From Gammaproteobacteria bacterium (GTDB lineage Bacteria; Pseudomonadota; Gammaproteobacteria; Pseudomonadales; Azotimanducaceae), in the NCBI GenBank assembly GCA_009840545.1, contig VXNM01000010.1:124001-188000 (forward strand): DNA of 64,000 nt. The letters run 5' to 3'. The position numbers and the translations under genes were made by a program. This document shows, in pieces, positions 1 to 64,000 of this stretch. Each line of letters begins with the position of its first letter. Position 1 is the stretch's first letter. The notes under the pieces are model-generated. The model was not told where the DNA came from. It did no database searches and saw only the letters and a list, made by a program, of their open reading frames with translations.

Positions 1-18
1 CGAGTCACTGATGGCTAA
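1..18 (+). CDS. 3' tail of an upstream gene, possibly ubiH (partial)
   Basis: The first 18 bases can be read as five codons followed by a TAA stop whose last base is the A of the next gene's ATG, giving a TAATG junction. In enterobacteria ubiH lies directly upstream of ubiI and gcvT, so the tail may belong to ubiH. Five codons cannot identify a protein, so this is inference from the overlap and the expected gene order only. Confidence 0.25.
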   Translation, partial: RVTDG

Positions 19-1181
19 TGGACTTTGATGTCATCGTAAGTGGTGCAGGTTTGACAGGGTCCGCTACCGCCTTGGCCTTGCACCAAAAGGGATTTCGCGT
101 TGCTTTGATTAAAGCCTCCGATCCCGCAACATCGGAGGGACGATTTGGACATGACCTCCGTACGCTTGCACTCTCACCGGTAAACGTTAATTGGTTCAAG
201 ACTCTCGACTTCGAAGACTCCATCTTCCGTTATCCCGTCGAACGAATGCAAGTGTGGGAACACGACGGATCGGGTCTTGTCACATTCGACGCTCACACGG
301 TCGGTCTCACAAGTCTGGCATCAATCTTTGAACACAGTCCGCTAATCGAGGCTTGTAGAACCAAGATTCAGAACGATGTCGAGGTGTTCGACCACACACA
401 AATCGTCGAATTGGACAGCACAAATAAGTCCGTACAGCTGAGCAAAGGACTATCGATCAGCTGCAAGCTCCTTTGTATAGCCGAGGGCCCAAATAGTCTT
501 ACCCGAGAGATTGCTGGATCGGCTTGGGAATCACAAGAACTAGGTCACTCTGCATTGGTTACATTGGCAAGAACAGAACACGGACACAGAAATACTGCGT
601 GGCAAAAATTTGGTGATGGAATACTTGCGTTTCTACCCTTCGAAGGCAATCTAGTCTCGGTTATATGGAGCCTGGACAATGCGCGATGTCAACAATTGCT
701 CTCTTTCAAAGACGACGAGTTTGCAAAACTACTCACAGAAACAAGTGAACGCGTCTGCGGAAAAATAGTCGAAATCGACGAACGAAAGGCTTTTTCGCTC
801 AAACAATCATTGGCAAGTACGTTCTGTCCCAAGTCCTGGGTAGTTGTCATTGGTGACGCTGCTCATACTTTGCACCCACTTTCGGGACAAGGCGTGAATC
901 TGGGATTGGAAGACGCGAGAACTCTTGTCAATTACCTCGGAAACGAATCAATGGGGTTCTTTAATCCTACATCGCTCACAAGGTTTGCGCACAAACGACG
1001 GCTCAAAGCTCGGCAGATGCTTCTCGCCATGGCGTTCTTCTTGAACGCTTGGTCATGGAAGCGACCCGGTTCCCGCTGGGTTCGGAACGTAGGAATCAGA
1101 GCGTTCAACAGAGTGGGCTTCATCAAGCACCAAGTAATGCGTGAAGCCGTTGGATTCGGAGCACTAGGAAGCCTGGATTGA
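18..1181 (+). CDS. ubiI: FAD-dependent ubiquinone hydroxylase, UbiI/UbiH family
   Basis: This 387-residue protein is a UbiH/UbiF/VisC-type aromatic flavoprotein monooxygenase that hydroxylates the ring of a ubiquinone precursor at the inner membrane. The N-terminus carries the FAD dinucleotide motif GxGxxG at residues 9-14 (GAGLTG). The second FAD motif, with GDAAH and then GQGVNLGLEDA, begins near residue 279. The length is close to the roughly 400 residues of the family. It directly precedes gcvT, overlapping it by four bases (TTGA), which matches the ubiH-ubiI-gcvTHP order of E. coli and favours UbiI over UbiH or UbiF. Position specificity (C5 versus C1 or C6) cannot be read from the sequence; the UbiI name rests on synteny. 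Confidence 0.85.
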   Translation: MDFDVIVSGAGLTGSATALALHQKGFRVALIKASDPATSEGRFGHDLRTLALSPVNVNWFKTLDFEDSIFRYPVERMQVWEHDGSGLVTFDAHTVGLTSLASIFEHSPLIEACRTKIQNDVEVFDHTQIVELDSTNKSVQLSKGLSISCKLLCIAEGPNSLTREIAGSAWESQELGHSALVTLARTEHGHRNTAWQKFGDGILAFLPFEGNLVSVIWSLDNARCQQLLSFKDDEFAKLLTETSERVCGKIVEIDERKAFSLKQSLASTFCPKSWVVVIGDAAHTLHPLSGQGVNLGLEDARTLVNYLGNESMGFFNPTSLTRFAHKRRLKARQMLLAMAFFLNAWSWKRPGSRWVRNVGIRAFNRVGFIKHQVMREAVGFGALGSLD

Positions 1182-2251
1182 AGACACATCTTTACAGTAG
1201 CCATGTCGAGCTCGGCGCAAAGATGGTTGACTTTTTCGGATGGCAAATGCCGCTGCATTACGGCTCTCAAATTGAAGAACATCATTCAGTGCGCCAAGCA
1301 GCAGGAATGTTTGATGTCTCGCATATGCTTCCTGTCGACTTCAACGGTGAGGATAGCCAACGATTCCTTCAATTGATGTTGGCCAGTGATGTCGAAAAGA
1401 AATTGAATCAAAACGGGCGGGCGACTTATACCGTCATGCTCAACGAAAACGGTGGAATCATCGACGACCTCATCGTGTATAGACTTGCTGACCAAACCTA
1501 TCGTGCAATTTTCAATGCTGGTACAGCAACGGCAGATTTGGAATGGATTCAATCCAAGGCTGTTTCACAGTTCAGTGTCGACATTTCTCCTAGGCATGAC
1601 TTGAACATACTTGCAATACAAGGTCCCGACGCCCTGACAAAGTCATCCAATGTCTTCGGAACCACTCCCCCGGAGGAACTGAAACCTTTTCGATGCATTG
1701 AGTCTAATGGCTTTTTCGTAGGTAGAACTGGCTATACGGGCGAAGATGGCATTGAAGTTTTGTGCGGAACAGAGCAAGCTAAATTGCTCTGGGAATCATT
1801 GCACGATATGGGTGTTCGCCCTTGTGGATTGGGCGCGCGAGACACATTGCGACTGGAAGCTGGACTGAATCTCAATGGGCAAGATATGAACCCGGACATC
1901 TCTCCACTGGCAAGCGCATTGGGATGGGTAGTAGATTGGGACCCGGAGGAGAGACAGTTCATCGGTCGACAAGCATTGACACAGGAGCGAACTCGAGGTC
2001 TCCGTCGGAGACTCACCGGTGTCGTTTTGAAAGGCGGAATTATGCGTTCCGGACAAGAGGTGCTTACTGATTCAGGAAGTGGTGTGATAACGAGTGGGTC
2101 GTATTCTCCCACTTTAGGCTACAGTGTTGCACTCGCTCGTGTCCCGGCTGCTGCGACGGGGACATGCAAAGTCGTCATCCGCAACCGAGAAATAGAAGGG
2201 CGGCTCGTTCGTCCACCATTCGTCAGGAAAGGAGAAAAAGTACACAAGTGA
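1178..2251 (+). CDS. gcvT: Aminomethyltransferase, glycine cleavage T protein
   Basis: GcvT transfers the methylene group from the aminomethyl-lipoyl arm of GcvH to tetrahydrofolate and releases ammonia. The 357-residue protein shows the family N-terminus ([22 protein letters not shown]-like, then FDVSHM), the [11 protein letters not shown] segment, [12 protein letters not shown] and the [11 protein letters not shown] folate-binding region. The start is TTG at 1178, overlapping the ubiI stop as TTGA. It aligns with the usual GcvT N-terminus and no ATG lies at the right place. The 3' end overlaps gcvH as GTGA. This is the second gene of the ubiI-gcvT-gcvH-gcvPA-gcvPB operon, where overlapping codons suggest translational coupling. 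Confidence 0.96.
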
Positions 2252-2646
2252 GTGATACACCGTCTGAGCTCAAATATACAAAGACCCATGAATGGGCGCG
2301 ACTCGATGACGGCACAGTCGTCGTTGGAATTTCCGACTATGCACAGGATGCACTTGGAGACGTCGTATTTGTTGAATTGCCCGTTGTCGGTGACGACGTT
2401 AAAGAGGGAGAAGAAGTAGCTGTTGTGGAATCTGTCAAAGCCGCATCCGATATCTACTCTCCTATAAGCGGATCGATTAGTCAGGTAAACGAACTTCTGG
2501 ATGAACAACCTGAACTCCTGAACTCCGATCCCTACGGCGAAGGTTGGATTTTCACCATAAGTCCCACTGACTCAGATGACTATGAAGAACTACTGGACTC
2601 CAACGGTTATGACGAGTTTTGTAGTTCGGAAGAGCACGAAAACTAA
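2248..2646 (+). CDS. gcvH: Glycine cleavage H protein (lipoyl carrier)
   Basis: GcvH is the small lipoylated shuttle that carries the aminomethyl intermediate between the P, T and L proteins. The 132-residue product has the lipoylation motif ESVKAAS with the acceptor lysine at residue 64, an EWAR segment near residue 15 and the GEGWIF motif near the C-terminus. The chosen start is GTG at 2248, which overlaps the gcvT stop by three bases (GTGA). A purine-rich ribosome site (GGAG at about 2231-2234) lies upstream of it. A longer reading from 2164 would add 28 basic residues inside gcvT that do not resemble any GcvH and is rejected. Confidence 0.96.
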
Positions 2647-2663
2647 GACCTAATCTCCTCCTG

Positions 2664-4028
2664 ATGCCGTTCATTCCGCACACACGTGACGATGTCTCTG
2701 CAATGCTGCAAAGCATAGGAGTTTCAAACGTCGAAGAGCTCTTTTCTGAAATTCCAAGTTCGATAGACCGGGCCGATCTCTCAGCAGTTCCACGTGGTGT
2801 CACCGAAATGGAAATGCTGCGCGTTCTCTCAGAGAGGGCAAAGAAGGACGAAGTGGGCCCTTGCTTTATCGGAGCCGGGAGTTACGACCATCACATACCT
2901 GCAGCAGTGTGGGATCTTGCCAGCCGAGGTGAATTCCTGACTCCCTATACACCTTACCAGGCCGAGGCCAGTCAGGGAACTCTCCAAGTTCTCTACGAGT
3001 TTCAAACAATGATGTCGTCACTCACAGCGATGGACGTGGCCAATGCTTCCGTGTATGACGGCGGGTCCGGCTTGGCAGAGGCAATTCTCATGGCCGTGCG
3101 TTGCAACAGAAGAAACCAAAGCAAAAAGATCTTGATTTGTGGTGCAGTAAATCCGTTCTATATTCAAGCGGCCAACACACTGGTTCGCGGACAAGGAATT
3201 GAGTTAGTTCAGGGGGATCTGTCCAACGGTACCTATGCAATTGACTTAAGTGAAGGTGAAGAAGTATGTGCCGTGGTCGTGCAACAACCAAATTTCTTTG
3301 GACTTCTTGAGGACGTTGACGAAATTTGCGATTGGGCGAGAACAAAGAACGCAATGGTCGTCGCGGTCGTGAATCCCATGACGCTAGCGGTTCTTAAACC
3401 TCCGGGGGAATGGGGCGCTGAAGGTGCAGACATCTGTAGTGGCGACGGTCAGCCTTTGGGAGTTCCTATGTCTTCCGGTGGTCCTTCGTTTGGATTCCTG
3501 TGCACGAAATTACAGCATGTACGTCAATTGCCTGGCCGTATCGTGGGTAGAACGACTGATCGCGCTGGATCTTTGGGTTACACGCTGACATTGCAAGCTC
3601 GAGAGCAACACATTCGCCGAGCGAAGGCAACATCCAACATCTGTACTAATCAAGGATTGCTCGTCACTGCAGCAACGATTTACATGTCAATTGTGGGACT
3701 GAGAGGTCTAGGAAACGTGGCTTCTACGTGTCATTCAAACACTAAGTATCTAGTCGACAAACTTTGCAAGTCTGGTCTGGTAAAGAAGACTTTCGTCGAG
3801 CCCTTCTTCCATGAGTGCGCATTGGATCTTAGTTGCGATGCACAAATTGTGTGCGACATGCTACTCAGACAGGAAAAAATTCTCGCCGGCTACGCGCTTG
3901 GCAGGTCGTTTCCCGAGTTTCAATCCTCTCTATTGATCTGCGCGACAGAGCGTCGCACACAAGCTGAGATGGATCGATTCAGCGAAACCTTATTGAATGC
4001 ATGCATGAGTCTTGCTCGTGGACAATAA
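2664..4028 (+). CDS. gcvPA: Glycine dehydrogenase (decarboxylating) subunit 1
   Basis: This is the N-terminal half of the P protein, which with GcvPB forms the PLP-dependent glycine decarboxylase. The 454-residue protein opens with the typical PHT-type N-terminus, followed by FIGAGSYDHHIPAAV, PYTPYQAEASQGTLQ and YDGGSGLAEA, all diagnostic of GcvPA. It lacks the PLP lysine, as expected for this subunit. It begins with ATG 17 bases after gcvH, with CTCCTCC rather than a clear Shine-Dalgarno just upstream. Its end overlaps the start of gcvPB. E. coli and Pseudomonas carry a fused gcvP, so the split form is a lineage marker. Confidence 0.95.
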   Translation: MPFIPHTRDDVSAMLQSIGVSNVEELFSEIPSSIDRADLSAVPRGVTEMEMLRVLSERAKKDEVGPCFIGAGSYDHHIPAAVWDLASRGEFLTPYTPYQAEASQGTLQVLYEFQTMMSSLTAMDVANASVYDGGSGLAEAILMAVRCNRRNQSKKILICGAVNPFYIQAANTLVRGQGIELVQGDLSNGTYAIDLSEGEEVCAVVVQQPNFFGLLEDVDEICDWARTKNAMVVAVVNPMTLAVLKPPGEWGAEGADICSGDGQPLGVPMSSGGPSFGFLCTKLQHVRQLPGRIVGRTTDRAGSLGYTLTLQAREQHIRRAKATSNICTNQGLLVTAATIYMSIVGLRGLGNVASTCHSNTKYLVDKLCKSGLVKKTFVEPFFHECALDLSCDAQIVCDMLLRQEKILAGYALGRSFPEFQSSLLICATERRTQAEMDRFSETLLNACMSLARGQ

Positions 4029-5499
4029 CCAGACCATCTTCGACATTTCTCGGCCCAACCGTTTCGCTGGAGCGCAAATTCCGGAAATGGGAAGTCTTTC
4101 CGACATTCCTTTGCACTTTTTGAGGGACTCTAGTCCGTGTCTTCCTGAAGTTTCAGAAATTCAGGCTATCAGACACTACACCAATCTATCTCATCAAAAC
4201 TTCGCAATCGATCGAAATTTCTATCCCTTGGGTTCATGCACGATGAAGTACAACCCTCGTGGAGCCCACCGAGCAGCAAACCAGCCCGGATTTCTCAACA
4301 GGCATCCACTAACGTCGGTCGAGACAAGCCAAGGAGTATTGCAGTGCTTGTTTGAGTTGCAAGAGATCTTGACAAATGTCACTGGCATGGATGCTGTGTC
4401 GTTGGCCCCTATGGCGGGCGCTCAAGGAGAACTAGCCGGTCTGCTCATGATCCGTGCCTATCACGAGAGCCAAGGTGAGGCACACAGAGACGAAATCATA
4501 GTGCCCACGGCCGCCCATGGAACTAATCCTGCAACGGCAACGATGTCTGGCTACAAGGTTGCTGAGACAAAAGTAGGTGCGGATGGAGATGTAGACTTAG
4601 AGCACCTCAAGCAGGTGGTCGGACCGCAGACAGCCGGCATCATGCTCACGAATCCGTCAACTTGTGCCGTATTTGAACGACAAATAGTTGAAATCTCTAA
4701 GCTTGTTCACGACGCCGGAGGACTTCTCTACTACGATGGCGCAAACCTTAATGCAATACTTGGAAAGGTTTGTCCTGGAGATATGGGTTTCGATGTGCTT
4801 CATCTGAATTTGCACAAGACTTTCGCCACGCCTCACGGTGGAGGAGGGCCTGGGGCTGGTCCCGTAGCTGTGAATGGAAGATTGGTACCTTTTCTTCCTA
4901 TCCCAATAGTTGGCCAGCGAAACAACCAATTCGAGTGGTTTGGATCCGACGAGATACCCAACTCGATTGGAACGATGTCTGCGTTCATGGGCAATACCGG
5001 AATACTAATAAGGGCTCTGTCGTACGCCTTGATGCTGGGGCGGGAAGGAATGATTCGGGTGGCAGAGTACGCGACACTCAATGCAAACTACCTGGCTAAA
5101 GAACTGGAAAAAGCTGGGTTTAAACTGGCCTATCCCGATCGCAAAGCAACGCACGAGTTCCTTATTACATTGAGTGATGAAACTGCCAAATTCGGAATAC
5201 GCGCAATGGATTTCGCAAAACGACTTCTCGACTTCGACATTCATGCGCCAACCACGTACTTTCCCTTACTAGTTCCGGAGTGCTTTCTGATTGAACCAAC
5301 GGAGACGGAGTCCAAAGAGCAGCTTGACGCATTTGTCCATGCCATGAGCACAATGCGCATGGAGGCACAAACCAATCCGAGACAACTCTTGGATGCACCT
5401 CACCACCAATATCGAAAGAGATTGGATGAAGTCAAAGCCGCACGAGAGCTAGATTTGACCTGGCAACCGAAATCCAAAAAAACTGCACAAACAAAATAG
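4018..5499 (+). CDS. gcvPB: Glycine dehydrogenase (decarboxylating) subunit 2
   Basis: This is the PLP-binding half of the glycine decarboxylase (about 493 residues). The cofactor lysine sits in NLHKTF, around residue 267, followed by the glycine-rich GGGGPGAGP loop. Other family marks are FYPLGSCTMKYNPR near the N-terminus and the AAHGTNPATATM segment. The start is uncertain: GTG at 4018 or TTG at 4012, both inside the end of gcvPA, so the two subunits are probably translationally coupled and made in equal amounts. It is the last gene of the operon. A weak GGGAA...TTCCC inverted repeat follows near 5559-5574, but without a T-run it is not called as a terminator. Confidence 0.95.
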   Translation: MDNNQTIFDISRPNRFAGAQIPEMGSLSDIPLHFLRDSSPCLPEVSEIQAIRHYTNLSHQNFAIDRNFYPLGSCTMKYNPRGAHRAANQPGFLNRHPLTSVETSQGVLQCLFELQEILTNVTGMDAVSLAPMAGAQGELAGLLMIRAYHESQGEAHRDEIIVPTAAHGTNPATATMSGYKVAETKVGADGDVDLEHLKQVVGPQTAGIMLTNPSTCAVFERQIVEISKLVHDAGGLLYYDGANLNAILGKVCPGDMGFDVLHLNLHKTFATPHGGGGPGAGPVAVNGRLVPFLPIPIVGQRNNQFEWFGSDEIPNSIGTMSAFMGNTGILIRALSYALMLGREGMIRVAEYATLNANYLAKELEKAGFKLAYPDRKATHEFLITLSDETAKFGIRAMDFAKRLLDFDIHAPTTYFPLLVPECFLIEPTETESKEQLDAFVHAMSTMRMEAQTNPRQLLDAPHHQYRKRLDEVKAARELDLTWQPKSKKTAQTK

Positions 5500-5674
5500 C
5501 AGCCGTCTTGTAGCGCACACAGAGTTGTGTTCAACAGGCGTGCGTGACTCCGACACTTGGGAACCACGTTTCCCTTCAGAGAATTGAAGCTCTCAGTCTT
5601 GGAAACCTAGGAAACAGAAGCCATTTGAGTGACATTTGATCGCCATTGGACGAGTCACACAATCAATCTTTAGA

Positions 5675-6616
5675 TCACTCTCCGCTAAAGATCTTTGTAA
5701 GCAACGCGCTTCGTGGACGGTAAGGACGTGTGCCGTTTAATATTGCGTTCATTCGCGTCTCGGCTTCCAGCCTGACATATCCCTCATCGTCCTCAGCTTC
5801 AGCGAGGATGTAGAAAACACCCGATTGAATGGCATCAAAGACCATTCCCGCGGCACGAGATGGAGGCATACCATAGCGCTTGAATCGCTCGGCAACACGG
5901 TTGGCTGCAGGGTGAACCCGATTTGAGGAATCTCCCTCCACTCCGCCAAAACGGACTGGTCGGTTTCGCTCCGACGTGACAATATTAGTGGCGACTGCAT
6001 TCGGACATAGGACATGTACCGATATGCGACCCAAAACCTCTGCGTGCACCGCTTCCATTAAAGCCACACAGGCATGCTTCGATACTCCATAAACTCCAGA
6101 CGCCGCGCATAGTCCATCCTGAGAAGATGTAGCCATCACGGACCCGGGCGCATCCTGTTGCAGCATCTTGGGGACAAATTTTCTAAGACAAAAGACCGCG
6201 CCCATAAGGTTCACCCCAAGAACGAATTCCCAGTCGACGTCTCGTGCACCCAGTACGCTCCCACCAGCACCCACTCCCGCATTGCAACACAGCAGCGATA
6301 TTGGCTTCCCGGAAAACTTGCCGTCAATTTGTTCCGAGAGACTGTCAACGTCCTCTGCTGAGGAAACATCCGTTCGTACCCCCAATAGTTGTACATCGTG
6401 CTCGTCCGCCTTGACGGACAATTCACCGATCACTCGCTCAATCGCGGACTCTTCAATGTCAGCAATGACGCAGTGCAATCCATGTTCCAACGACTTCTCG
6501 ATGAGAGCCAGTCCGATCCCCGAAGCACCTCCCGTAACAATGGCGACTCCACCCCGCAAGACTTCAAGATCAGGATGGGCATTGTTTGTGGCTGAAACGT
6601 GGTTGGAACCTTCCAT
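5675..6616 (-). CDS. Short-chain dehydrogenase/reductase (SDR), unknown substrate
   Basis: This 313-residue protein is a classical SDR. It shows the NAD(P)-binding motif TGGASGIG near residue 30, the CCNAGVG motif near residue 110 and the catalytic YGVSK (YxxxK) preceded by a serine pair (TSSQDG). It is longer than the usual 250 residues, with an extended C-terminal part that includes a segment resembling those of the PhyH- and lipid-associated SDRs. The ATG at 6616 has a strong ribosome site (AAGGAGGG) six bases upstream. It converges with gcvPB across a 175-base gap and is divergent from the CmcJ-like gene at 6865. The substrate is unknown. Confidence 0.85.
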   Translation of the reverse strand: MEGSNHVSATNNAHPDLEVLRGGVAIVTGGASGIGLALIEKSLEHGLHCVIADIEESAIERVIGELSVKADEHDVQLLGVRTDVSSAEDVDSLSEQIDGKFSGKPISLLCCNAGVGAGGSVLGARDVDWEFVLGVNLMGAVFCLRKFVPKMLQQDAPGSVMATSSQDGLCAASGVYGVSKHACVALMEAVHAEVLGRISVHVLCPNAVATNIVTSERNRPVRFGGVEGDSSNRVHPAANRVAERFKRYGMPPSRAAGMVFDAIQSGVFYILAEAEDDEGYVRLEAETRMNAILNGTRPYRPRSALLTKIFSGE

Positions 6617-6715
6617 TGACTCCCTCCTTAGTCGATGAAATTCGAATGTATCCTAGCACTCGAGCTATTTGACTATGGACGCGCAAGTGTCAGATGATGT
6701 TGTGCAATCTCTAGT

Positions 6716-6743
6716 TTGACACAATCTAAAGTCTACTGATGAT
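6716..6743 (+). promoter_or_regulatory. Putative sigma-70 promoter for the CmcJ-like gene
   Basis: A perfect TTGACA lies at 6716-6721. With a 16-base spacer it is followed by GATGAT at 6738-6743, which matches four of six bases of the -10 consensus. It faces the gene starting at 6865, leaving a leader of about 115 bases. The call rests on the strong -35 only. Confidence 0.35.
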
Positions 6744-6864
6744 GGATTCAGAACCACTTCACGATGAAGACCCGCAAATTCCTGTATGTGCGGCTCGTTC
6801 GTCCCAGAGTGGTTAGCGATCTTAGGCTAAACTTAACTGTTCTCGAATGATTTAGCTACTTCAC

Positions 6865-7833
6865 ATGTCCGACACACAATCAATGTCCATTGAAACCAAT
6901 CTAAGCGGATACTTCCATTCAGATTACACGTCACGGCAAAAGACGATTATTGATGTAACGGGTCAAAAAACCACTGAGGGAGTTATTCCTCCAGTGCAAT
7001 CCACCGTCCGCGACGCTCGAGAACTGCAAAGCACGGAAGATGACCTCAAAGCCGATTCTCAAAGCAGGTTTTTTGCCAAACATGGATTTGTGCTGCTAGC
7101 ACACGAATCACAAGTAAAAAACTGGGACTCAGGAGCATTTGGACAGTCTGACACTATTCAAGTTGGAAACCGAGATGTTGGGCTACCGACCGGTGAAAAC
7201 GAGATTGAAAAGTACTACATGCGAGAAGTTGAAGATCTCATTCGAACAGTTCTGCTTCCAGGGAGGAATCTTTGGATCAACCAACCGAACATGGTCCTAC
7301 GACGTGGAGCGAATACAGCACATCCGTATTACGGTTTCGGGGTTCACAACGACTACGGCGTAACTGCCGATGACTTTGAGTCCAACACCGAAGCCTTCGG
7401 TACGCCAGAACAAGCACAACAATGGCGGGAGCAGTACGAGAACGATGACGTAAGAGCTTTCATGATTATTAACTTTTGGCGTCCTGTTCATATGTCGAGC
7501 CCGGTGGAACATATGCCTCTTGCGGTCTTGGACGCGCACTCAGTGGATCCTAGCGATCTCGTGTTAAGTGGTCTCGAGGGATTCACGCTTACAGGCAAAG
7601 TGTCTACTCAGCTCTCTCTCCGCCACAACACTACTCAAGCGTGGTACTACTATCCTCGCATGACTGTCAATGAAGTGATGGCCCTTAAGCTCTTTCATAT
7701 AGACAAGGACAATTCGAACCTTCCGTTCGGTGCGTGTTACCACTCGGCGGTTGAAAATCCGCTAGCACATCAGGGAGCTGAAGAACGGCAAAGTTGCGAA
7801 CACCGAGTCAGTGTGTTTGTCTTGAGAGACTAG
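6865..7833 (+). CDS. CmcJ/NvfI-family non-heme iron oxidoreductase
   Basis: This 322-residue protein resembles the CmcJ/AsaB/NvfI group, which includes enzymes of cephamycin, gibberellin and fungal meroterpenoid pathways. Shared features are an NFWRP block, the PLAVLD segment, a tryptophan-tyrosine run (AWYYYP) followed by MTVNEVMALK, and a C-terminal HRVSVFVLR strand. A candidate iron-binding HxD is H161-N-D163 in VHNDYG. Further histidines sit at 278 and 293. It stands alone between the SDR at 5675 (divergent) and yyaL (convergent, 22 bases away), so no biosynthetic cluster explains it. Family membership is fairly clear; the reaction and substrate are unknown. Confidence 0.72.
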   Translation: MSDTQSMSIETNLSGYFHSDYTSRQKTIIDVTGQKTTEGVIPPVQSTVRDARELQSTEDDLKADSQSRFFAKHGFVLLAHESQVKNWDSGAFGQSDTIQVGNRDVGLPTGENEIEKYYMREVEDLIRTVLLPGRNLWINQPNMVLRRGANTAHPYYGFGVHNDYGVTADDFESNTEAFGTPEQAQQWREQYENDDVRAFMIINFWRPVHMSSPVEHMPLAVLDAHSVDPSDLVLSGLEGFTLTGKVSTQLSLRHNTTQAWYYYPRMTVNEVMALKLFHIDKDNSNLPFGACYHSAVENPLAHQGAEERQSCEHRVSVFVLRD

Positions 7834-7855
7834 TAGCCTCCCAACGCGATTCGAT

Positions 7856-9913
7856 TTACGAAAGTGCCGACTTAAGCTCTTCGAGCGACCGAATGGGCAA
7901 GGAACAAACGAAATCTCGACAAGTGTAGGCAACAACCTCGTTCACATTCTGAGTTACCGGAGGCGGTAGGTACGAGGGAACGTAGCCAAGATCTTCATAG
8001 GGTATAGCCCAAATGTCGGTATTGGGTCGATACTCGTCAAGTAAGCTGACCTTCCACTCTTCGAGCTTGTCGCTTGGACCCCTGATAATCACGTGGCTGT
8101 TGCCATTCTTCATCCGCTCAACGCACCGTAGAGCTGTTGGATACATCACCTCTTGCTCTGAAACAGATCTACGCATCCACTCAATAGTCTTACTTACAAC
8201 TTCAAGATATCTGGGCTCACCAGTCAAGGATGCAATCTTGGACAAAGCTAAGCAAGCCACTGAATTTCCTGATGCAGCTGACTCGTCCTGCAACGGCTTG
8301 AGTCTCTGAATGAGTTTTTCGTGGTCGTGGGGAGTGAACCAAAATCCTCCATCTTGGGCATCGTAGAACCACTGGACAATTGAGTCTGCCAATGCAATAG
8401 CCATTTCGACATCGACACTGCGCCACGCTACGGACAACATAGTGAGCAATCCATCCAGAACGTGTGCATAGTCGTCGAGGTAACCGGAAATCCTAGATTC
8501 TCCGTCACACCAAACCGCACTCAAGCGCTCTCCGTCGAACATTCCCTCTCGCAGAAAGTCAGCAACACGTTGAGCGTTGCTGAGCAGGTTACGGTCACCA
8601 AGAACTTGGGCGGTTCTTGCTAGCCCCTTCATAGTCAGTCCATTCCATGAAGCGAGTATCTTTATGTCAGTCGAGGGCCTAACTCGGGTCGAGCGCACAC
8701 TCTGGAGCTTTTCGCGCGCCCTTTCTCGAACATCATTGGCATGATCGAAGTCCATTCCAAGTCTGCGCACAACAGATCTCCAGGAGTCGGTTCTGCGGAA
8801 ATGCCACCGATTCTCAAAGTTTGCTGGCTTGTCAAATCCAAATAGAGTCTCCAAGACAAGGTACTCCTCATCGGACAGGCAGCGTTTGATCTCGTTTCTT
8901 CTCCAGACGTAATACTTGCCTTCCTCACCTTCTGTATCGGCATCCAATGCCGAATAGAAACCACCGTTTGAACTCCTCATTTCCGACACCAACCAATGTG
9001 CAGTTCCTCTGAGAACTTCTTCGAACAGATCATCACCTGTTACTTGAAACGCTGTGGCATATAGGCTTAGCAACATTCCGTTGTCATTTAGCATCTTTTC
9101 AAAGTGAGGAATCGCCCACCTTTGATCGGTTGAATACCGAAAGAATCCACCACCAAGTTGATCGTAGATTCCACCGCGCGCCATTTCAGTCAAAGTGTGG
9201 ACCACGGCATCCAATGCGTCACGATCGTGAAGATTGGTTTGACGACTGTTTTGCCAGTGCCGGAGTAACCAAGCTAGGCGCGTTGGATGAGGAAACTTTG
9301 GTGCGGATCCAAAGCCCCCAAACTCTGAGTCGTAGATCGAAACCAAGGTGTTTCGACAGCGTTTCGAAAGTTCATCGTAATCCTCAATGGATTTTCCTGT
9401 TTTGGATCCATGGAATTGGGCCATGGATTGCAGCAATTTTTCCTCGAACTGCTCAAGATTCTCCTTGTTGTCACGATATGCCTCAGCCACTCGATTCATG
9501 ACATTGACGAATCCCGGCAATCCAAATCGCGATCTTTTTGGGAAATAGGTTCCCGCAAAAAACGGAATCTGTGACCTTGGATTTAGGAATACGGTCAACG
9601 GCCAACCGCCACTATTGCGAGTCAGAATCGCATGTGCAGATTGGTAAATCTTGTCCAAGTCCGGTCGCTCCTCACGATCTACTTTGACACTGATGAAGTG
9701 ACTGTTCATCACACTGGCCACTTCGGGATCCTGGAAACACTCTCGGGCCATGACGTGACACCAATGGCAGGTCGAGTAACCGATTGACAACAAGATTGGT
9801 TTATCAAGTTCGCGAGCTAGTTCCAAGGCTTCTTCCCGCCACGGATACCACTGCACCGGATTCGTGGCGTGTTGCTTAAGATAAGGACTGGTCTCATATT
9901 GAAGCTTGTTCAT
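7856..9913 (-). CDS. yyaL: YyaL/SSP411-type thioredoxin-domain protein (DUF255)
   Basis: The 685-residue protein has an N-terminal thioredoxin-like domain with the conserved start (SPYLKQHATNPVQWYPW) and a CHWC motif at residues 49-52. A large alpha/alpha-toroid domain of the N-acylglucosamine epimerase type follows, with ASWNGLTMKGLA and SGYLDDYA. This architecture is the DUF255/spermatogenesis-associated protein 20 family, found widely, with function still unclear. The start is set at ATG 9913, where homology begins. An upstream in-frame start at 10018 would add 35 unrelated residues and leave only 15 bases before the divergent rppH. The gene converges on the CmcJ-like gene. Confidence 0.9.
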   Translation of the reverse strand: MNKLQYETSPYLKQHATNPVQWYPWREEALELARELDKPILLSIGYSTCHWCHVMARECFQDPEVASVMNSHFISVKVDREERPDLDKIYQSAHAILTRNSGGWPLTVFLNPRSQIPFFAGTYFPKRSRFGLPGFVNVMNRVAEAYRDNKENLEQFEEKLLQSMAQFHGSKTGKSIEDYDELSKRCRNTLVSIYDSEFGGFGSAPKFPHPTRLAWLLRHWQNSRQTNLHDRDALDAVVHTLTEMARGGIYDQLGGGFFRYSTDQRWAIPHFEKMLNDNGMLLSLYATAFQVTGDDLFEEVLRGTAHWLVSEMRSSNGGFYSALDADTEGEEGKYYVWRRNEIKRCLSDEEYLVLETLFGFDKPANFENRWHFRRTDSWRSVVRRLGMDFDHANDVRERAREKLQSVRSTRVRPSTDIKILASWNGLTMKGLARTAQVLGDRNLLSNAQRVADFLREGMFDGERLSAVWCDGESRISGYLDDYAHVLDGLLTMLSVAWRSVDVEMAIALADSIVQWFYDAQDGGFWFTPHDHEKLIQRLKPLQDESAASGNSVACLALSKIASLTGEPRYLEVVSKTIEWMRRSVSEQEVMYPTALRCVERMKNGNSHVIIRGPSDKLEEWKVSLLDEYRPNTDIWAIPYEDLGYVPSYLPPPVTQNVNEVVAYTCRDFVCSLPIRSLEELKSALS

Positions 9914-10033
9914 ACTGAGTCCCCGAACTGGGTGCTCACAACTGGTGGGAGATCTTTGGGAGTCAAGTAAATGGTGCCATACATCAAGCTTCTTTAACTT
10001 GGGACTTGTGTGCAACAATCAAGTTGAGCAACG

Positions 10034-10528
10034 ATGAAGAGTGGACGAACGCGCGGTTATAGGAAGGGGATCGGTATTGTTCTTGCGAACCCAAGAGGTC
10101 AAGTCCTTCTTGCCCGACGTAACGACATGCGCGGTCAATGGCAATTACCTCAAGGAGGAATAGATCCAGGTGAAGAGCCGCATCAAGCCATGTTTCGCGA
10201 ACTGAAAGAAGAACTGAATGTCCCCGAAGCTCACGCAACCATCGTTGCGAAAACACGAACGTACCTACGTTACAACTTTCCTAAGATCATGCCTGATCCC
10301 AACAACTTAGCAAGAGACTATATGGGGCAGGAGCTAATGTTCTTCTTGCTTCATTTTCATGGATCAGATTCGTTAATCGATGTCTTCGGAGTCAGGCATG
10401 CAGAGTTCGATTGTTGGTCATGGGTAGACTACTGGAAACCTGTCGAATCCATTGTTGCGTTCAAACGTGACATGTATCGACGTGCCCTGACGGAATTGAA
10501 GCCTTACTTGTTCGGCGAGGAGTACTAA
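10034..10528 (+). CDS. rppH: RNA pyrophosphohydrolase
   Basis: RppH removes pyrophosphate from the 5' end of mRNAs and so starts their decay. The 164-residue protein carries the Nudix box at residues 41-63 (GGIDPGEEPHQAMFRELKEE, then LNV), with REL-x-EE as the metal-binding core, and the family entry sequence GYRKGIGIVLAN. It is followed with no gap by ptsP, and lgt-thyA lie further on. The rppH-ptsP-lgt-thyA order is a classic gammaproteobacterial block. The divergent yyaL start is 120 bases away. Confidence 0.95.
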   Translation: MKSGRTRGYRKGIGIVLANPRGQVLLARRNDMRGQWQLPQGGIDPGEEPHQAMFRELKEELNVPEAHATIVAKTRTYLRYNFPKIMPDPNNLARDYMGQELMFFLLHFHGSDSLIDVFGVRHAEFDCWSWVDYWKPVESIVAFKRDMYRRALTELKPYLFGEEY

Positions 10529-12838
10529 TTGCTTGACGCGATGAATCAATTGGTTCGTGACGTCCAGGCCGAACCGGACTTCGATAAAGCCGCGGCAATG
10601 GCGGTTGCCCGAGTGAGCATGATCTTCGGAGTCGACTACTGTTCGCTCTACGTGCTCGAGTCCAAGACCGAATTGCTCCACCTCGTAGCCAATGATGGGA
10701 TTTCGGAGCACATCGCAGGTCAAATCACTCTACCCGTTGGCAAGGGAATCATTGGACTTGTCGCTCGCCGTGCAGAGCCCGTCAATGTCGAGGACGCCAC
10801 AAAGCATCCAGCGTTCGAACAAATCGAATCGATTGATGAAAGCACCTTTAGGTGTTTTCTCGGCGCACCAATAGTTCACAATCGTCGATCAATCGGCGTA
10901 TTGACAATACGAAGAGAGTACGAGAAGTTCACCGAAAACGAAGAAGGTCTCCTACTCTCTTTGGCGACCAAACTCTCACCAGTTGTCGCCCACGCTGTTG
11001 CTCTCGGGACACCTGCCACTCCTTCGTCTTCAGTCGACCCTCTAGCGAGAGCGAGAGAGTTCAAAGGCATTCCGGGTTCGCCGGGAATTTCCGTTGGCAG
11101 GGTCGCGCTCGTTGAACCACCAGCAGACATCAAACACATTCCTGACCGAGATGCCGTCGACATCGCTGATGAACTTCAAAACTTCGACTTGGCGTTGGAG
11201 TCAGTTCGAGACGACATGCAACGCATCAATGCGACTTTGAAACCGAACCTAGACACAATCGAGCAAGAGATTCTTGATGTGTATGTACACATTCTCGACG
11301 ACGAAGCCATGGGAGGAGAAGTTCGCGACGAAATCGAAAAACACGGACAGTGGGCACAAGGAGCGATCAAACGTGTATTTCAAAGGCACATTGATCACAT
11401 GGAGGAAACGAACAACGAGTACTTCGTTGAACGCAGCACCGACCTTCGCGATATTGCACAGCAACTGGTTGCGAAACTACAGGATTACGGAGCAACTCAA
11501 AGCAATGTCTTTCCCGATGAGACAATTCTCGCCGCAGAGGAAATTACGGCATCGATGATCGCCAAAATTCCAGACGAACAGCTCAAAGGCATCGTTTCAC
11601 TGTCTGGGTCTGCAAATTCCCACACTGCAATTCTCGCTCGGGCGTTGGGAATTCCCGCCGTCATGGGTGCGTCCGACTTTCCTTTGTTTGAAACGCAGCA
11701 CATGACTGTAGTCATCGATGGTACCTATGGCGAGATCGTTAGCAATCCCACCCCTGGCATTCTCAGGCACTATCAAGACTTGAGGGCTCAAGGAGAGTCT
11801 TTCGCAAGAGAGCTAACTGAATTGCGAGATCAACCAGCAGAGACTCGTGATGGACACCGTGTGCGACTTTGGGTCAACATTGGTCTGATTGATGAAATAT
11901 CTCAATCACTGGATCGTGGCGCGGAAGGCATAGGACTCTTTCGAACCGAAATACCTTTCGCGGATAGCGCTCAATTCCCTACCGAGGCTCAGCAACTCGA
12001 GATATATCGCAAACACATGGTTGCGTTTGACCCAAAACCAGTGACGATGCGAACCCTCGACATCGGCGGAGACAAGGTTCTACCGTACTTCTCAGTGAAA
12101 GAGGACAATCCTTTTCTCGGTTGGCGCGGAATACGGGTCACCCTTGACCATCCAGAAATTTTCCTCGTTCAAATTCGCGCGATGGTGAAAGCCAGCGAGG
12201 GACTCAATAGCCCACTTCGAATCATGCTGCCAATGGTTTCGAACTTGGAAGAGATCCATTTCGCCAAGAACCTGATAGATCAGGCATACCGAGAACTTCG
12301 GGATGAAGGATTTGCGGTCAGGGTGCCCGATGTCGGAGTCATGGTTGAAGTTCCCGCATTGATCTATCAAGCGCGGCTCGTTTGCCGCGAAGTTGACTTC
12401 CTTGCCGTCGGATCAAACGACCTCACGCAATACATGCTCGCCGTGTCTCGCAACAACGCGAGGGTTGCGAGTCTGTACCAGGAATTGCACCCATCAGTCT
12501 TGTGGGCCCTTCGAAGCGTTGTAAAAGATGCCCATGCAGAAAACAAGCCCATTGGAATTTGCGGCGAGTTGGCTGGAACAGTCGAAGGAGCTATTTTGTG
12601 TGTAGGAATGGGGTACGACGTGCTGTCGATGAATGCAACACATATTCCTAAGGTCAAGTGGGTGATTCGAAACATGACCTTGGTCAGGTGTCGTCGCATA
12701 TTGAGTCGGGTCTTGAGAATGAACGATGCTCAAATCATTCTTGAGTTCATTCACCAGCAAATGGAGGATATGGGGTTAGGAAAAGTTGTGCCCCATCGAG
12801 AGCCATATTCGCCCGATAGGCAACCAAACTCAAAGTGA
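10529..12838 (+). CDS. ptsP: PTS enzyme I-Ntr (PEP-protein phosphotransferase with GAF domain)
   Basis: PtsP is the first enzyme of the nitrogen phosphotransferase relay. It takes phosphate from phosphoenolpyruvate and passes it to NPr. The 769-residue protein has an N-terminal GAF domain (about residues 15-165), the EI N-terminal domain with the phospho-accepting histidine at about residue 365 (SGSANSHTAILARALG), and the PEP-binding TIM barrel (GLFRTEIPF, DIGGDK, GSNDLTQY, CGELAG). The start is TTG at 10529, directly after the rppH stop; ATG at 10541 is the alternative. It converges with an SDR gene four bases downstream. No ptsN or ptsO lies in the window. Confidence 0.95.
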   Translation: MLDAMNQLVRDVQAEPDFDKAAAMAVARVSMIFGVDYCSLYVLESKTELLHLVANDGISEHIAGQITLPVGKGIIGLVARRAEPVNVEDATKHPAFEQIESIDESTFRCFLGAPIVHNRRSIGVLTIRREYEKFTENEEGLLLSLATKLSPVVAHAVALGTPATPSSSVDPLARAREFKGIPGSPGISVGRVALVEPPADIKHIPDRDAVDIADELQNFDLALESVRDDMQRINATLKPNLDTIEQEILDVYVHILDDEAMGGEVRDEIEKHGQWAQGAIKRVFQRHIDHMEETNNEYFVERSTDLRDIAQQLVAKLQDYGATQSNVFPDETILAAEEITASMIAKIPDEQLKGIVSLSGSANSHTAILARALGIPAVMGASDFPLFETQHMTVVIDGTYGEIVSNPTPGILRHYQDLRAQGESFARELTELRDQPAETRDGHRVRLWVNIGLIDEISQSLDRGAEGIGLFRTEIPFADSAQFPTEAQQLEIYRKHMVAFDPKPVTMRTLDIGGDKVLPYFSVKEDNPFLGWRGIRVTLDHPEIFLVQIRAMVKASEGLNSPLRIMLPMVSNLEEIHFAKNLIDQAYRELRDEGFAVRVPDVGVMVEVPALIYQARLVCREVDFLAVGSNDLTQYMLAVSRNNARVASLYQELHPSVLWALRSVVKDAHAENKPIGICGELAGTVEGAILCVGMGYDVLSMNATHIPKVKWVIRNMTLVRCRRILSRVLRMNDAQIILEFIHQQMEDMGLGKVVPHREPYSPDRQPNSK

Positions 12839-12842
12839 CGCG

Positions 12843-13631
12843 TCAAACAACCTGTGATAAACCGCCATCCATGTTGATTGCGCACCCGGTGAGATAGGAA
12901 GCTTTTTCCGATACAAGAAACATCGCGACATCCGCACATTCCCGGGCTTCGCCCATTCTGCGCATTGGTAGGGACTTTCCAGCTTGGGCAAGGAATTCCT
13001 CGTAGGTCACCGAACTATCACTCGAGTCGTATGCTCGACGACTTTGATCCGACTCAATTCTCCCAATCAGCAGTGCGTTTACTAGGACATTGTGCGGGGC
13101 ACCCTCGCCGGCCAGCACTTTGGTCAGGGCCATCCCTGCAGCACGGGACACGGAGGTCGGCGCAGATCGAGGGCCAGGAGCCTTGGCGGCGATATTGAGA
13201 ATGTTGATGATTCTTCCCCACCTTCGTTCACACATACCCGGGAAAATCAGACGTCCAAGTCGAATTGCAGCGAATAGCTTCAGGTCCAAATCACCTTGCC
13301 AAGTCTCGTCGGTCACATCAAGGAAGGCATGAGCTTCGGATTTACCTGCGTTGTTGACCAGTATGTCAACGTTCCCGATGTCTTTGGTCACTTGGTCGAC
13401 AGTACGCTGGATTGCCAACGGGTCAGTAACGTCACAAACGTATTCTCGGACCTGAGATTGACCATCACCCGCTTGTTCAATCTCTGTCCTAGCTGACCTC
13501 AAGGGTTCCAATCTACGAGCCAAAATCGCGACATTCGCCCCGTGGGAATGGAATTCCTTCGCCATGGCTTTACCCAAGCCTAAGCTCCCTCCCGTGACCA
13601 GAGCCGTCCTATCTGCAAGTGTGTTTCGCAT
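12843..13631 (-). CDS. SDR-fold protein with degenerate catalytic motif
   Basis: This 262-residue protein has an intact SDR cofactor site (TGGSLGLG near residue 14 and NNAGK near residue 92) and the C-terminal LTGCAINMDGG seen in FabG-like enzymes. The catalytic segment is unusual. Where SDRs carry Ser...YxxxK, this one reads NIAAK then APTSVSRAAG, so Tyr is replaced by Thr and Lys by Arg. It therefore probably does not use standard SDR chemistry, or it serves as a cofactor-binding protein. The ATG has a good ribosome site (AGGAGAAAGC). It sits with the NRDE gene inside the otherwise conserved ptsP-lgt interval and is likely cotranscribed with it, eight bases downstream. Confidence 0.8.
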   Translation of the reverse strand: MRNTLADRTALVTGGSLGLGKAMAKEFHSHGANVAILARRLEPLRSARTEIEQAGDGQSQVREYVCDVTDPLAIQRTVDQVTKDIGNVDILVNNAGKSEAHAFLDVTDETWQGDLDLKLFAAIRLGRLIFPGMCERRWGRIINILNIAAKAPGPRSAPTSVSRAAGMALTKVLAGEGAPHNVLVNALLIGRIESDQSRRAYDSSDSSVTYEEFLAQAGKSLPMRRMGEARECADVAMFLVSEKASYLTGCAINMDGGLSQVV

Positions 13632-13639
13632 GCTTTCTC

Positions 13640-14383
13640 CTAGTCCTGAATGGGTATGGATTCGTAAATGAACGAGCCCCGCATGCCGCTAGGACCATAT
13701 TGTTGCTCCTTGAAATATATTCGCCTGTCATCAAAAACGACTGCCGTGCTCGCACGAGTTCCGTAGGTCTCTCCGAAGACAAAACACGGAGAATGGCCGC
13801 TCTCGACAGGATCTTGGTTAGCCGATCGCGCGACGTCACTTGATGAGTGTCTTCTCAGCATGTGGATAAGTGAATCGACATCGTGCCTATTTCGTACCTG
13901 AGCAATCATCGAGACACCGACTCTGGTTTTTGTCCAATTGTTGTCGAAGCTTGTGTTCGTAATGCCGTAGAACCCAGGACCAAGTAGCTTTCGTTCTTCG
14001 TTTCGATTCGACCAATAAACCAAGTCGATGCCATCGAAAACTACCAAATTGAACCCTCGATACAACTGCCCGTTTAAGCTCTCTACAAATTCCTGGGCAG
14101 CGACATCTGACTTCAGGAAATCACGTACCACGTGTCCCCGTGACAAAAATGCATTTGTCGACGTGGTTCGTTCTGTCCAATTTGTGATAGCTGCAAAACG
14201 CCCACCCCGAGTTACGCCCAACCAAGTACCGTCTTCCTTCTCATCTCTTCCCGCAAAGACTCTACGCTCATTCATCCAATAGTGAGCCTCTGTTGCGGGT
14301 CTATCAAAAAACTCGTCTCGATTGGCTGCGACAATTAGGGGATAGTTCTTGTCGGTCCGATACGCCAGTAGGATGATGCACAC
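13640..14383 (-). CDS. NRDE (TANGO2-like) family protein
   Basis: The 247-residue protein belongs to the NRDE family, related to eukaryotic TANGO2. The signature AANRDEFFDRP lies near residues 18-28, followed by GTWLGVTRGGRFAAITN. The start is GTG at 14383, so the mature protein begins Met-Cys, and the conserved Cys2 of the family falls in place. The biochemical role is not settled. A similar gene is often found between ptsP and lgt in pseudomonads, so it is probably an old resident of this block rather than a new arrival. It reads away from lgt and into the SDR gene. Confidence 0.88.
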   Translation of the reverse strand: MCIILLAYRTDKNYPLIVAANRDEFFDRPATEAHYWMNERRVFAGRDEKEDGTWLGVTRGGRFAAITNWTERTTSTNAFLSRGHVVRDFLKSDVAAQEFVESLNGQLYRGFNLVVFDGIDLVYWSNRNEERKLLGPGFYGITNTSFDNNWTKTRVGVSMIAQVRNRHDVDSLIHMLRRHSSSDVARSANQDPVESGHSPCFVFGETYGTRASTAVVFDDRRIYFKEQQYGPSGMRGSFIYESIPIQD

Positions 14384-14683
14384 AGCAAGGGTAGCAGCAA
14401 CTAGGAGGCTAGTTTAGCAATGGACTCAGTTCGCTATGGGACTCGCTTTCTTGAGCATTCCCGATCTAACCATTAGGATTCCACAAGGGCTCTTTGTTTT
14501 TCGGTTTCGTGATGAGCGTGAACTAACAAATCGAAATGTGTATTAACTCAATCATTTTGTGTGGCTACAATTCCTTAGTGATTGTTACTTTGCATTTGTT
14601 AGTGGCACAAGCCGTTCTTTTGCGATCTGGAGGTCAGCCACTCGGAAGCGCAACAACATTCAAACCCCAGTGAAGCCAAGTTA
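14384..14683. other. 300-base divergent intergenic region upstream of lgt
   Basis: No open frame here looks coding. The stretch is AT-rich and separates the NRDE gene (minus) from lgt (plus). The only feature supported is the promoter-like pair at 14543-14571. No tRNA-like arm or terminator hairpin was found. Confidence 0.6.
14543..14571 (+). promoter_or_regulatory. Putative sigma-70 promoter of lgt-thyA-folA
   Basis: TTAACT (14543-14548) and TACAAT (14566-14571) are separated by exactly 17 bases and match the -35 and -10 consensus at four and five positions. They lie in the AT-rich gap and face lgt, which would leave a leader of about 105 bases. Confidence 0.45.
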
Positions 14684-15523
14684 ATGTACTACCCAAACAT
14701 CGATCCGATTTTCCTCTCCATCGGACCAATTGATCTTAGGTGGTATGGTCTGACGTACGTGATTGCATTCATTGCGTGCTATCTGCTCGGGAATTACCGG
14801 AGCAAAAAGTTTGGCAGAGTCTGGACGACCCAACAATGGAGCGACTTGGTCTTCTATGGAATGCTCGGAACGTTAATTGGGGGGCGCTTGGGCTATGCGT
14901 TGTTCTACGATCTTGGCCGAGTTCTGCAAGATCCGCTCGTGGTGTTCCGAATATGGGAGGGCGGAATGTCATTTCATGGTGGACTATTGGGAGTGCTCAC
15001 AGCGTTCCTCGTGTGGGGTCGACTTAAAGGCGAGAGTTTCTTCAAGATTGCAGACTTTGTCGCGCCTCTGGTGTCCCTTGGAATTGGATTTGGCCGACTC
15101 GGTAATTTTGCAAACACAGAGCTGCCAGGCAGAGTCACTGAAAGTTTCCTTGGCTTCCACTTTCCGTGCCACGCCGTCGTCGCTCTCAATCCAAACTGCA
15201 TTGGCGAGTACGAACCAGTCCTACGGCACGTTTCGAGTCTATATCAAGCCTTCACAACTGGAGTCATAGTCTTTGCGGTTGTATGGATCTACTCCTCTCG
15301 ACAACGTCCACTTGGTTCGGTCACAGGACTGTTTCTCACACTCTATGGCCTTGGAAGATTCTGTACTGAATTCTTCCGCGAACCGGACGCACACTTAGGG
15401 TTTATTCTCGGGAATTGGCTGTCGATGGGGCAATTGCTCTCTCTTCCACTAATCGCGGGTGGGATTGTGCTCTTGAGTCCGCCCGTTAGCAAATACCTAC
15501 AGAAAAAGAAAACAAGCTCATGA
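14684..15523 (+). CDS. lgt: Prolipoprotein diacylglyceryl transferase
   Basis: Lgt attaches diacylglycerol from phosphatidylglycerol to the lipobox cysteine of prolipoproteins at the inner membrane. The 279-residue polytopic protein has the family N-terminus ([14 protein letters not shown]), the FHGGLLG motif near residue 103 and the signature [11 protein letters not shown] near residue 140. It overlaps thyA by four bases (ATGA). The S8 protease at 31678 is a likely lipoprotein substrate in this window. Confidence 0.96.
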
Positions 15524-16314
15524 GACAGTATCTAGATCTGGTAAGCAGAATTCTCGAAGAGGGAGTTCCAAAAGAGGATCGCACCGGAACGGGAACGCTC
15601 TCGATATTCGGGCATCAATTTAGAGTGAGCCTTGCAGACGGTTTTCCGCTTCTCACTACCAAGAAAATGTTCCTAAAGGGAATAATCCACGAGTTATTGT
15701 GGTTCCTGACTGGCTCGACCAACATCAAGTATCTAAAGGACCACAACGTCCACATTTGGGATGGTTGGGCTGATGAGGATGGGGAGTTGGGACCGGTCTA
15801 CGGTCGACAGTGGCGTTCGTGGCCGGACGGAAGAGGGAATTCAATCGATCAAATCAGCCAACTCATCGCGGGCATACAGACCAATCCTAGTTCTCGAAGA
15901 CACATGATCTCGGCCTGGAACGTCGCAGAAATCGATCAGATGGCATTGCCTCCTTGCCATGCTCTTGTTCAGTTCTACGTTTCAAACGGTTCAATTTCGT
16001 GTCAGCTTTACCAGAGAAGTGCCGATGTCTTTCTTGGTGTTCCGTTCAACATCGCAAGCTATGCACTCCTCACAATGATGGTCGCCCAAGTAACTGACCT
16101 TCGAGTAGGGCACTTTGTGCATACATTTGGTGACGCCCATCTCTACGAGAATCATCTTGATCAAGCGCGATTACAGCTAAGTCGTGAACCTTTACCTCTT
16201 CCGAGAATGTCCCTAAATCCCGATGTTCGGGATATATTCGAATTTCGCTACGACGACTTTGAACTGCAAGACTACCGTAGTCACGCAGCTATAAAAGCTG
16301 AGATTTCCGTTTAG
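15520..16314 (+). CDS. thyA: Thymidylate synthase
   Basis: ThyA methylates dUMP to dTMP using methylene-tetrahydrofolate and yields dihydrofolate. The 264-residue protein has the catalytic cysteine at residue 146 in [12 protein letters not shown], the same number as in E. coli. [13 protein letters not shown] lies near the N-terminus, followed by the [20 protein letters not shown] dUMP-binding segment. The lengths agree exactly with the E. coli enzyme. The gene overlaps lgt and is followed 13 bases later by folA, which regenerates the folate it consumes. Confidence 0.97.
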
Positions 16315-16327
16315 CTCGTAGGGTCTA

Positions 16328-16831
16328 GTGCAAATTTCACTTATTTGGGCAATGTCTCGAAATCGCGCTATCGGGAAGAACAACCGACTTCCGTGGAGAC
16401 TGCCTGATGAACTTCAGTACTTTCGAGACACGGTACGCGGAAACCCGATAATCATGGGAAGGAAGACCTTCGAAGGAGTTGGAAAGCCCCTTAGGGACTG
16501 CACGAATATAGTGCTGTCGAAGTCAGCAACAAAATTTCACGGATGCATTCACGCCACGAGTTTCGACGACGCATTAAGACTTGCACGGTCAGACAACAAA
16601 AAGGGCAGCGAACGGGTATTTGTTATTGGTGGTTCAGCTGTCTATGAAGAGGCACTGTCCTTTGCAGATAGGTTGTATCGGACCATCGTTGAAGCTGAAA
16701 TAGAAGGCGATACTTTCTTTCCTCTGTATGACGAATCCAAATGGACATGTGAGAGTTCAGTCCATCACAGTAGCGATGCCAAACATCCATATAGCTTTAC
16801 GATGGAAGTATTCAGTCGCGCAGACTCTTGA
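16328..16831 (+). CDS. folA: Dihydrofolate reductase
   Basis: FolA reduces dihydrofolate to tetrahydrofolate with NADPH and closes the cycle opened by ThyA. The 167-residue protein starts at GTG 16328 and shows the family order: IWAMSRNRAIGKNNRLPW, the active-site acid in LPDELQYF, IIMGRKTFEG and the cofactor loop VIGGSAVYEEAL. No ATG is placed suitably, so the GTG start is firm. It converges with dapD across 38 bases. Confidence 0.95.
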   Translation: MQISLIWAMSRNRAIGKNNRLPWRLPDELQYFRDTVRGNPIIMGRKTFEGVGKPLRDCTNIVLSKSATKFHGCIHATSFDDALRLARSDNKKGSERVFVIGGSAVYEEALSFADRLYRTIVEAEIEGDTFFPLYDESKWTCESSVHHSSDAKHPYSFTMEVFSRADS

Positions 16832-16869
16832 CAACTCCTTTCGTCACGGTAATAGTCATAAGGATGCGA

Positions 16870-17709
16870 CTAATCCCGCAGCAGGTCATTAATGGAAGTC
16901 TTCGCGCGTGTTCGTTCGTCCACTGTTTTGATACGGACAGCACAGTATAGGTTGGGGCGAGGCAAACCGGTTTCGATGGGTGGTTGAGGCAACGTTCCGG
17001 GTACAAGCACAGAGTATGCAGGCACTCGACCTTGAAAGATCTCACCCGTTTGCCGGTCAATGATTTTCGTTGATTTGCCTAAGAACACTCCCATAGAGAG
17101 CACTGATCCTTCCTCAACCAATACACCTTCGACAACTTCAGAGCGAGCTCCAATGAAACAGTTGTCTTCAACAATTACCGGAGATGCCTGAAGAGGCTCT
17201 AGCACCCCTCCGATACCCGCTCCTCCTGAAATGTGACAGTTTTTTCCTATTTGAGCGCAGGACCCGATAGTTGCCCAAGTATCAACCATGGTTCCACTGT
17301 CCACATATGCTCCTATGTTCACGAAACTTGGCATCAAGACTACATTGGGAGCAATGTATGCAGAGTGCCTAACATAGGATGTCGGAACCGCCCGAAAACC
17401 ACCTGCGCGAAATTCTGCTTCTCCCCAATCCGCGAACTTGGATGGAATCTTGTCCCACCAGCTTGTCGCGTCCGGCGCGCCGCTAACTCGTTGAAACGGA
17501 TTGAGAATAAAGCTCAAGAGAACGGCTTTCTTGACCCATTCATTGACAATCCATGTACCGTTCTCTTTCTGTGCAACCCGCAGTTCCCCAGCATCCAACG
17601 CGTTTAACGTGCCCTCCACCGCTGCGCGAATCTCTCCCGTGGTTTCAGTGGAAAGCGCATCCTGGTTAATCCATGCTTCATTGACAATGCGTTCGGAATG
17701 TTGATTCAT
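16870..17709 (-). CDS. dapD: Tetrahydrodipicolinate N-succinyltransferase
   Basis: DapD succinylates tetrahydrodipicolinate in the succinylase branch of lysine and diaminopimelate synthesis. The 279-residue protein has the helical N-terminal part and then a left-handed hexapeptide-repeat domain ([53 protein letters not shown]). The ATG at 17709 is preferred over an upstream in-frame start at 17739 because the family begins near MNQHSERIV. No other dap gene is in the window. Confidence 0.95.
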
Positions 17710-17958
17710 GAGCCTAAAACGACTAGTTGTACCTAACAATTATGTACTCGTGGCTTGTGTACTGCGAACTAGCAGCTGCGCCTTTGCCTTGATGGCTCTA
17801 CTTTCCTCTAACTTGGTACGGTCCGAAGTGCCCGAACGCGATAACGCTAACCTAGTTGAGTTCACGGTACTTCGAGCCTCGACACTCTTTTTTGTGGGAG
17901 CATTTGTAATATTGAAGCGAACTCTTCGCGGTCAATTCGACTCCCATTGAGCAAACGC

Positions 17959-18933
17959 ATGGATCAAAATATTCAACGCCTTGACTTTAAGTCCGTAAGC
18001 AATCAGGAGGATGCTGCCTCGTTCAATCAAGAGGTATTCGAAGCAATAGATCTTGATGGGGCAGTCATCGTCGAGCACGCACTTGATGCGACCATCATGG
18101 ATGAGATTGTTGCAGAGATGCGACCGTATATCGATACAACACCTCACGGTCTGCATGGATTGGAAAACTCTCGTCGAGTCGGTGCGCTTGTTGCCCGTTC
18201 GCCAAGTTCGCACCATGCTATTGCACATCTAACAGTTCTTGATGTGTGCCAAAAAGTCTTGGGCGACCAAGCACGTCAAGGAAACGAGGTTCAGCTCATC
18301 CAATCGCCTAAGGGAAAAGGCCAATATCCTTGGAGACTTGGCCTCACTCAAGTCATTGATGTTGGCCCAGGTCAGCCTCGACAACCAGTCCATCGGGGTA
18401 ATGGTCTTTGGGTTCACAATCTCGCCGGCCATCGACTCGATCCTCAAATTGAGACGATGTGGGCACTCACGGACTTTACTGAAGAAAACGGAGCCACTCA
18501 CGTAGTCATTGGCAGCCACAAGTGGCAGGACGTGATCAGTCCTCAGGAGAGTCAAACGATGACCTGGTACCAAAAATCGGACTTTCAAACCGTTCAAGCG
18601 ACAATGCCCAAGGGCAGTGTTCTGATCTGGACAGGATGGACGGTGCACGGGGCGGGCGCAAACAAGAGTGAGTCTCGCCGAGTGGGAATGAATATCGACT
18701 ATAGCTTGTCGTTCCTGTCCCAGGAAGAAAACCAGTTTCTTTCCTGCCCTCCAAAACTGGCAAGGACGCTCTCGAAGAAAATGCAGCGTCTCATTGGCTA
18801 CTCTCAGCCTGCTGGAGCACTAAACTATTTTGCGGACTGTCTGCCTCCGAAATACTCATTGAACGAAGACTACGACGTCTTGGTTCCGGGTGCACATGGA
18901 ATGAAAAGTGCACAGGATCTGAGTCATGAGTGA
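17959..18933 (+). CDS. PhyH-family oxygenase with HxG iron site (halogenase-like change)
   Basis: This 324-residue protein matches the phytanoyl-CoA dioxygenase family: IETMWALTDFTEENGATHVVIGSHKW, GSVLIWTGWTVHGAG and the following SRRVGMN that should hold 2-oxoglutarate. The distal iron histidine is H230. The proximal motif, normally HxD or HxE, reads H145-R-G147 in QPVHRGNG, so the carboxylate ligand is missing. In iron/2-oxoglutarate halogenases such as SyrB2 (HxA) and WelO5 (HxG) this change opens a site for halide. An alternative is loss of activity or an acid from elsewhere. ATG 17959 is used; TTG 17947 is upstream in frame. The gene stands between dapD and fabV without evident partners. 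Confidence 0.82.
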   Translation: MDQNIQRLDFKSVSNQEDAASFNQEVFEAIDLDGAVIVEHALDATIMDEIVAEMRPYIDTTPHGLHGLENSRRVGALVARSPSSHHAIAHLTVLDVCQKVLGDQARQGNEVQLIQSPKGKGQYPWRLGLTQVIDVGPGQPRQPVHRGNGLWVHNLAGHRLDPQIETMWALTDFTEENGATHVVIGSHKWQDVISPQESQTMTWYQKSDFQTVQATMPKGSVLIWTGWTVHGAGANKSESRRVGMNIDYSLSFLSQEENQFLSCPPKLARTLSKKMQRLIGYSQPAGALNYFADCLPPKYSLNEDYDVLVPGAHGMKSAQDLSHE

Positions 18934-19139
18934 GTCGTCCGTGTGCGATATTCCGATTTCTGTTGGGCTGACTGACCTCTAGCGTTCGTAGTACGGGTTC
19001 AAACCGAAGAATAAGTACACAAACCCAACTTTGACGTTCGCTATTATCTAGTCATCCAAGGGTATGGTCCAAAAAACTGAAAGGCGTGGCAGCGTGGGCG
19101 GCTTTGGGGCGACAGCACGTCTAGTCGGTAGAAATCTCT

Positions 19140-20345
19140 ATGGTTATTAAACCCCGTATACGCGGCTTCATTTGTACAACAGCTCATCCGATAGGCTGTA
19201 TAAAGAATGTTGAGGATCAAGTTTCCTACGTAGAAAACCGTCCATCGTTGCAGGGAGCGTCGAATGCGTTAGTCGTCGGCTGTTCCACTGGCTACGGATT
19301 GGCCTCGCGAATTGCGGTTGCTTTTGGATGCCATGCCAACACTTTGGGAGTTTCACTTGAGAAAGAACCCGAGGAGCGGAGACCAGGTTCGGCCGGTTGG
19401 TATAACAATGTCGGGTTTGAGAGATCCGCAGCGCAGCGCGGCTTGTACGCTAGGACTCTCAATGGGGATGCATTCTCCAGCGCAGTCAAGCGGCAAGTCA
19501 TCACACGCATCCAGGCCGACATACAAACGATTGATTTGCTTGTCTATAGCTTGGCGTCTCCGGTACGAGTACACCCAGTGAGTGGCGAGATGTTCCGATC
19601 CAGTATCAAGCCCATCGGCAGCCCGCTGAGCTCCCGTACTGTCAAGCTCGACATCTTGCGCGGTAAGTGTGAAGTTGAGAACATCGACCTGCAGCCAGCT
19701 AGCGATGAGGAAATCAGTGCGACCATCCAAGTCATGGGCGGCGAGGACTGGGTTCTTTGGGTAGACGCTCTTCAAGAGGCGGGTGTGCTCTCGAGCAATT
19801 TCAAAACCGTCGCTTACACCTATTTGGGAAACGAATTGACTTGGCCGATCTATCGGGGCGGAACACTCGGAAAAGCAAAGGAAGATCTTGATCGAGCCCG
19901 AGACGAAATTAACACTAAGTACGGCGGGTCAGGTGTTGAGGCCATGATTGCTGTTCTCAAAGCGGTCGTCACCCAAGCGAGCACTGCAATTCCTGTAGTT
20001 CCACTCTATTTCTCCATACTTTTCAAGGTGATGAAGGAACACGGAACACACGAGGACTGCATAGCTCACATGTATCGAATGTTCAGTGACCAGATATTTC
20101 GATCCGACCGGCGTGTTGACGACGCTGGAAGAGTTCGTATGGACAATCTTGAGCTTGATGCGGATGTTCAAGCGGAGGTCAAAAAATCGTGGGAGACGAT
20201 AGATTCGTCGAATGTACAAGAACTTGCCGATATCACAGGCTTCCAGTCAGATTTCTTAAAGCTATTTGGGTTCGGGCGTAGTGATGTCGACTATGAAAGT
20301 GATGTCGATCTTCAACAACGCACTGCCGATCAGTCAACTCCGTGA
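19140..20345 (+). CDS. fabV: Trans-2-enoyl-ACP (CoA) reductase FabV
   Basis: FabV performs the last reduction of fatty acid elongation, using NADH, and is the triclosan-tolerant counterpart of FabI. The 401-residue protein starts with the family sequence MVIKPRIRGFICTTAHP. It then shows the nucleotide-binding GCSTGYGLASR and the FabV active-site motif Y-x8-K at Y238 and K247 (YRGGTLGKAK). The C-terminal domain is complete. It overlaps hemE by four bases (GTGA), so the two are probably coupled. No FabI was seen in the window. Confidence 0.95.
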   Translation: MVIKPRIRGFICTTAHPIGCIKNVEDQVSYVENRPSLQGASNALVVGCSTGYGLASRIAVAFGCHANTLGVSLEKEPEERRPGSAGWYNNVGFERSAAQRGLYARTLNGDAFSSAVKRQVITRIQADIQTIDLLVYSLASPVRVHPVSGEMFRSSIKPIGSPLSSRTVKLDILRGKCEVENIDLQPASDEEISATIQVMGGEDWVLWVDALQEAGVLSSNFKTVAYTYLGNELTWPIYRGGTLGKAKEDLDRARDEINTKYGGSGVEAMIAVLKAVVTQASTAIPVVPLYFSILFKVMKEHGTHEDCIAHMYRMFSDQIFRSDRRVDDAGRVRMDNLELDADVQAEVKKSWETIDSSNVQELADITGFQSDFLKLFGFGRSDVDYESDVDLQQRTADQSTP

Positions 20346-21367
20346 CAACCTTTCTCAAGGCTTGTCGAGGCGAGAAAACAGACTACACCCCCATCTGGCT
20401 TAATCGCCAAGCCGGACGCTATATGCCCGAGTACCACAAGCTAAAGGGCAATCACACTAGCTTGGAGTTTTTTACCAATCCAGAACTGGCTGCACAAGCC
20501 GCTTTGGACGCACAACGAATTCTGGATGTGGATGCTGCAATAGTCTTCGCTGATCTCCTACCGCTCCTCATACCCATGGGATTGAGACTCGACTATGTGC
20601 CTGGCACTGGTCCGGTATTCGATAACCCTATTCGAGACACTAAGGACGTCGCGTCACTTCGACCCGTTCCAGCGCAAGAAGGAGTCGGCTATATCGCCGA
20701 CACTGTGAAAAACATCCTTCAAGACTTGCCGACCGATGTTTCACTCATAGGATTTGCGGGCGCTCCATTTACTCTGGCTGCCTATGCAATCGAAGGCAAA
20801 GGATCACAGCAATACACTTATGCCAAACGCTTCATGTACCAGCATTCAGACTGCTGGTTTACTTTGTTGCACAAGCTCTCTGATGCCATCATCGACTACA
20901 TAAATCTCCAAGTCGAGTCAGGCGTACATGCAGTCCAAATTTTTGACAGTTGGGTTGGCTGCCTCTCCGAAGTCGAGTATCGAAATTTCGTAGCTCCCGC
21001 CACACGCAAACTATTTTCTGGAATTCGAGGCGAAGTCCCAAAGATCTACTTCGCGACCGGAAATCAACACTTGCTCTCAAGCATGTATGAAACGGGACCG
21101 GACTTTCTTGCGTTAGATTGGCGAGTCTCACTAAGAGATTCGTGGGGGGAAATCGGATGTCCAGCAATCCAAGGAAACATGGATCCCATCGCCCTTTGTG
21201 CTGAGCCTGACTTAGCTTGTATCCATGCAAAACGGATATTGGACGAAGTCGGTGGTCGTCCTGGCCACATTTTCAACTTAGGTCACGGAATCGTTCCACA
21301 AACTCCCGTTGACAACGCAAAGGCTCTAGTTGAATACGTGCACTCCTACGTTGCCCAAAATTCATAG
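20342..21367 (+). CDS. hemE: Uroporphyrinogen decarboxylase
   Basis: HemE removes four carboxyl groups from uroporphyrinogen III to give coproporphyrinogen III in heme synthesis. The 341-residue protein shows the substrate-binding WLNRQAGRYMPEY, the FADLLPLLIPMG region, GFAGAPFTLAAY and GHGIVPQTPVDNAKAL near the C-terminus. The start is GTG at 20342, within the fabV stop. This N-terminus is a few residues shorter than that of E. coli but keeps the catalytic arginine. No other heme gene is adjacent. Confidence 0.96.
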   Translation: MTTFLKACRGEKTDYTPIWLNRQAGRYMPEYHKLKGNHTSLEFFTNPELAAQAALDAQRILDVDAAIVFADLLPLLIPMGLRLDYVPGTGPVFDNPIRDTKDVASLRPVPAQEGVGYIADTVKNILQDLPTDVSLIGFAGAPFTLAAYAIEGKGSQQYTYAKRFMYQHSDCWFTLLHKLSDAIIDYINLQVESGVHAVQIFDSWVGCLSEVEYRNFVAPATRKLFSGIRGEVPKIYFATGNQHLLSSMYETGPDFLALDWRVSLRDSWGEIGCPAIQGNMDPIALCAEPDLACIHAKRILDEVGGRPGHIFNLGHGIVPQTPVDNAKALVEYVHSYVAQNS

Positions 21368-21469
21368 CAACTACGTGAACAGTTTGGCTCTAACATGTCC
21401 ACGTTTACTGCTCCAACCCAAGATAGAGTAAACCAAAGTCAAGTACATTAGTTTCAGGTCAAGTTTCCA

Positions 21470-21694
21470 ATGTATAAGCAAGTTTCAGCACGACTACCCG
21501 ATGCCATGGTCGTCGCAATCGATTCGGCTGCATCTCAAATGCGGCGCAGCCGAGCGGAGATTATTCGACTTGCGATTGAGCACTACCTTGAAGACTACGA
21601 CGATCTCTCGGTGGCACTGGATCGCATTCAAGATCCTAACGATCCTGTGCTAGACTGGGAAGAAGTTCGGTGTGACTTATTCAGTTCGGATTAA
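21470..21694 (+). CDS. Ribbon-helix-helix antitoxin of a RelE/ParE-type module
   Basis: This 74-residue protein has a CopG/RHH DNA-binding fold: a beta strand (YKQVSARLP) followed by two helices (AMVVAIDSAASQMRRSRAEI and the next helix). Its acidic C-terminal tail (LDWEEVRCDLFSSD) would wrap a toxin. Such antitoxins bind their own promoter and neutralise the toxin encoded just downstream. Its last 23 bases overlap the toxin reading frame that starts at GTG 21672, an arrangement typical of these modules. The antitoxin frame is intact although the toxin frame is broken. Confidence 0.78.
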   Translation: MYKQVSARLPDAMVVAIDSAASQMRRSRAEIIRLAIEHYLEDYDDLSVALDRIQDPNDPVLDWEEVRCDLFSSD

Positions 21695-21949
21695 GCAAAG
21701 CGCAGCAAGAAAACTGAGAGAACTCCCCGCATCAGATCGGGCGCGAGTCGCAAAGCCATCGATCAGTTGGAAGAAAATCCGTACTTCGGGAGCGGCCTAA
21801 AAGGCGATCTACAAGGTCTGCGACGCCTCCGAGTTGGCGTCTATCGCATTCTGTATGAGGTTCACAAAAACGAGCTCGTAGTTCGCATTGGTCGTCGCGC
21901 TCTTTCATCGAAGTCTGTAGCCGAGAAATCGGATCGCTTCAATTCTTGA
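21672..21949 (+). pseudogene. RelE/ParE-type toxin gene, frameshifted
   Basis: Starting at GTG 21672, the reading frame gives TYSVRIKQSAARKLREL and then an early, incoherent continuation. After about 21751-21756 the family-like sequence resumes one base out of frame as AIDQLEENPYFGSGLKGDL, with LRVGVYRILYEV and VVRIGRRA, which is the RelE-type core. One base seems to be lost in the run GCAAAGCC. The C-terminal end also differs from the usual histidine/arginine-rich tail. This is either a decayed toxin, leaving an orphan antitoxin, or a sequencing or assembly error. Programmed frameshifting is a remote option. Confidence 0.7.
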
Positions 21950-22050
21950 ATTCGACGGGTCACTTTTGTGATTTGTAATGAGTGAATTCTGTACTAATAG
22001 GCAATGTCAAGTCTTCCTCCACTCCACTACGTTGTCTTTGTGTCTAGCAA

Positions 22051-23721
22051 CTACATTACGTCTGTTACTGCTCCTTCACTTGCCGAAGCAACCACTCTGG
22101 CGTACTTTGCCAGTACACCCTTTTGGGCGTAGGGTGGGGGAGCTTTCCAATTTACACGACGTTTTTCTAATTCGGAGCTTTCTACTCTCAATGTGATCTC
22201 TTTTTGAGTTGCATCAATCGAGATCAGGTCACCGTCCTCAACTAAGGCAATGGGACCTCCGACAAATGCCTCGGGAGTTATGTGACCAACCACAAAACCA
22301 GAAGAGCCTCCGGAGAACCTACCATCCGTCAATAGAGCGACTTTACCAGAGAGCCCCCGCCCATTAATTGCGCTTGTTGGACTTAGCATTTCTCGCATCC
22401 CAGGTCCACCCTTGGGACCTTCATAGCGTACGACCACTACATCCCCAGGCACTACAGTTCCGTTCAGAATTGATTCCATGGCTGCCTCTTCTCCATGGAA
22501 CACGCGAGCATTTCCCTCGAATGTCTCACCTTCGTGACCAGTGACTTTCGCGACCGCTCCTTCGGGAGCGAGATTGCCGCGAAGAATCACTAGATGACTA
22601 TCTTTCTTAATGGGATTGTCGAAGGAACGAATGATTTTCTGATCAGGTTTATATTCCTCGGCAGCCGACACATTTTCGGCTAGCGTTCGTCCTGTCACAG
22701 TCAAGCAATCTCCGTGCAATAGATTCGCGTCGAGTAGCATTTTGAAAAGTGGCTGAATTCCTCCAATTGCAACGAGTTCTGACATGGAGTAATTACCCGC
22801 TGGTCGCATGTCTGCCAACACAGGCACGCGTGCTCCTATTTTGGAAAAATCGTCTAGTTCGAGCGGAATTCCGGCACTGTGTGCGATAGCAAGCAGGTGA
22901 AGCACTGCATTAGTTGAACCTTCCAAAGCAATCACTATGGAAATAGCATTCTCAAATGATTTCTTCGACAAGATATCCGATGGTTTGATGTCTTGTTCAA
23001 TCAGTTTCGCAACCATCGTACCTGCAGCTCGAGAATCCTCTAGCTTGGCACTACTAACTGCTTCTTGCGCCGAAGAATTAGGTAACGAGAGCCCCAACGC
23101 TTCGATTGCACTTGCCATGGTGTTGGCAGTGTACATTCCACCGCAAGAACCCGGTCCGGGGATTGCGGTTCTTTCTATTTCAAGCAGCTCTTCTGCTGAG
23201 ATCCTGTCGTCCGCGCGAGCTCCTACCGCTTCAAAGACGGAAACTATGTCTCTGCGTTCTGCACCCGGTTGAATGGTTCCGCCATAGACGAACACAGACG
23301 GACGATCCAATCGAGCCATTGCCATCGCACACCCAGGCATGTTCTTATCACAACCACCGATCGAAACAAACCCGTCGAATCCCTGTGCCCCCACAACGGT
23401 TTCAATCGAGTCCGCGATGACTTCCCTTGAGACGAGGGAATAGCGCATTCCAGGTGTCCCCATAGAGATTCCATCAGATACAGTTATAGTGTTGAATGTG
23501 ATGCTTTTCCCACCTGCCTCTTCCGCACCACGGGCAGCTTCTTTGGCTAATGTGTCGATGTGCATGTTGCAAGGTGTCAGGTTGCTCCACGTCGACGCTA
23601 TACCCACCTGTGGTTTACGGAAATCCTCTTCCGAGAATCCAACCGGATAAAGCATGGCTCGACTCGGAGCTTGTTCCAAACCATCGACGATGACAGAAGA
23701 GTAAGGTCGCCTATTGGCCAT
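22051..23721 (-). CDS. ilvD: Dihydroxy-acid dehydratase
   Basis: IlvD dehydrates 2,3-dihydroxy-isovalerate and its isoleucine counterpart to the 2-oxo acids, using an iron-sulfur cluster. The 556-residue protein has [12 protein letters not shown], the cluster-binding segment [28 protein letters not shown] and [17 protein letters not shown]. The length matches the shorter, spinach-like 2Fe-2S form (about 560) rather than the 616-residue E. coli enzyme. ATG 23721 has a strong ribosome site (AAGGAGG). It shares the pathway with ilvE at 25169. argE lies 114 bases upstream on the same strand. Confidence 0.96.
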
Positions 23722-23835
23722 GTGTTTCCTCCTTGTTCAGCTACAAAGTTGTAAAGAAGTGCGCAGTATTTTCCAAGTTCGATGAATTGTCCGGAGACAC
23801 CAGCACATAGCCGTTACAACTTGTAGCGCTCTTGC

Positions 23836-24993
23836 TCAAACTGAACCAGTTTCACAACAATACTTTCTGATGAGTTCCTTCAGAGTTTTCTTTGTCGGAT
23901 CGATTTGCCCTTTGCCCAAGTATTCATCCGCCTGGTGGGCTTGATCTATAGAACCAGGGCCAAACACAATAGTCTCGATTCCCATTTGCTGAAGAAAAGG
24001 AGCTTCGGTTCCAAAAGCAACCGTCATAGGCTCATTTCCCGAGGATTTCGCAACAAAACGAACTAGCTCGCTATCTTTAGAAGCTTCAAAGGGATCGATC
24101 GGGGGAAACCCTGTTTCTATCGAAACAGGCATGTCAATGCGATCCTCGAGCGCTGTCAATCGGTTTTTCAATTCGCTCAAGACCATGTTTGTCGACATCC
24201 CAGGAACAATTCTGATGTCCACAAGCAGATCAGCTCGACCACAGATTCGGTTTGCACTGTCTCCAGCGTGAAGACAACCTAGATTTAGTGTAGGAAATGC
24301 CACTTCAAACCCCGGATGCTGATAATTCTCACGAAGTTCATTGCGAAATCGAATAAGCTCGCCCAAGACTTCGTGCATTCCCTCCAGAGCATTGACTCCG
24401 AGAGCTGGATTCGATGAATGTCCCGAAGATCCCTCAGTCTGGACTCTGAGCACAAAAATGCCCTTGTGCGCGTACACCGGTCGCATCGAGGTAGGTTCTC
24501 CGATCACAGCAACCTTGGATGTCAGATTCCCTACCTCAACCAAGTGACGCGCACCCGCCATGGTGGTTTCCTCGTCGGCAGTCGCAAGAATTGTCACAGG
24601 CTCCCGAAAATTCCGCTCGTGAAACGCACAAACGGCTTCCAGGGCTAGCGGGAAGAACCCTTTCATATCGCAACTTCCGAGACCGTAGTACCTGTCCTCG
24701 GTCTCCGTAGTATCAAAGGGATCACGAGTCCATAACGACTCGTCGCACGCCACTGTGTCAGTATGTCCACCAAGAAGCAATCCACCGGTCCCCGATCCCT
24801 TGCGAGCAACTAAGTTGTACTTTTCGTGCAATTCAGGTACACGATGAATGCTGACATCGAATTTCAAGTCTTCGAGCCAATTAGCCAAATGACTCAAAAC
24901 GTGCTTATTCGAACGATCTAGAGTAGGATCGAGATTGCTAACTGAAGGGCTGCTCACCAGCTTCTTTAACATTTCTGAGAACGTGGGCAACAT
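23836..24993 (-). CDS. argE: Acetylornithine deacetylase
   Basis: ArgE hydrolyses N-acetylornithine to ornithine in linear arginine synthesis. The 385-residue M20 metallopeptidase-type protein has the metal-binding LGGHTDTVACD and GLGSCDMKGFF motifs, the catalytic ADEETTMAGARH and a C-terminal FGPGSIDQAHQADEY. The N-terminus MLPTFSEMLKKLVSSPSVS lines up with E. coli ArgE, so ATG 24993 is chosen over GTG 25032. A palindrome resembling an ARG box lies just upstream (25042-25060). argB at 42096 belongs to the same pathway. Confidence 0.93.
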   Translation of the reverse strand: MLPTFSEMLKKLVSSPSVSNLDPTLDRSNKHVLSHLANWLEDLKFDVSIHRVPELHEKYNLVARKGSGTGGLLLGGHTDTVACDESLWTRDPFDTTETEDRYYGLGSCDMKGFFPLALEAVCAFHERNFREPVTILATADEETTMAGARHLVEVGNLTSKVAVIGEPTSMRPVYAHKGIFVLRVQTEGSSGHSSNPALGVNALEGMHEVLGELIRFRNELRENYQHPGFEVAFPTLNLGCLHAGDSANRICGRADLLVDIRIVPGMSTNMVLSELKNRLTALEDRIDMPVSIETGFPPIDPFEASKDSELVRFVAKSSGNEPMTVAFGTEAPFLQQMGIETIVFGPGSIDQAHQADEYLGKGQIDPTKKTLKELIRKYCCETGSV

Positions 24994-25041
24994 CTTGTAC
25001 AGTCCCGAGCCACTAGAAATCTCATCGTACACGGTTTCAAA

Positions 25042-25060
25042 GTGAAAGAATTATTCTCAT
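25042..25060. promoter_or_regulatory. Possible ArgR box upstream of argE
   Basis: The 19 bases contain the palindromic core AGAATTATTCT, flanked by TGAA and TCAT-like arms. This resembles the ARG box consensus TGAAT-N4-ATTCA. It lies 49 bases upstream of the chosen argE start, in the argE-ilvE divergent gap. Only one site was seen, whereas ArgR normally binds two adjacent boxes, so the call is weak. Confidence 0.3.
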
Positions 25061-25168
25061 CCCAACTGAGCTCATTTGAGACAAATTCTGCTGTTTGGAT
25101 GAACCAATCTCATCCAGGAAATCCAATCGAAGTGAGATAATGTTCGCACAGACGCAACCCTACCAACA

Positions 25169-26113
25169 ATGACCCTGGCCGAGCCTTCATTTGCAGACCG
25201 CGATGGCTCCATTTGGATGGATGGAGAGCTCGTTCCATGGCGCGAAGCTACAACTCACGTACTGACCCACACACTTCACTACGGGGTAGGAGTATTTGAA
25301 GGAGTACGAGCTTACTCTACACAAGAAGGTCCACAGATCTTCCGCCTAACAGATCACACGAAGCGATTTCTCGACTCCGCAAAAATCATGCGCATGGAAC
25401 TTCCGTACTCGTTTGACGAACTGTGTGAGGCGCAGAGGGAAGTGTTCCGAGCCAGCAAGTTGGATGAGGGTTACATTCGACCGTTAGCCTTCTACGGTTC
25501 TGAGGCAATGGGTCTACGTGCCCAAGGTCTGTCGGTTCATGTATCGATTGCTTCTTGGCCTTGGCCGAGTTATATGGATCCAGTACTTCAAGAACGGGGC
25601 TTGAACGTTCAAACCTCGTCTTACACCCGCCATCACGTCAATATCAGCATGTGCAAAGCCAAAGCAGTGGGACACTACATCAATTCGATACTGGCACTGA
25701 GCGAAGCGAACGATGGTGGTTACGACGAAGCGTTGATGCTCGACAACGAAGGATACGTAGCCGAAGGTACTGGCGAGAACATCTTTCTAGTCAAGAGTGG
25801 CGTGATACACACACCCGAATTGACTTCGTGCCTTGCCGGTATCACTCGCGACACCGTAATGGTCTTTGCGCGAGAGCTTGGATTTGACGTGATTGAGCGA
25901 CGGATCACACGTGACGAGGTCTACATCGCCGACGAGGCCTTTTTTACTGGAACTGCTGCGGAAGTTCTGCCTATTTCACAATTGGACGGGCGAAAGATTG
26001 GAACAGGTACGCGAGGACCTGTAACCGAAAAGTTCCAGTCGATGTACCTTGAAGAAGTTCACGGGCGATCTTCGGGACATCCCGAGTGGCGCACTCCCGT
26101 TAAAAAAGACTAA
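25169..26113 (+). CDS. ilvE: Branched-chain amino acid aminotransferase
   Basis: IlvE transaminates the 2-oxo acids made by IlvD to valine, isoleucine and leucine. The 314-residue fold-type IV PLP enzyme shows the family N-terminus (IWMDGELVPWREATTHVLTH), the GVGVFEGVRAY segment, the PLP lysine in CKAKAVGHYINS, and EGTGENIFLV with the phosphate-binding FFTGTAAEVLPI. The 3' end overlaps the convergent lpxL gene by four bases. It is divergent from argE across a 175-base gap. Confidence 0.95.
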   Translation: MTLAEPSFADRDGSIWMDGELVPWREATTHVLTHTLHYGVGVFEGVRAYSTQEGPQIFRLTDHTKRFLDSAKIMRMELPYSFDELCEAQREVFRASKLDEGYIRPLAFYGSEAMGLRAQGLSVHVSIASWPWPSYMDPVLQERGLNVQTSSYTRHHVNISMCKAKAVGHYINSILALSEANDGGYDEALMLDNEGYVAEGTGENIFLVKSGVIHTPELTSCLAGITRDTVMVFARELGFDVIERRITRDEVYIADEAFFTGTAAEVLPISQLDGRKIGTGTRGPVTEKFQSMYLEEVHGRSSGHPEWRTPVKKD

Positions 26114-27135
26114 GCTGTCTTGTAGTCTCGACGACTACCATTCGCCATCGACTTGAATCGCCGATGAACCCAAAAATACTGTGAGGGTTCTCTTCGCACA
26201 GCGTCCTCGATTAGTTTGTTGACATTTCTCGCATCTTTCGAGGAACATTGAGGATCGGACTCGGACGCCAACTGAACAGGTGTCAGAGTCAGTTCCCACG
26301 TGAGGTCTTCTGTGTTTCTCCTGTGACTCATGAATACGACTCGAGCACCGGTTGCCCGCGCCAATCTGAAGGGAGTTACTACTGTCGAAGTATCCACACC
26401 AAAAAATGGAACGAAACAGGTGGACTTGCGGTTGCCCATGTCCTGATCCGCTGCAAACCACACAATCCTTCCATTGCGCAGACTGTGGGCCAGCAAGCGA
26501 AGTCGGTTTGCCTCCAACATTTGGTCGTAGTAGCGTTGTCGTGACCGTTGACAAACCAGATCTATCACCGGGTTGTGAGCCCGGCGATATGTAGCTCCAA
26601 AGGCGCACTTTCTCGACAATGCAGCAGCAACAAGATCGAGTGATGCAAAGTGGGCACCGAGGATTACAGTTCCGCGAGATTCGTCGCCATCTTTACGTGT
26701 CAGATGATCCAGACCAGAAATCTTGACCCGGTCGATCAGTGGCTCAATGCCTCGCATCCACACAAACAAAGTGTCTGTAATTGTCATTCCGAACGATGCA
26801 ATCGTATCTTGGACAAGTGCCTTGCATTCGGCATCGCTTAGTTCTGGAAACGCTAGATCGATGTTCTTTTCGATCACTCGTTTGCGGCGTGGCGCTATCT
26901 TGAATATTACCCGTGCGACAGCACGACCCAGCCAGTGCTGCGTCCGCATAGGAAGCCACGTCGCTAACCAACAGATTCCGAGCAGAAACCATAGAGCCCA
27001 ATACCTAGGCGCAAAGACTTTGCGCCTACTTGCATTCTCTATTCTGCTCTCTTGAGAAGTCCTATCCGAGTGCCCGTCGTCGGCACGAGATGGCACATCA
27101 ACTTGGGATGCGTGAGATCGAATTTCGGCGGTCAT
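26110..27135 (-). CDS. lpxL: Lipid A acyltransferase, LpxL/HtrB family
   Basis: These inner-membrane enzymes add a secondary acyl chain to lipid A from acyl-ACP. The 341-residue protein has an N-terminal membrane segment (YWALWFLLGICWLATWL, about residues 45-62), the catalytic HX4D motif HFASLD, and a downstream arginine-rich region with WFAADQDMGN, which fits the DQ...G motif of the family. The first 40 residues before the membrane segment are polar and unusual. Which late acyltransferase it is (LpxL or LpxM) is not certain. It overlaps ilvE tail to tail. Confidence 0.86.
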   Translation of the reverse strand: MTAEIRSHASQVDVPSRADDGHSDRTSQESRIENASRRKVFAPRYWALWFLLGICWLATWLPMRTQHWLGRAVARVIFKIAPRRKRVIEKNIDLAFPELSDAECKALVQDTIASFGMTITDTLFVWMRGIEPLIDRVKISGLDHLTRKDGDESRGTVILGAHFASLDLVAAALSRKCAFGATYRRAHNPVIDLVCQRSRQRYYDQMLEANRLRLLAHSLRNGRIVWFAADQDMGNRKSTCFVPFFGVDTSTVVTPFRLARATGARVVFMSHRRNTEDLTWELTLTPVQLASESDPQCSSKDARNVNKLIEDAVRREPSQYFWVHRRFKSMANGSRRDYKTA

Positions 27136-27353
27136 GAACTAGAAAGGATTAATCCAATGCAAGAGCAGGGCAACCAATTTCAAAGCAATGTTAATACAGT
27201 GTATGCCAAGTCCAAACCGTTCCTGCACACTGAAATCAACTAACAATTCGTAGAGTCAATCGGGTGCCAATGTCTGCGAATGACTGTCGATTTTGAATAA
27301 TTACAGACTGTGCGAACTTTCCAGTGTCAAGCCTGAGAAGTTTGAACGCGTTG

Positions 27354-27836
27354 CTAGTCCTTGGAGACGTTTGAAAAGACACGGTGTCGAAGCTGTGCTC
27401 CGGCTGTAACTCCAATCAGCGAACTCAATCCGGCGTTGACTTCTACGACCGCAAGCACTGGTCCGCCCGAACGTATCAGGTCGGTGGATTCTGGCTGAGT
27501 CTTTGACACGACTCTTGTAACCAATCCAGTTTCCGATACAAACCACATATCCAAGGAAACATGGGTGTTCTTCATCCACATGGAAACCTCACGTTTCGTC
27601 GAGTGCAAAAACACCATGCCTTGATCCAACGGCATGAATTGAACATTCATGAGGCCTTGAGCTAGATCTTCCGACCTTGTAACAACTACAACCTTGAACG
27701 TAGCCGTCGCTCCATCCTCCGTTTCAATCACCAGCTCGCTCTTTTCGTACAAGAAGAGCGGGGAATTGATCTGTCCTGCCAACGGGACAAGCACGAATGC
27801 GGAAGTGATCACAACCACGATGCATACCCGTTTCAT
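27354..27836 (-). CDS. DUF192 family exported protein
   Basis: The 160-residue protein has an N-terminal signal peptide (KRVCIVVVITSAFVLVPLAG) and a DUF192 domain. That domain includes ARSEDLAQGLM-like and GMVFLH segments, the SMWMKNTHVSLDMWFV signature and VLAVVEVNAG. DUF192 proteins are common in bacteria and archaea, with no settled function; ATG 27836 is preferred because it gives a clean signal peptide. An upstream in-frame codon at 27863 adds nine residues. It is divergent from the TonB receptor at 28067. Confidence 0.85.
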   Translation of the reverse strand: MKRVCIVVVITSAFVLVPLAGQINSPLFLYEKSELVIETEDGATATFKVVVVTRSEDLAQGLMNVQFMPLDQGMVFLHSTKREVSMWMKNTHVSLDMWFVSETGLVTRVVSKTQPESTDLIRSGGPVLAVVEVNAGLSSLIGVTAGAQLRHRVFSNVSKD

Positions 27837-28066
27837 TAAACACACTTGCTCTTTGATGTTCACACGTGTGGATCGACCAACGGACTCGACTTGCTCTTGG
27901 CGGGCGTCACTTGCAACTCGTCCAACAATAGAAAAGCATAGTCACTTACAAACTATCAATGTCATTCCAAGTAAAATCTCGTAACATTTCCGTAAGGTAC
28001 TTTCCCGTTAGACACGGGTACGACGCTTGGCTGTATCGCCTAGCTCGCAACATGTTGGAGAGGAGC

Positions 28067-30655
28067 ATGTCTACACGAACAGTTTCAGGCTACTTGTCGA
28101 TTTTAGCCTTTGCATTCCTACTACTCGGATTTCCGGCGAGTGCTCAAGAGGAGACCGAGTCGGAGTCGGCTTCGGAGGACGAATCCGAGATGGAACAGAT
28201 GACCGTCATTGGGGTTCGAAACCCCGATCGCTCGGTCGCCGAATCCACAGCATCCATCCAAGTGATTGGAGCCAGTGAATTGGATGTGAACGGATCTGCA
28301 GATTTACTCGATCAACTTGCAATGCAAGTTCCGGCTTTGCATGTCGAGAGATTTCCGATCGCCGACGCGGCAACACTAATCAGACCGCTGAATCTACGAG
28401 GACTGCCCTCGGATTCAACACTAGTTCTAGTAAACGGAAAACGTCGACATCGTGGCGCTGTTGTTGCTTTGTTGGCCGGAGGCAAGAATGCGGGTTCTCA
28501 AGGACCTGACATCGCGGCCATCCCGTCAATAGCATTGGATCGCGTTGAAGTGCTTCGAGATGGAGCCACAGCCCAGTATGGCTCGGATGCCATCGCTGGA
28601 GTCGTAAATTTCGTTCTCAAGCGTTCAAATTCCGATCAGATCTTTCAGTACAAGATGGGACAGTATTTCCAAGGCGATGGCAACACTCAATCATTTGCCG
28701 GACTTTACAGTTTTCCCCTCACTTCGGAAGGCTTTGTTACGTTGAGTATGGAACTCCACGGCGCTGGAACCACGTCTCGAAGCGTACAACGTGACGACGC
28801 ACTTGGTCTGATTGCCGCACAGGTCGCAGACATTCGACAGCCCGCCGTGCAGGTGTGGGGAAGCCCTGAGATCGACTACGATCGGCGATTCTTCGCAAAT
28901 TCCGAAATGAACTTGGGCGAGAATTCAGCCGTTTACGCTTTCGGGAACTATTCCGCTAGGAAGGTGGAAGGTGGATTCTTCTATCGCAATCCTGCGACTA
29001 GAGCTGGAGTGTTCACAGCAGACGGCGGCCAAACTCTACTTGTAGCAGACTTTGACCTCGAAGACGGGCAGGATTGTCCGGTCGTACCAATTGTCAACCT
29101 AATTCCAGACGAGTTCGCCCTCTCGCTTCTAGCTGGAAGCGAGACTTGCTACACGTTCTATACAAACTTTCCTGGCGGGTTCACTCCTCAATTCGGAGGG
29201 GAAATCGTCGATCAAAGCCTAGCCGTTGGGCTCAGAGGCGTAATTCTCGGCGACTGGGACTTCGACGTCAGCCTCGTCACGGGTTATAGCGGCGTAACCT
29301 ATTTCATGTACAACACTATCAATCCACAGTTGATTGAACAACGTACCTTTATTCCGACATCCTATAAACCGGGACAACATGAGGAGACAGATACCGTCTT
29401 CAATTATGAAATGGCAAAGATGCTGGAAGTCGCATCAGGAATGAGCGACGTGTATTTCGCCACGGGATTTGAGTATCGCACGGAACAATTCACCACAACT
29501 CGAGGCGAAGAGAACTCATGGATGGTCGTACCTGACATAGCAGCCCAGGGCTTTGGTATCGGGTCGAACGGATTTCCAGGTTTCCCACCTTCAGCCGAAG
29601 TCGACGAATCACGGTCAAGCTATGCACTGTGGGTTGATGCGGAGCAGGAGTTTACATCCAACATTCTCAGTTCGCTTGCTGTACGCTACGAATCCTACGA
29701 GGACTTTGGACAAACTCTTGATTTCAAATTTGCCACAAGAATCGAGTACACGCCCAATTTTTCGGTTAGAGGAGCCTTTAGCACGGGATTCCGTGCACCA
29801 ACTGCCGGTCAAGCAAATATCAGGAACGTATCGACAAACTTCTTGATCAGTCCCATTTGTGCAGTGCCAAACGAACCATGTTTGACCGACGAAGTAACAC
29901 TTTCTCCGACGGACCCTCTTTCCGAATTGAAGGGCGGCGAAGTTCTACAACCCGTGCGTTCACGCAATCTCACATCGGGAATTACCTACAACAAAGCAGG
30001 ATTCGATATCGAGTTTGAATACTTCCGCATAGACGTGGATGATCGAATTGCACGCACTTCACCCATTCCAGTCACTCCTGCCGACATTGCCACTCTTGAA
30101 GCACGAGGTCAGACGGTCGATCAAAACCTATCTGCCATATCGTTCTATACAAACGATTTCGACACTCGAACCGAAGGACTGGAACTCAATATTGCAAGAA
30201 GTGTCAACTGGGGTCGGGTTCAGTCCAACTTCAACCTAGTGGCGAATTACACAGTTACTACGGTAGAGCATTTCAATCCTGACATAATCAATTCGCAAAG
30301 AGTGCGGGAATTAGAAGAGGCAATTCCTCGACTTCGGTATACGATAGCGGGTACTCACCAGTTCGGCCGGATGTGGACGGGCATGACACGCGTGCGCTAC
30401 TACGGAGAATTCTGGGAACCGCACGTATTTTCTGATGTTTTCCCCATCGACGTAGAAGCTGCAGCACTCTTAGACGTCGAAATTTCTTTCACACCAGACG
30501 AGCAGACGGCATTGGTTATAGGATTCGAGAATTTGCTTGACACCTATCCAACTGAGAATCCTTATTCGGGCGTTGTGGGAGCACAGTACCCGATCACCTC
30601 ACCGTTCGGTTTCAATGGTGCTCTGGGTTACTTCCGGATGACTTTCTACCGCTAA
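28067..30655 (+). CDS. TonB-dependent outer membrane receptor
   Basis: This 862-residue protein imports a substrate across the outer membrane using TonB energy. From ATG 28067, which has a strong ribosome site (GGAGAGGAG), it has a signal peptide ending at PASAQ. A short acidic stretch and a TonB-box-like MEQMTVIGV follow. Next is the plug domain (LRPLNLRGLPSDSTLVLVNG and RDGATAQYGSDAIAGVVNF) and a 22-strand barrel ending in the aromatic C-terminus GYFRMTFYR. The plug resembles receptors that act on larger organic ligands, but the substrate is unknown. A perfect intrinsic terminator follows. Confidence 0.93.
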   Translation: MSTRTVSGYLSILAFAFLLLGFPASAQEETESESASEDESEMEQMTVIGVRNPDRSVAESTASIQVIGASELDVNGSADLLDQLAMQVPALHVERFPIADAATLIRPLNLRGLPSDSTLVLVNGKRRHRGAVVALLAGGKNAGSQGPDIAAIPSIALDRVEVLRDGATAQYGSDAIAGVVNFVLKRSNSDQIFQYKMGQYFQGDGNTQSFAGLYSFPLTSEGFVTLSMELHGAGTTSRSVQRDDALGLIAAQVADIRQPAVQVWGSPEIDYDRRFFANSEMNLGENSAVYAFGNYSARKVEGGFFYRNPATRAGVFTADGGQTLLVADFDLEDGQDCPVVPIVNLIPDEFALSLLAGSETCYTFYTNFPGGFTPQFGGEIVDQSLAVGLRGVILGDWDFDVSLVTGYSGVTYFMYNTINPQLIEQRTFIPTSYKPGQHEETDTVFNYEMAKMLEVASGMSDVYFATGFEYRTEQFTTTRGEENSWMVVPDIAAQGFGIGSNGFPGFPPSAEVDESRSSYALWVDAEQEFTSNILSSLAVRYESYEDFGQTLDFKFATRIEYTPNFSVRGAFSTGFRAPTAGQANIRNVSTNFLISPICAVPNEPCLTDEVTLSPTDPLSELKGGEVLQPVRSRNLTSGITYNKAGFDIEFEYFRIDVDDRIARTSPIPVTPADIATLEARGQTVDQNLSAISFYTNDFDTRTEGLELNIARSVNWGRVQSNFNLVANYTVTTVEHFNPDIINSQRVRELEEAIPRLRYTIAGTHQFGRMWTGMTRVRYYGEFWEPHVFSDVFPIDVEAAALLDVEISFTPDEQTALVIGFENLLDTYPTENPYSGVVGAQYPITSPFGFNGALGYFRMTFYR

Positions 30656-30671
30656 TCTAGAATCGACTTTG

Positions 30672-30710
30672 AAAAAGCACGAGTCGCGATGCTCGCGTCT
30701 CGTGCTTTTT
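30672..30710 (+). terminator. Intrinsic terminator of the TonB receptor gene
   Basis: A perfect 12-bp stem (AAAAAGCACGAG paired with CTCGTGCTTTTT) with a 15-base loop ends in a T-run. It begins 17 bases after the receptor stop. The A-run on the other side makes it potentially bidirectional. Confidence 0.88.
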
Positions 30711-30812
30711 ACTTGAAGAGGAAGAGAGAAAAAGAGAGCACAGGTGTCTTCGTTACTCTGTTAGATTGGTACAGATAAGTAACATGAAAGTGAGATTGGC
30801 GGGGGAGGTTTC

Positions 30813-31655
30813 TTGAGTTCGACAGATTCTCCAGAACCCTTTGTGGGCAAAGAGCTCTCGACCACACGGTTCGAGGTCACCGATCAACTGCTTCAAGATC
30901 ATTACCACGGACTGGAGCTGAGTCCGTCCTCAACAGGACTGTTGCCCTCCACCATCATCAGTGAGCCCGACAATGCTTATTTCAGAGAGATCGCCTACAG
31001 CTATCAACAAGGACATCTATGGTTGCGCCAACAGATGCGCCTACTCAGTCCCCTAAGAAAGAACACAACCTATAAAGTATCGGGAACGATTGAGGAAATC
31101 TATCCAAAACGCAACCGGAACGTCGTACATTACGGGATCAAACTGACTCAACCCAACGGAGAAATTGCTGCGTTTTCAAACCACCATCAGAGTTTCCTGT
31201 CCAACAAGATGACAGGAAACTCCGTGGAATTTCGCAAGCCGATGGATAAACCCGGTGCGCGAAAGTTTCAAGTTCCAGAAGGTCACGGAATAGGGGAATT
31301 GACACGCACCATAACGCGAGAGATGTGCGGTATCTACTTTCACGGAGATGCCAACTATCACACCAACAAGGAGTCAGCACAGAGCCTAGGGTTTGAAGAC
31401 GTCGTTGTCGGCGGACGGATGACATTGGCCTACACTGCAAGAGTCCTGGAGGATTTCTTCGGTGAACAGTGGTGGTCGAGCGGTGAACTGGATCTCAAAT
31501 TCACAAACCCTGTTTGGTGCGATGATGTCGTGACCGTCAAAGGAAGACTATTGGGACCTCACGCAACCCGTTCAGAAGCACTGCACTGTTTTGTTTGGAT
31601 CGAAAAGAACGACGGAGCGATCGCGCTTGTGGCGGACGCAAGCGTACTGGCATAA
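30813..31655 (+). CDS. Double-hotdog MaoC-like dehydratase
   Basis: The 280-residue protein appears to hold two hotdog folds. The C-terminal half is MaoC-like (YHTNKESAQSLGFEDVVVGGRMTLAYT, then ELDLKFTNPVWCDDVVTVKG), and the N-terminal half is more diverged. Such proteins hydrate or dehydrate acyl-CoA or acyl-ACP thioesters. The catalytic Asp/His pair of MaoC hydratases is not clearly placed: the fragment HGDANYHT is the best candidate. The start is TTG 30813 with a strong ribosome site (GGGGGAGG). It precedes the S8 protease by 22 bases, with no evident functional link. The substrate is unknown. Confidence 0.72.
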   Translation: MSSTDSPEPFVGKELSTTRFEVTDQLLQDHYHGLELSPSSTGLLPSTIISEPDNAYFREIAYSYQQGHLWLRQQMRLLSPLRKNTTYKVSGTIEEIYPKRNRNVVHYGIKLTQPNGEIAAFSNHHQSFLSNKMTGNSVEFRKPMDKPGARKFQVPEGHGIGELTRTITREMCGIYFHGDANYHTNKESAQSLGFEDVVVGGRMTLAYTARVLEDFFGEQWWSSGELDLKFTNPVWCDDVVTVKGRLLGPHATRSEALHCFVWIEKNDGAIALVADASVLA

Positions 31656-31677
31656 TCTGAGCGTCAAGGTTCCCGCC

Positions 31678-34170
31678 TTGAAGAAATGTAGCAAGAGTCT
31701 CCTCCTCCTTCTTGCAACCATTCCTCGCTGTTCTGTTCGAGTCCAGCTCTCGTGTCTTCTCCTGTTTCTTTGGGGATGTGGTGGATCCTCCAGTACTCCT
31801 CCGATTGTTGTGACACTGACAGCGTCTCAAACGAAAATCGCTGAGACCAGCACTTACTCTGTTTCAATCTGGGCCAACGCGGATAGACCAGTTAACGAGA
31901 CCGTTCTGATTGACCTTGAATTGTCGGGAAATGCTGAAGTGGACGTCGACTACGAACTCTCTTCTAGAGTCATTCGGATTCCCGCACACGACACAAACGG
32001 TAGGGTGCGAGTCTTTCCAATCCTTGATTGGGATGTAGACCCTGGCGAGTCCGCAAGTATGCGAATTGGACAACTAGCCGGCAACCTGGAAGCGGGTCAA
32101 CCCGATTCGTTAACTATTGGCTTGATAGATGGTCCCGTTCCTCCAAACTACAAAGAGAACATTAGTGCGGATCTCAGAGTTTTTTCGAATCTCACAATTG
32201 AAAGAGATTCAGTCACATTCGACTTGCGAGTCTTCAATCTCGGCGCAGCTGACTCGTCTTCAACAGACCTCGATCTAGTCCTGCGCACGGATTTGTCAAA
32301 CGCATCTACTAACGTCTACAGCAATTCTTTCAGCGTCCCGGAGTTAGCGGCTTACCATAGTTACTCTAGATCGGTGGAAGTTCCTCTCGCCACACTCCCA
32401 TCCGCGACTACACTTTATGGATTCGCGGTCTTAAGAAGAACCGAAGAGGAAGTGTCCGTTTCCTCTCAGTACGGCCACGACTACCTAGGATTCAGTTTGG
32501 ACTCGAATCGCCGCGTAGTTACAAGATGCCAATCGAGTTCGAGTCCATCGACTCAAACAGGACCTGATCCACTATTTTCTGACCAATGGCACCTCTCGAA
32601 CAGCGGGCAATCTGCTTTTGCTTCAGCTGGAGGAATTCCTGGAGCGGACCTTAGCATGGAATCAACGCTGGATGCCGGTCCATTTGGTGAGAATGTTCGA
32701 GTAGCAATCGTAGATACAGGACTGGAACAATGCCATCCCGATTTACTGAACAGAATCGAAGCTAACGCATCCTACAATTTTGCAGCGGACCCATCTCAGC
32801 TGTTTCCTTGGTTTGGTGCCGTTCAAACAGATGTGTTCAATCCTTATAGTCTTGGAGACCATGGAACATCAATTGCTGGAATCATTGCTGCCACGCTCAA
32901 CAATGGTGTTGGAGGTCGAGGAATAGCCCCTTCATCGTTAATTCGCGGCTACAACTTCCTTAGCAGTTCCTCTGGTTCACATGCCAGTTCCCTTGGCTCA
33001 AGCACTGTGGACCCAGACTCGTCTGACGTTGCGGTCTTCAATATGTCCTATGGAACTATCGGATCCCAAAGAAATCCATCCGCTTTGTTGACGAGTGTGT
33101 TCTTGCACGGAACCACAGAATTGAGAGAGGGTTTGGGAGCCATCTACGTAAAGTCCGCTGGAAACGGGTTTAACCGTTGTCTCAGCATTGAGCACGACTT
33201 AAGATCAGAATTGGGTTGCAGGTCATCAAACAGCGATTCAACAAATAGTCTGCCCTATCTAATCGTTGCGGGAGGATTTAACGCAGATGACGAACGAGCG
33301 AGTTACGCTTCGGCGGGTAGCAATATATGGATCACCGCCCCCGCTGGTCAGTTCGGTTCCACATCGCCCGCTGTGGTTACCACAGACCAGCAAGGTCTGG
33401 ACCGAGGTTACGATGTATTGGTCTCTCGTGGACTTGCCTTGGACGACTCGGCGAACGACGGAGGCAACTACATAAGCACATTCAACGGAACTTCGTCGTC
33501 TGCGCCAATGATCTCAGGCGCAGTCGCCACGATCTTGTCAGAGAACGCCAGCCTGAGCTGGCGGGATGTGAAGCATATCTTGGCTTCAACAGCCCGACGA
33601 TTGGATGTAGCTATTCCGCCTATTCGAATAGCCTTCGGCGGCGGACGGCCTCACACGTTTCGTCATGGTTGGACCCTTAACAAGGCTGGCTACTGGTTTC
33701 ACAACTGGTTTGGATTTGGAGCAGTAGACTTGGATGCTGCACTAGCGATGGCACGTTCTTACTCTACCGACACACTCGGGGACTTCGCAGACTCGGGTCG
33801 GATTACAACTGTCGATGCATTATCGATTCCCGATTTCAACAGTGACGGAGTCTCCTCAAGTATCGAGGTAACCAATCTCCCTAGTTCCGCAACGATCGAA
33901 GCCGTTGTCGTGAATGTTTTTGGAGCGCATGAGTTCTTATCAGACTTGTCGATCACGTTGGTTTCGCCGGCCGGAACTGAAAGCATCTTGAATCCAGCTT
34001 TCAACGACTCGCTCGTTGGAACCACCGACCTCAATTGGCAGCTACTTTCCAATGCGTTCTACGGTGAGTCTCCTAATGGGAATTGGTCGCTCAATATTGT
34101 TGACGCCCACAGCGACCATGTCGGTGAACTCGAGCAATGGTCGATCCGCTTCTATTACGGTTCGAAGTAG
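31678..34170 (+). CDS. Lipoprotein subtilisin-like protease with Calx-beta and P domains
   Basis: This 830-residue protein (TTG 31678) has a lipobox LWGC with the lipidated cysteine at about residue 34, so it should be anchored after Lgt processing. A Calx-beta-like domain follows (IAETSTYSVSI ... VDVDYELSS ... IPAHDTNGRVRV). A CARDB-like domain comes next, then an S8 peptidase domain with catalytic Asp346 (VDTGLEQ), His395 (DHGTS) and Ser606 (NGTSSSAPM). The C-terminal proprotein-convertase P domain starts near DFADSG. The exact start is uncertain because no ATG fits. It abuts ftsX tail to tail, where rpoH is usual in gammaproteobacteria. Confidence 0.88.
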   Translation: MKKCSKSLLLLLATIPRCSVRVQLSCLLLFLWGCGGSSSTPPIVVTLTASQTKIAETSTYSVSIWANADRPVNETVLIDLELSGNAEVDVDYELSSRVIRIPAHDTNGRVRVFPILDWDVDPGESASMRIGQLAGNLEAGQPDSLTIGLIDGPVPPNYKENISADLRVFSNLTIERDSVTFDLRVFNLGAADSSSTDLDLVLRTDLSNASTNVYSNSFSVPELAAYHSYSRSVEVPLATLPSATTLYGFAVLRRTEEEVSVSSQYGHDYLGFSLDSNRRVVTRCQSSSSPSTQTGPDPLFSDQWHLSNSGQSAFASAGGIPGADLSMESTLDAGPFGENVRVAIVDTGLEQCHPDLLNRIEANASYNFAADPSQLFPWFGAVQTDVFNPYSLGDHGTSIAGIIAATLNNGVGGRGIAPSSLIRGYNFLSSSSGSHASSLGSSTVDPDSSDVAVFNMSYGTIGSQRNPSALLTSVFLHGTTELREGLGAIYVKSAGNGFNRCLSIEHDLRSELGCRSSNSDSTNSLPYLIVAGGFNADDERASYASAGSNIWITAPAGQFGSTSPAVVTTDQQGLDRGYDVLVSRGLALDDSANDGGNYISTFNGTSSSAPMISGAVATILSENASLSWRDVKHILASTARRLDVAIPPIRIAFGGGRPHTFRHGWTLNKAGYWFHNWFGFGAVDLDAALAMARSYSTDTLGDFADSGRITTVDALSIPDFNSDGVSSSIEVTNLPSSATIEAVVVNVFGAHEFLSDLSITLVSPAGTESILNPAFNDSLVGTTDLNWQLLSNAFYGESPNGNWSLNIVDAHSDHVGELEQWSIRFYYGSK

Positions 34171-34173
34171 AGG

Positions 34174-35142
34174 CTATCTCGCACGATTAAGGTAGCTGTT
34201 CTTTTGCATCTGAACGAATGTCACGTGAAGTGCACCAACGAGTCCCAACACACTTCCGATAAACACTAGCACGGCACCAAGAACGTAGTTCATTGCAACA
34301 AACCCGACGCTGCCACCATAGCGACTTGCTAATTCTTGCAGAGGAGGTTCGATCGCCATCAAGGCCAAAATAACTATACACATGGCCACAACACCACCGC
34401 CAAAGCCGTAGAGCGTTCCACAGTAGACGAAGGGTCTTCGCATAGACCGATTAGTCGCGCCGAGCAAGGAAATGACTCGTAGCTCTTCAAATCTCGAATC
34501 CATGGCGTAGCGTACAGCTGCAACCGAGACGAAAACGACGCCGATTCCATAGAGAGCGCTAAGAATCCAAGTAAGACGAGACGCGATTTGCTGGATTTGG
34601 CGCAACTGAACCATCCATTCCGTATCAACCTCGACACTTGCAATACTCGTTTGCTCCTCCAATTTCTCCGCTAAGGAGAGTATCTGCTCCCGCTCAGTGC
34701 CCTTCTTGACGGTTACGATTAAAGAGGCGGGAAGAGGGTTTGAATCTAAAGCCGCCAGGACCTCGTCGAAGTCTGACGTAAGTTGAAACTCCTCCAATGC
34801 CTGCGTGGCGGTGACTATATCGACTCGTTCAACTAAGGGATTTCTCCGAAGTTCATCTGCGGATGATTCCACTTCCTTCCCAGGAAGATCTAGGCGAAGA
34901 TCGACAGTAAATCCAGTGTCGGTGCTGAGCTCTTTTACAACTTTGTCAATGTTGTGCTGAACTAACCAAAATCCCGCAGGAAGCGACAAAGCGATGCCCA
35001 TTAGCAACCACACAAAGATTGTGACAAGAGGATGCCTACAAATATGCTCAAAGCTTTCCTTGACGCTGCGCAATCGGACACGTGTAATGGATTCGCGTGC
35101 CTCGCGACCATCATCTGGCCACGGAAAGGATTGAATTTTCAC
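34174..35142 (-). CDS. ftsX: Cell division protein FtsX (permease-like)
   Basis: FtsX is the membrane partner of the ATPase FtsE. The pair controls periplasmic amidases during septation. The 322-residue protein has four membrane segments: one at about residue 42 (VTIFVWLLMGIALSLPAGFW), and three in the C-terminal half (WILSALYGIGVVFVSVAAV, YGFGGGVVAMCIVILALM, YVLGAVLVFIGSVLGLVGAL). Between them lies the periplasmic ECD. The start is GTG 35142, one base after the ftsE stop. Upstream codons in frame lie inside ftsE and are rejected. The gene order ftsY-ftsE-ftsX is canonical. Confidence 0.93.
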   Translation of the reverse strand: MKIQSFPWPDDGREARESITRVRLRSVKESFEHICRHPLVTIFVWLLMGIALSLPAGFWLVQHNIDKVVKELSTDTGFTVDLRLDLPGKEVESSADELRRNPLVERVDIVTATQALEEFQLTSDFDEVLAALDSNPLPASLIVTVKKGTEREQILSLAEKLEEQTSIASVEVDTEWMVQLRQIQQIASRLTWILSALYGIGVVFVSVAAVRYAMDSRFEELRVISLLGATNRSMRRPFVYCGTLYGFGGGVVAMCIVILALMAIEPPLQELASRYGGSVGFVAMNYVLGAVLVFIGSVLGLVGALHVTFVQMQKNSYLNRAR

Positions 35143-35143
35143 G

Positions 35144-35836
35144 TCAAGCCACTGGATCCTGTTCGGGACTTTCCCCGAAGAGCAACTCAATCGTTCCGCC
35201 TTTAAGCTCGAAAACTCTTTGTGTTTCCGAAACCAAGTGTGGATCGTGCGTGGCAACTAGAACTATCGTGTCTCGCTCCGCGAACAGATCGAACAATCCC
35301 AAAACTTCCATTGCAAGATCACGATCGAAATTTCCTGTCGGTTCGTCAGCCACGAGCAACTTGGGGCGGTGAACAATAGCTCGAGCGATGGATACTCGCT
35401 GCCGTTCCCCGCTGGAAAGACGAGAAGGCATTTGATTGTGTGCGTCCGACATACCCACAATCCGGAGACTTGCTTCTACACGATGACGAATGTCTGATCC
35501 ACGCATCCCCGTAATCCACAACGGCATGGCAACGTTTTCGTAAACGGACCTGTCAAGCACCAGCGACGAATTTTGGGTTACCACTCCAACATACTTTCGA
35601 TAACGCAACATTTCTACTCGACTAAAGTCCGAAACGTTGACGTCGTTTACAAGTACCTCGCCTCGCGTAGGAGAGAGCAATCCTGCGACTATTTGCAGAA
35701 GGGTGGTCTTGCCCACTCCCGATCTACCGATGACAAAATTTATTGCGTCATCATCGAAGATGGCGTTTAGGTCATTGAACAGTTGAAAACCATTTGGAAA
35801 CTCCTTCCCAACTGACTTGAGCTCAATCGTGGTCAC
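35144..35836 (-). CDS. ftsE: Cell division ATP-binding protein FtsE
   Basis: FtsE is the ABC-type ATPase that powers FtsX. The 230-residue protein shows Walker A (GRSGVGKTTLLQ, about residues 38-49), the signature LSSGERQRVSIARA, Walker B (LLVADEPTGNFD) and the switch histidine in ATHD. The start is GTG 35836, overlapping the ftsY stop as GTGA. The order and overlaps indicate one ftsY-ftsE-ftsX transcript. Confidence 0.95.
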   Translation of the reverse strand: MTTIELKSVGKEFPNGFQLFNDLNAIFDDDAINFVIGRSGVGKTTLLQIVAGLLSPTRGEVLVNDVNVSDFSRVEMLRYRKYVGVVTQNSSLVLDRSVYENVAMPLWITGMRGSDIRHRVEASLRIVGMSDAHNQMPSRLSSGERQRVSIARAIVHRPKLLVADEPTGNFDRDLAMEVLGLFDLFAERDTIVLVATHDPHLVSETQRVFELKGGTIELLFGESPEQDPVA

Positions 35837-36771
35837 GTCGACAGTAAACCCGATATGTAGGCTTGTGGATTGAATTCGCGTAGAGCATCGATCTCTTCGC
35901 CAAGTCCCACAAAATATAAAGGAAGTGATGTAAAGGACGGCAGTGCGAGGACAACCCCACCTTTTGCAGAACCATCCAGTTTTGTCATGACTAGCCCCGA
36001 CAGATTTAGAACTCTGTCAAACTCTCTGATTTGCGCTAGTGTATTTTGTCCCGCCGTCGCGTCCAAGACGAGTATGCACTCTTGTGGTGCTCTTGAATCC
36101 AACCGATTGACAACCCGTCGAACTTTGGCAAGTTCCTCCATCAAGTGCGACTTGGAATGCAGTCGTCCCGCAGTATCCGCAAGCAAGACGTCGATTGAGC
36201 GGGCTTTCGCGGCCTGTAAAGCATCATGAACTACTGATGCACTGTCAGAGCCTTGTTTTTGTGCCACCAAAGCAACTTCGTTTCGGTTCGCCCAAGACGC
36301 TAGTTGCTCAATCGCTGCAGCTCGATATGTGTCACCGGCGGCCAACATTACTGAGTGGCCCTGACTCTTGAATTTGTGCGCGAGCTTTCCAATGGTCGTC
36401 GTCTTGCCTACTCCATTGACCCCAACAACGAGCACCACAAAAGGACGATCGCTGGTAATCTCGAAGTTTTTGCTCAAAGAACTTGCAATGTTCAGTAATT
36501 GAATCTCGAGAGCTTGTGAAAGTGCACTCTGGTCTTTGAGCTCTCGACGTGTTACCTTCTTGCGGATGCCATCCACAATCTGATGAGCGGTCTGCGTTCC
36601 AACGTCCGCCATGAGCAGACACGTCTCGAGATCGTCTAAGATTGCTTGACTAACAGCACCGTTTCCAGAAAGTAGGTTGCCGAGTCCGTCCGCCATACGA
36701 TTGCGCGTCTTTGCTAGCGCACTCCTAAACCGGTTCCAAGCACTACTGCCAGTTTGTGTTGTATCAGGCAT
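35833..36771 (-). CDS. ftsY: Signal recognition particle receptor FtsY
   Basis: FtsY is the SRP receptor GTPase that docks ribosome-nascent-chain complexes at the membrane. The 312-residue protein contains the N domain and the G domain with GVNGVGKTTTIGKLAH (G1), AGDTYRAAAIEQL (G2 and insertion box), DTAGRLHSKSHLMEEL (G3), TKLDGSAKGG (G4) and FVGLGEEIDAL. The long acidic A domain of E. coli FtsY is missing, as in many other bacteria, so membrane binding relies on the N domain. It is divergent from rsmD across 114 bases. Confidence 0.95.
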   Translation of the reverse strand: MPDTTQTGSSAWNRFRSALAKTRNRMADGLGNLLSGNGAVSQAILDDLETCLLMADVGTQTAHQIVDGIRKKVTRRELKDQSALSQALEIQLLNIASSLSKNFEITSDRPFVVLVVGVNGVGKTTTIGKLAHKFKSQGHSVMLAAGDTYRAAAIEQLASWANRNEVALVAQKQGSDSASVVHDALQAAKARSIDVLLADTAGRLHSKSHLMEELAKVRRVVNRLDSRAPQECILVLDATAGQNTLAQIREFDRVLNLSGLVMTKLDGSAKGGVVLALPSFTSLPLYFVGLGEEIDALREFNPQAYISGLLST

Positions 36772-36885
36772 GTAATCTCATTGCTTCGTCCCCACCGAGC
36801 GAATAATGTAGCATTGCTAGCAAGTCATGGTCCATTGACCTTTCTGTGGTCACTCGACGAGTTTCGGGTTGCTCCCGTGTAAGGA

Positions 36886-37476
36886 ATGAAACATTCACTC
36901 AGAATCATTGGAGGTAAGTGGAGAGGACATAGACTGAAAGTTCCGTCGTCCAAAGCCATTCGTCCCACCCCAGATGCCGTTCGAGAGACTCTCTTCAATT
37001 GGCTTGGATCAAGTGTCGTGGGAGCTAGGGTCGTCGATCTTTTTGCCGGTACCGGGTCACTTGGGTTCGAGGCCCTCTCTCGTGGAGCGGCACACGCTAC
37101 GTTTGTCGAAAGGAACAGACACTCGGTTAGTTTGCTTCGAAAGGCTTGCCACAAGTTCGACTTAGATGCAACTGAGGCTTCCGTCATTTCAGCCAACAGC
37201 ATAGGTTGGTTAAAGTCGAACACAAACAAGTGGGACATCGTATTTGTAGATCCTCCGTTTGAACGAACCGAAATATATCGAAAAGTACTGACTGACTTAC
37301 TTAGCCGGCTCTCAACAGAGTCCATCGTCTATCTCGAGTTCAGCAAGCGGTCCGCAATCGACCGACTCGACTACAAAATGTGGAAATCGTCCGTCACTGG
37401 TGAGGTTCAGTTCGAGTTGCTCCGACCTCCGAACACACTTTGTGGTCCTGCTAACATTGTGTCGGATAAATCCTAG
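36886..37476 (+). CDS. rsmD: 16S rRNA guanine-966 N2-methyltransferase
   Basis: RsmD methylates G966 of 16S rRNA. The 196-residue protein has the family N-terminus (LRIIGGKWRGHRLKVP), the PTPDAVRETLFNWL motif, the SAM-binding motif DLFAGTGSLGFEALSRGA and the catalytic DPPF motif (FVDPPFE). The rsmD-ftsYEX divergent layout and the coaD gene 14 bases downstream are conserved in gammaproteobacteria. Confidence 0.95.
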   Translation: MKHSLRIIGGKWRGHRLKVPSSKAIRPTPDAVRETLFNWLGSSVVGARVVDLFAGTGSLGFEALSRGAAHATFVERNRHSVSLLRKACHKFDLDATEASVISANSIGWLKSNTNKWDIVFVDPPFERTEIYRKVLTDLLSRLSTESIVYLEFSKRSAIDRLDYKMWKSSVTGEVQFELLRPPNTLCGPANIVSDKS

Positions 37477-37490
37477 GAACCAACGTAATC

Positions 37491-37982
37491 GTGCCAGTTG
37501 TCGTCTACCCTGGGAGTTTCAATCCCTTCACCCACGGTCACGCAAATCTCGTAGAACGAGCTCTTAATCTATTCGACAAGGTGATTGTGGGCATTGGAAC
37601 TTCGGTCGACAAGGATCCTGACGTATACCTGAGTGAGCGAATCGCCTTGTGTCGCACAGCATTGGAGGACTTTGGCGATCGTGTGGTCGTCAAAGGATTC
37701 AACGGTCTACTCGTTGAATTTGTGCGTGCGAATAACACTCGATTCATCCTTCGCGGATTGCGAACATTGACGGACTACGACTACGAGTTTCAAATGCTCG
37801 AGATGAACCGACATCTCGACCCAGAAATCGAGTACGTGCTACTTCCCACCGCGAGCCAATGGTCGTTTCTGTCGGCAACTCGCGTTCGGGAAATTGCATC
37901 GCTTGGAGGAGATGTCTCGGCCTTCGTACACCCTGCTGTAGCAGCCCACCTCGCTATTAATAACCAACCCAAATCCGAATAG
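37491..37982 (+). CDS. coaD: Phosphopantetheine adenylyltransferase
   Basis: CoaD makes dephospho-CoA from phosphopantetheine and ATP. The 163-residue protein has the nucleotidyltransferase motif THGHANLVERA (TxGH, residues 13-16), GFNGLLVEFVRANN, LRGLRTLTDYDYEFQM and the C-terminal SFLSATRVREIASLGGDVSAFV. The start is GTG 37491. It converges with mutM with a single base between the two genes. Confidence 0.95.
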   Translation: MPVVVYPGSFNPFTHGHANLVERALNLFDKVIVGIGTSVDKDPDVYLSERIALCRTALEDFGDRVVVKGFNGLLVEFVRANNTRFILRGLRTLTDYDYEFQMLEMNRHLDPEIEYVLLPTASQWSFLSATRVREIASLGGDVSAFVHPAVAAHLAINNQPKSE

Positions 37983-37983
37983 A

Positions 37984-38790
37984 TCACGATTGACACTTTG
38001 GGCAATAGACGGTTTGTCGCTGCGCTGAAGTAATGCGCTTGATGGGAGTCTCGCACGTAGTACATGGCAACCCCTCCCTCCCGTAGACTCGGAGGTTGAC
38101 TTTGAAGTAACCTTGGGATCCATCGACCGATTGAAAGTCACGAATTGTCGTCCCACCAGCGTCGAGTGCATCGCACAATGTCTGTTTTATTGAACAAGAG
38201 AGCGTCCGGATTTCCGCTCGACTAACTCTGCGACAACTCCTTCGCGGGCGAATTCCTGATCTAAAGAGGGCTTCATTGGCGTAGATATTTCCAACGCCAG
38301 CAACCACTCTCGAATCCATTATGAGGTTTTTGATAGCCGTCTTGCGTTTTCGCGCGACTGTGAACAAGTAGTCGGTGTCGAAGTCCGCGGATAGTGGTTC
38401 TGGACCCAAGTTTGCAATCAGTTTGTGGTGCGAGCCCAAAGGCTGCCAATGTATGCTTCCAAAGCGACGCGGATCATTGAAACGAAGTACGCGACGATCC
38501 TCAAATACAAGATCAACATGGTCGTGTGGGCGAAGTGGCGTGTCCTCTTTGACGAGGATTAGCTTTCCACTCATTCCAAGGTGAAGAATGAGAGTTCCGA
38601 GTTCAAATTCAAAGAGAAGATACTTGGCTCTACGAGAAATAGTGTCGAGTCGTTGACCGGAAATATTGGATGGCAGGGAAACAGGCCAGCGAAGTCGAAT
38701 TTCTCTTACGACAACCGCTTCAAGTGTCTTGCCTTCAAGACGCTCTCTTATACCTCGTCGGGTCGTCTCGACCTCAGGTAGTTCGGGAAT
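37984..38790 (-). CDS. mutM: Formamidopyrimidine-DNA glycosylase with ATT start codon
   Basis: MutM (Fpg) excises 8-oxoguanine and ring-opened purines. Read from ATT 38790, the 268-residue protein begins Met-Pro-Glu-Leu-Pro-Glu-Val-Glu, with the obligatory N-terminal proline nucleophile P2 and E3. K56 (RRAKYLL), the VVAGVGNIYANEALF helix and the four-cysteine zinc finger (CTTC...CPKC) follow. The first ATG in frame (38574) would remove the catalytic proline. The codon before ATT is the TAG stop of rpmG, so no upstream start is possible. AUU initiation, as known for infC and pcnB, or an ATG-to-ATT change or sequencing error, are the options. Length equals E. coli MutM. Confidence 0.92.
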   Translation of the reverse strand: MPELPEVETTRRGIRERLEGKTLEAVVVREIRLRWPVSLPSNISGQRLDTISRRAKYLLFEFELGTLILHLGMSGKLILVKEDTPLRPHDHVDLVFEDRRVLRFNDPRRFGSIHWQPLGSHHKLIANLGPEPLSADFDTDYLFTVARKRKTAIKNLIMDSRVVAGVGNIYANEALFRSGIRPRRSCRRVSRAEIRTLSCSIKQTLCDALDAGGTTIRDFQSVDGSQGYFKVNLRVYGREGLPCTTCETPIKRITSAQRQTVYCPKCQS

Positions 38791-38946
38791 CTACTTTACT
38801 TTCGCTTCAGTGTAGAGGACGTGCTTTCGAATTTTCGGATCGTATTTCTTGAATTCGAGCTTATCGGGTGTATTGCGCTTGTTCTTGTCTGTCGTATAGT
38901 AGTGACCGGTGCCAGCGCTGGACACCAACTTAATCTTTTCTCTCAT
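38791..38946 (-). CDS. rpmG: 50S ribosomal protein L33
   Basis: L33 is a small basic protein of the large ribosomal subunit. The 51-residue protein ([20 protein letters not shown], then [16 protein letters not shown]) lacks the zinc-binding cysteines of the alternative paralogue, so it is the zinc-independent form. Its ATG shares one base with the rpmB stop (TAATG). Its TAG stop is followed immediately by the ATT codon of mutM, so ribosomes finishing rpmG may reinitiate there. Confidence 0.95.
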
Positions 38947-39182
38947 TAGACCCTAATTCCTTTCTCACGAATCTCGGCGAGAACGACTTCGATGCCTTTC
39001 TTGTCAATTAGACGAATTCCGGCTGAAGATACCCGCAACTTTACGTACCGGTTCTCGCTTGGAACCCAAAAACGATGATAGTGCAGATTTGGCAAATATC
39101 GACGCTTCGTCGCATTATTGGCATGAGAAACGTTGTTTCCGCTCAATGGTTTCTTGCCGGTTACCTGGCAGACTTGACTCAT
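38946..39182 (-). CDS. rpmB: 50S ribosomal protein L28
   Basis: L28 is a structural protein of the large ribosomal subunit. The 78-residue protein has the conserved start [20 protein letters not shown], followed by the [19 protein letters not shown] segment and a basic C-terminus. It is the first gene of rpmB-rpmG-mutM, an order conserved in gammaproteobacteria. The 202-base gap before coaBC has an AT-rich TATAAA stretch on this strand that could be a -10, but no matching -35 was seen. Confidence 0.95.
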
Positions 39183-39384
39183 TCCATATAGGATTCGTAC
39201 TGTGAGGTGCGCATTTATAGCACAAATGTCGGTCTAACGATAGGTATTCCTGAACGATATGGGCGGCTACGTGACTTCGGTTCAAATATTACTGGCATTT
39301 CGTACATATCGTGGAATTACCAGGTACTCGTGACGATAGTCGAGGCTTAATGCTAACATCCTCTCGATTTATGAGACGCAACAT

Positions 39385-40662
39385 GTGAAGAATTCCGACA
39401 ATCCTATGGTGTCCACCACAACGGACTCCAATTCAATGCAGCAAGTGCAAGTTGTGCTTGGGGTCGGTGGTGGGATCGCCGCTTACAAGTCACCGGATCT
39501 TGTACGCAAGTTCATTGCCAGAGGTCGCGACGTTACGGTTGTACTTACTGATGCGGGATCGAAGTTCGTGACAACTCATACTTTGAGTGCTGTTTCTGGA
39601 AACCAAGTACGAAACGACCTGTGGGACGAACAAGCGGAGCGAGCTATGGGACACATAGAACTCGCCCGTTGGGCCAATCTGCTTGTGATTGCCCCAGGAA
39701 CAGCAGATTTACTGGCACGGCTTGCTCATGGTCACGCAAACGACTTACTCTCAACTGTGTACTTGGCAACCGAGGCTCCTGTCGTTATTGCTCCGGCAAT
39801 GAATCAAGCAATGTGGCGTCACAAGGCGAACCAAAGAAACATTGGTCGGTTACGCGAGGACGGCGTTGAATTTGTTGGACCCGAATTTGGTGACCAAGCT
39901 TGCGGAGATGTTGGACCCGGCCGAATGAGCGAGCCCGAGTCGATTGTGGAATTCTGCGAGTCACTGTTGGATCAGTCACAATGCATGAAGGGATTGAATG
40001 TCGTGGTGACCGCCGGTCCGACCAGGGAAGCCTTGGATCCCGTTCGTTTTGTTAGCAACTACAGTTCGGGTAGACAGGGATTCGCCGTTGCTCGCGCAGC
40101 AAAACAGGCTGGTGCCAATGTAACTCTGATAAGTGGACCAGTTGCACTTGATGCAGCACCAGGAATCGATCGAATCGATGTACAGACGGCGTCAGAAATG
40201 AAGAATGCGGTATTGTCGGTGATCTCCACGTGCGATGTCTTTTTCTCTGTCGCTGCAGTTGCCGACTATCGTCCTGTATCAAGAAAGACGCAGAAGATTA
40301 AGAAGCACCTGGAATGTTCGGGAAAGCTCGTTCTGGAGCTGGAGGAAACCGACGATATCTTGACTTGTGTAAATGAGATGAGTGATCGACCGTTTGTGGT
40401 TGGCTTCGCAGCGGAGACCCAAAAAACGATTGAATATGGACGCGAGAAACTTCAACGAAAGAGTCTCGACGCCATCGTCATAAATGATGTCTCAGACTCG
40501 ACCATTGGATTCGAAAGTACTGAGAACGAGGTGACCATCCTAAGTCCACAAGGGCGATGTACTCTACATAAACAGAGCAAGGACAAAATCGCCCAACAGA
40601 TCGTTACTAACATCGCTTCTCTTCGGACATGTCAGCCTTCTTCTAAAGCCAATCCCTCATAG
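39385..40662 (+). CDS. coaBC: Bifunctional CoaBC (phosphopantothenoylcysteine synthase/decarboxylase)
   Basis: CoaBC adds cysteine to 4'-phosphopantothenate and decarboxylates the product, two steps before the CoaD reaction. The 425-residue protein has the flavin-binding decarboxylase half (GVGGGIAAYKSPDLV, APAMNQAMW, and ACGDVGPGRM with the catalytic cysteine) and the synthetase half (VTAGPTREALDPVRFVSNYSSG). Start codons are GTG 39385 or ATG 39406; the N-terminal 15-20 residues are polar and poorly conserved. It is followed by algC and argB; dut, which is usual here in pseudomonads, is missing. Confidence 0.93.
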   Translation: MKNSDNPMVSTTTDSNSMQQVQVVLGVGGGIAAYKSPDLVRKFIARGRDVTVVLTDAGSKFVTTHTLSAVSGNQVRNDLWDEQAERAMGHIELARWANLLVIAPGTADLLARLAHGHANDLLSTVYLATEAPVVIAPAMNQAMWRHKANQRNIGRLREDGVEFVGPEFGDQACGDVGPGRMSEPESIVEFCESLLDQSQCMKGLNVVVTAGPTREALDPVRFVSNYSSGRQGFAVARAAKQAGANVTLISGPVALDAAPGIDRIDVQTASEMKNAVLSVISTCDVFFSVAAVADYRPVSRKTQKIKKHLECSGKLVLELEETDDILTCVNEMSDRPFVVGFAAETQKTIEYGREKLQRKSLDAIVINDVSDSTIGFESTENEVTILSPQGRCTLHKQSKDKIAQQIVTNIASLRTCQPSSKANPS

Positions 40663-40703
40663 CGACTCCCTAGTCGTTGTTCCGTTACTAGGATTCAATA
40701 GGC

Positions 40704-42089
40704 ATGAATGGAACGACTACCCTTCGTGTACCTCGCCATATCTTTCGACAGTACGACATTCGGGGACGAGTAGCCGATGAGCTAACCGAGGAAGTAACTG
40801 CACGGGTGGGGCAGGCGTTTGCCAACGAATGCGTCTCTCAGCGAACAAACACGGTATTGGTTGCGGGAGATGTTCGACTCTCAACTGAGTCCTTGCGCAA
40901 TGCTCTCACCAACGGGCTTCGCTTGGGAGGTGCAAACGTTCTCGATCTAGGTGTAGCCCCTACCCCGCTGTTATATTTCGCAACCGAACACTTCCAACAC
41001 TCAGCCGGAATTGTGATTACCGGCTCTCACAATCCTCCGGAATTCAACGGCTTGAAGTTTGTACTCAACTACATTCCGTTCGCGGGTGAAGATCTCCAAG
41101 CTCTATATGAAACAATCAACACCAATTCGTTAACGACAGACAGCGGAACGCGAGCTAGTGCTGACGTGATTGAGCCCTACATCAAGCGTGTCCTAGAAGA
41201 TGTCAAAGTTCATCGTCCCATACGACTTGGTATTGACTGCGGTAACGGAGTCACTGGAGTTCTTGGACCTCGTTTGTTTGAAGAGATCGGGTGTGAAGTG
41301 CACGCTGTCCACTCCACTCCGGATGGTACCTTCCCCAATCACCATCCCGATCCAGTAAAGCCGGAAAACCTGAGGGACTTGATCAAGCTAGTTCGAAGTC
41401 GCGACTTGGACGTGGGAATAGCATTCGACGGAGATGGCGATCGACTAGGCGTTGTAACTCGGAAGGGTGAAATCGTCTCTGCCGACATCTTGATGTCCTA
41501 CTTCGCGTACGACATACTCCAAGAACATCCCGGGGCAGATTTCATTTTTGATGTGAAGTGCGGAAGTACGCTCCCCACCACAATTACTTCGTTGGGTGGA
41601 TGTCCAGTGATGTGGAAAACAGGTCATACGAATATCAAACAGAAAATTCGAGAATTGGAAGCTCCATTAGGGGGAGAATTCAGTGGTCATATTTGTTTTG
41701 CTGACAGATGGTATGGCTTCGATGATGCACTGTACTCTGCAGCTCGTTTGGTGGAACTCATTAGCCAAGACACACAAGAACTGGACGACTTCTTACAGTC
41801 TATTCCGGAGCGGTTTTCAACCCCAGAAATCGAAGTCCCAACAACCGACGAGCGAAAATTCGCCATTATTGATGAACTGCGCAAACGAGGGTCGTTTGGA
41901 AGAGGACGGGTCTTGACAGTGGACGGCTTGCGTGTGGACTACGAGGATTCTTGGGGATTGATACGTGCCAGCAATACGACCGCGAACCTTACAATGCGTT
42001 TCGAAGCGACATCTGGCGCGGCACTGAAACGCGTCAAGAACACTTTTCTCTCTCAACTTAAACGCGTTGCACCAGATCTCATTCATTAA
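40704..42089 (+). CDS. algC: Phosphomannomutase/phosphoglucomutase
   Basis: This 461-residue alpha-D-phosphohexomutase interconverts sugar 1- and 6-phosphates for LPS and exopolysaccharide synthesis. It shows the start FRQYDIRG, the phosphoserine loop GSHNPPEFNGLK, the metal loop DGDGDRLG, and the sugar-binding GGEFSGH. The phosphate-binding loop near RASNTTANL is close to the C-terminus. It lies six bases before argB. The coaBC-algC-argB-pyrE order supports the algC assignment. Confidence 0.92.
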   Translation: MNGTTTLRVPRHIFRQYDIRGRVADELTEEVTARVGQAFANECVSQRTNTVLVAGDVRLSTESLRNALTNGLRLGGANVLDLGVAPTPLLYFATEHFQHSAGIVITGSHNPPEFNGLKFVLNYIPFAGEDLQALYETINTNSLTTDSGTRASADVIEPYIKRVLEDVKVHRPIRLGIDCGNGVTGVLGPRLFEEIGCEVHAVHSTPDGTFPNHHPDPVKPENLRDLIKLVRSRDLDVGIAFDGDGDRLGVVTRKGEIVSADILMSYFAYDILQEHPGADFIFDVKCGSTLPTTITSLGGCPVMWKTGHTNIKQKIRELEAPLGGEFSGHICFADRWYGFDDALYSAARLVELISQDTQELDDFLQSIPERFSTPEIEVPTTDERKFAIIDELRKRGSFGRGRVLTVDGLRVDYEDSWGLIRASNTTANLTMRFEATSGAALKRVKNTFLSQLKRVAPDLIH

Positions 42090-43001
<912 letters not shown>

Positions 43002-43012
43002 GACCTAGGGCA

Positions 43013-43663
43013 TTACGTCAGTTTCAAGAGACAGTGCCGGTCTGCATATTCCCGTATTGTGGCGTATTCGTGGTCCATTTCTCGATGTTCCAAGAACATC
43101 AATATGTCCTCAAGTGTAGCGATGCTGTAGACAGGAGTGTCAAGTTTGATCTCCAATGCCTGAAGCATGGTACGTTGGCCAGTGGGATCCAATTCTCGTC
43201 GGTCTAGAGCCACTAACACACCAATGGGGTTCCCGTTGTTTGCCCGGATCATGTCGTATGCTTCGGCTTTCGTGGCCCCATCTGTTACGACATCATCGAG
43301 GAGCAGGACTCTAGCCGAATCTAGTTCAGCACCCATCAAGTTCGTACCTTCACCGTGCTCCTTGCGTTCCTTTCGATTGAATGCGACACGAACGACCTGC
43401 CTCATGTCAGACAGCGCTATTGCTGTTGCAGTTGCCAGTGGAATTCCCTTGTAGGCAGGCCCAAACAAGATGTCAGGAGCCAAATTGAGATCATAGATGT
43501 ACTTGGCAAACACATACCCCAGATTTGCAAGTGTGCGTCCCGAAGAAATATTCCCGAGATTGAAGAAGTACGGACTATTTAATCCTGACTTCAACGTGAA
43601 GTCGCCGAACGCGAGGACACCTGCATCGACCATTTCTCCAACAAAGGTAGTTTTCGCTTGCAT
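43013..43663 (-). CDS. pyrE: Orotate phosphoribosyltransferase
   Basis: PyrE joins orotate to PRPP to make OMP. The 216-residue protein shows the FTLKSGLNSPYFFNLG N-terminal segment, FGPAYKGIPLATATA, the flexible loop with basic residues (FNRKERKEHGEG) and the PRPP motif LLLDDVVTDGATKAEA. This is the proteobacterial PyrE form. Its ATG shares a base with the rph stop (TAATG), which makes rph-pyrE a coupled pair. It converges on argB. Confidence 0.95.
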   Translation of the reverse strand: MQAKTTFVGEMVDAGVLAFGDFTLKSGLNSPYFFNLGNISSGRTLANLGYVFAKYIYDLNLAPDILFGPAYKGIPLATATAIALSDMRQVVRVAFNRKERKEHGEGTNLMGAELDSARVLLLDDVVTDGATKAEAYDMIRANNGNPIGVLVALDRRELDPTGQRTMLQALEIKLDTPVYSIATLEDILMFLEHREMDHEYATIREYADRHCLLKLT

Positions 43664-44400
43664 TAGGAAGCAATTGCAGACTTTTGCCTTGCGAACAGTT
43701 CTGCAATTCCCTTGCTTGCAAGGGCAATCATTTCGTCTAAGTCTTGCGGAGGAAAAGGCGAAACCTCGGCCGTTCCCTGAATTTCAACGAATCCTCGTTC
43801 TTCCATCATGACTACATTGAAGTCGGTATCTGCACGCGAATCTTCCCTATATTCAAGATCTAGCCTGCGCTCTCCGCTTACGATGCCAACGCTGACTGCA
43901 GCAACCCAACCGCGAAAAGCGCTTGTATTCAATCTGTCAAGTGCATCGTGCAAAGCCACACAAGCACCGGTGATAGATGCGGTCCGTGTGCCGCCATCCG
44001 CGTGAAGCACATCACAATCCACGCGAATAGTACGTTCACCAATGCGACCTAAGTCGACCGCTTGCCTCAATGCTCGCCCAATGAGCCGCTGAATTTCCAC
44101 TGTTCTCCCAGATTGTTTGCCTCGAGCGGCTTCGCGATCACTTCTTGTGTTCGTAGAACCGGGCAACATACCGTATTCCGCACTTAGCCAACCGGTACCT
44201 TGGTTGCGCAAGAAGTGGGGGACACCGTGCTCTATGTTCGCTGTACAGAGCACTTTGGTATCACCAATTTCGATCAGAACCGAGCCGTCCGAATTCTTCG
44301 ACACGCCCCTTCTGATAAAGATAGGTCGGAGTTCGTCAAGCAATCTACCGTGTGGACGTTGGGACGTGTTCACTGGTAAACCCTTTGTGCTATCGGGCAT
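43663..44400 (-). CDS. rph: Ribonuclease PH
   Basis: RNase PH trims 3' ends of tRNA precursors by phosphorolysis. The 245-residue protein has the [14 protein letters not shown]-terminus, the [16 protein letters not shown] segment, the [15 protein letters not shown] motif and [19 protein letters not shown]. The annotated start is ATG 44400. GTG 44373 is an alternative with an AAGGG upstream and lies closer to the usual Rph start. A TATAAT-like hexamer at 44407-44412 leaves too little leader for the ATG, which favours GTG. It is divergent from yicC with a 31-base gap. Confidence 0.93.
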
Positions 44401-44431
44401 CAAAAAATTATACGAAGGCTAAAATTTCGCA

Positions 44432-45286
44432 ATGACCAAATCAATGACGGCATTCTCTCGCATCGAAGGAGACGGATATCTCTGGGAAATTCGTTCCGAG
44501 AACCATCGTGGACTCGATATTCGTGCCAAGCTTCCTGACGAGTTACAGACTCTTGAAACAGAGCTAATTAAGGCAGTTAGAACCAGTACTTCCCGCGGTA
44601 AGGTGAGTATTTTGTTTCGATCGAACCGGTCCGTCATCTCCGATCCTGATCAGAGACAGTCCAATCTCTTGCGACTCACCAAAGTCATGGAGTCGCTAGC
44701 AAATTCGCTTCCATCCACGGTTACGCCTTCGGTAGATCTGCTGACACTTCTCAAGTCTTCAGAGACTGGGTCCGATCAAGTACTAAACGTCACATACGAC
44801 TATCCCACAGTAAAGATCAGTTTTGAGTCTGCTCTTACCGCCTTTCACGTTGAACGCCAACGCGAGGGTGAAGAGCTCAAGCAAACTGTGTTGGAGAAAT
44901 TGCAATGTTGTCGGCAATGCAATACAGAGCTACGCAAGAAAAATGACTACCAAGTGTCGACCGTTCAATCCGGTATTGAGCAAAGACTCGAAGCACTCAA
45001 TGCAACGGTCGATGCTCAACGTCTCGCCCAAGAGGTCGCTCTTATAGCTCAGAAAGCGGACTTTTCGGAGGAATTGGATAGGCTCGACATCCATCTAGAC
45101 GAAATCGAATCTAGATTGTCAGACGAGGAGCCTACCGGCCGTAGGCTTGTCTTTCTTGCCCAAGAACTTGCTCGAGAAGCGAACACATTGGCTTCCAAAT
45201 CACAGTCGGGAGATTGCTCTCTGCTCGCGGTAGATCTCAAGGTCTACGTGGATCAAATCCGCGAGCAAGTTCAAAATATTGAGTGA
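44432..45286 (+). CDS. yicC: YicC-family endoribonuclease
   Basis: YicC is a conserved RNase-like protein that promotes decay of the small RNA RyhB in E. coli. The 284-residue protein shows SMTAFSRIEGDGYLWEIRSENHRGLDI at its start, an acidic/basic helical middle region with coiled-coil character (residues 125-200) and the family C-terminus LVFLAQELAREANTLASKSQ. It is next to rph and overlaps gmk as GTGA, an arrangement conserved in proteobacteria. Confidence 0.93.
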   Translation: MTKSMTAFSRIEGDGYLWEIRSENHRGLDIRAKLPDELQTLETELIKAVRTSTSRGKVSILFRSNRSVISDPDQRQSNLLRLTKVMESLANSLPSTVTPSVDLLTLLKSSETGSDQVLNVTYDYPTVKISFESALTAFHVERQREGEELKQTVLEKLQCCRQCNTELRKKNDYQVSTVQSGIEQRLEALNATVDAQRLAQEVALIAQKADFSEELDRLDIHLDEIESRLSDEEPTGRRLVFLAQELAREANTLASKSQSGDCSLLAVDLKVYVDQIREQVQNIE

Positions 45287-45927
45287 CTAGCAGTTCTTTC
45301 ACCCCAAGGAAAGGGAGGCTGTTCATATTCTCGTCCCCATCGGGCGGAGGAAAAACCATGCTTGTCCGGCGATTACTAGCCAGCGACGAGACTTTGGTCG
45401 CATCCATTTCAACGACTACACGTCCACCTCGAGCGCAGGAACAAGAGGGTGTCGATTACAACTTTGTCACCGAGGCCAAATTCCGTTGCCTCGAAGAGTC
45501 GGGTGAGTTTCTGGAGCACGCTCGAGTCTTTGGCCACCGCTATGGAAGCCGACGCAAAGTCGTCGAAGATCTAACGTCTCAGGGCCTAGACGTGCTGTTC
45601 GACATAGATTGGCAGGGCGCAAGAAGCATCAAGAACAAGTGCAAGGACAGCACCAGTTTCTTCATTGTCCCCCCAACCGAGCACGAGTTGCGTCGAAGAC
45701 TGGTCAAACGCGGACAAGACTCCCGAAGTGTGATCGACTATCGCATGTCTCAAGCCAAGTCAGAGATGTCTCACTACAATGAATTCGACTACGTGGTTGT
45801 GAACGACGATCCTGACGAAGCATACGAGACGCTTCGCGGTTGTATAGATGCAATAAGAAAAGGTCGTCCAACATACGTTAAGGATGCCTCTAACCTCGTC
45901 CGGTCAATGCTCGAAGATTTGGACTGA
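45283..45927 (+). CDS. gmk: Guanylate kinase
   Basis: Gmk phosphorylates GMP and dGMP to the diphosphates. The 214-residue protein has the P-loop SSPSGGGKTML, with threonine in the place of the usual serine, and the GMP-binding TTRPPRAQEQEGVDY. The YGS/LFDIDWQGA region is also present. The start is GTG 45283. The rpoZ-spoT pair that often follows in gammaproteobacteria is not here; a serine hydrolase comes next, so the neighbourhood breaks at this point. Confidence 0.95.
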   Translation: MTSSSFTPRKGRLFIFSSPSGGGKTMLVRRLLASDETLVASISTTTRPPRAQEQEGVDYNFVTEAKFRCLEESGEFLEHARVFGHRYGSRRKVVEDLTSQGLDVLFDIDWQGARSIKNKCKDSTSFFIVPPTEHELRRRLVKRGQDSRSVIDYRMSQAKSEMSHYNEFDYVVVNDDPDEAYETLRGCIDAIRKGRPTYVKDASNLVRSMLEDLD

Positions 45928-45984
45928 CGTCGGCAGGCAACCACCAAGAAGACTCTATCGTTCTGAGCGAACACAGGATTGCTT

Positions 45985-47241
45985 ATGCCTAACTCTTCAC
46001 TGCCTGAAGGAAACTCCGAGGAACTAGGATTTGACGAAGGTCGTCTAGCACAGATTGGACCTGAGATGCAGAAGTACGTTGACGACCGACGCGTGCCGCA
46101 TCTCGTCACTCTGCTGGCGCGGCACGGCAAGATCGTTCATTTTGAGTCGCGTGGAGTACTTGATTTCGATACTCAGGTTTCTGCACCAAGGGACACCCTC
46201 TGTCGGATGTTCTCGAATACAAAGCCCATAGCAGGAGTCGCAACACTAATCCTCTATGAGAGAGGTGTACTTACGCCGGACGATCCCGTCGCTAAGTTTC
46301 TCCCGGAATGGTCGGATCTTCGGGTCATCTCGCCAACTGAGCCAATGTTCCCACGCCGAGCACAACGGCAAATGACTATTCGAGATCTCATAACCAATAC
46401 AACAGGATTAACCAATCCCGCATTTGCTCCTAGCTATTTCCGCAACCAATATCGTGAAACTCTGGAGAAGTTGGGTTGGGTTCGACCACGCGAGGGATCA
46501 GAAGAAAGGGAACGACTCTCGAATCGCGAACGCGTTCGAGCTTTGGCCGAGCTACCACTAAGTGCACATCCTGGCGAGAGCTTCGTCTATCACGCTGGCT
46601 ACCCAATACTCAGTGCGTTGTTGGAAGAAGCATGCGGACAGAATCTAGAGCAGTTTTTCGGCGAGAACATCTTTGAACCTCTGCAAATGAACGACACTTC
46701 GTTCTATCTCAAGGATGGCGGGCTTCCAAGATTCGCTGCTATGTATACACCTCGTGAGGTGGATGGCAAGATGCAGCTGACTATTCAAGACAAAGCAGAA
46801 ACGAGCGAGAAAAACATTGGACCACGAACAGAATTTGGCGGAGGAGGAGATTCCGGAGGGGTTCTATCGACCGCAGGCGACTACGCTCGGTTTGGTCAGA
46901 TGCTGCTGAATGGAGGCGAACTGGATGGGGTCAGAATTCTTGGTCGAAAGACAGTGGACATGATGGTCGGAAACCACACCGGCGACATGACAATTCCAAT
47001 GACGGGACCAGGATTCCATTGGGGACTCGGAGTCGCAACCTATCACGGGCGAGACCGATTTCCATTGATTAGGTCGGTAGGTACTTACGGATGGGGTGGC
47101 GCGGCTGGAACAACGTACTTTGCTGACCCGCAAGAACAATTGCTTGGCGTTGTTCTAACCCAAGTGACAAATCACGGTGCGATGCCTGACAATACCTACC
47201 AAGAAACTTTTCAACGCTTGGCTTACCAATCTCTTGTGTAA
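45985..47241 (+). CDS. Class C beta-lactamase-like serine hydrolase
   Basis: The 418-residue protein belongs to the beta-lactamase/EstB serine hydrolase fold. The SxxK nucleophile motif is SNTK in CRMFSNTKPIAG (about residue 75). The tyrosine motif is in FVYHAGYPILSA, and the glycine-rich C-terminal motif is near GGGDSGGV. The C-terminal third has a typical esterase repeat (GWGGAAGTTYFADPQEQLLGVVLTQ). No signal peptide is seen, so it is likely cytoplasmic and more like an esterase than a true beta-lactamase. The ATG 45985 is preferred over TTG 45979. The substrate is unknown. Confidence 0.85.
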   Translation: MPNSSLPEGNSEELGFDEGRLAQIGPEMQKYVDDRRVPHLVTLLARHGKIVHFESRGVLDFDTQVSAPRDTLCRMFSNTKPIAGVATLILYERGVLTPDDPVAKFLPEWSDLRVISPTEPMFPRRAQRQMTIRDLITNTTGLTNPAFAPSYFRNQYRETLEKLGWVRPREGSEERERLSNRERVRALAELPLSAHPGESFVYHAGYPILSALLEEACGQNLEQFFGENIFEPLQMNDTSFYLKDGGLPRFAAMYTPREVDGKMQLTIQDKAETSEKNIGPRTEFGGGGDSGGVLSTAGDYARFGQMLLNGGELDGVRILGRKTVDMMVGNHTGDMTIPMTGPGFHWGLGVATYHGRDRFPLIRSVGTYGWGGAAGTTYFADPQEQLLGVVLTQVTNHGAMPDNTYQETFQRLAYQSLV

Positions 47242-47336
47242 ACGAAGTCTGTCAAACTCATTCCTTCGACCGTGGTCACTTGAGATCCGAGCAGGTCCCC
47301 GTCTAAAACGAACCCCGCCAAATTAAGCAATCTGCT

Positions 47337-48212
47337 ATGAATTCGCCGAGTCTCCATTTCACGACTGTAAACGGAGTCAAGACCTGCTACTTTCAATGGA
47401 ACGAGCGCGCGCGCGATGTTGTTTTGTTCGTACATGCCACTGGATTCCACGCTCGTTGCTGGGACTCGACCGTGGCGAAATTGGGTTCGCGGTTCAGGGT
47501 TATTGCTATAGAACTGAGAGGTCATGGACGCTCCCAAAAACTTCCCCCCTACGACTGGTGGACGTTTGGTCGAGATCTAACACAGTTTGTCAAGGTTCTT
47601 GGCATCTCAAACGCCATTGGAGTTGGTCACTCGATGGGGGGTCACTGCTTGACACAAGCATGTGCAGCCCATCCTGAGTGTTTCAAAGGGCTCGTACTTG
47701 TCGATCCAGTAATGGCAAACCCACGAGACTACCCCTCAATCGATTCCGTCGCTCAATGGGAATCCGTCGATTCTCATCCTGTTTCTCGTAGACGCAACGA
47801 CTGGGATTCTCCAGAAGAAATGTTTGAGAATTTCAGGAATCGTCATCCCTTCAGCATTTGGAAGGAAGAATGTTTGATGGACTACTGCAGGTGGGGTCTT
47901 CTGGAGAACCAGAAAGGTACCTACAGTCTCGCTTGCCCGCCTCGAGTCGAGGCTTCAATCTATGTCGGTTCTCGTTCTAGTGACCTATCCGAGATTTGTG
48001 CAAAGATACGCCTTCCAGTGGTCGTATTGCGAGCTCAGCCCCGCGACCCTAACTCGACCATGCTCGACTTTTCCAAGTCTCCTACATGGCCGGAACTTCA
48101 CAAGCAATTCATTAATGGTGAAGATCGGTATTGTCCTGAACTTACGCACTTCATACCCATGGAGAAGCCCATCCTCGTAGCTCAGGAAGTGAGTCGTTTG
48201 AGCCAGCTCTGA
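47337..48212 (+). CDS. Alpha/beta hydrolase
   Basis: The 291-residue protein is an alpha/beta hydrolase. The oxyanion region is FVHATGFHARCWD, the nucleophile elbow is VGHSMGG (Ser near residue 102), the acid lies in LVDP or RAQP segments and the catalytic histidine in the C-terminal CPELTHFIPME. These enzymes hydrolyse esters or related bonds; a specific substrate is not evident. Its end overlaps the convergent MFS gene by 31 bases. The three genes 45985-49441 may serve one small-molecule pathway, but this is inference. Confidence 0.85.
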   Translation: MNSPSLHFTTVNGVKTCYFQWNERARDVVLFVHATGFHARCWDSTVAKLGSRFRVIAIELRGHGRSQKLPPYDWWTFGRDLTQFVKVLGISNAIGVGHSMGGHCLTQACAAHPECFKGLVLVDPVMANPRDYPSIDSVAQWESVDSHPVSRRRNDWDSPEEMFENFRNRHPFSIWKEECLMDYCRWGLLENQKGTYSLACPPRVEASIYVGSRSSDLSEICAKIRLPVVVLRAQPRDPNSTMLDFSKSPTWPELHKQFINGEDRYCPELTHFIPMEKPILVAQEVSRLSQL

Positions 48213-49441
48213 CTTTGCTCGGCCGATGCCGAAGTGTAGTTCCAGAATTCTGACACCTTGAGTCCCCATCCAAACAGCGCTACTGACAGCACAATACCTG
48301 GAACTAAGCCCATCAAGGGATTCGTTCGATGCACGAATTCGCCCAGAACTAGTGATGAAATTGGAGACGCAAGCATGAACCCAAAAAGCATCACAGAGAG
48401 AATCTGAGCTCTATGCTGCTCGGGTGCAAATTCTTGAACCGTGCTCCGCATTAGCGTAGAGGTCACGCCCATGTTCAGTCCCCAGCAACCAACCAACAAC
48501 AAGAAAATCCATTGCGGCGGATGGAACAGCAACAATACGAGAAAGACGGCTCTTGTTAGTTGCAACACGACAACAAGCCGTCCAGGTCGTCTGATCGGCA
48601 TGAAGATCAACAACAGAAAATTTGATCCGGTGCTACCAATTAGGAAAAAGATCCCAACGAGCGCTAACAGCGCCGCATCGCCACCATAGACGCCTGTTGC
48701 AATCAGGGGTACAACGACGACATACCCTCCAGCATTGAACAGTGCGGACACACAGTTCAAGCCAATTACCTCGCGTATCAACCGTATTTTCCAAGCTGCT
48801 AAGACGCCCCGTGTGAGATTGAGTCTTGGAGAGTCTACCGGCCATACTGAAGGAATTCCGAGTAGCGAACCGGCTGACACAATGAAGAGCACACTCACTG
48901 TCATTAAGACCCACGAAAGTCCCAAAGACTCTAGCGGTGCCATCACTGACATAGCAATCATGCTCAACAGACTCGGGACGATATAGACGATCGCGATCGA
49001 CCTCTGAATATCGGTTCGACTGACTTTGTTGATCACCGCCTGACGTGAAGGGTCGACAAATGCGTTCAAAATGGCCATCGTTACCGCAAACGTAGTTACG
49101 TGCCATGTCGCCAAGTTGGCGATTGCCCCGATCAACACCAATGGAGTGCATGCGGCAATAAGAGTTATCAGAATTAGGAAGCGTTTCGATTCAACGCGAT
49201 CGGCAACGATGCCACCGACGAGAAGGACTAAGAGCGGCATTGTGCTGATCAGTGCACGATTTTGTCCGAATACGTCCGCAGACTCCTTGAGAACTCCTAG
49301 AAAAACCCAGCTGACGAACAGGTTTTCGAGGCTAATACCCGACACCCAAAAACTTGAACTGGTCAAGTAAGCTGGAAAAGCAAGTCGGGAGGGCTTTCCT
49401 TTTGAGTACGCGTCTTGAGACGTGTCTCTCGGTTTTGTCAA
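48182..49441 (-). CDS. MFS transporter
   Basis: The 419-residue protein is a major facilitator with about 12 membrane segments, for example ALISTMPLLVLLVGGIVADR, a drug/organic-anion type A-motif region, and VVVVPLIATGVYGGDAALLALVG. The layout resembles exporters of the EntS/DHA3 group. The start is TTG 49441 by the longest in-frame reading; no clear ribosome site is seen, so the first residues are uncertain. It overlaps the alpha/beta hydrolase gene by 31 bases at the 3' end. Confidence 0.85.
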   Translation of the reverse strand: MTKPRDTSQDAYSKGKPSRLAFPAYLTSSSFWVSGISLENLFVSWVFLGVLKESADVFGQNRALISTMPLLVLLVGGIVADRVESKRFLILITLIAACTPLVLIGAIANLATWHVTTFAVTMAILNAFVDPSRQAVINKVSRTDIQRSIAIVYIVPSLLSMIAMSVMAPLESLGLSWVLMTVSVLFIVSAGSLLGIPSVWPVDSPRLNLTRGVLAAWKIRLIREVIGLNCVSALFNAGGYVVVVPLIATGVYGGDAALLALVGIFFLIGSTGSNFLLLIFMPIRRPGRLVVVLQLTRAVFLVLLLFHPPQWIFLLLVGCWGLNMGVTSTLMRSTVQEFAPEQHRAQILSVMLFGFMLASPISSLVLGEFVHRTNPLMGLVPGIVLSVALFGWGLKVSEFWNYTSASAEQSQSWLKRLTS

Positions 49442-49462
49442 GGCCGCAAGCCCACAGTAACG

Positions 49463-50326
49463 CTACCGAACCGCGTCTAAGTACCGTCGCGCCGCTTCTA
49501 AATGCTGCTCAACCGTTGTGTTTCCTGCGTTGTGAGTCGCAATGGCCAAGTGTGTACATCCAAGATCCGCCCAGCGTCGAGCGTGTCGTTTCCAACGTTC
49601 AGGTGTGCCTCCGCGATACTGAGCTTGAGCTTGAATTCCGAACTCTTTCCAAGACAATCCATGTTCCTCGCGGACTTTCCTCATCGTTTCTATGGCGCGT
49701 GCCGATTGTTCATTAGGAGTGCCCAATGGAAACCAACCATCTCCTAGTAACGCACATCGTCGGAGCAGTGGTGGCGCAATGCCCCCAAACCAAATAGGTA
49801 TGGCACGTTCGGGTCTGGGAAGAATCGAAGCATGAGACACGGTGTGAAATCGACCCTCATACAGTAGAGAATCGTCAGTCCAGAGCTTTCGCATAAGCTC
49901 GACCTGCTCCGCTTGCCGGGAGCCTCGGTGTTCAAACGGAACATCGAGCGCTTCGTACTCCACATCGTTCCAACCCGTACCGATGCCCATGCGCAAACGG
50001 TAATTGGAAAGTATTGCCAGCTCAGCCGCCTGTTTAGCAACCAATGCCGTTTGGCGTTGAGGAAGAACTAGAACCGAAGTGGCAAACTCGACAGTTTCTG
50101 TGACTGCAGCCATGAATGCGAACACAGTAAAGGGTTCATGAAACGCAACATCTTTGTCGTACGGTCCACTCCAACCATGGTGAAGATTCGGATCTACACC
50201 TAGCACATGGTCATAAATGAGCATGTGGTCCGCCTTTAGGTCACGATCAACGCCTACGGCATAAGACTTTATTGCTTCCGAATCGGTTCCAATTTCGTTA
50301 TGTGGGAAAACTACACCAAACTTCAC
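49463..50326 (-). CDS. LLM-class flavin/F420-dependent oxidoreductase
   Basis: The 287-residue protein is a luciferase-like monooxygenase fold of the F420-dependent TIGR03619 type. It starts with KFGVVFPHNEIG. VEFATSVLVLPQRQTALVAKQAAEL, the glycine-rich RMGIGTGWNDVEYEALD and the C-terminal LGCTHLAIATHN also fit. The cofactor could be F420 or FMN; gammaproteobacteria normally use FMN, and F420 genes are not visible here. GTG 50326 is preferred, as the upstream 49 residues from 50473 are not conserved. It lies in an accessory region with PhyH and SDR genes. Confidence 0.82.
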   Translation of the reverse strand: MKFGVVFPHNEIGTDSEAIKSYAVGVDRDLKADHMLIYDHVLGVDPNLHHGWSGPYDKDVAFHEPFTVFAFMAAVTETVEFATSVLVLPQRQTALVAKQAAELAILSNYRLRMGIGTGWNDVEYEALDVPFEHRGSRQAEQVELMRKLWTDDSLLYEGRFHTVSHASILPRPERAIPIWFGGIAPPLLRRCALLGDGWFPLGTPNEQSARAIETMRKVREEHGLSWKEFGIQAQAQYRGGTPERWKRHARRWADLGCTHLAIATHNAGNTTVEQHLEAARRYLDAVR

Positions 50327-50658
50327 AGTAACCAAAAATGAACTGCCAACTTGCGGGCGATTATGCATGCAACTCGATAACAGCACTCCTAATTCCCTAT
50401 GTAGGGGGTCTTGGTTCCTGAAACCCGGTACACGACACGAGTAGAACTCCACCATGCAAACCGGATAATTCACGCTTCTTGGCAGTCCAGAATCTCTGAG
50501 CCTCAGCTATCGAAAATTGTTCCGTAATAAAATGTGAAGAACCATGGTCGGCTTTTCTCGGCGTGGCATTCTTTGTAGACGTTTGTCCTCGGACAAATTG
50601 AGAGTGCCCTCTTGGATTTTTGCAAGTCTGCTTGTCGAGACCAGCTCGGGGTCTTGAA
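50327..50658. other. Divergent intergenic region upstream of the second PhyH gene
   Basis: This stretch separates the LLM gene (minus) from the PhyH gene (plus). It contains one near-perfect inverted repeat (50582-50597). No convincing -35/-10 pair, tRNA or small gene was found. Confidence 0.5.
50582..50597. repeat. Inverted repeat, possible operator
   Basis: TTTGTCC and GGACAAA are perfect inverted 7-mers separated by TC. The repeat lies 61 bases upstream of the PhyH GTG start. No T-run follows, so a terminator is unlikely; a repressor or activator site is more plausible. There is no neighbouring regulator gene. Confidence 0.35.
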
Positions 50659-51696
50659 GTGAAAATTGGTGAATGGAAGTCAGCGGGGTCCGTAGCGCCG
50701 CTCTATCAAGAGCTACGGCAAATTGGTCTCGAAACCAACATTGCGGAGCTCGATGCGTTCGGATTTACAGTTGTACCGCCCGAAAAGGTCGGCCCACCAG
50801 ATTTCTGCATTGAAGTCCGAGAAGCACTAGAAAGAACCATGCTCCGTCGCTATGGCTCGGACGGACTGTCAATAGACCGTTGGAGAAACGTGAACGACAT
50901 ACAGCGCTTCATGCTATGGGAAGACCCCATTTTTGAGAGGCTGTCCTACAATCCCGCCGGTCTTGGACTCGCACAGTATCTGCTTGGCACGGATTGCGTG
51001 CTAAGCCTATGCGCAGCATGGGTAAAGGGCCCTGGGGAAGTTCGTACCGGAATTCATGGAGACTATCTCGATCCAGCCATCCAAGCACAACCAGAACGAA
51101 TCGTTAATTGCAACATGCACTTTATGCTGACCGACTACACCAAGGACGACGGATCGATTTCATTTGTTCCGGGTAGCCACAGGTGGCGTCGCCAAGTGAC
51201 AGCGGCAGAAGCTGAAAAGTGGAAGGACGAAGCGGTTGCCGTAGAAGCCGAGGCTGGTTCGATGGTGATATGGGGAAACCATACGTGGCACGGTTCATAT
51301 CCCAAGAAGACACCAGGACTGCGCATGACCTTGCAGTGCGAGTACATGCGTCGACGGCAACAGCCAGAAGAAGCATATCGAGAGACAGTGACTCAAGAAG
51401 CCCTTGATCGAAATCCCGTTCGATTTGCTGGACTAATGGATGTCTACAGCCTTTTTCCCTTCGGCAAGAGCGATTGGGACATTGATCGCCTGACCGACGC
51501 AGAGACCGGTGCGAAAGGAGGACAATCAATTAATGCGTACCGAAGCTTGTTTGATACAGAACCCGCAAACGGCCGAACCACTCTAAGGCCCAAGTACGAC
51601 TATATGCACCATGACGGAAAGATGACCTCTGAACGCAACAAAGAACGCATGGAAAAGAGATCTGAGCCTGAAAAGAAAAAGGTTGCGACCGGTTGA
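50659..51696 (+). CDS. PhyH-family dioxygenase (intact iron triad)
   Basis: The 345-residue protein is a phytanoyl-CoA dioxygenase family enzyme. The iron site is H133-G-D135 (GIHGDYLDP) and distal H211 (TWHGSY). The 2-oxoglutarate arginine is likely in LRMTLQCEY, near residue 225. It thus should be an active iron/2-oxoglutarate oxygenase, unlike the HxG paralogue at 17959. The GTG 50659 start is a compromise; TTG 50620 adds 13 residues. The C-terminus ends in a long, highly charged tail (ERNKERMEKRSEPEKKK). An SDR-type epimerase follows 62 bases downstream, possibly in the same transcript. Confidence 0.84.
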   Translation: MKIGEWKSAGSVAPLYQELRQIGLETNIAELDAFGFTVVPPEKVGPPDFCIEVREALERTMLRRYGSDGLSIDRWRNVNDIQRFMLWEDPIFERLSYNPAGLGLAQYLLGTDCVLSLCAAWVKGPGEVRTGIHGDYLDPAIQAQPERIVNCNMHFMLTDYTKDDGSISFVPGSHRWRRQVTAAEAEKWKDEAVAVEAEAGSMVIWGNHTWHGSYPKKTPGLRMTLQCEYMRRRQQPEEAYRETVTQEALDRNPVRFAGLMDVYSLFPFGKSDWDIDRLTDAETGAKGGQSINAYRSLFDTEPANGRTTLRPKYDYMHHDGKMTSERNKERMEKRSEPEKKKVATG

Positions 51697-51758
51697 GGTC
51701 AGCATAGGCATCGCGACTAAATTGCGCTAAACGCAGCAGACAAAGGAACAAAAAGTAA

Positions 51759-52871
51759 ATGTCGGCAATCAATGCGAATGACGGACCAGTCGCAGTAACA
51801 GGCTGCTCCGGATTCACCGGTGGACACATGGTGCGAGAGCTCATTCTTCATGGTTATCACGTGCGAGCCTGCATACGTGACTCCAAATCATGGCGCGGCA
51901 AAGATTGCGTCCAATACTTGGAACAATTGCCAAATGTTGAGCTTAGAGATGGATGCGATCTCTTCACACCTCATTCATATGACAGCGCTTTTTCAGGTTG
52001 TAGTGCCGTATTTCACGTCGCTGCTGTCCTGGGCAATTCCGCCGACGGCAAGAGCCAGCCGTTAGGATCAGGTTCTGTTCCACAAGATGTCTACGACGGT
52101 GGTATCGTTGGAACGCAAAACGTTATTGACTCCATCAACGCAAGTGGTAGCGTCCGACGGCTTGTCTACACAAGCTCGATGGCTGCAGTTTCGGGTGCGA
52201 AAGGTGCACGATTGCCAAAAGGATACGAATGGACCGAGGAAGACTGGGCATCCGACGATGTGCAACCCGAACATTGGAATGATCCACGAAACTCCTACTC
52301 TCGAAGTAAAGTTGATACAGAGCGACTCATCAATGACGCCGCCGACAAGAGCGCAGGTCGATGGGATGCAATAACCATGAACCCCGCCATGATCTGCGGT
52401 CCCATCCTATTTAAGGCTCAGGTTGGTCAGTGGATCGAACAGATCGGACGACTTGCCAATGGCGATTCCCCAACGTGGCCATCACGCTACGACATGAACT
52501 ACAACATCATCGACGTTCGAGATTTGGTTAAAGCCCACAGGCTTGCAGCTGAATCGAGCGTCGACCATAGGAACTCCAAGGGTGGCCCACGATATGTCAT
52601 GCATGGAAGTGGCGGACGTTCCACGCTTCAAATGAGTACCGAACTCAGAGAAGTGATACAGGCAGAGTTTCCGTCATTCAAACTTGGAATGCCCACCACA
52701 ACACGTTCCAATGGTGATCCAATCATCGTCGTTTCGAATACAGTAAACGACTGCAAGAAAGCCAAGAATCTTCTTGGCGCAACCATTCGTCCAGTGGAGG
52801 ACACGATTCGATCGGTAGTAGAGACATCGATCGAACTCGGCATTATTCAGCCGACAATTCAGTCGAACTAG
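51759..52871 (+). CDS. Extended SDR, NAD-dependent epimerase/dehydratase-like
   Basis: The 370-residue protein is an extended SDR of the epimerase/dihydroflavonol reductase type. The nucleotide-binding motif is TGCSGFTGGH (GxxGxxG, residues 15-20), the FHVAAVLG segment is present, and the catalytic motif is YSRSK with upstream YTSSMAAVSG. These enzymes reduce ketone or aldehyde groups or epimerise sugars, often with NADP(H). The adjacent PhyH oxygenase suggests a small oxidation-reduction pathway, but no substrate can be named. It ends 83 bases before ileS. Confidence 0.85.
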   Translation: MSAINANDGPVAVTGCSGFTGGHMVRELILHGYHVRACIRDSKSWRGKDCVQYLEQLPNVELRDGCDLFTPHSYDSAFSGCSAVFHVAAVLGNSADGKSQPLGSGSVPQDVYDGGIVGTQNVIDSINASGSVRRLVYTSSMAAVSGAKGARLPKGYEWTEEDWASDDVQPEHWNDPRNSYSRSKVDTERLINDAADKSAGRWDAITMNPAMICGPILFKAQVGQWIEQIGRLANGDSPTWPSRYDMNYNIIDVRDLVKAHRLAAESSVDHRNSKGGPRYVMHGSGGRSTLQMSTELREVIQAEFPSFKLGMPTTTRSNGDPIIVVSNTVNDCKKAKNLLGATIRPVEDTIRSVVETSIELGIIQPTIQSN

Positions 52872-52954
52872 ATAACTTCGACGCATCTCGTAGCTGGGGT
52901 TGTGGTGCACGTCTCCAGCATTCCTCTACTTGAACCTGAACTTGGCGAATAGCA

Positions 52955-55900
52955 ATGGCTGACACAACAGAAGCACGCCCCACGTTTTCGTTTCCACAAA
53001 TGGAGTTGGAAGTATTGGCTTGGTGGGAACAAGAGGAATCATTCAAGAAATCGCTCGATCTTCGAAGAGATGGAGCACCTTACGTGTTCTTCGACGGACC
53101 TCCCTTTGCGACGGGATTACCGCATCACGGCAATCTTCTGGCGTCAGTGATCAAAGACATCGTGCCTAGATATTGGACGATGAAAGGTCGCTTTGTTGAG
53201 CGTCGGTTTGGTTGGGATTGCCACGGTCTACCAATAGAGCACGAAATCGATAAGAAACTTGGCATGCCGGCACATGAGGCCGTAGCCAAATTAGGAATTG
53301 CTGGCTATAACGAAGAATGCAGAGGGATCGTAGAACGCTATGTACGCGAATGGCGATCCACCATCACACGGTTGGGGCGATGGGTGGACTTCGATGACGA
53401 CTATAAAACGATGGACGCAGACTTTATGGAGTCGGTCTGGTGGGTCGTCAAGTCGCTATGGGACAAAGGATTGATCTATAAGGGACAAAAGGTGATGCCA
53501 GTTTCAACCGCTCTCGCTACACCATTGTCGAATTTCGAAGCCAGTTCCAACTATCAAGATGTACAAGATCCTTCGATCACCGTCCTCTTCAAACTTCACG
53601 ACGAAGATGCCTTTGTAAGTGCGTGGACTACAACACCCTGGACATTACCCTCCAATCTAGCGCTTTGTGTCGGACCGGACATTGACTATGTACGAGTACG
53701 CGACTCAGCCACAAACAAGAGCTTTTATATCGCGGAAGGGCGTCTTGCGACCTATGAAAAGAAGCATGATCTGGAAATTGAGAAACGCGTCTCGGCAAGC
53801 GATCTCGAAGGTCGAACCTACGAACCCCTGTTTCCGTACTACGCACACTTGGCCAAGAAAGGAGCGTTTCGGATACTTGCGGATGGCTACGTCAATACGG
53901 ATGACGGTACGGGAATAGTCCATCAAGCACCTGCATTTGGCGAAGACGATTTCCGCATAGCACAGGACCATTCGATTGACGAATTCATTTGTCCAGTCGG
54001 AATGAATGGAGTATTCCTTGAAGAGGTCGAGGATTTTGCGGGTCAATTCGTCAAGGATGCCGATCCTCACATCATCGCATGGCTGAAGGAACGCGGCTCA
54101 TTATTTGAACAGGACGTCGTTCAACATAGCTATCCGTTCTGCTACAGATCGCAATCTCCACTGATCTACCGCGCCGTGCCTTCATGGTTCGTACGTGTTT
54201 CGGACTTAAGAGATAGCTTGATGGAATCCAACGACAGGATCCGTTGGGTCCCTAGCCACATAAAGAACGGGCGCATGGGTAACTGGTTAAACAACGCAAT
54301 TGATTGGTGCATTTCGCGAAATCGCGTGTGGGGTACGCCTATACCTATATGGGAAAACGATGAAACAGGATCCAGTATTTGCATTGGATCCCGAGAGGAG
54401 CTACTACGTTTGACGGGGGCACGACCAGATGACCTGCACAGAGAGAACATCGATCCTCTGGAATTCCAATTACCCAGTGAACGAGGAACGTATCGGCGTA
54501 TTCCCGAAGTGCTTGATTGTTGGTTTGAATCAGGGTCTATGCCATATGCGCAAAAGCACTATCCGTTCGAAAACAAGGAAGTTTTCGAACGGGGTTTTCC
54601 TGCGGATTTCATTGCGGAAGGTCTCGATCAGACTCGAGGATGGTTCTACACACTAATTGCTCTTAGCTCCGCAATGTTCGACAAGCCAGCGTTCCAGAAT
54701 GTCATTGTGAACGGGATGGTACTAGCGGCCGATGGCAAGAAAATGTCCAAGAGCATCGGTAACTACACCGACCCTGAAATCCTCATGAAGGAACACGGAG
54801 CGGACGCGTTGCGCCTCTACCTAATCAACTCTGGACTAGTACGAGGCGAAGAGCAACGCTTTGTTGACTCGGGTGTGCGAGATATGACTCGACGCGCCTT
54901 GCTACCTTGGTTCAACGCTTTTATGTTTCTCGATTTGTACGCCCAAATTGATGGATGGACCGCCGATCAGTACGACTTGACTCACGCAACTGTCTTGGAC
55001 CGATGGATTCTGTCCCGACTTCAGACTCTCAAAGCTTCTATCTCAACCGAAATGGAACGCTACCGCCTAGACAACGTGGTTCCCCAGCTCTTCAATTTCA
55101 TAGAGGATCTGACGAACTGGTACATTCGACTGAACCGAGCCCGATTCTGGGGCGAAGGTCTCTCACCTGACAAGATAGCTGCACATAGTGCGCTCTATTC
55201 TTCGCTACATGACCTGACGCTTGCGATGGCTCCGTGCACACCGTTTCTTTCCGAGCATGTCTATCGTGGACTTGCGAGATTGTCCAACACAAGTGAAACG
55301 GTTAATTCTGTGCATCTGTGCGATTACCCAGAACCAGATCGAGACTTGCAGGACGTGAGACTCGAGCAGGCGGTGACTCGCATGCAGAGGATTGTTCTTC
55401 TCGGAAGGAAACAACGAGAACTCAAGAAGGTCTCGCTGAGAACTCCATTGAGCACCTTGGTCGTAATCCATCGAGACGATGCCGTCTTGAACGACATCCG
55501 TTCGCTGGAGGACTACGTGAAGGGCGAGCTCAATGTAAAGAACGTTCTCTACGATTCGGACGAAGGAGAGTACATCAACTGGTTTGCCAAACCCAATTTC
55601 CCAGTTCTTGGAAAGCGACTTGGAAAGCGCATGAAGGAGTTCCAAGCGTTGATTCAACAATTGCGATCCGATGACCTCGAGAGATTCCAATCCGACGGTT
55701 GTATCGAATTGAACAACGAGACTTTCACACTTGACGAAATTAATGTGTATCGAGAGGCAACTGAAGGATCGTCAGTCACGTCAGACAGTTTGGTCTCCAT
55801 CGATCTCGACTTTGCCTTAACCCAAGAGCTTAGGGATGAAGGTGTCGCTCGCGAGCTAGTTCACCGAATTCAACTGACACGAAAGGATCTGAACCTCAAC

Positions 55901-56080
55901 GTGACCGATCGGATTAGAGTCGGCTACGATTCAACGCCTCGTTTGATGGCGATCGTGGAACAGTTTCACGGCTATATAGCTGGTGAAGTGCTTGCGACAG
56001 AGATTTGTCGTGTTGAGTGTAGTGAACATTGCGTTGAGCTTGATGGGGACGAATTTCGATTCAGCATCGATCGTGCGTAG
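52955..56080 (+). CDS. ileS: Isoleucyl-tRNA synthetase, eukaryotic-like (IleRS2) type
   Basis: IleRS charges tRNA-Ile. The 1041-residue protein is of the longer, eukaryotic-like type 2, which in known cases resists mupirocin. It has the class I core: the signature region DGPPFATGLPHHGN at residues 47-60, with HHGN (57-60) in place of HxGH, and KMSKS at 596-600. The CP1 editing domain (TTTPWTLPSNLALCVGP) and anticodon-binding domain follow; the C-terminal zinc site of type 1 is absent. The usual neighbours ribF and lspA are missing, so it may be a transferred or second copy. It converges with the enoyl-CoA hydratase gene. Confidence 0.95.
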   Translation: MADTTEARPTFSFPQMELEVLAWWEQEESFKKSLDLRRDGAPYVFFDGPPFATGLPHHGNLLASVIKDIVPRYWTMKGRFVERRFGWDCHGLPIEHEIDKKLGMPAHEAVAKLGIAGYNEECRGIVERYVREWRSTITRLGRWVDFDDDYKTMDADFMESVWWVVKSLWDKGLIYKGQKVMPVSTALATPLSNFEASSNYQDVQDPSITVLFKLHDEDAFVSAWTTTPWTLPSNLALCVGPDIDYVRVRDSATNKSFYIAEGRLATYEKKHDLEIEKRVSASDLEGRTYEPLFPYYAHLAKKGAFRILADGYVNTDDGTGIVHQAPAFGEDDFRIAQDHSIDEFICPVGMNGVFLEEVEDFAGQFVKDADPHIIAWLKERGSLFEQDVVQHSYPFCYRSQSPLIYRAVPSWFVRVSDLRDSLMESNDRIRWVPSHIKNGRMGNWLNNAIDWCISRNRVWGTPIPIWENDETGSSICIGSREELLRLTGARPDDLHRENIDPLEFQLPSERGTYRRIPEVLDCWFESGSMPYAQKHYPFENKEVFERGFPADFIAEGLDQTRGWFYTLIALSSAMFDKPAFQNVIVNGMVLAADGKKMSKSIGNYTDPEILMKEHGADALRLYLINSGLVRGEEQRFVDSGVRDMTRRALLPWFNAFMFLDLYAQIDGWTADQYDLTHATVLDRWILSRLQTLKASISTEMERYRLDNVVPQLFNFIEDLTNWYIRLNRARFWGEGLSPDKIAAHSALYSSLHDLTLAMAPCTPFLSEHVYRGLARLSNTSETVNSVHLCDYPEPDRDLQDVRLEQAVTRMQRIVLLGRKQRELKKVSLRTPLSTLVVIHRDDAVLNDIRSLEDYVKGELNVKNVLYDSDEGEYINWFAKPNFPVLGKRLGKRMKEFQALIQQLRSDDLERFQSDGCIELNNETFTLDEINVYREATEGSSVTSDSLVSIDLDFALTQELRDEGVARELVHRIQLTRKDLNLNVTDRIRVGYDSTPRLMAIVEQFHGYIAGEVLATEICRVECSEHCVELDGDEFRFSIDRA

Positions 56081-56088
56081 CTTTAGTG

Positions 56089-56895
56089 CTAATCACCTTT
56101 GAAATCGGTGTTGGTCTTATCAAGATAACTTCGGATTGCTTCGCGTCGATCCTCAGTTGAAGCAGTCAACATGTTTTGATCCACATCCATGTGCATGATC
56201 GCTGTGTCGAGCGCATTGGCAATTGCATTGACGCTTTGCTTGATCATCTGCTGTGGAATCGGTGGCAATCGAGCATACCTGTGAGCCCACTCCATTGCCG
56301 TATCCAAGAGATCCTCTGGGGCTACAACTTGGTCAAGAATTCCCCACTGAAGCAACTCGCTGGCAAGAATACGTTCACCGCCCGCAACTAGCCGTTTCGT
56401 ACGCGAAGGACCTGCGATGCGCACCAGCAAAGCGAGGCTCTTCCACATAAGATTAACGCCGATTTCGATTTCAGGATATTGCATGAAGCAATCTTGCGCA
56501 CCAATTCGAAAGTCCATGGCGGTTGCAAGACACGCACCCCCGCCCATAGCAGCACCATTCCAAGCCGCAACGGTGATTTGATCAATGTCGAGGATTGCCT
56601 GCACTGCCCGTTCCCCAATTCGAGCTCGTCTTCTTCGAATTACAAGGGCAGCATCTTGATCGATTGGATCTAGATCCGGACTGAGATCCGCTCCAGAAGA
56701 AAAATGCTTTCCTGCGCCGGTGAATACGACCACTCGAGTTTCTGAATCGTCGCGAAACAAATTTGATACTGCTTCTATCTCCTCGAGATGACTTCGGTCA
56801 AGTGCATTGGCTTTTTGCGGTCGATTGAACGTGACGACCGAAACATGTCCCTCTCTTTCGACGAGTAAATTGCTGTATGAATTCACGATCACCAA
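56089..56895 (-). CDS. Enoyl-CoA hydratase/isomerase family protein
   Basis: The 268-residue protein has the crotonase fold. The oxyanion-hole segments are KHFSSGADL (about residue 67) and NGAAMGGGACLATAMDFRIG, followed by YPEIEIGVNLMW. The second crotonase glutamate is present in PEI. The first, normally in GGGCELA, is replaced (GGGACLA), so it may be an isomerase, hydrolase or another crotonase activity rather than a standard hydratase. The start is ambiguous among TTG 56895, GTG 56892 and GTG 56886. It converges with ileS eight bases away. Confidence 0.83.
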   Translation of the reverse strand: MVIVNSYSNLLVEREGHVSVVTFNRPQKANALDRSHLEEIEAVSNLFRDDSETRVVVFTGAGKHFSSGADLSPDLDPIDQDAALVIRRRRARIGERAVQAILDIDQITVAAWNGAAMGGGACLATAMDFRIGAQDCFMQYPEIEIGVNLMWKSLALLVRIAGPSRTKRLVAGGERILASELLQWGILDQVVAPEDLLDTAMEWAHRYARLPPIPQQMIKQSVNAIANALDTAIMHMDVDQNMLTASTEDRREAIRSYLDKTNTDFKGD

Positions 56896-56948
56896 GTTTT
56901 CCGAGGTCGATTCCTTGACCGGCAGATTGTAGGGGACTTGGTGGGTAT

Positions 56949-56997
56949 GCAGGTTAAGGCGGTAGGGTTGGGAGGGATAGAGGCCGCCTCAACCTGC
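56949..56997. repeat. Two-part stem-loop with G-rich loop
   Basis: GCAGGTT-aa-GGCGG pairs with CCGCC-tc-AACCTGC (7 + 5 bp with a 2x2 internal loop). The 21-base loop carries three GGG tracts preceded by GG. It can fold on either strand; no T-run follows, so a terminator is unlikely. It lies 53 bases upstream of the crotonase-like gene on the minus strand. Confidence 0.55.
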
Positions 56998-57073
56998 GAA
57001 GCGAGCAACAGAACGTCCGACTTTGAGGGAGTTCGAGGGTACTGTCGGACTAGGACACAAGAGTGCTTCCTTG

Positions 57074-57124
57074 GTTACTTGCGTAACTATGTTACTAAAA
57101 GTAACAAGTAATCCGAAAGGTAAC
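57074..57124. promoter_or_regulatory. Cluster of GTTAC/GTAAC half-sites
   Basis: Five copies of the 5-mer GTTAC or its complement lie within 51 bases. Two pairs form inverted repeats: GTTAC-ttgc-GTAAC (57074-57087) and GTTACT-aaa-AGTAAC (57091-57105), and a single GTAAC follows at 57120-57124. This looks like a multi-site operator. It sits about 180 bases upstream of the crotonase-like gene and just past the rtcB end. Confidence 0.45.
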
Positions 57125-57203
57125 GCTTGAAATATTTTCACTCAGCGTGAAATTGTGCTCATGGCTATTAACAAGTACAACCTACTAGCTAGGTACCTCC
57201 AGA

Positions 57204-58424
57204 TTAGCCCTTTACACACAAAACTTGGCGCAAAGTGTGAATGGGCTCGATCAAGTCGCTCTGGGCACGCATAACGGCATCAATGTCTTTATAAGCCGAG
57301 GGTGTCTCGTCCAATGTAGACTCCCCGTTATTGCACTCGACGTCCGCCAATGCTTGCGCATGGCTCTCTACACTAACAGTTTTGCGGGCACGATTTCGAG
57401 ACATGCGCCGTCCAGCTCCATGTGAGCAAGACTCGAACGAACTGCTCTCACCCTTACCTCGGACTATGTAGGAACGTGCACCCATGCTTCCAGGAATAAT
57501 CCCGAGCTCACCTTCTCCAGCACGAATAGCACCTTTTCTCGTAATCCAGCACTCTTCTCCGAAGTGATGTTCGCGTTGTACATAGTTGTGATGACAATTC
57601 ACAGCTTTTTCGTCCACTTCAAATGGAGGAAACAATCGAGCTCTTCGTAAGGTCTCAAGAGCACGATTCATCATCAGTTCTCGATTGATTCGTGCAAAGG
57701 ATTGCGCCCAAGCAACGGCAGCAACGTATTCGTTGAACGCGCTATCTCCTGCCTTGTCATCGACGAGGTAAGCGAGATCTTTGTCGGGAAGATTTCCCAG
57801 TCGCTCTCCCATCGACTCTTTCGCTTTTTCAATGTAGAGCTTGCCAATAGCCGCGCCTATTCCACGTGAGCCGCTGTGCAACATCAGCCATACCCTATCC
57901 GATTCATCGAGACACACTTCAAGGAAGTGATTTCCGGTACCCATGGTGCCCAAATGATGTACAGAGTTGGCTTTCGACAACCTAGGCTGTCTTTCAACGA
58001 TGTTCTCGAAACCGGTTTTGAGGTCTGCGTTCCACGCTTGTACTACAAAGTTAGGTGGATCTCCCCAAGCACCTCTATCACGATGACGACGCCCACCGGA
58101 TGTTCGTCCATGTGGAATTCTCTTTTCCAGCTGCAATCGAGTCTCGCGCAAGTTGTCTGGAAGGTCTGTTGCTCGCAAAGAAGTGCGCTGAGCGATCATT
58201 CCACAACCAATGTCCACTCCAACAGCTGCAGGAATAATCGCGTCAATCTGAGTAGGAATCACCGATCCAACTGTTGCACCGTATCCAAGGTGTGCATCCG
58301 GCATCAATGCAACATGGTGCATCACACAATCAAGCTGTGCCGTGTTGTGCGCTTGTCGCATCGCACCTTCTTCGATTTCCACACCGTCGTTCCATGCTTT
58401 GACGGCAACTTCCGATGATTTCAT
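57204..58424 (-). CDS. rtcB: RNA-splicing ligase RtcB
   Basis: RtcB seals RNA with 2',3'-cyclic phosphate and 5'-OH ends using GTP and manganese. The 406-residue protein follows E. coli RtcB closely. It has the metal ligands in VGVDIGCGM (C74), HLGTMGTGNHF, MLHSGSRGIG, NCHHNYVQREHHFG and the guanylylated histidine in CSHGAGRRMSR. The length is within two residues of E. coli. ATG 58424 is used instead of TTG 58430. It is not accompanied by rtcA, prfH or rtcR here, so its regulation and substrates are open. Confidence 0.95.
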   Translation of the reverse strand: MKSSEVAVKAWNDGVEIEEGAMRQAHNTAQLDCVMHHVALMPDAHLGYGATVGSVIPTQIDAIIPAAVGVDIGCGMIAQRTSLRATDLPDNLRETRLQLEKRIPHGRTSGGRRHRDRGAWGDPPNFVVQAWNADLKTGFENIVERQPRLSKANSVHHLGTMGTGNHFLEVCLDESDRVWLMLHSGSRGIGAAIGKLYIEKAKESMGERLGNLPDKDLAYLVDDKAGDSAFNEYVAAVAWAQSFARINRELMMNRALETLRRARLFPPFEVDEKAVNCHHNYVQREHHFGEECWITRKGAIRAGEGELGIIPGSMGARSYIVRGKGESSSFESCSHGAGRRMSRNRARKTVSVESHAQALADVECNNGESTLDETPSAYKDIDAVMRAQSDLIEPIHTLRQVLCVKG

Positions 58425-58712
58425 TTTCAAGTACTGTGAATTTCAACACGTACCAATACGCGAGAGTTGTCTACGACACCTAAGTATTGAATTGGTTCAA
58501 TCTAATTTCACGCCTAGCGGGGGAGTTAGTTACTATACAAACATATACTGATGTTCAGAACAGCGTTACAAGAAGGATTGAATATCTACTACATTTCAGA
58601 ATTTATCCAAAGCGGGTGGAACCATCACGAGTAGCCAGCGCAATCGTTCGCCAGGACGTGTTACAGAGCTAATTCCACATTGGAATTTCACTTATTCGCA
58701 ATTATGTGCTTT

Positions 58713-58744
58713 TTGCTACATGTAGAAGAGTCTATGTTTATAAT
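58713..58744 (+). promoter_or_regulatory. Putative promoter of the small RHH gene with embedded palindrome
   Basis: A perfect TATAAT lies at 58739-58744; TTGCTA at 58713-58718 is a weak -35 with a longer than usual 20-base spacer. The spacer contains the perfect 10-base palindrome CTACATGTAG (58716-58725), a good position for autorepression by the ribbon-helix-helix product encoded just downstream. Confidence 0.4.
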
Positions 58745-58789
58745 GAATCTGCAAGCACTTGCATCTGATCTAATTTAGCAGTGTATCTT

Positions 58790-58806
58790 CCCGAACCAGT
58801 TTCGGG
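58790..58806 (+). promoter_or_regulatory. Hairpin in the leader, before the ribosome site
   Basis: CCCGAA and TTCGGG are separated by five bases (ccagt). The hairpin is about 8 bases upstream of the AAGGAG ribosome site (58815-58820), itself eight bases before the ATG at 58829. The hairpin could modulate translation. Confidence 0.35.
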
Positions 58807-58828
58807 CTTCACGCAAGGAGTGCTTACC

Positions 58829-59098
58829 ATGAAATTCCATACAACGGAAGACCGAGAGGCTTCGTCTCCGAGACCGTTCGGAGCTACAGGCAAGCTACAG
58901 AGTAGGGGCCGCAACAGCCCTCCTACCGTACAAATCACCATCACCGTACCCTTAGCTCTAAGAGACGAAATAGCAAAGGAGGCGCAGGAACGAAGCACCA
59001 GTATTTCTCGGGTTTGCAGGGAACGGCTAGCACGCCCAATGGAGAAATACGGGCACGTCCACCATGATCGAAATCCCAAACATTTCTCCCTAGCCTAG
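58829..59098 (+). CDS. Small ribbon-helix-helix protein
   Basis: The 89-residue protein has a basic, disordered N-terminal part (about residues 1-32) followed by a CopG/Arc-like RHH segment: strand VQITITVP, helix LALRDEIAKEAQER and helix STSISRVCRERLA. A polar tail with histidines ends it. RHH proteins bind DNA as dimers and are commonly autoregulated. The start is supported by AAGGAG eight bases upstream. No toxin gene follows in the same orientation; the next bases form hairpins (59133-59237). It may be a stand-alone regulator or the remains of a module. Confidence 0.7.
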   Translation: MKFHTTEDREASSPRPFGATGKLQSRGRNSPPTVQITITVPLALRDEIAKEAQERSTSISRVCRERLARPMEKYGHVHHDRNPKHFSLA

Positions 59099-59473
59099 TT
59101 GGTCAACGGTCGCTGACTTTCGCGAAGAAGAGACTGGCCTAGGAGATTGGGCTAGTTAAGTAGCTCTGCGAACCGGCCGTCAAGCAGACTGAATTCCAAG
59201 TCAATCTGCTCACGTGATGAGGGCGGTCGTTCCGTCCTGTCCCTGCTTGTCGCCTCGGCTCTTACGGGAGAGTGACTCAGATATATACGAGTCAGATCGG
59301 CTCGTTCTCTGTTCCTAGTCCAAAGAAACGAGGAGAGTCCGACAACTTAAACACTATCCTCTATTGCGATACACAATGCTCAACGCCTCGCCCTTGGAAC
59401 ACTCTATTTCAAAGCAAAGCTCAAAGTATTGGTTACTCGCTTGTTTCACCTTTTCTTGTGAAGAATCAAGGAT
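59099..59473. other. Non-coding interval with three plus-strand-type hairpins
   Basis: Three consecutive hairpins lie at 59133-59156, 59183-59210 and 59221-59237. The first and third have G-U pairs on the plus strand, which favours an RNA made from this strand, perhaps the 3' part of the small RHH transcript. No terminator T-run is seen and no coding frame is supported. Confidence 0.5.
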
Positions 59474-59662
59474 TCAATGTATACCTCCAAACTGCATCGC
59501 TGCTGTCATATGCATTTTCCCGTCGTGACGACCCATTCCCAGACGAGTGCTCCTACCAAACATGTCTTCGGCATATTCCCCCATCGACGGTGGTTCAGTG
59601 TGCTTTTGCCAGGTCGCGGTTCGTAGTTTTTCCGCAATAGCTCCAATCTGTCCATTGTTCAA
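59474..59662 (-). CDS. Small hypothetical protein, coupled to the gene at 59659
   Basis: The 62-residue frame begins at TTG 59662, which shares TTGA with the stop of the upstream gene (59661-59659). It reads NNGQIGAIAEKLRTATWQKH and then a segment rich in Gly/Met (GMGRHDGKMHMTAAMQFGG). The composition looks protein-like, but there is no known family match, and no Shine-Dalgarno is visible, so translational coupling would be needed. It could also be a chance frame. Confidence 0.4.
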   Translation of the reverse strand: MNNGQIGAIAEKLRTATWQKHTEPPSMGEYAEDMFGRSTRLGMGRHDGKMHMTAAMQFGGIH

Positions 59663-60024
59663 GGATCAGGTTGAACAATTGCGGATTGTTGATGGAAGCG
59701 TTGAAGTTCCTCGAATTCGTTCGGGATGACAAATCGCGCGACAGGTGTAGGTGTGTCTGGGTCTGAATAAGATTCATCAAGGATCTCTTGCGCGACATCC
59801 AACAAATCTCTATGAATCCCGAACCCCCACTTGTCACTTTCAACGTCGAATACAAGGGCCGTTCCATCGACCAACGAATAGCGGTATGCGAGGGCATGTC
59901 CGTAGCCTTCCTTTAGCACTTCTCGCGCAACAAGACTCGAGTGGTTGTCTGCTGCAACTTCCAAGGATTGCCATTCAACCACTCCATATATGATCTTCTC
60001 GGCATCAGTTACTCCCGTTGCCAT
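59659..60024 (-). CDS. Hypothetical protein, about 121 residues
   Basis: The frame starts at ATG 60024 and shows a soluble, acidic protein: EKIIYGVVEWQSLEVAADNH, then HALAYRYSLVDGTALVFDVE, KWGFGIHRDLLDVAQEILDE and VARFVIPNEFEELQRF. The alternation of strands and helices is protein-like. No family is recognised. GGGATATCTTT lies upstream and is a weak ribosome site. It is probably the first gene of a two-gene unit with the 59474 frame. The neighbourhood gives no hint of its role. Confidence 0.55.
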   Translation of the reverse strand: MATGVTDAEKIIYGVVEWQSLEVAADNHSSLVAREVLKEGYGHALAYRYSLVDGTALVFDVESDKWGFGIHRDLLDVAQEILDESYSDPDTPTPVARFVIPNEFEELQRFHQQSAIVQPDP

Positions 60025-61699
60025 AAAGATATCCCGTAATCAGAAAACGCCTAATTTACCAGAATGCACAAATAATGTGTTACATACACTGGTCAAGGAA
60101 ATTACACATACTGTATCGAAGCGACGAAATGTCAGGTGAAACATCAGTATTGATACCTAGTTCCTAGCTGCCTCTACGCTCCCAATCCAAACAATACAAC
60201 CGCACACAATCCAAACTCTACTGCATCATCTAGCGGTCATGGCAAATCCTCTATCGGTACAGGAGACGCGTGCCAAGACAATTTAAAGCCAATCATCTGC
60301 ACAGCTATCGCCCGTGAACGAGGTACTCCCTCCCCCTGAAGAATTAAGTCGAAGGCTAGGTTACACGTAGAAGAGTGGGCGGATCTCAGCGAAACTTACC
60401 GAATACTCACAATGATCCACAATCTCTCGGTGTTCTCTTCGACATCACGGCGACTAAGCGCGTTCTCGGAGATATCCCGCGTACCACAAGCCTCATCTTT
60501 TTGTCTCCCAAGCAAGTAGCTCACTGTTCCAAGAAGTCGTTTACGCGTAGCACCCGTAGCTACTCTTCTCTTCTGTGTCAGACAATGCATGGTAGTGAGT
60601 AGCCACCTTGATTGGAACGGTCTCTTCGCTGCCGCAACAATCTTCTGATAGTTAGTCAAGCAGGCAAGGTGGACCAGTGTTACAACAACAATCTCGGTTT
60701 CCATAGGTCGCATCAACTGTTCTCGTTCCCAGTCCTCTTCCTTTTCTTTGTTTGTGCAGTACATCAGATTCGCAATTTCTCGAACCTCCGCCGATGTTTC
60801 CAATTTTCGCCTCGATGTACGCAGCTAGACGTACTCCGGGGCGGAATTGACCGTCTCTGCAGATTCCTGTCTCCCATGCTGGAATCTCTCCGTTTCGAAT
60901 GACAGGGTCGATCTATTCTGGGAGAACGAAGCTAGTTTTTTCGTCCAAAGTAACCTAGTGTGTGCGACATGCACCACTTTAGTGAAGACTCTCTGTCTAT
61001 AACTAGATACTGTTCCTCACACACCTAAAACAAGGGTTAATCGTCAAAGTCCCAATACTGTATGTGTCTGTCTTGGGCATTGTTTGCAAGCATCATCGAC
61101 GCTTCGTGGCCTGGTTCCGCAGGGTTCAATTTGACGACCCAATTTACTTGCCTGAGGAGTGCGTTCCCGTTCATTTCCCCAAGACCTCAGGCTGTTCACA
61201 CGCGCTTCATTCTGTTGCTCTCAAGGTGGCTGTTCGACACGAATACAGTGATGTTTGACGACTCGGCCGTTTTCAAAAAACGGACCTTTCCCGAGGTCAG
61301 ATACTGAAGCGACAGGAAACGATGGAAATCCACTTGATTGCGATCCAATGAGAGTGCGAGCCGACCCCGTGCGTGGTCTTTCATTCGTTGGAAGTCGGCG
61401 ACCAAAAACTCGAACGTCCACAACAAGCGCTCCCGTTTGGGGGGATTGAGCACAATCACGATGGAAGGTATGGCCAACATTCCGTTCCCTGCCGTTTTGT
61501 CTTTCTGTCTCCTGCAGCACCATTTGCGGCAAGTATGTCCCATGTGCGCTACAGGCTCTACATAGGAACAACGGAACGCATCCCAAGAATTCATGAGCAC
61601 TAAAACTTGGACACAAACGACTAGCTCCAACGACAATGTGTTTTACAATGTACTTTCCACATATCTTTGGCTTACATGAGAATATCGCTTCGAAATTCT

Positions 61700-61837
61700 C
61701 GGTAAAACGGCGGGAACGTGCCCGTGTGTCTTTGGTGAGGAAGACCTCATTAGATAGCCTCTCAAAGGGCTATCGCCATGGGTGCCGGGCCATTGCAAAC
61801 ATCACATCTGATTGACGACGTTCCCGCTCTTTTACCG
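61700..61837 (+). ncRNA. Candidate structured RNA or MITE (multi-helix element)
   Basis: A 20-base outer stem (61700-61719 with 61818-61837) has 19 of 20 pairs including one G-U and a single C-C mismatch. Stacked on it, GCCCGTG (61720-61726) pairs with CATGGGT (61777-61783), with two G-U pairs. Inside are two hairpins: TGAGG-aaga-CCTCA (61736-61749) and GATAGCC-tctcaaag-GGCTATC (61753-61774). The G-U pairs become mismatches on the other strand, so a plus-strand RNA fits best. A GCCGGG (61784-61789) could pair with CCCGGC (61863-61868). No known RNA family was recognised; terminal inverted repeats would also fit a MITE, but no target duplication is visible. Confidence 0.55.
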
Positions 61838-61972
61838 TGAGGCTATTGCATGAAGCGGGTGACCCGGCCTCGTACAGATGCTATGTTTGCATATAAAGAA
61901 TAACAGAGTTAAGAACGACGGGCGAGTTCCAAACTTTCATTTATTCGCAAATACCTCAAATCGGAGACGAGG

Positions 61973-62093
61973 TTACTTGAGCTCTTCTTGGGCTTTGCGC
62001 TGTCTCGCCGTGATATCAATATTCGGCCACCTTCATTTCCTCATCCAAGCGTGTTTGATGTTGTTGCTCGTTCTTGACCTTTGTGGACAACAT
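61973..62093 (-). pseudogene. Possible decayed small ORF
   Basis: From ATG 62093 a charged frame reads LSTKVKNEQQHQTRLDEEMK then VAEY, before TGA. One base further the frame continues as DITARQRKAQEELK to a TAA at 61973. One extra T in TATTGAT would explain the break. The peptide is helical and highly charged, but too short for any family call. Confidence 0.25.
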
Positions 62094-62248
62094 AGCAGTG
62101 AAATTTGCCACAATTGAATTGCACTTGTAGCGCGATTGGAAATTGAGAGAGCGCAAGTCAAGACGCTCATTTACAACACTTTCTACAAACAGTTACTTGA
62201 CAAGGGGAGTCTGTCCATGGAGAGAAGTTCGCGTGGACTCGCAACCAT

Positions 62249-62278
62249 TAAAAAATGTGCCCCGTCTGGGGCACATTT
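62249..62278 (-). terminator. Intrinsic terminator of the TonB receptor at 62336
   Basis: An 11-bp perfect stem (AAATGTGCCCC/GGGGCACATTT) with a four-base loop is followed on the minus strand by a run of six T. It starts 57 bases after the receptor stop. Confidence 0.85.
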
Positions 62279-62335
62279 CTGGGGGTACCATGCGGAGGAG
62301 GCTCACTGACTCATCCGCATGTAGGGAGGAATTTA

Positions 62336-64000
62336 CTACATCGTGTAGCGAAGTCCGAGCGACAGCACCTGTCCTCGCGCATTCCATCGCGATGCGTCGT
62401 AGGGAATCCCATCACGAACCGTAAGCGGGGCGCCCCTGTTAAAGACGTTAAGAGCAGCGAACCGCAATTCAAGCCTTTTGTCGAATTGGTATGTCGCGGT
62501 GGCGTCGACTATGGTAAGTGATGCCACAGGGATTTCCAGCCACGTATCTATGGTATTTCGCGGATCTAATTCACCGCATCGCCCAAGCTTGTTTGTTTTT
62601 TCTCTAGACGTGCACCTGTGTGCTCTGTCGTTTAGATAGCGAGGCGTGTACCGCGCTATCAAACTCGCGCTCACTTTGTTGCGGTCCCAAAACAATTGCA
62701 ATGTGGTCCTGTAGCGGTCGGGAGTTGTAATGGTTCCCACCTTGTCGTATACAAGACCTTCAAACGGCTCGTCGTAGTTTTCCAGGATGCGATTTTGATG
62801 CAGCCTGGCTTCGATCCTTCCGATGAGCGGTGTGCTGAAGGCATATTTGATATGCGTGTCCAACGAGCTGTGCTTGCGAATTTTTGCGTTGAAGTGGTTG
62901 TAGTTCAGCTCTATCAGGTCTCCGCGTTCGTCGCGTACACCTAATGGATAGTCGGGGTGAAGGGCTTGGGGCTCGGATAGAAAATCTCTCGTATTCAGAA
63001 TCCGACCTTCGAAGTTTGTAGCGAGCCATGCCACCTGAACCTCCAATCCGTCCAGGAACTTGGGTGTCCAATGGACCTTTGCGGAATAGTTTTCGGAAAC
63101 GGAAGAATTGAGATTTGGATTGGCACGGTTGAGGGTGTAAGGGATGCGGTCGTGGGTCGTCGGGCCGTCCGGGTCGTATATGTCATGTACGTTGTACGTA
63201 CGCCAACGAAACGGGACCCTTGAGTCATACAGTTCCGAAATCAAGGGCTGTTGAATGTTACGGGACAAGTTGATTGTTACCCGCACATCCTCCATCGGCG
63301 AGTAAACCACCCCAATGCTTGGCGCATTGTCGGCTTGTTTGTATTGAATGAGTTCAGCACCTTCAACGGGATCATACCCAAAATCAACACCCAACTCCAC
63401 GGTCCAGTCTAAGAGCCCGGGGCTCCACACTTCTTTTTCAACGTTATCGTAGAGAGAGGTGTAGGCACGACCTATCGAGCCCCACGTGGAGTCGATTGTT
63501 CGCATGTTCTTCACTGTGAGGTGAAGTGATCTGCCCCACCATCCCGCGTGCTCTTCGGGCATCAGCGGAATCCAAAGCTCCCAGAATACAGTCTCGTTGC
63601 GATACACCGGCTCTCTGGCACCGCTCCACACCAAGTTGTAGTCGAGCTCGTACTTCAACAGACCAAGATTTGCGAGGTAGCGACTCCGGTATTTACGTGC
63701 TGTACGTGAAGCTCCGGCCACGTAGCTGATTTCGCCACCCCGAAACTCCCACAAGAACCCTCTAGCTATCACCCGTCCAGTAGTGGTCTCGTTGAAACCG
63801 ACTCTTCGGGTAGTCTCACCGAGGAAGTGTTCGAAAGCTTCGCCTTGCACACTTCCATTTCCGAAGAAATTGAACGCTACTTCAGGATCGGAACTTGCCA
63901 ACCGTCTGTGGTATTCGTCCGTACCTGGCGCATTGCGCTCTCGTGCCCGTGGAACTCCGAAAGAAATGCTGTTTGTGCTCGAGCGGGACTCGGTTAGCTC
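62336..64000 (-). CDS. TonB-dependent receptor, C-terminal part (runs off window)
   Basis: The frame is open to the right end of the window and has no start there, so the signal peptide and plug domain lie outside. What remains is about 554 residues of outer-membrane barrel. Aromatic-rich beta strands alternate with loops (for example YTSLYDNVEKEVWSPGLLDW, SIGVVYSPMEDVRVTINLSR and NSSVSENYSAKVHWTPKFLD). The C-terminal segment is LRFAALNVFNRGAP and ends in LGLRYTM. The terminal residue is Met rather than the usual Phe or Trp, slightly unusual for Bam recognition. The substrate is unknown. Confidence 0.82.
   Translation of the reverse strand, partial: ELTESRSSTNSISFGVPRARERNAPGTDEYHRRLASSDPEVAFNFFGNGSVQGEAFEHFLGETTRRVGFNETTTGRVIARGFLWEFRGGEISYVAGASRTARKYRSRYLANLGLLKYELDYNLVWSGAREPVYRNETVFWELWIPLMPEEHAGWWGRSLHLTVKNMRTIDSTWGSIGRAYTSLYDNVEKEVWSPGLLDWTVELGVDFGYDPVEGAELIQYKQADNAPSIGVVYSPMEDVRVTINLSRNIQQPLISELYDSRVPFRWRTYNVHDIYDPDGPTTHDRIPYTLNRANPNLNSSVSENYSAKVHWTPKFLDGLEVQVAWLATNFEGRILNTRDFLSEPQALHPDYPLGVRDERGDLIELNYNHFNAKIRKHSSLDTHIKYAFSTPLIGRIEARLHQNRILENYDEPFEGLVYDKVGTITTPDRYRTTLQLFWDRNKVSASLIARYTPRYLNDRAHRCTSREKTNKLGRCGELDPRNTIDTWLEIPVASLTIVDATATYQFDKRLELRFAALNVFNRGAPLTVRDGIPYDASRWNARGQVLSLGLRYTM

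Follow-up and report, generated by a model that had tools for sequence, protein, structure and literature searches.

The solved proteins closest in sequence to the enzyme described here are the fungal PhyH dioxygenases PrhA, AsqJ, SwnH1/2, and SptF and the a-KG oxygenase DhiD; PrhA, AsqJ, and DhiD are also the closest to its predicted model. The fungal dioxygenases that were compared carry the iron-binding motif as HxD, and PrhA, AsqJ, and SptF have Asn at the place of residue 165 of the present enzyme. In AsqJ, this residue (Asn-157) was included in an active-site model (PMC5862883), and a QM/MM study counts it among three residues that hydrogen-bond to iron ligands or substrate, the study's wording leaving the individual pairings unspecified. 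The corresponding Asn150 of SptF is described as an active-site residue that contacts the substrate (PMC8748661).

SyrB2-type halogenases (TIGR01762) carry HxA or HxG, and in this they resemble the proteins described below, to which they have weak profile similarity (hhalign probability 97%). In germin-type cupins, whose barrel fold is related, one metal ligand is a Glu that comes soon after the HxH motif; the likeness to the present proteins would lie in such a Glu ligand, although cupins are not 2-oxoglutarate (2OG) oxygenases. Human AspH belongs to a different 2OG oxygenase family. It is active as a hydroxylase and has an HXG...H motif, in which two His are the only ligands and the motif carboxylate is absent (PMC10947486).

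A PhyH gene with HRG in place of the HxD motif

The window, that is, the whole stretch of 64,000 nucleotides that was analysed, encodes a protein (P0001, Table 1) that belongs to the PhyH family by its match to PF05721 (90.9 bits, E 1.8e-25; gathering cut-off 22). Its frame was read from the ATG at 17959, with the TTG at 17947 as a possible alternative start. In this frame, positions 18382-18402 read CAA CCA GTC CAT CGG GGT AAT and encode Q142-P-V-H145-R146-G147-N148, so that the canonical HxD/E...H triad is replaced by one with HRG. The initial annotation had reported H145-R-G147 and the distal H230, and both are present in this frame, as is R241. The role given to the place of R241, that of the arginine binding the 2OG 5-carboxylate, is taken from the EctD paper (PMC2871039). 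The fold marks ETMWALTDFTEENGAT, WTVHGAG, and SRRVGMN, which had been described as intact, are likewise present, but E165 in ETMWALTDFTEENGAT and W227 in WTVHGAG are clade-specific changes. By likeness to SptF, the segment H63-G-L-H66-G-L68 may form an N-terminal substrate lid.

The other PhyH gene of the window (ORF 50620-51696) retains H-G-D, as had been noted. Against NCBIfam it gives weak matches, well under the cut-off, with TIGR01762 (chlorin-enz, E 0.0095) and with TIGR04436 (E 0.0012).

Table 1. Features of the HRG-bearing PhyH gene, in window coordinates
Feature	Position	Strand	Basis or remark
PhyH-fold Fe(II)/2OG enzyme (P0001), 324 aa	17959..18930	+	ORF, PF05721, predicted model
Stop codon of P0001	18931-18933	+	
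H63-G-L-H66-G-L68	18145..18162	+	Invariant in 14 clade rows of alignment A3
H145-R146-G147, proximal metal-site motif, Gly replacing Asp/Glu	18391..18399	+	G/A in 35/35 clade genes
N148-G149	18400..18405	+	Invariant in aligned clade rows; Arg at 148 in 16 nearest HxD cousins
E165, next strand, clade-specific Glu, candidate stand-in carboxylate	18451..18453	+	Aligns with AsqJ Asn-157, SptF Asn150
W227, 3 residues before H230	18637..18639	+	Trp in 32/32 clade rows
H230, distal iron histidine	18646..18648	+	Sequence motif
R241, distal His +11, place of 2-oxoglutarate 5-carboxylate arginine	18679..18681	+	Role from PMC2871039

Extent of the clade and loss of the motif carboxylate

When 206 genomes of the bacterial family were searched by profile, 35 were found to contain the clade gene, one in each (members at E ≤4.5e-78, next match at 6.2e-64). 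The motif, read in all 35 genes, is HRG in 10 and contains Ala in 25 (24 HRA, 1 HKA). It had been asked at the outset whether homologues share the Gly: HxG occurs in the window's genus only (10 genes), and HxA in five other genera (25 genes). A separate search of the window's own genome and 57 relatives gave same-genus orthologues at 66-81% identity, with HRG in nine further genomes of the genus and HRA in one genome of another genus (G036). The initial annotation had held that Asp or Glu in close homologues would indicate a mutation or an error; neither occurs within the clade, and the nearest Asp-bearing proteins are about 40% identical to P0001.

The clade is set off by a single branch with support of 100/100 and a long stem of 2.33 changes per column, in a tree built without L101 (which has an in-frame stop), the partial L103, and six distant relatives (L002-L005, L030, L032). 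The HxD rows that remain in this tree include long branches (L118 with L029). Within the clade, the HRA and HRG subclades have support of 100/97 and 87/94, respectively. HxD is taken as ancestral because the remainder of the family carries it, and on this basis the carboxylate was lost on the clade's branch. Codon 147 varies synonymously across 32 genes (GGC, GGT, and GGA; GCC, GCG, GCA, and GCT), and dN/dS within the clade is 0.06-0.23 (Nei-Gojobori, own script; 95 of 496 pairs with dS<1.5). The loss of the motif carboxylate is neither decay nor error. The proposal of the initial annotation that the Gly reflects altered chemistry and not mere decay is well supported by a loss that is clade-wide, confined to a single branch, and maintained under purifying selection.

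In 369 genomes sampled from the class and 398 from the phylum, a search at E ≤1e-50 added no clade member; the sole extra match (L117) reads HRD. Beyond the phylum, coverage was confined to one genome-contig scan with patterns from P0001 alone and to five scans of viral contigs (IMG/VR). Two of these five scans yielded the same two PhyH relatives, L118 and L119, both with HRD and about 36% identical to P0001, and the other three yielded none. All plasmid matches to P0001 are below 60% identity. A DNA pattern search of 390 genomes of the order matched four same-genus genomes and G383, in which the matching stretch (L080) had no tblastn match to P0001; this pattern is blind to the WLH form of the motif and so missed G226. 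No account of the clade was found in a literature search of titles and abstract openings with general terms and few subscription journals, which is weak evidence of absence.

PhyH content splits within the window's genus (g1). Eight of its 18 genomes (G002, G005, G007, G008, and G010-G013) have zero matches to P0001 at E ≤0.001, and the remaining ten have 10-20 matches each. The two forms of the clade protein also differ in length, as 22 full-length HxA members (within L081-L104) have 371-387 aa, versus 318-325 for HxG. The additional C-terminal extension of about 60 residues follows the pattern K..AI..D.LE.AL..K.AI..L, which we take to resemble a UVR-type helical pair; Pfam reports PhyH alone on the HxA member L104.

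Clade-specific residues and position 165

For comparison, 87 non-clade PhyH proteins served as controls: 16 nearest cousins, 11 more distant proteins, and another 60 paralogues. These last were drawn from stronger matches, and not at random, in 21 genomes spanning the genus, family, and order. L020 and L112 are one protein and were counted once in the clade and cousin comparison. Position 147 is Asp or Glu in all 87 controls (27 + 60). The HxD cousins from the same bacterial family (HRDR..W) are 37-41% identical to P0001 (alignment A4) and share with the clade both His, the 2OG Arg, the EENQ and CPP motifs, and GY. However, they have D147, R148, N165, and S227, whereas the clade has G/A147, N148, E165, and W227. 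Positions that are fixed or nearly fixed on either side but differ between 32 clade rows and the 16 HxD cousins include H66, H85, W125, N148, E165, M167, W224, W227, A232, F252, N289, and C294. At position 227, Ser is found in 16 of 16 nearest cousins and Trp in 1 of the 60 further paralogues. No full-length clade member that was read lacks either His or R241, the latter being present in 32 of 32 such rows.

All 35 clade genes, but none of the 87 controls, have Glu at position 165, within ETMWALTDF. Asn occupies it in 59 of the controls, including all 16 nearest cousins; the 60 further paralogues divide into 37 with Asn, 15 with Ser, 4 with Ala, and four singles. Among the 35 clade genes and 87 controls, no protein combines an acid at 147 with Glu at 165, and none lacks both. 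The initial annotation had named a nearby Glu or Asp in the ligand position as evidence against its reading. E165, being invariant in the clade, exclusive to it, and aligned to AsqJ Asn-157, is by alignment a candidate for that place and in part weakens the halogenase reading. Two other residues were considered as replacement ligands and rejected: residue 154 is mostly Asp but Asn in P0001, L038, and L010, and H153 is Tyr in L089, L092, and L094.

Predicted structure

An AlphaFold model of P0001 has the double-stranded beta-helix (DSBH) fold of PhyH-type dioxygenases, with pLDDT 68 and pTM 0.76; residues 141-150 are of low confidence (mean pLDDT 65). Input alignments of 9 and 11 sequences gave pLDDT 59.5 and 68, respectively. 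The best Foldseek matches of this model in the PDB are PrhA (9.8e-19) and AsqJ (1.7e-18), with a TM-score (query) of 0.62-0.63.

Residues 163-169 form a strand in the model. In a search with 60 residues, I-E165-T-M-W-A aligned to AsqJ I156-N157-F-L-V-A, gapless in the strand, the numbering of the AsqJ chain having been checked on H134, D136, and Q131. The correspondence to SptF Asn150 is likewise by alignment, with a chain offset of 11 that was deduced from S114, F133, and a T-I-N run. These alignments suggest that position 165 lines the active site, from which E165 may reach the iron.

Gene neighbourhood

In the flanks read (simple ORF script), no neighbour of the clade gene recurs across genera. 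In the window and its nearest relative (L106), a trans-2-enoyl-CoA reductase gene and a further gene that is presumably hemE lie downstream of the clade gene. Of the seven longer same-genus loci L039-L045, four (L040, L041, L042, and L044) have a next gene from one similarity cluster, whose L041 member is Amidohydro_2. In these four loci, the HxG gene is followed by same-strand genes of two similarity clusters, whose members in L041 match Amidohydro_2 and SBP_bac_5 in Pfam. In genus g58, some loci share an upstream gene of the beta-lactamase family.

Possible relocation of the metal-site carboxylate

The preferred explanation, which we hold tentatively, is that Glu165, on strand III, has taken over the role of the strand-II carboxylate. 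Its more specific form, that the triad carboxylate moved from the strand-II HxD to Glu165 and thereby re-created in a PhyH barrel a Glu ligand of the cupin kind, is possible but somewhat doubtful. What replaced the strand-II Asp is a small residue, Gly in the window's genus and Ala in five others; the two His and the 2OG Arg remain. Glu165, whose side chain exceeds the cousins' Asn in length, would extend into the space freed at 147, supply the negative charge, and act there either as a direct iron ligand (a His-Glu-His triad) or as the holder of that site's water. The remaining cycle is assumed to be ordinary and would proceed through 2OG, O2, and ferryl to oxidation of the substrate.

Relocation would account for the limit to Gly or Ala at 147, where a side chain reaching in from the neighbouring strand needs room, as well as for the mutual exclusion between 147 and 165 and for the retained His and Arg. 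The Glu ligand of germin-type cupins makes a ligand from strand III possible in a barrel of this kind. Against relocation, E165 may only bind substrate, as SptF Asn150 contacts its substrate, or it may belong to a general rebuilding of the pocket, since the long stem also carries changes at many other positions (H66, H85, W125, N148, W224, W227, and more). Moreover, FIH is inactive with Glu in place of its Asp, according to the AspH paper (PMC10947486); exact placement of the carboxylate therefore matters, and a Glu cannot stand in for Asp just anywhere.

Alternative explanations

The clade proteins may instead be two-His oxygenases like human AspH, with water in the third site; they would hydroxylate or desaturate their substrate, and E165 would merely bind it. 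AspH itself provides the precedent, and the intact His pair and R241 of the clade, together with the substrate contact of SptF Asn150 at the place of 165 (PMC8748661), fit this reading. However, the clade differs from AspH in adding E165 and in also using Ala, and the exclusion between E165 and D147 would be left as a coincidence. In FIH, a change of Asp to Gly keeps some activity, but changes to Ala or Glu do not (PMC10947486), and 25 of 35 clade genes have Ala. For these 25 Ala members, this lowers the likelihood of a simple water-filled hydroxylase and keeps alive a role for halide. Overall, the two-His reading is rather improbable.

Halide is central to the next alternative, an independently evolved Fe/2OG halogenase in which a halide would occupy the vacated carboxylate site and a halo-ferryl would transfer the halogen. 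The initial annotation had called the change halogenase-like, and what stands of this is the HxG/A...H motif itself: only Gly or Ala occurs at 147, HXG/A is the published signature of the halogenase class (PMC12871659), and both His and R241 are retained. The presence of Ala beside Gly further argues against a simple water-filled hydroxylase, following the remark on FIH (PMC10947486). The halogenase-like character thus named lies in this one residue position. P0001 has no NCBIfam match at E ≤0.01 and hence is not a member of TIGR01762, whose NCBI cut-off of 226.3 bits it does not reach; the window genome has no TIGR01762 match at E ≤1e-40; and no halogenase by name is among the 51 distinct PDB sequences matched at E ≤10. 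TIGR01762 members over the cut-off occur in 4 of 293 genomes of the order, and all four have HxA or HxG. Unlike the clade, all four of these sampled members lack an acid at the place of 165, which is Thr in the ungapped register and Ile in the gapped hhalign alignment, one residue out. A negatively charged Glu beside a halide would also be unfavourable, the flanks read offer no neighbour gene common across genera, and the HXA/G motif yields false positives, according to the same preprint that describes the signature (PMC12871659). From these comparisons, the halogenase reading is unlikely; it is not established, and it appears less likely than was first thought.

Loss of oxygenase function altogether is a still weaker prospect. 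The clade protein would then act as an isomerase or lyase that depends on metal, or use its rebuilt pocket for binding, and 2OG chemistry would play no part. Solved relatives with the PhyH fold include a named isomerase (NvfE) and an epimerase (SnoN), and changes at conserved positions are extensive, but the retention of both His and R241 in the full-length members makes this reading quite improbable. A sequencing error or a decaying pseudogene is refuted for the clade, and its likelihood is negligible, because 35 genomes agree, codon 147 varies synonymously in 32 genes, and dN/dS is 0.06-0.23. The one gene that would suit it, L101 (G224), carries a single in-frame TGA in the loop before its HRA motif, which is either an error or the mark of a broken copy.

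Significance of the clade

HxG or HxA has been treated as a mark of iron halogenases in published mining (PMC12871659). In the clade described here, HxG/HxA is the invariable motif in six genera of a single bacterial family and is accompanied by a reciprocal acid at an active-site position. The clade may bind iron in a new way or catalyse a new reaction. If it is a halogenase, it would represent a lineage not captured by the SyrB2-type model. Should Glu165 prove to be a ligand, the clade would show a metal ligand moving in evolution, a natural experiment that would also offer a test case for enzyme redesign.
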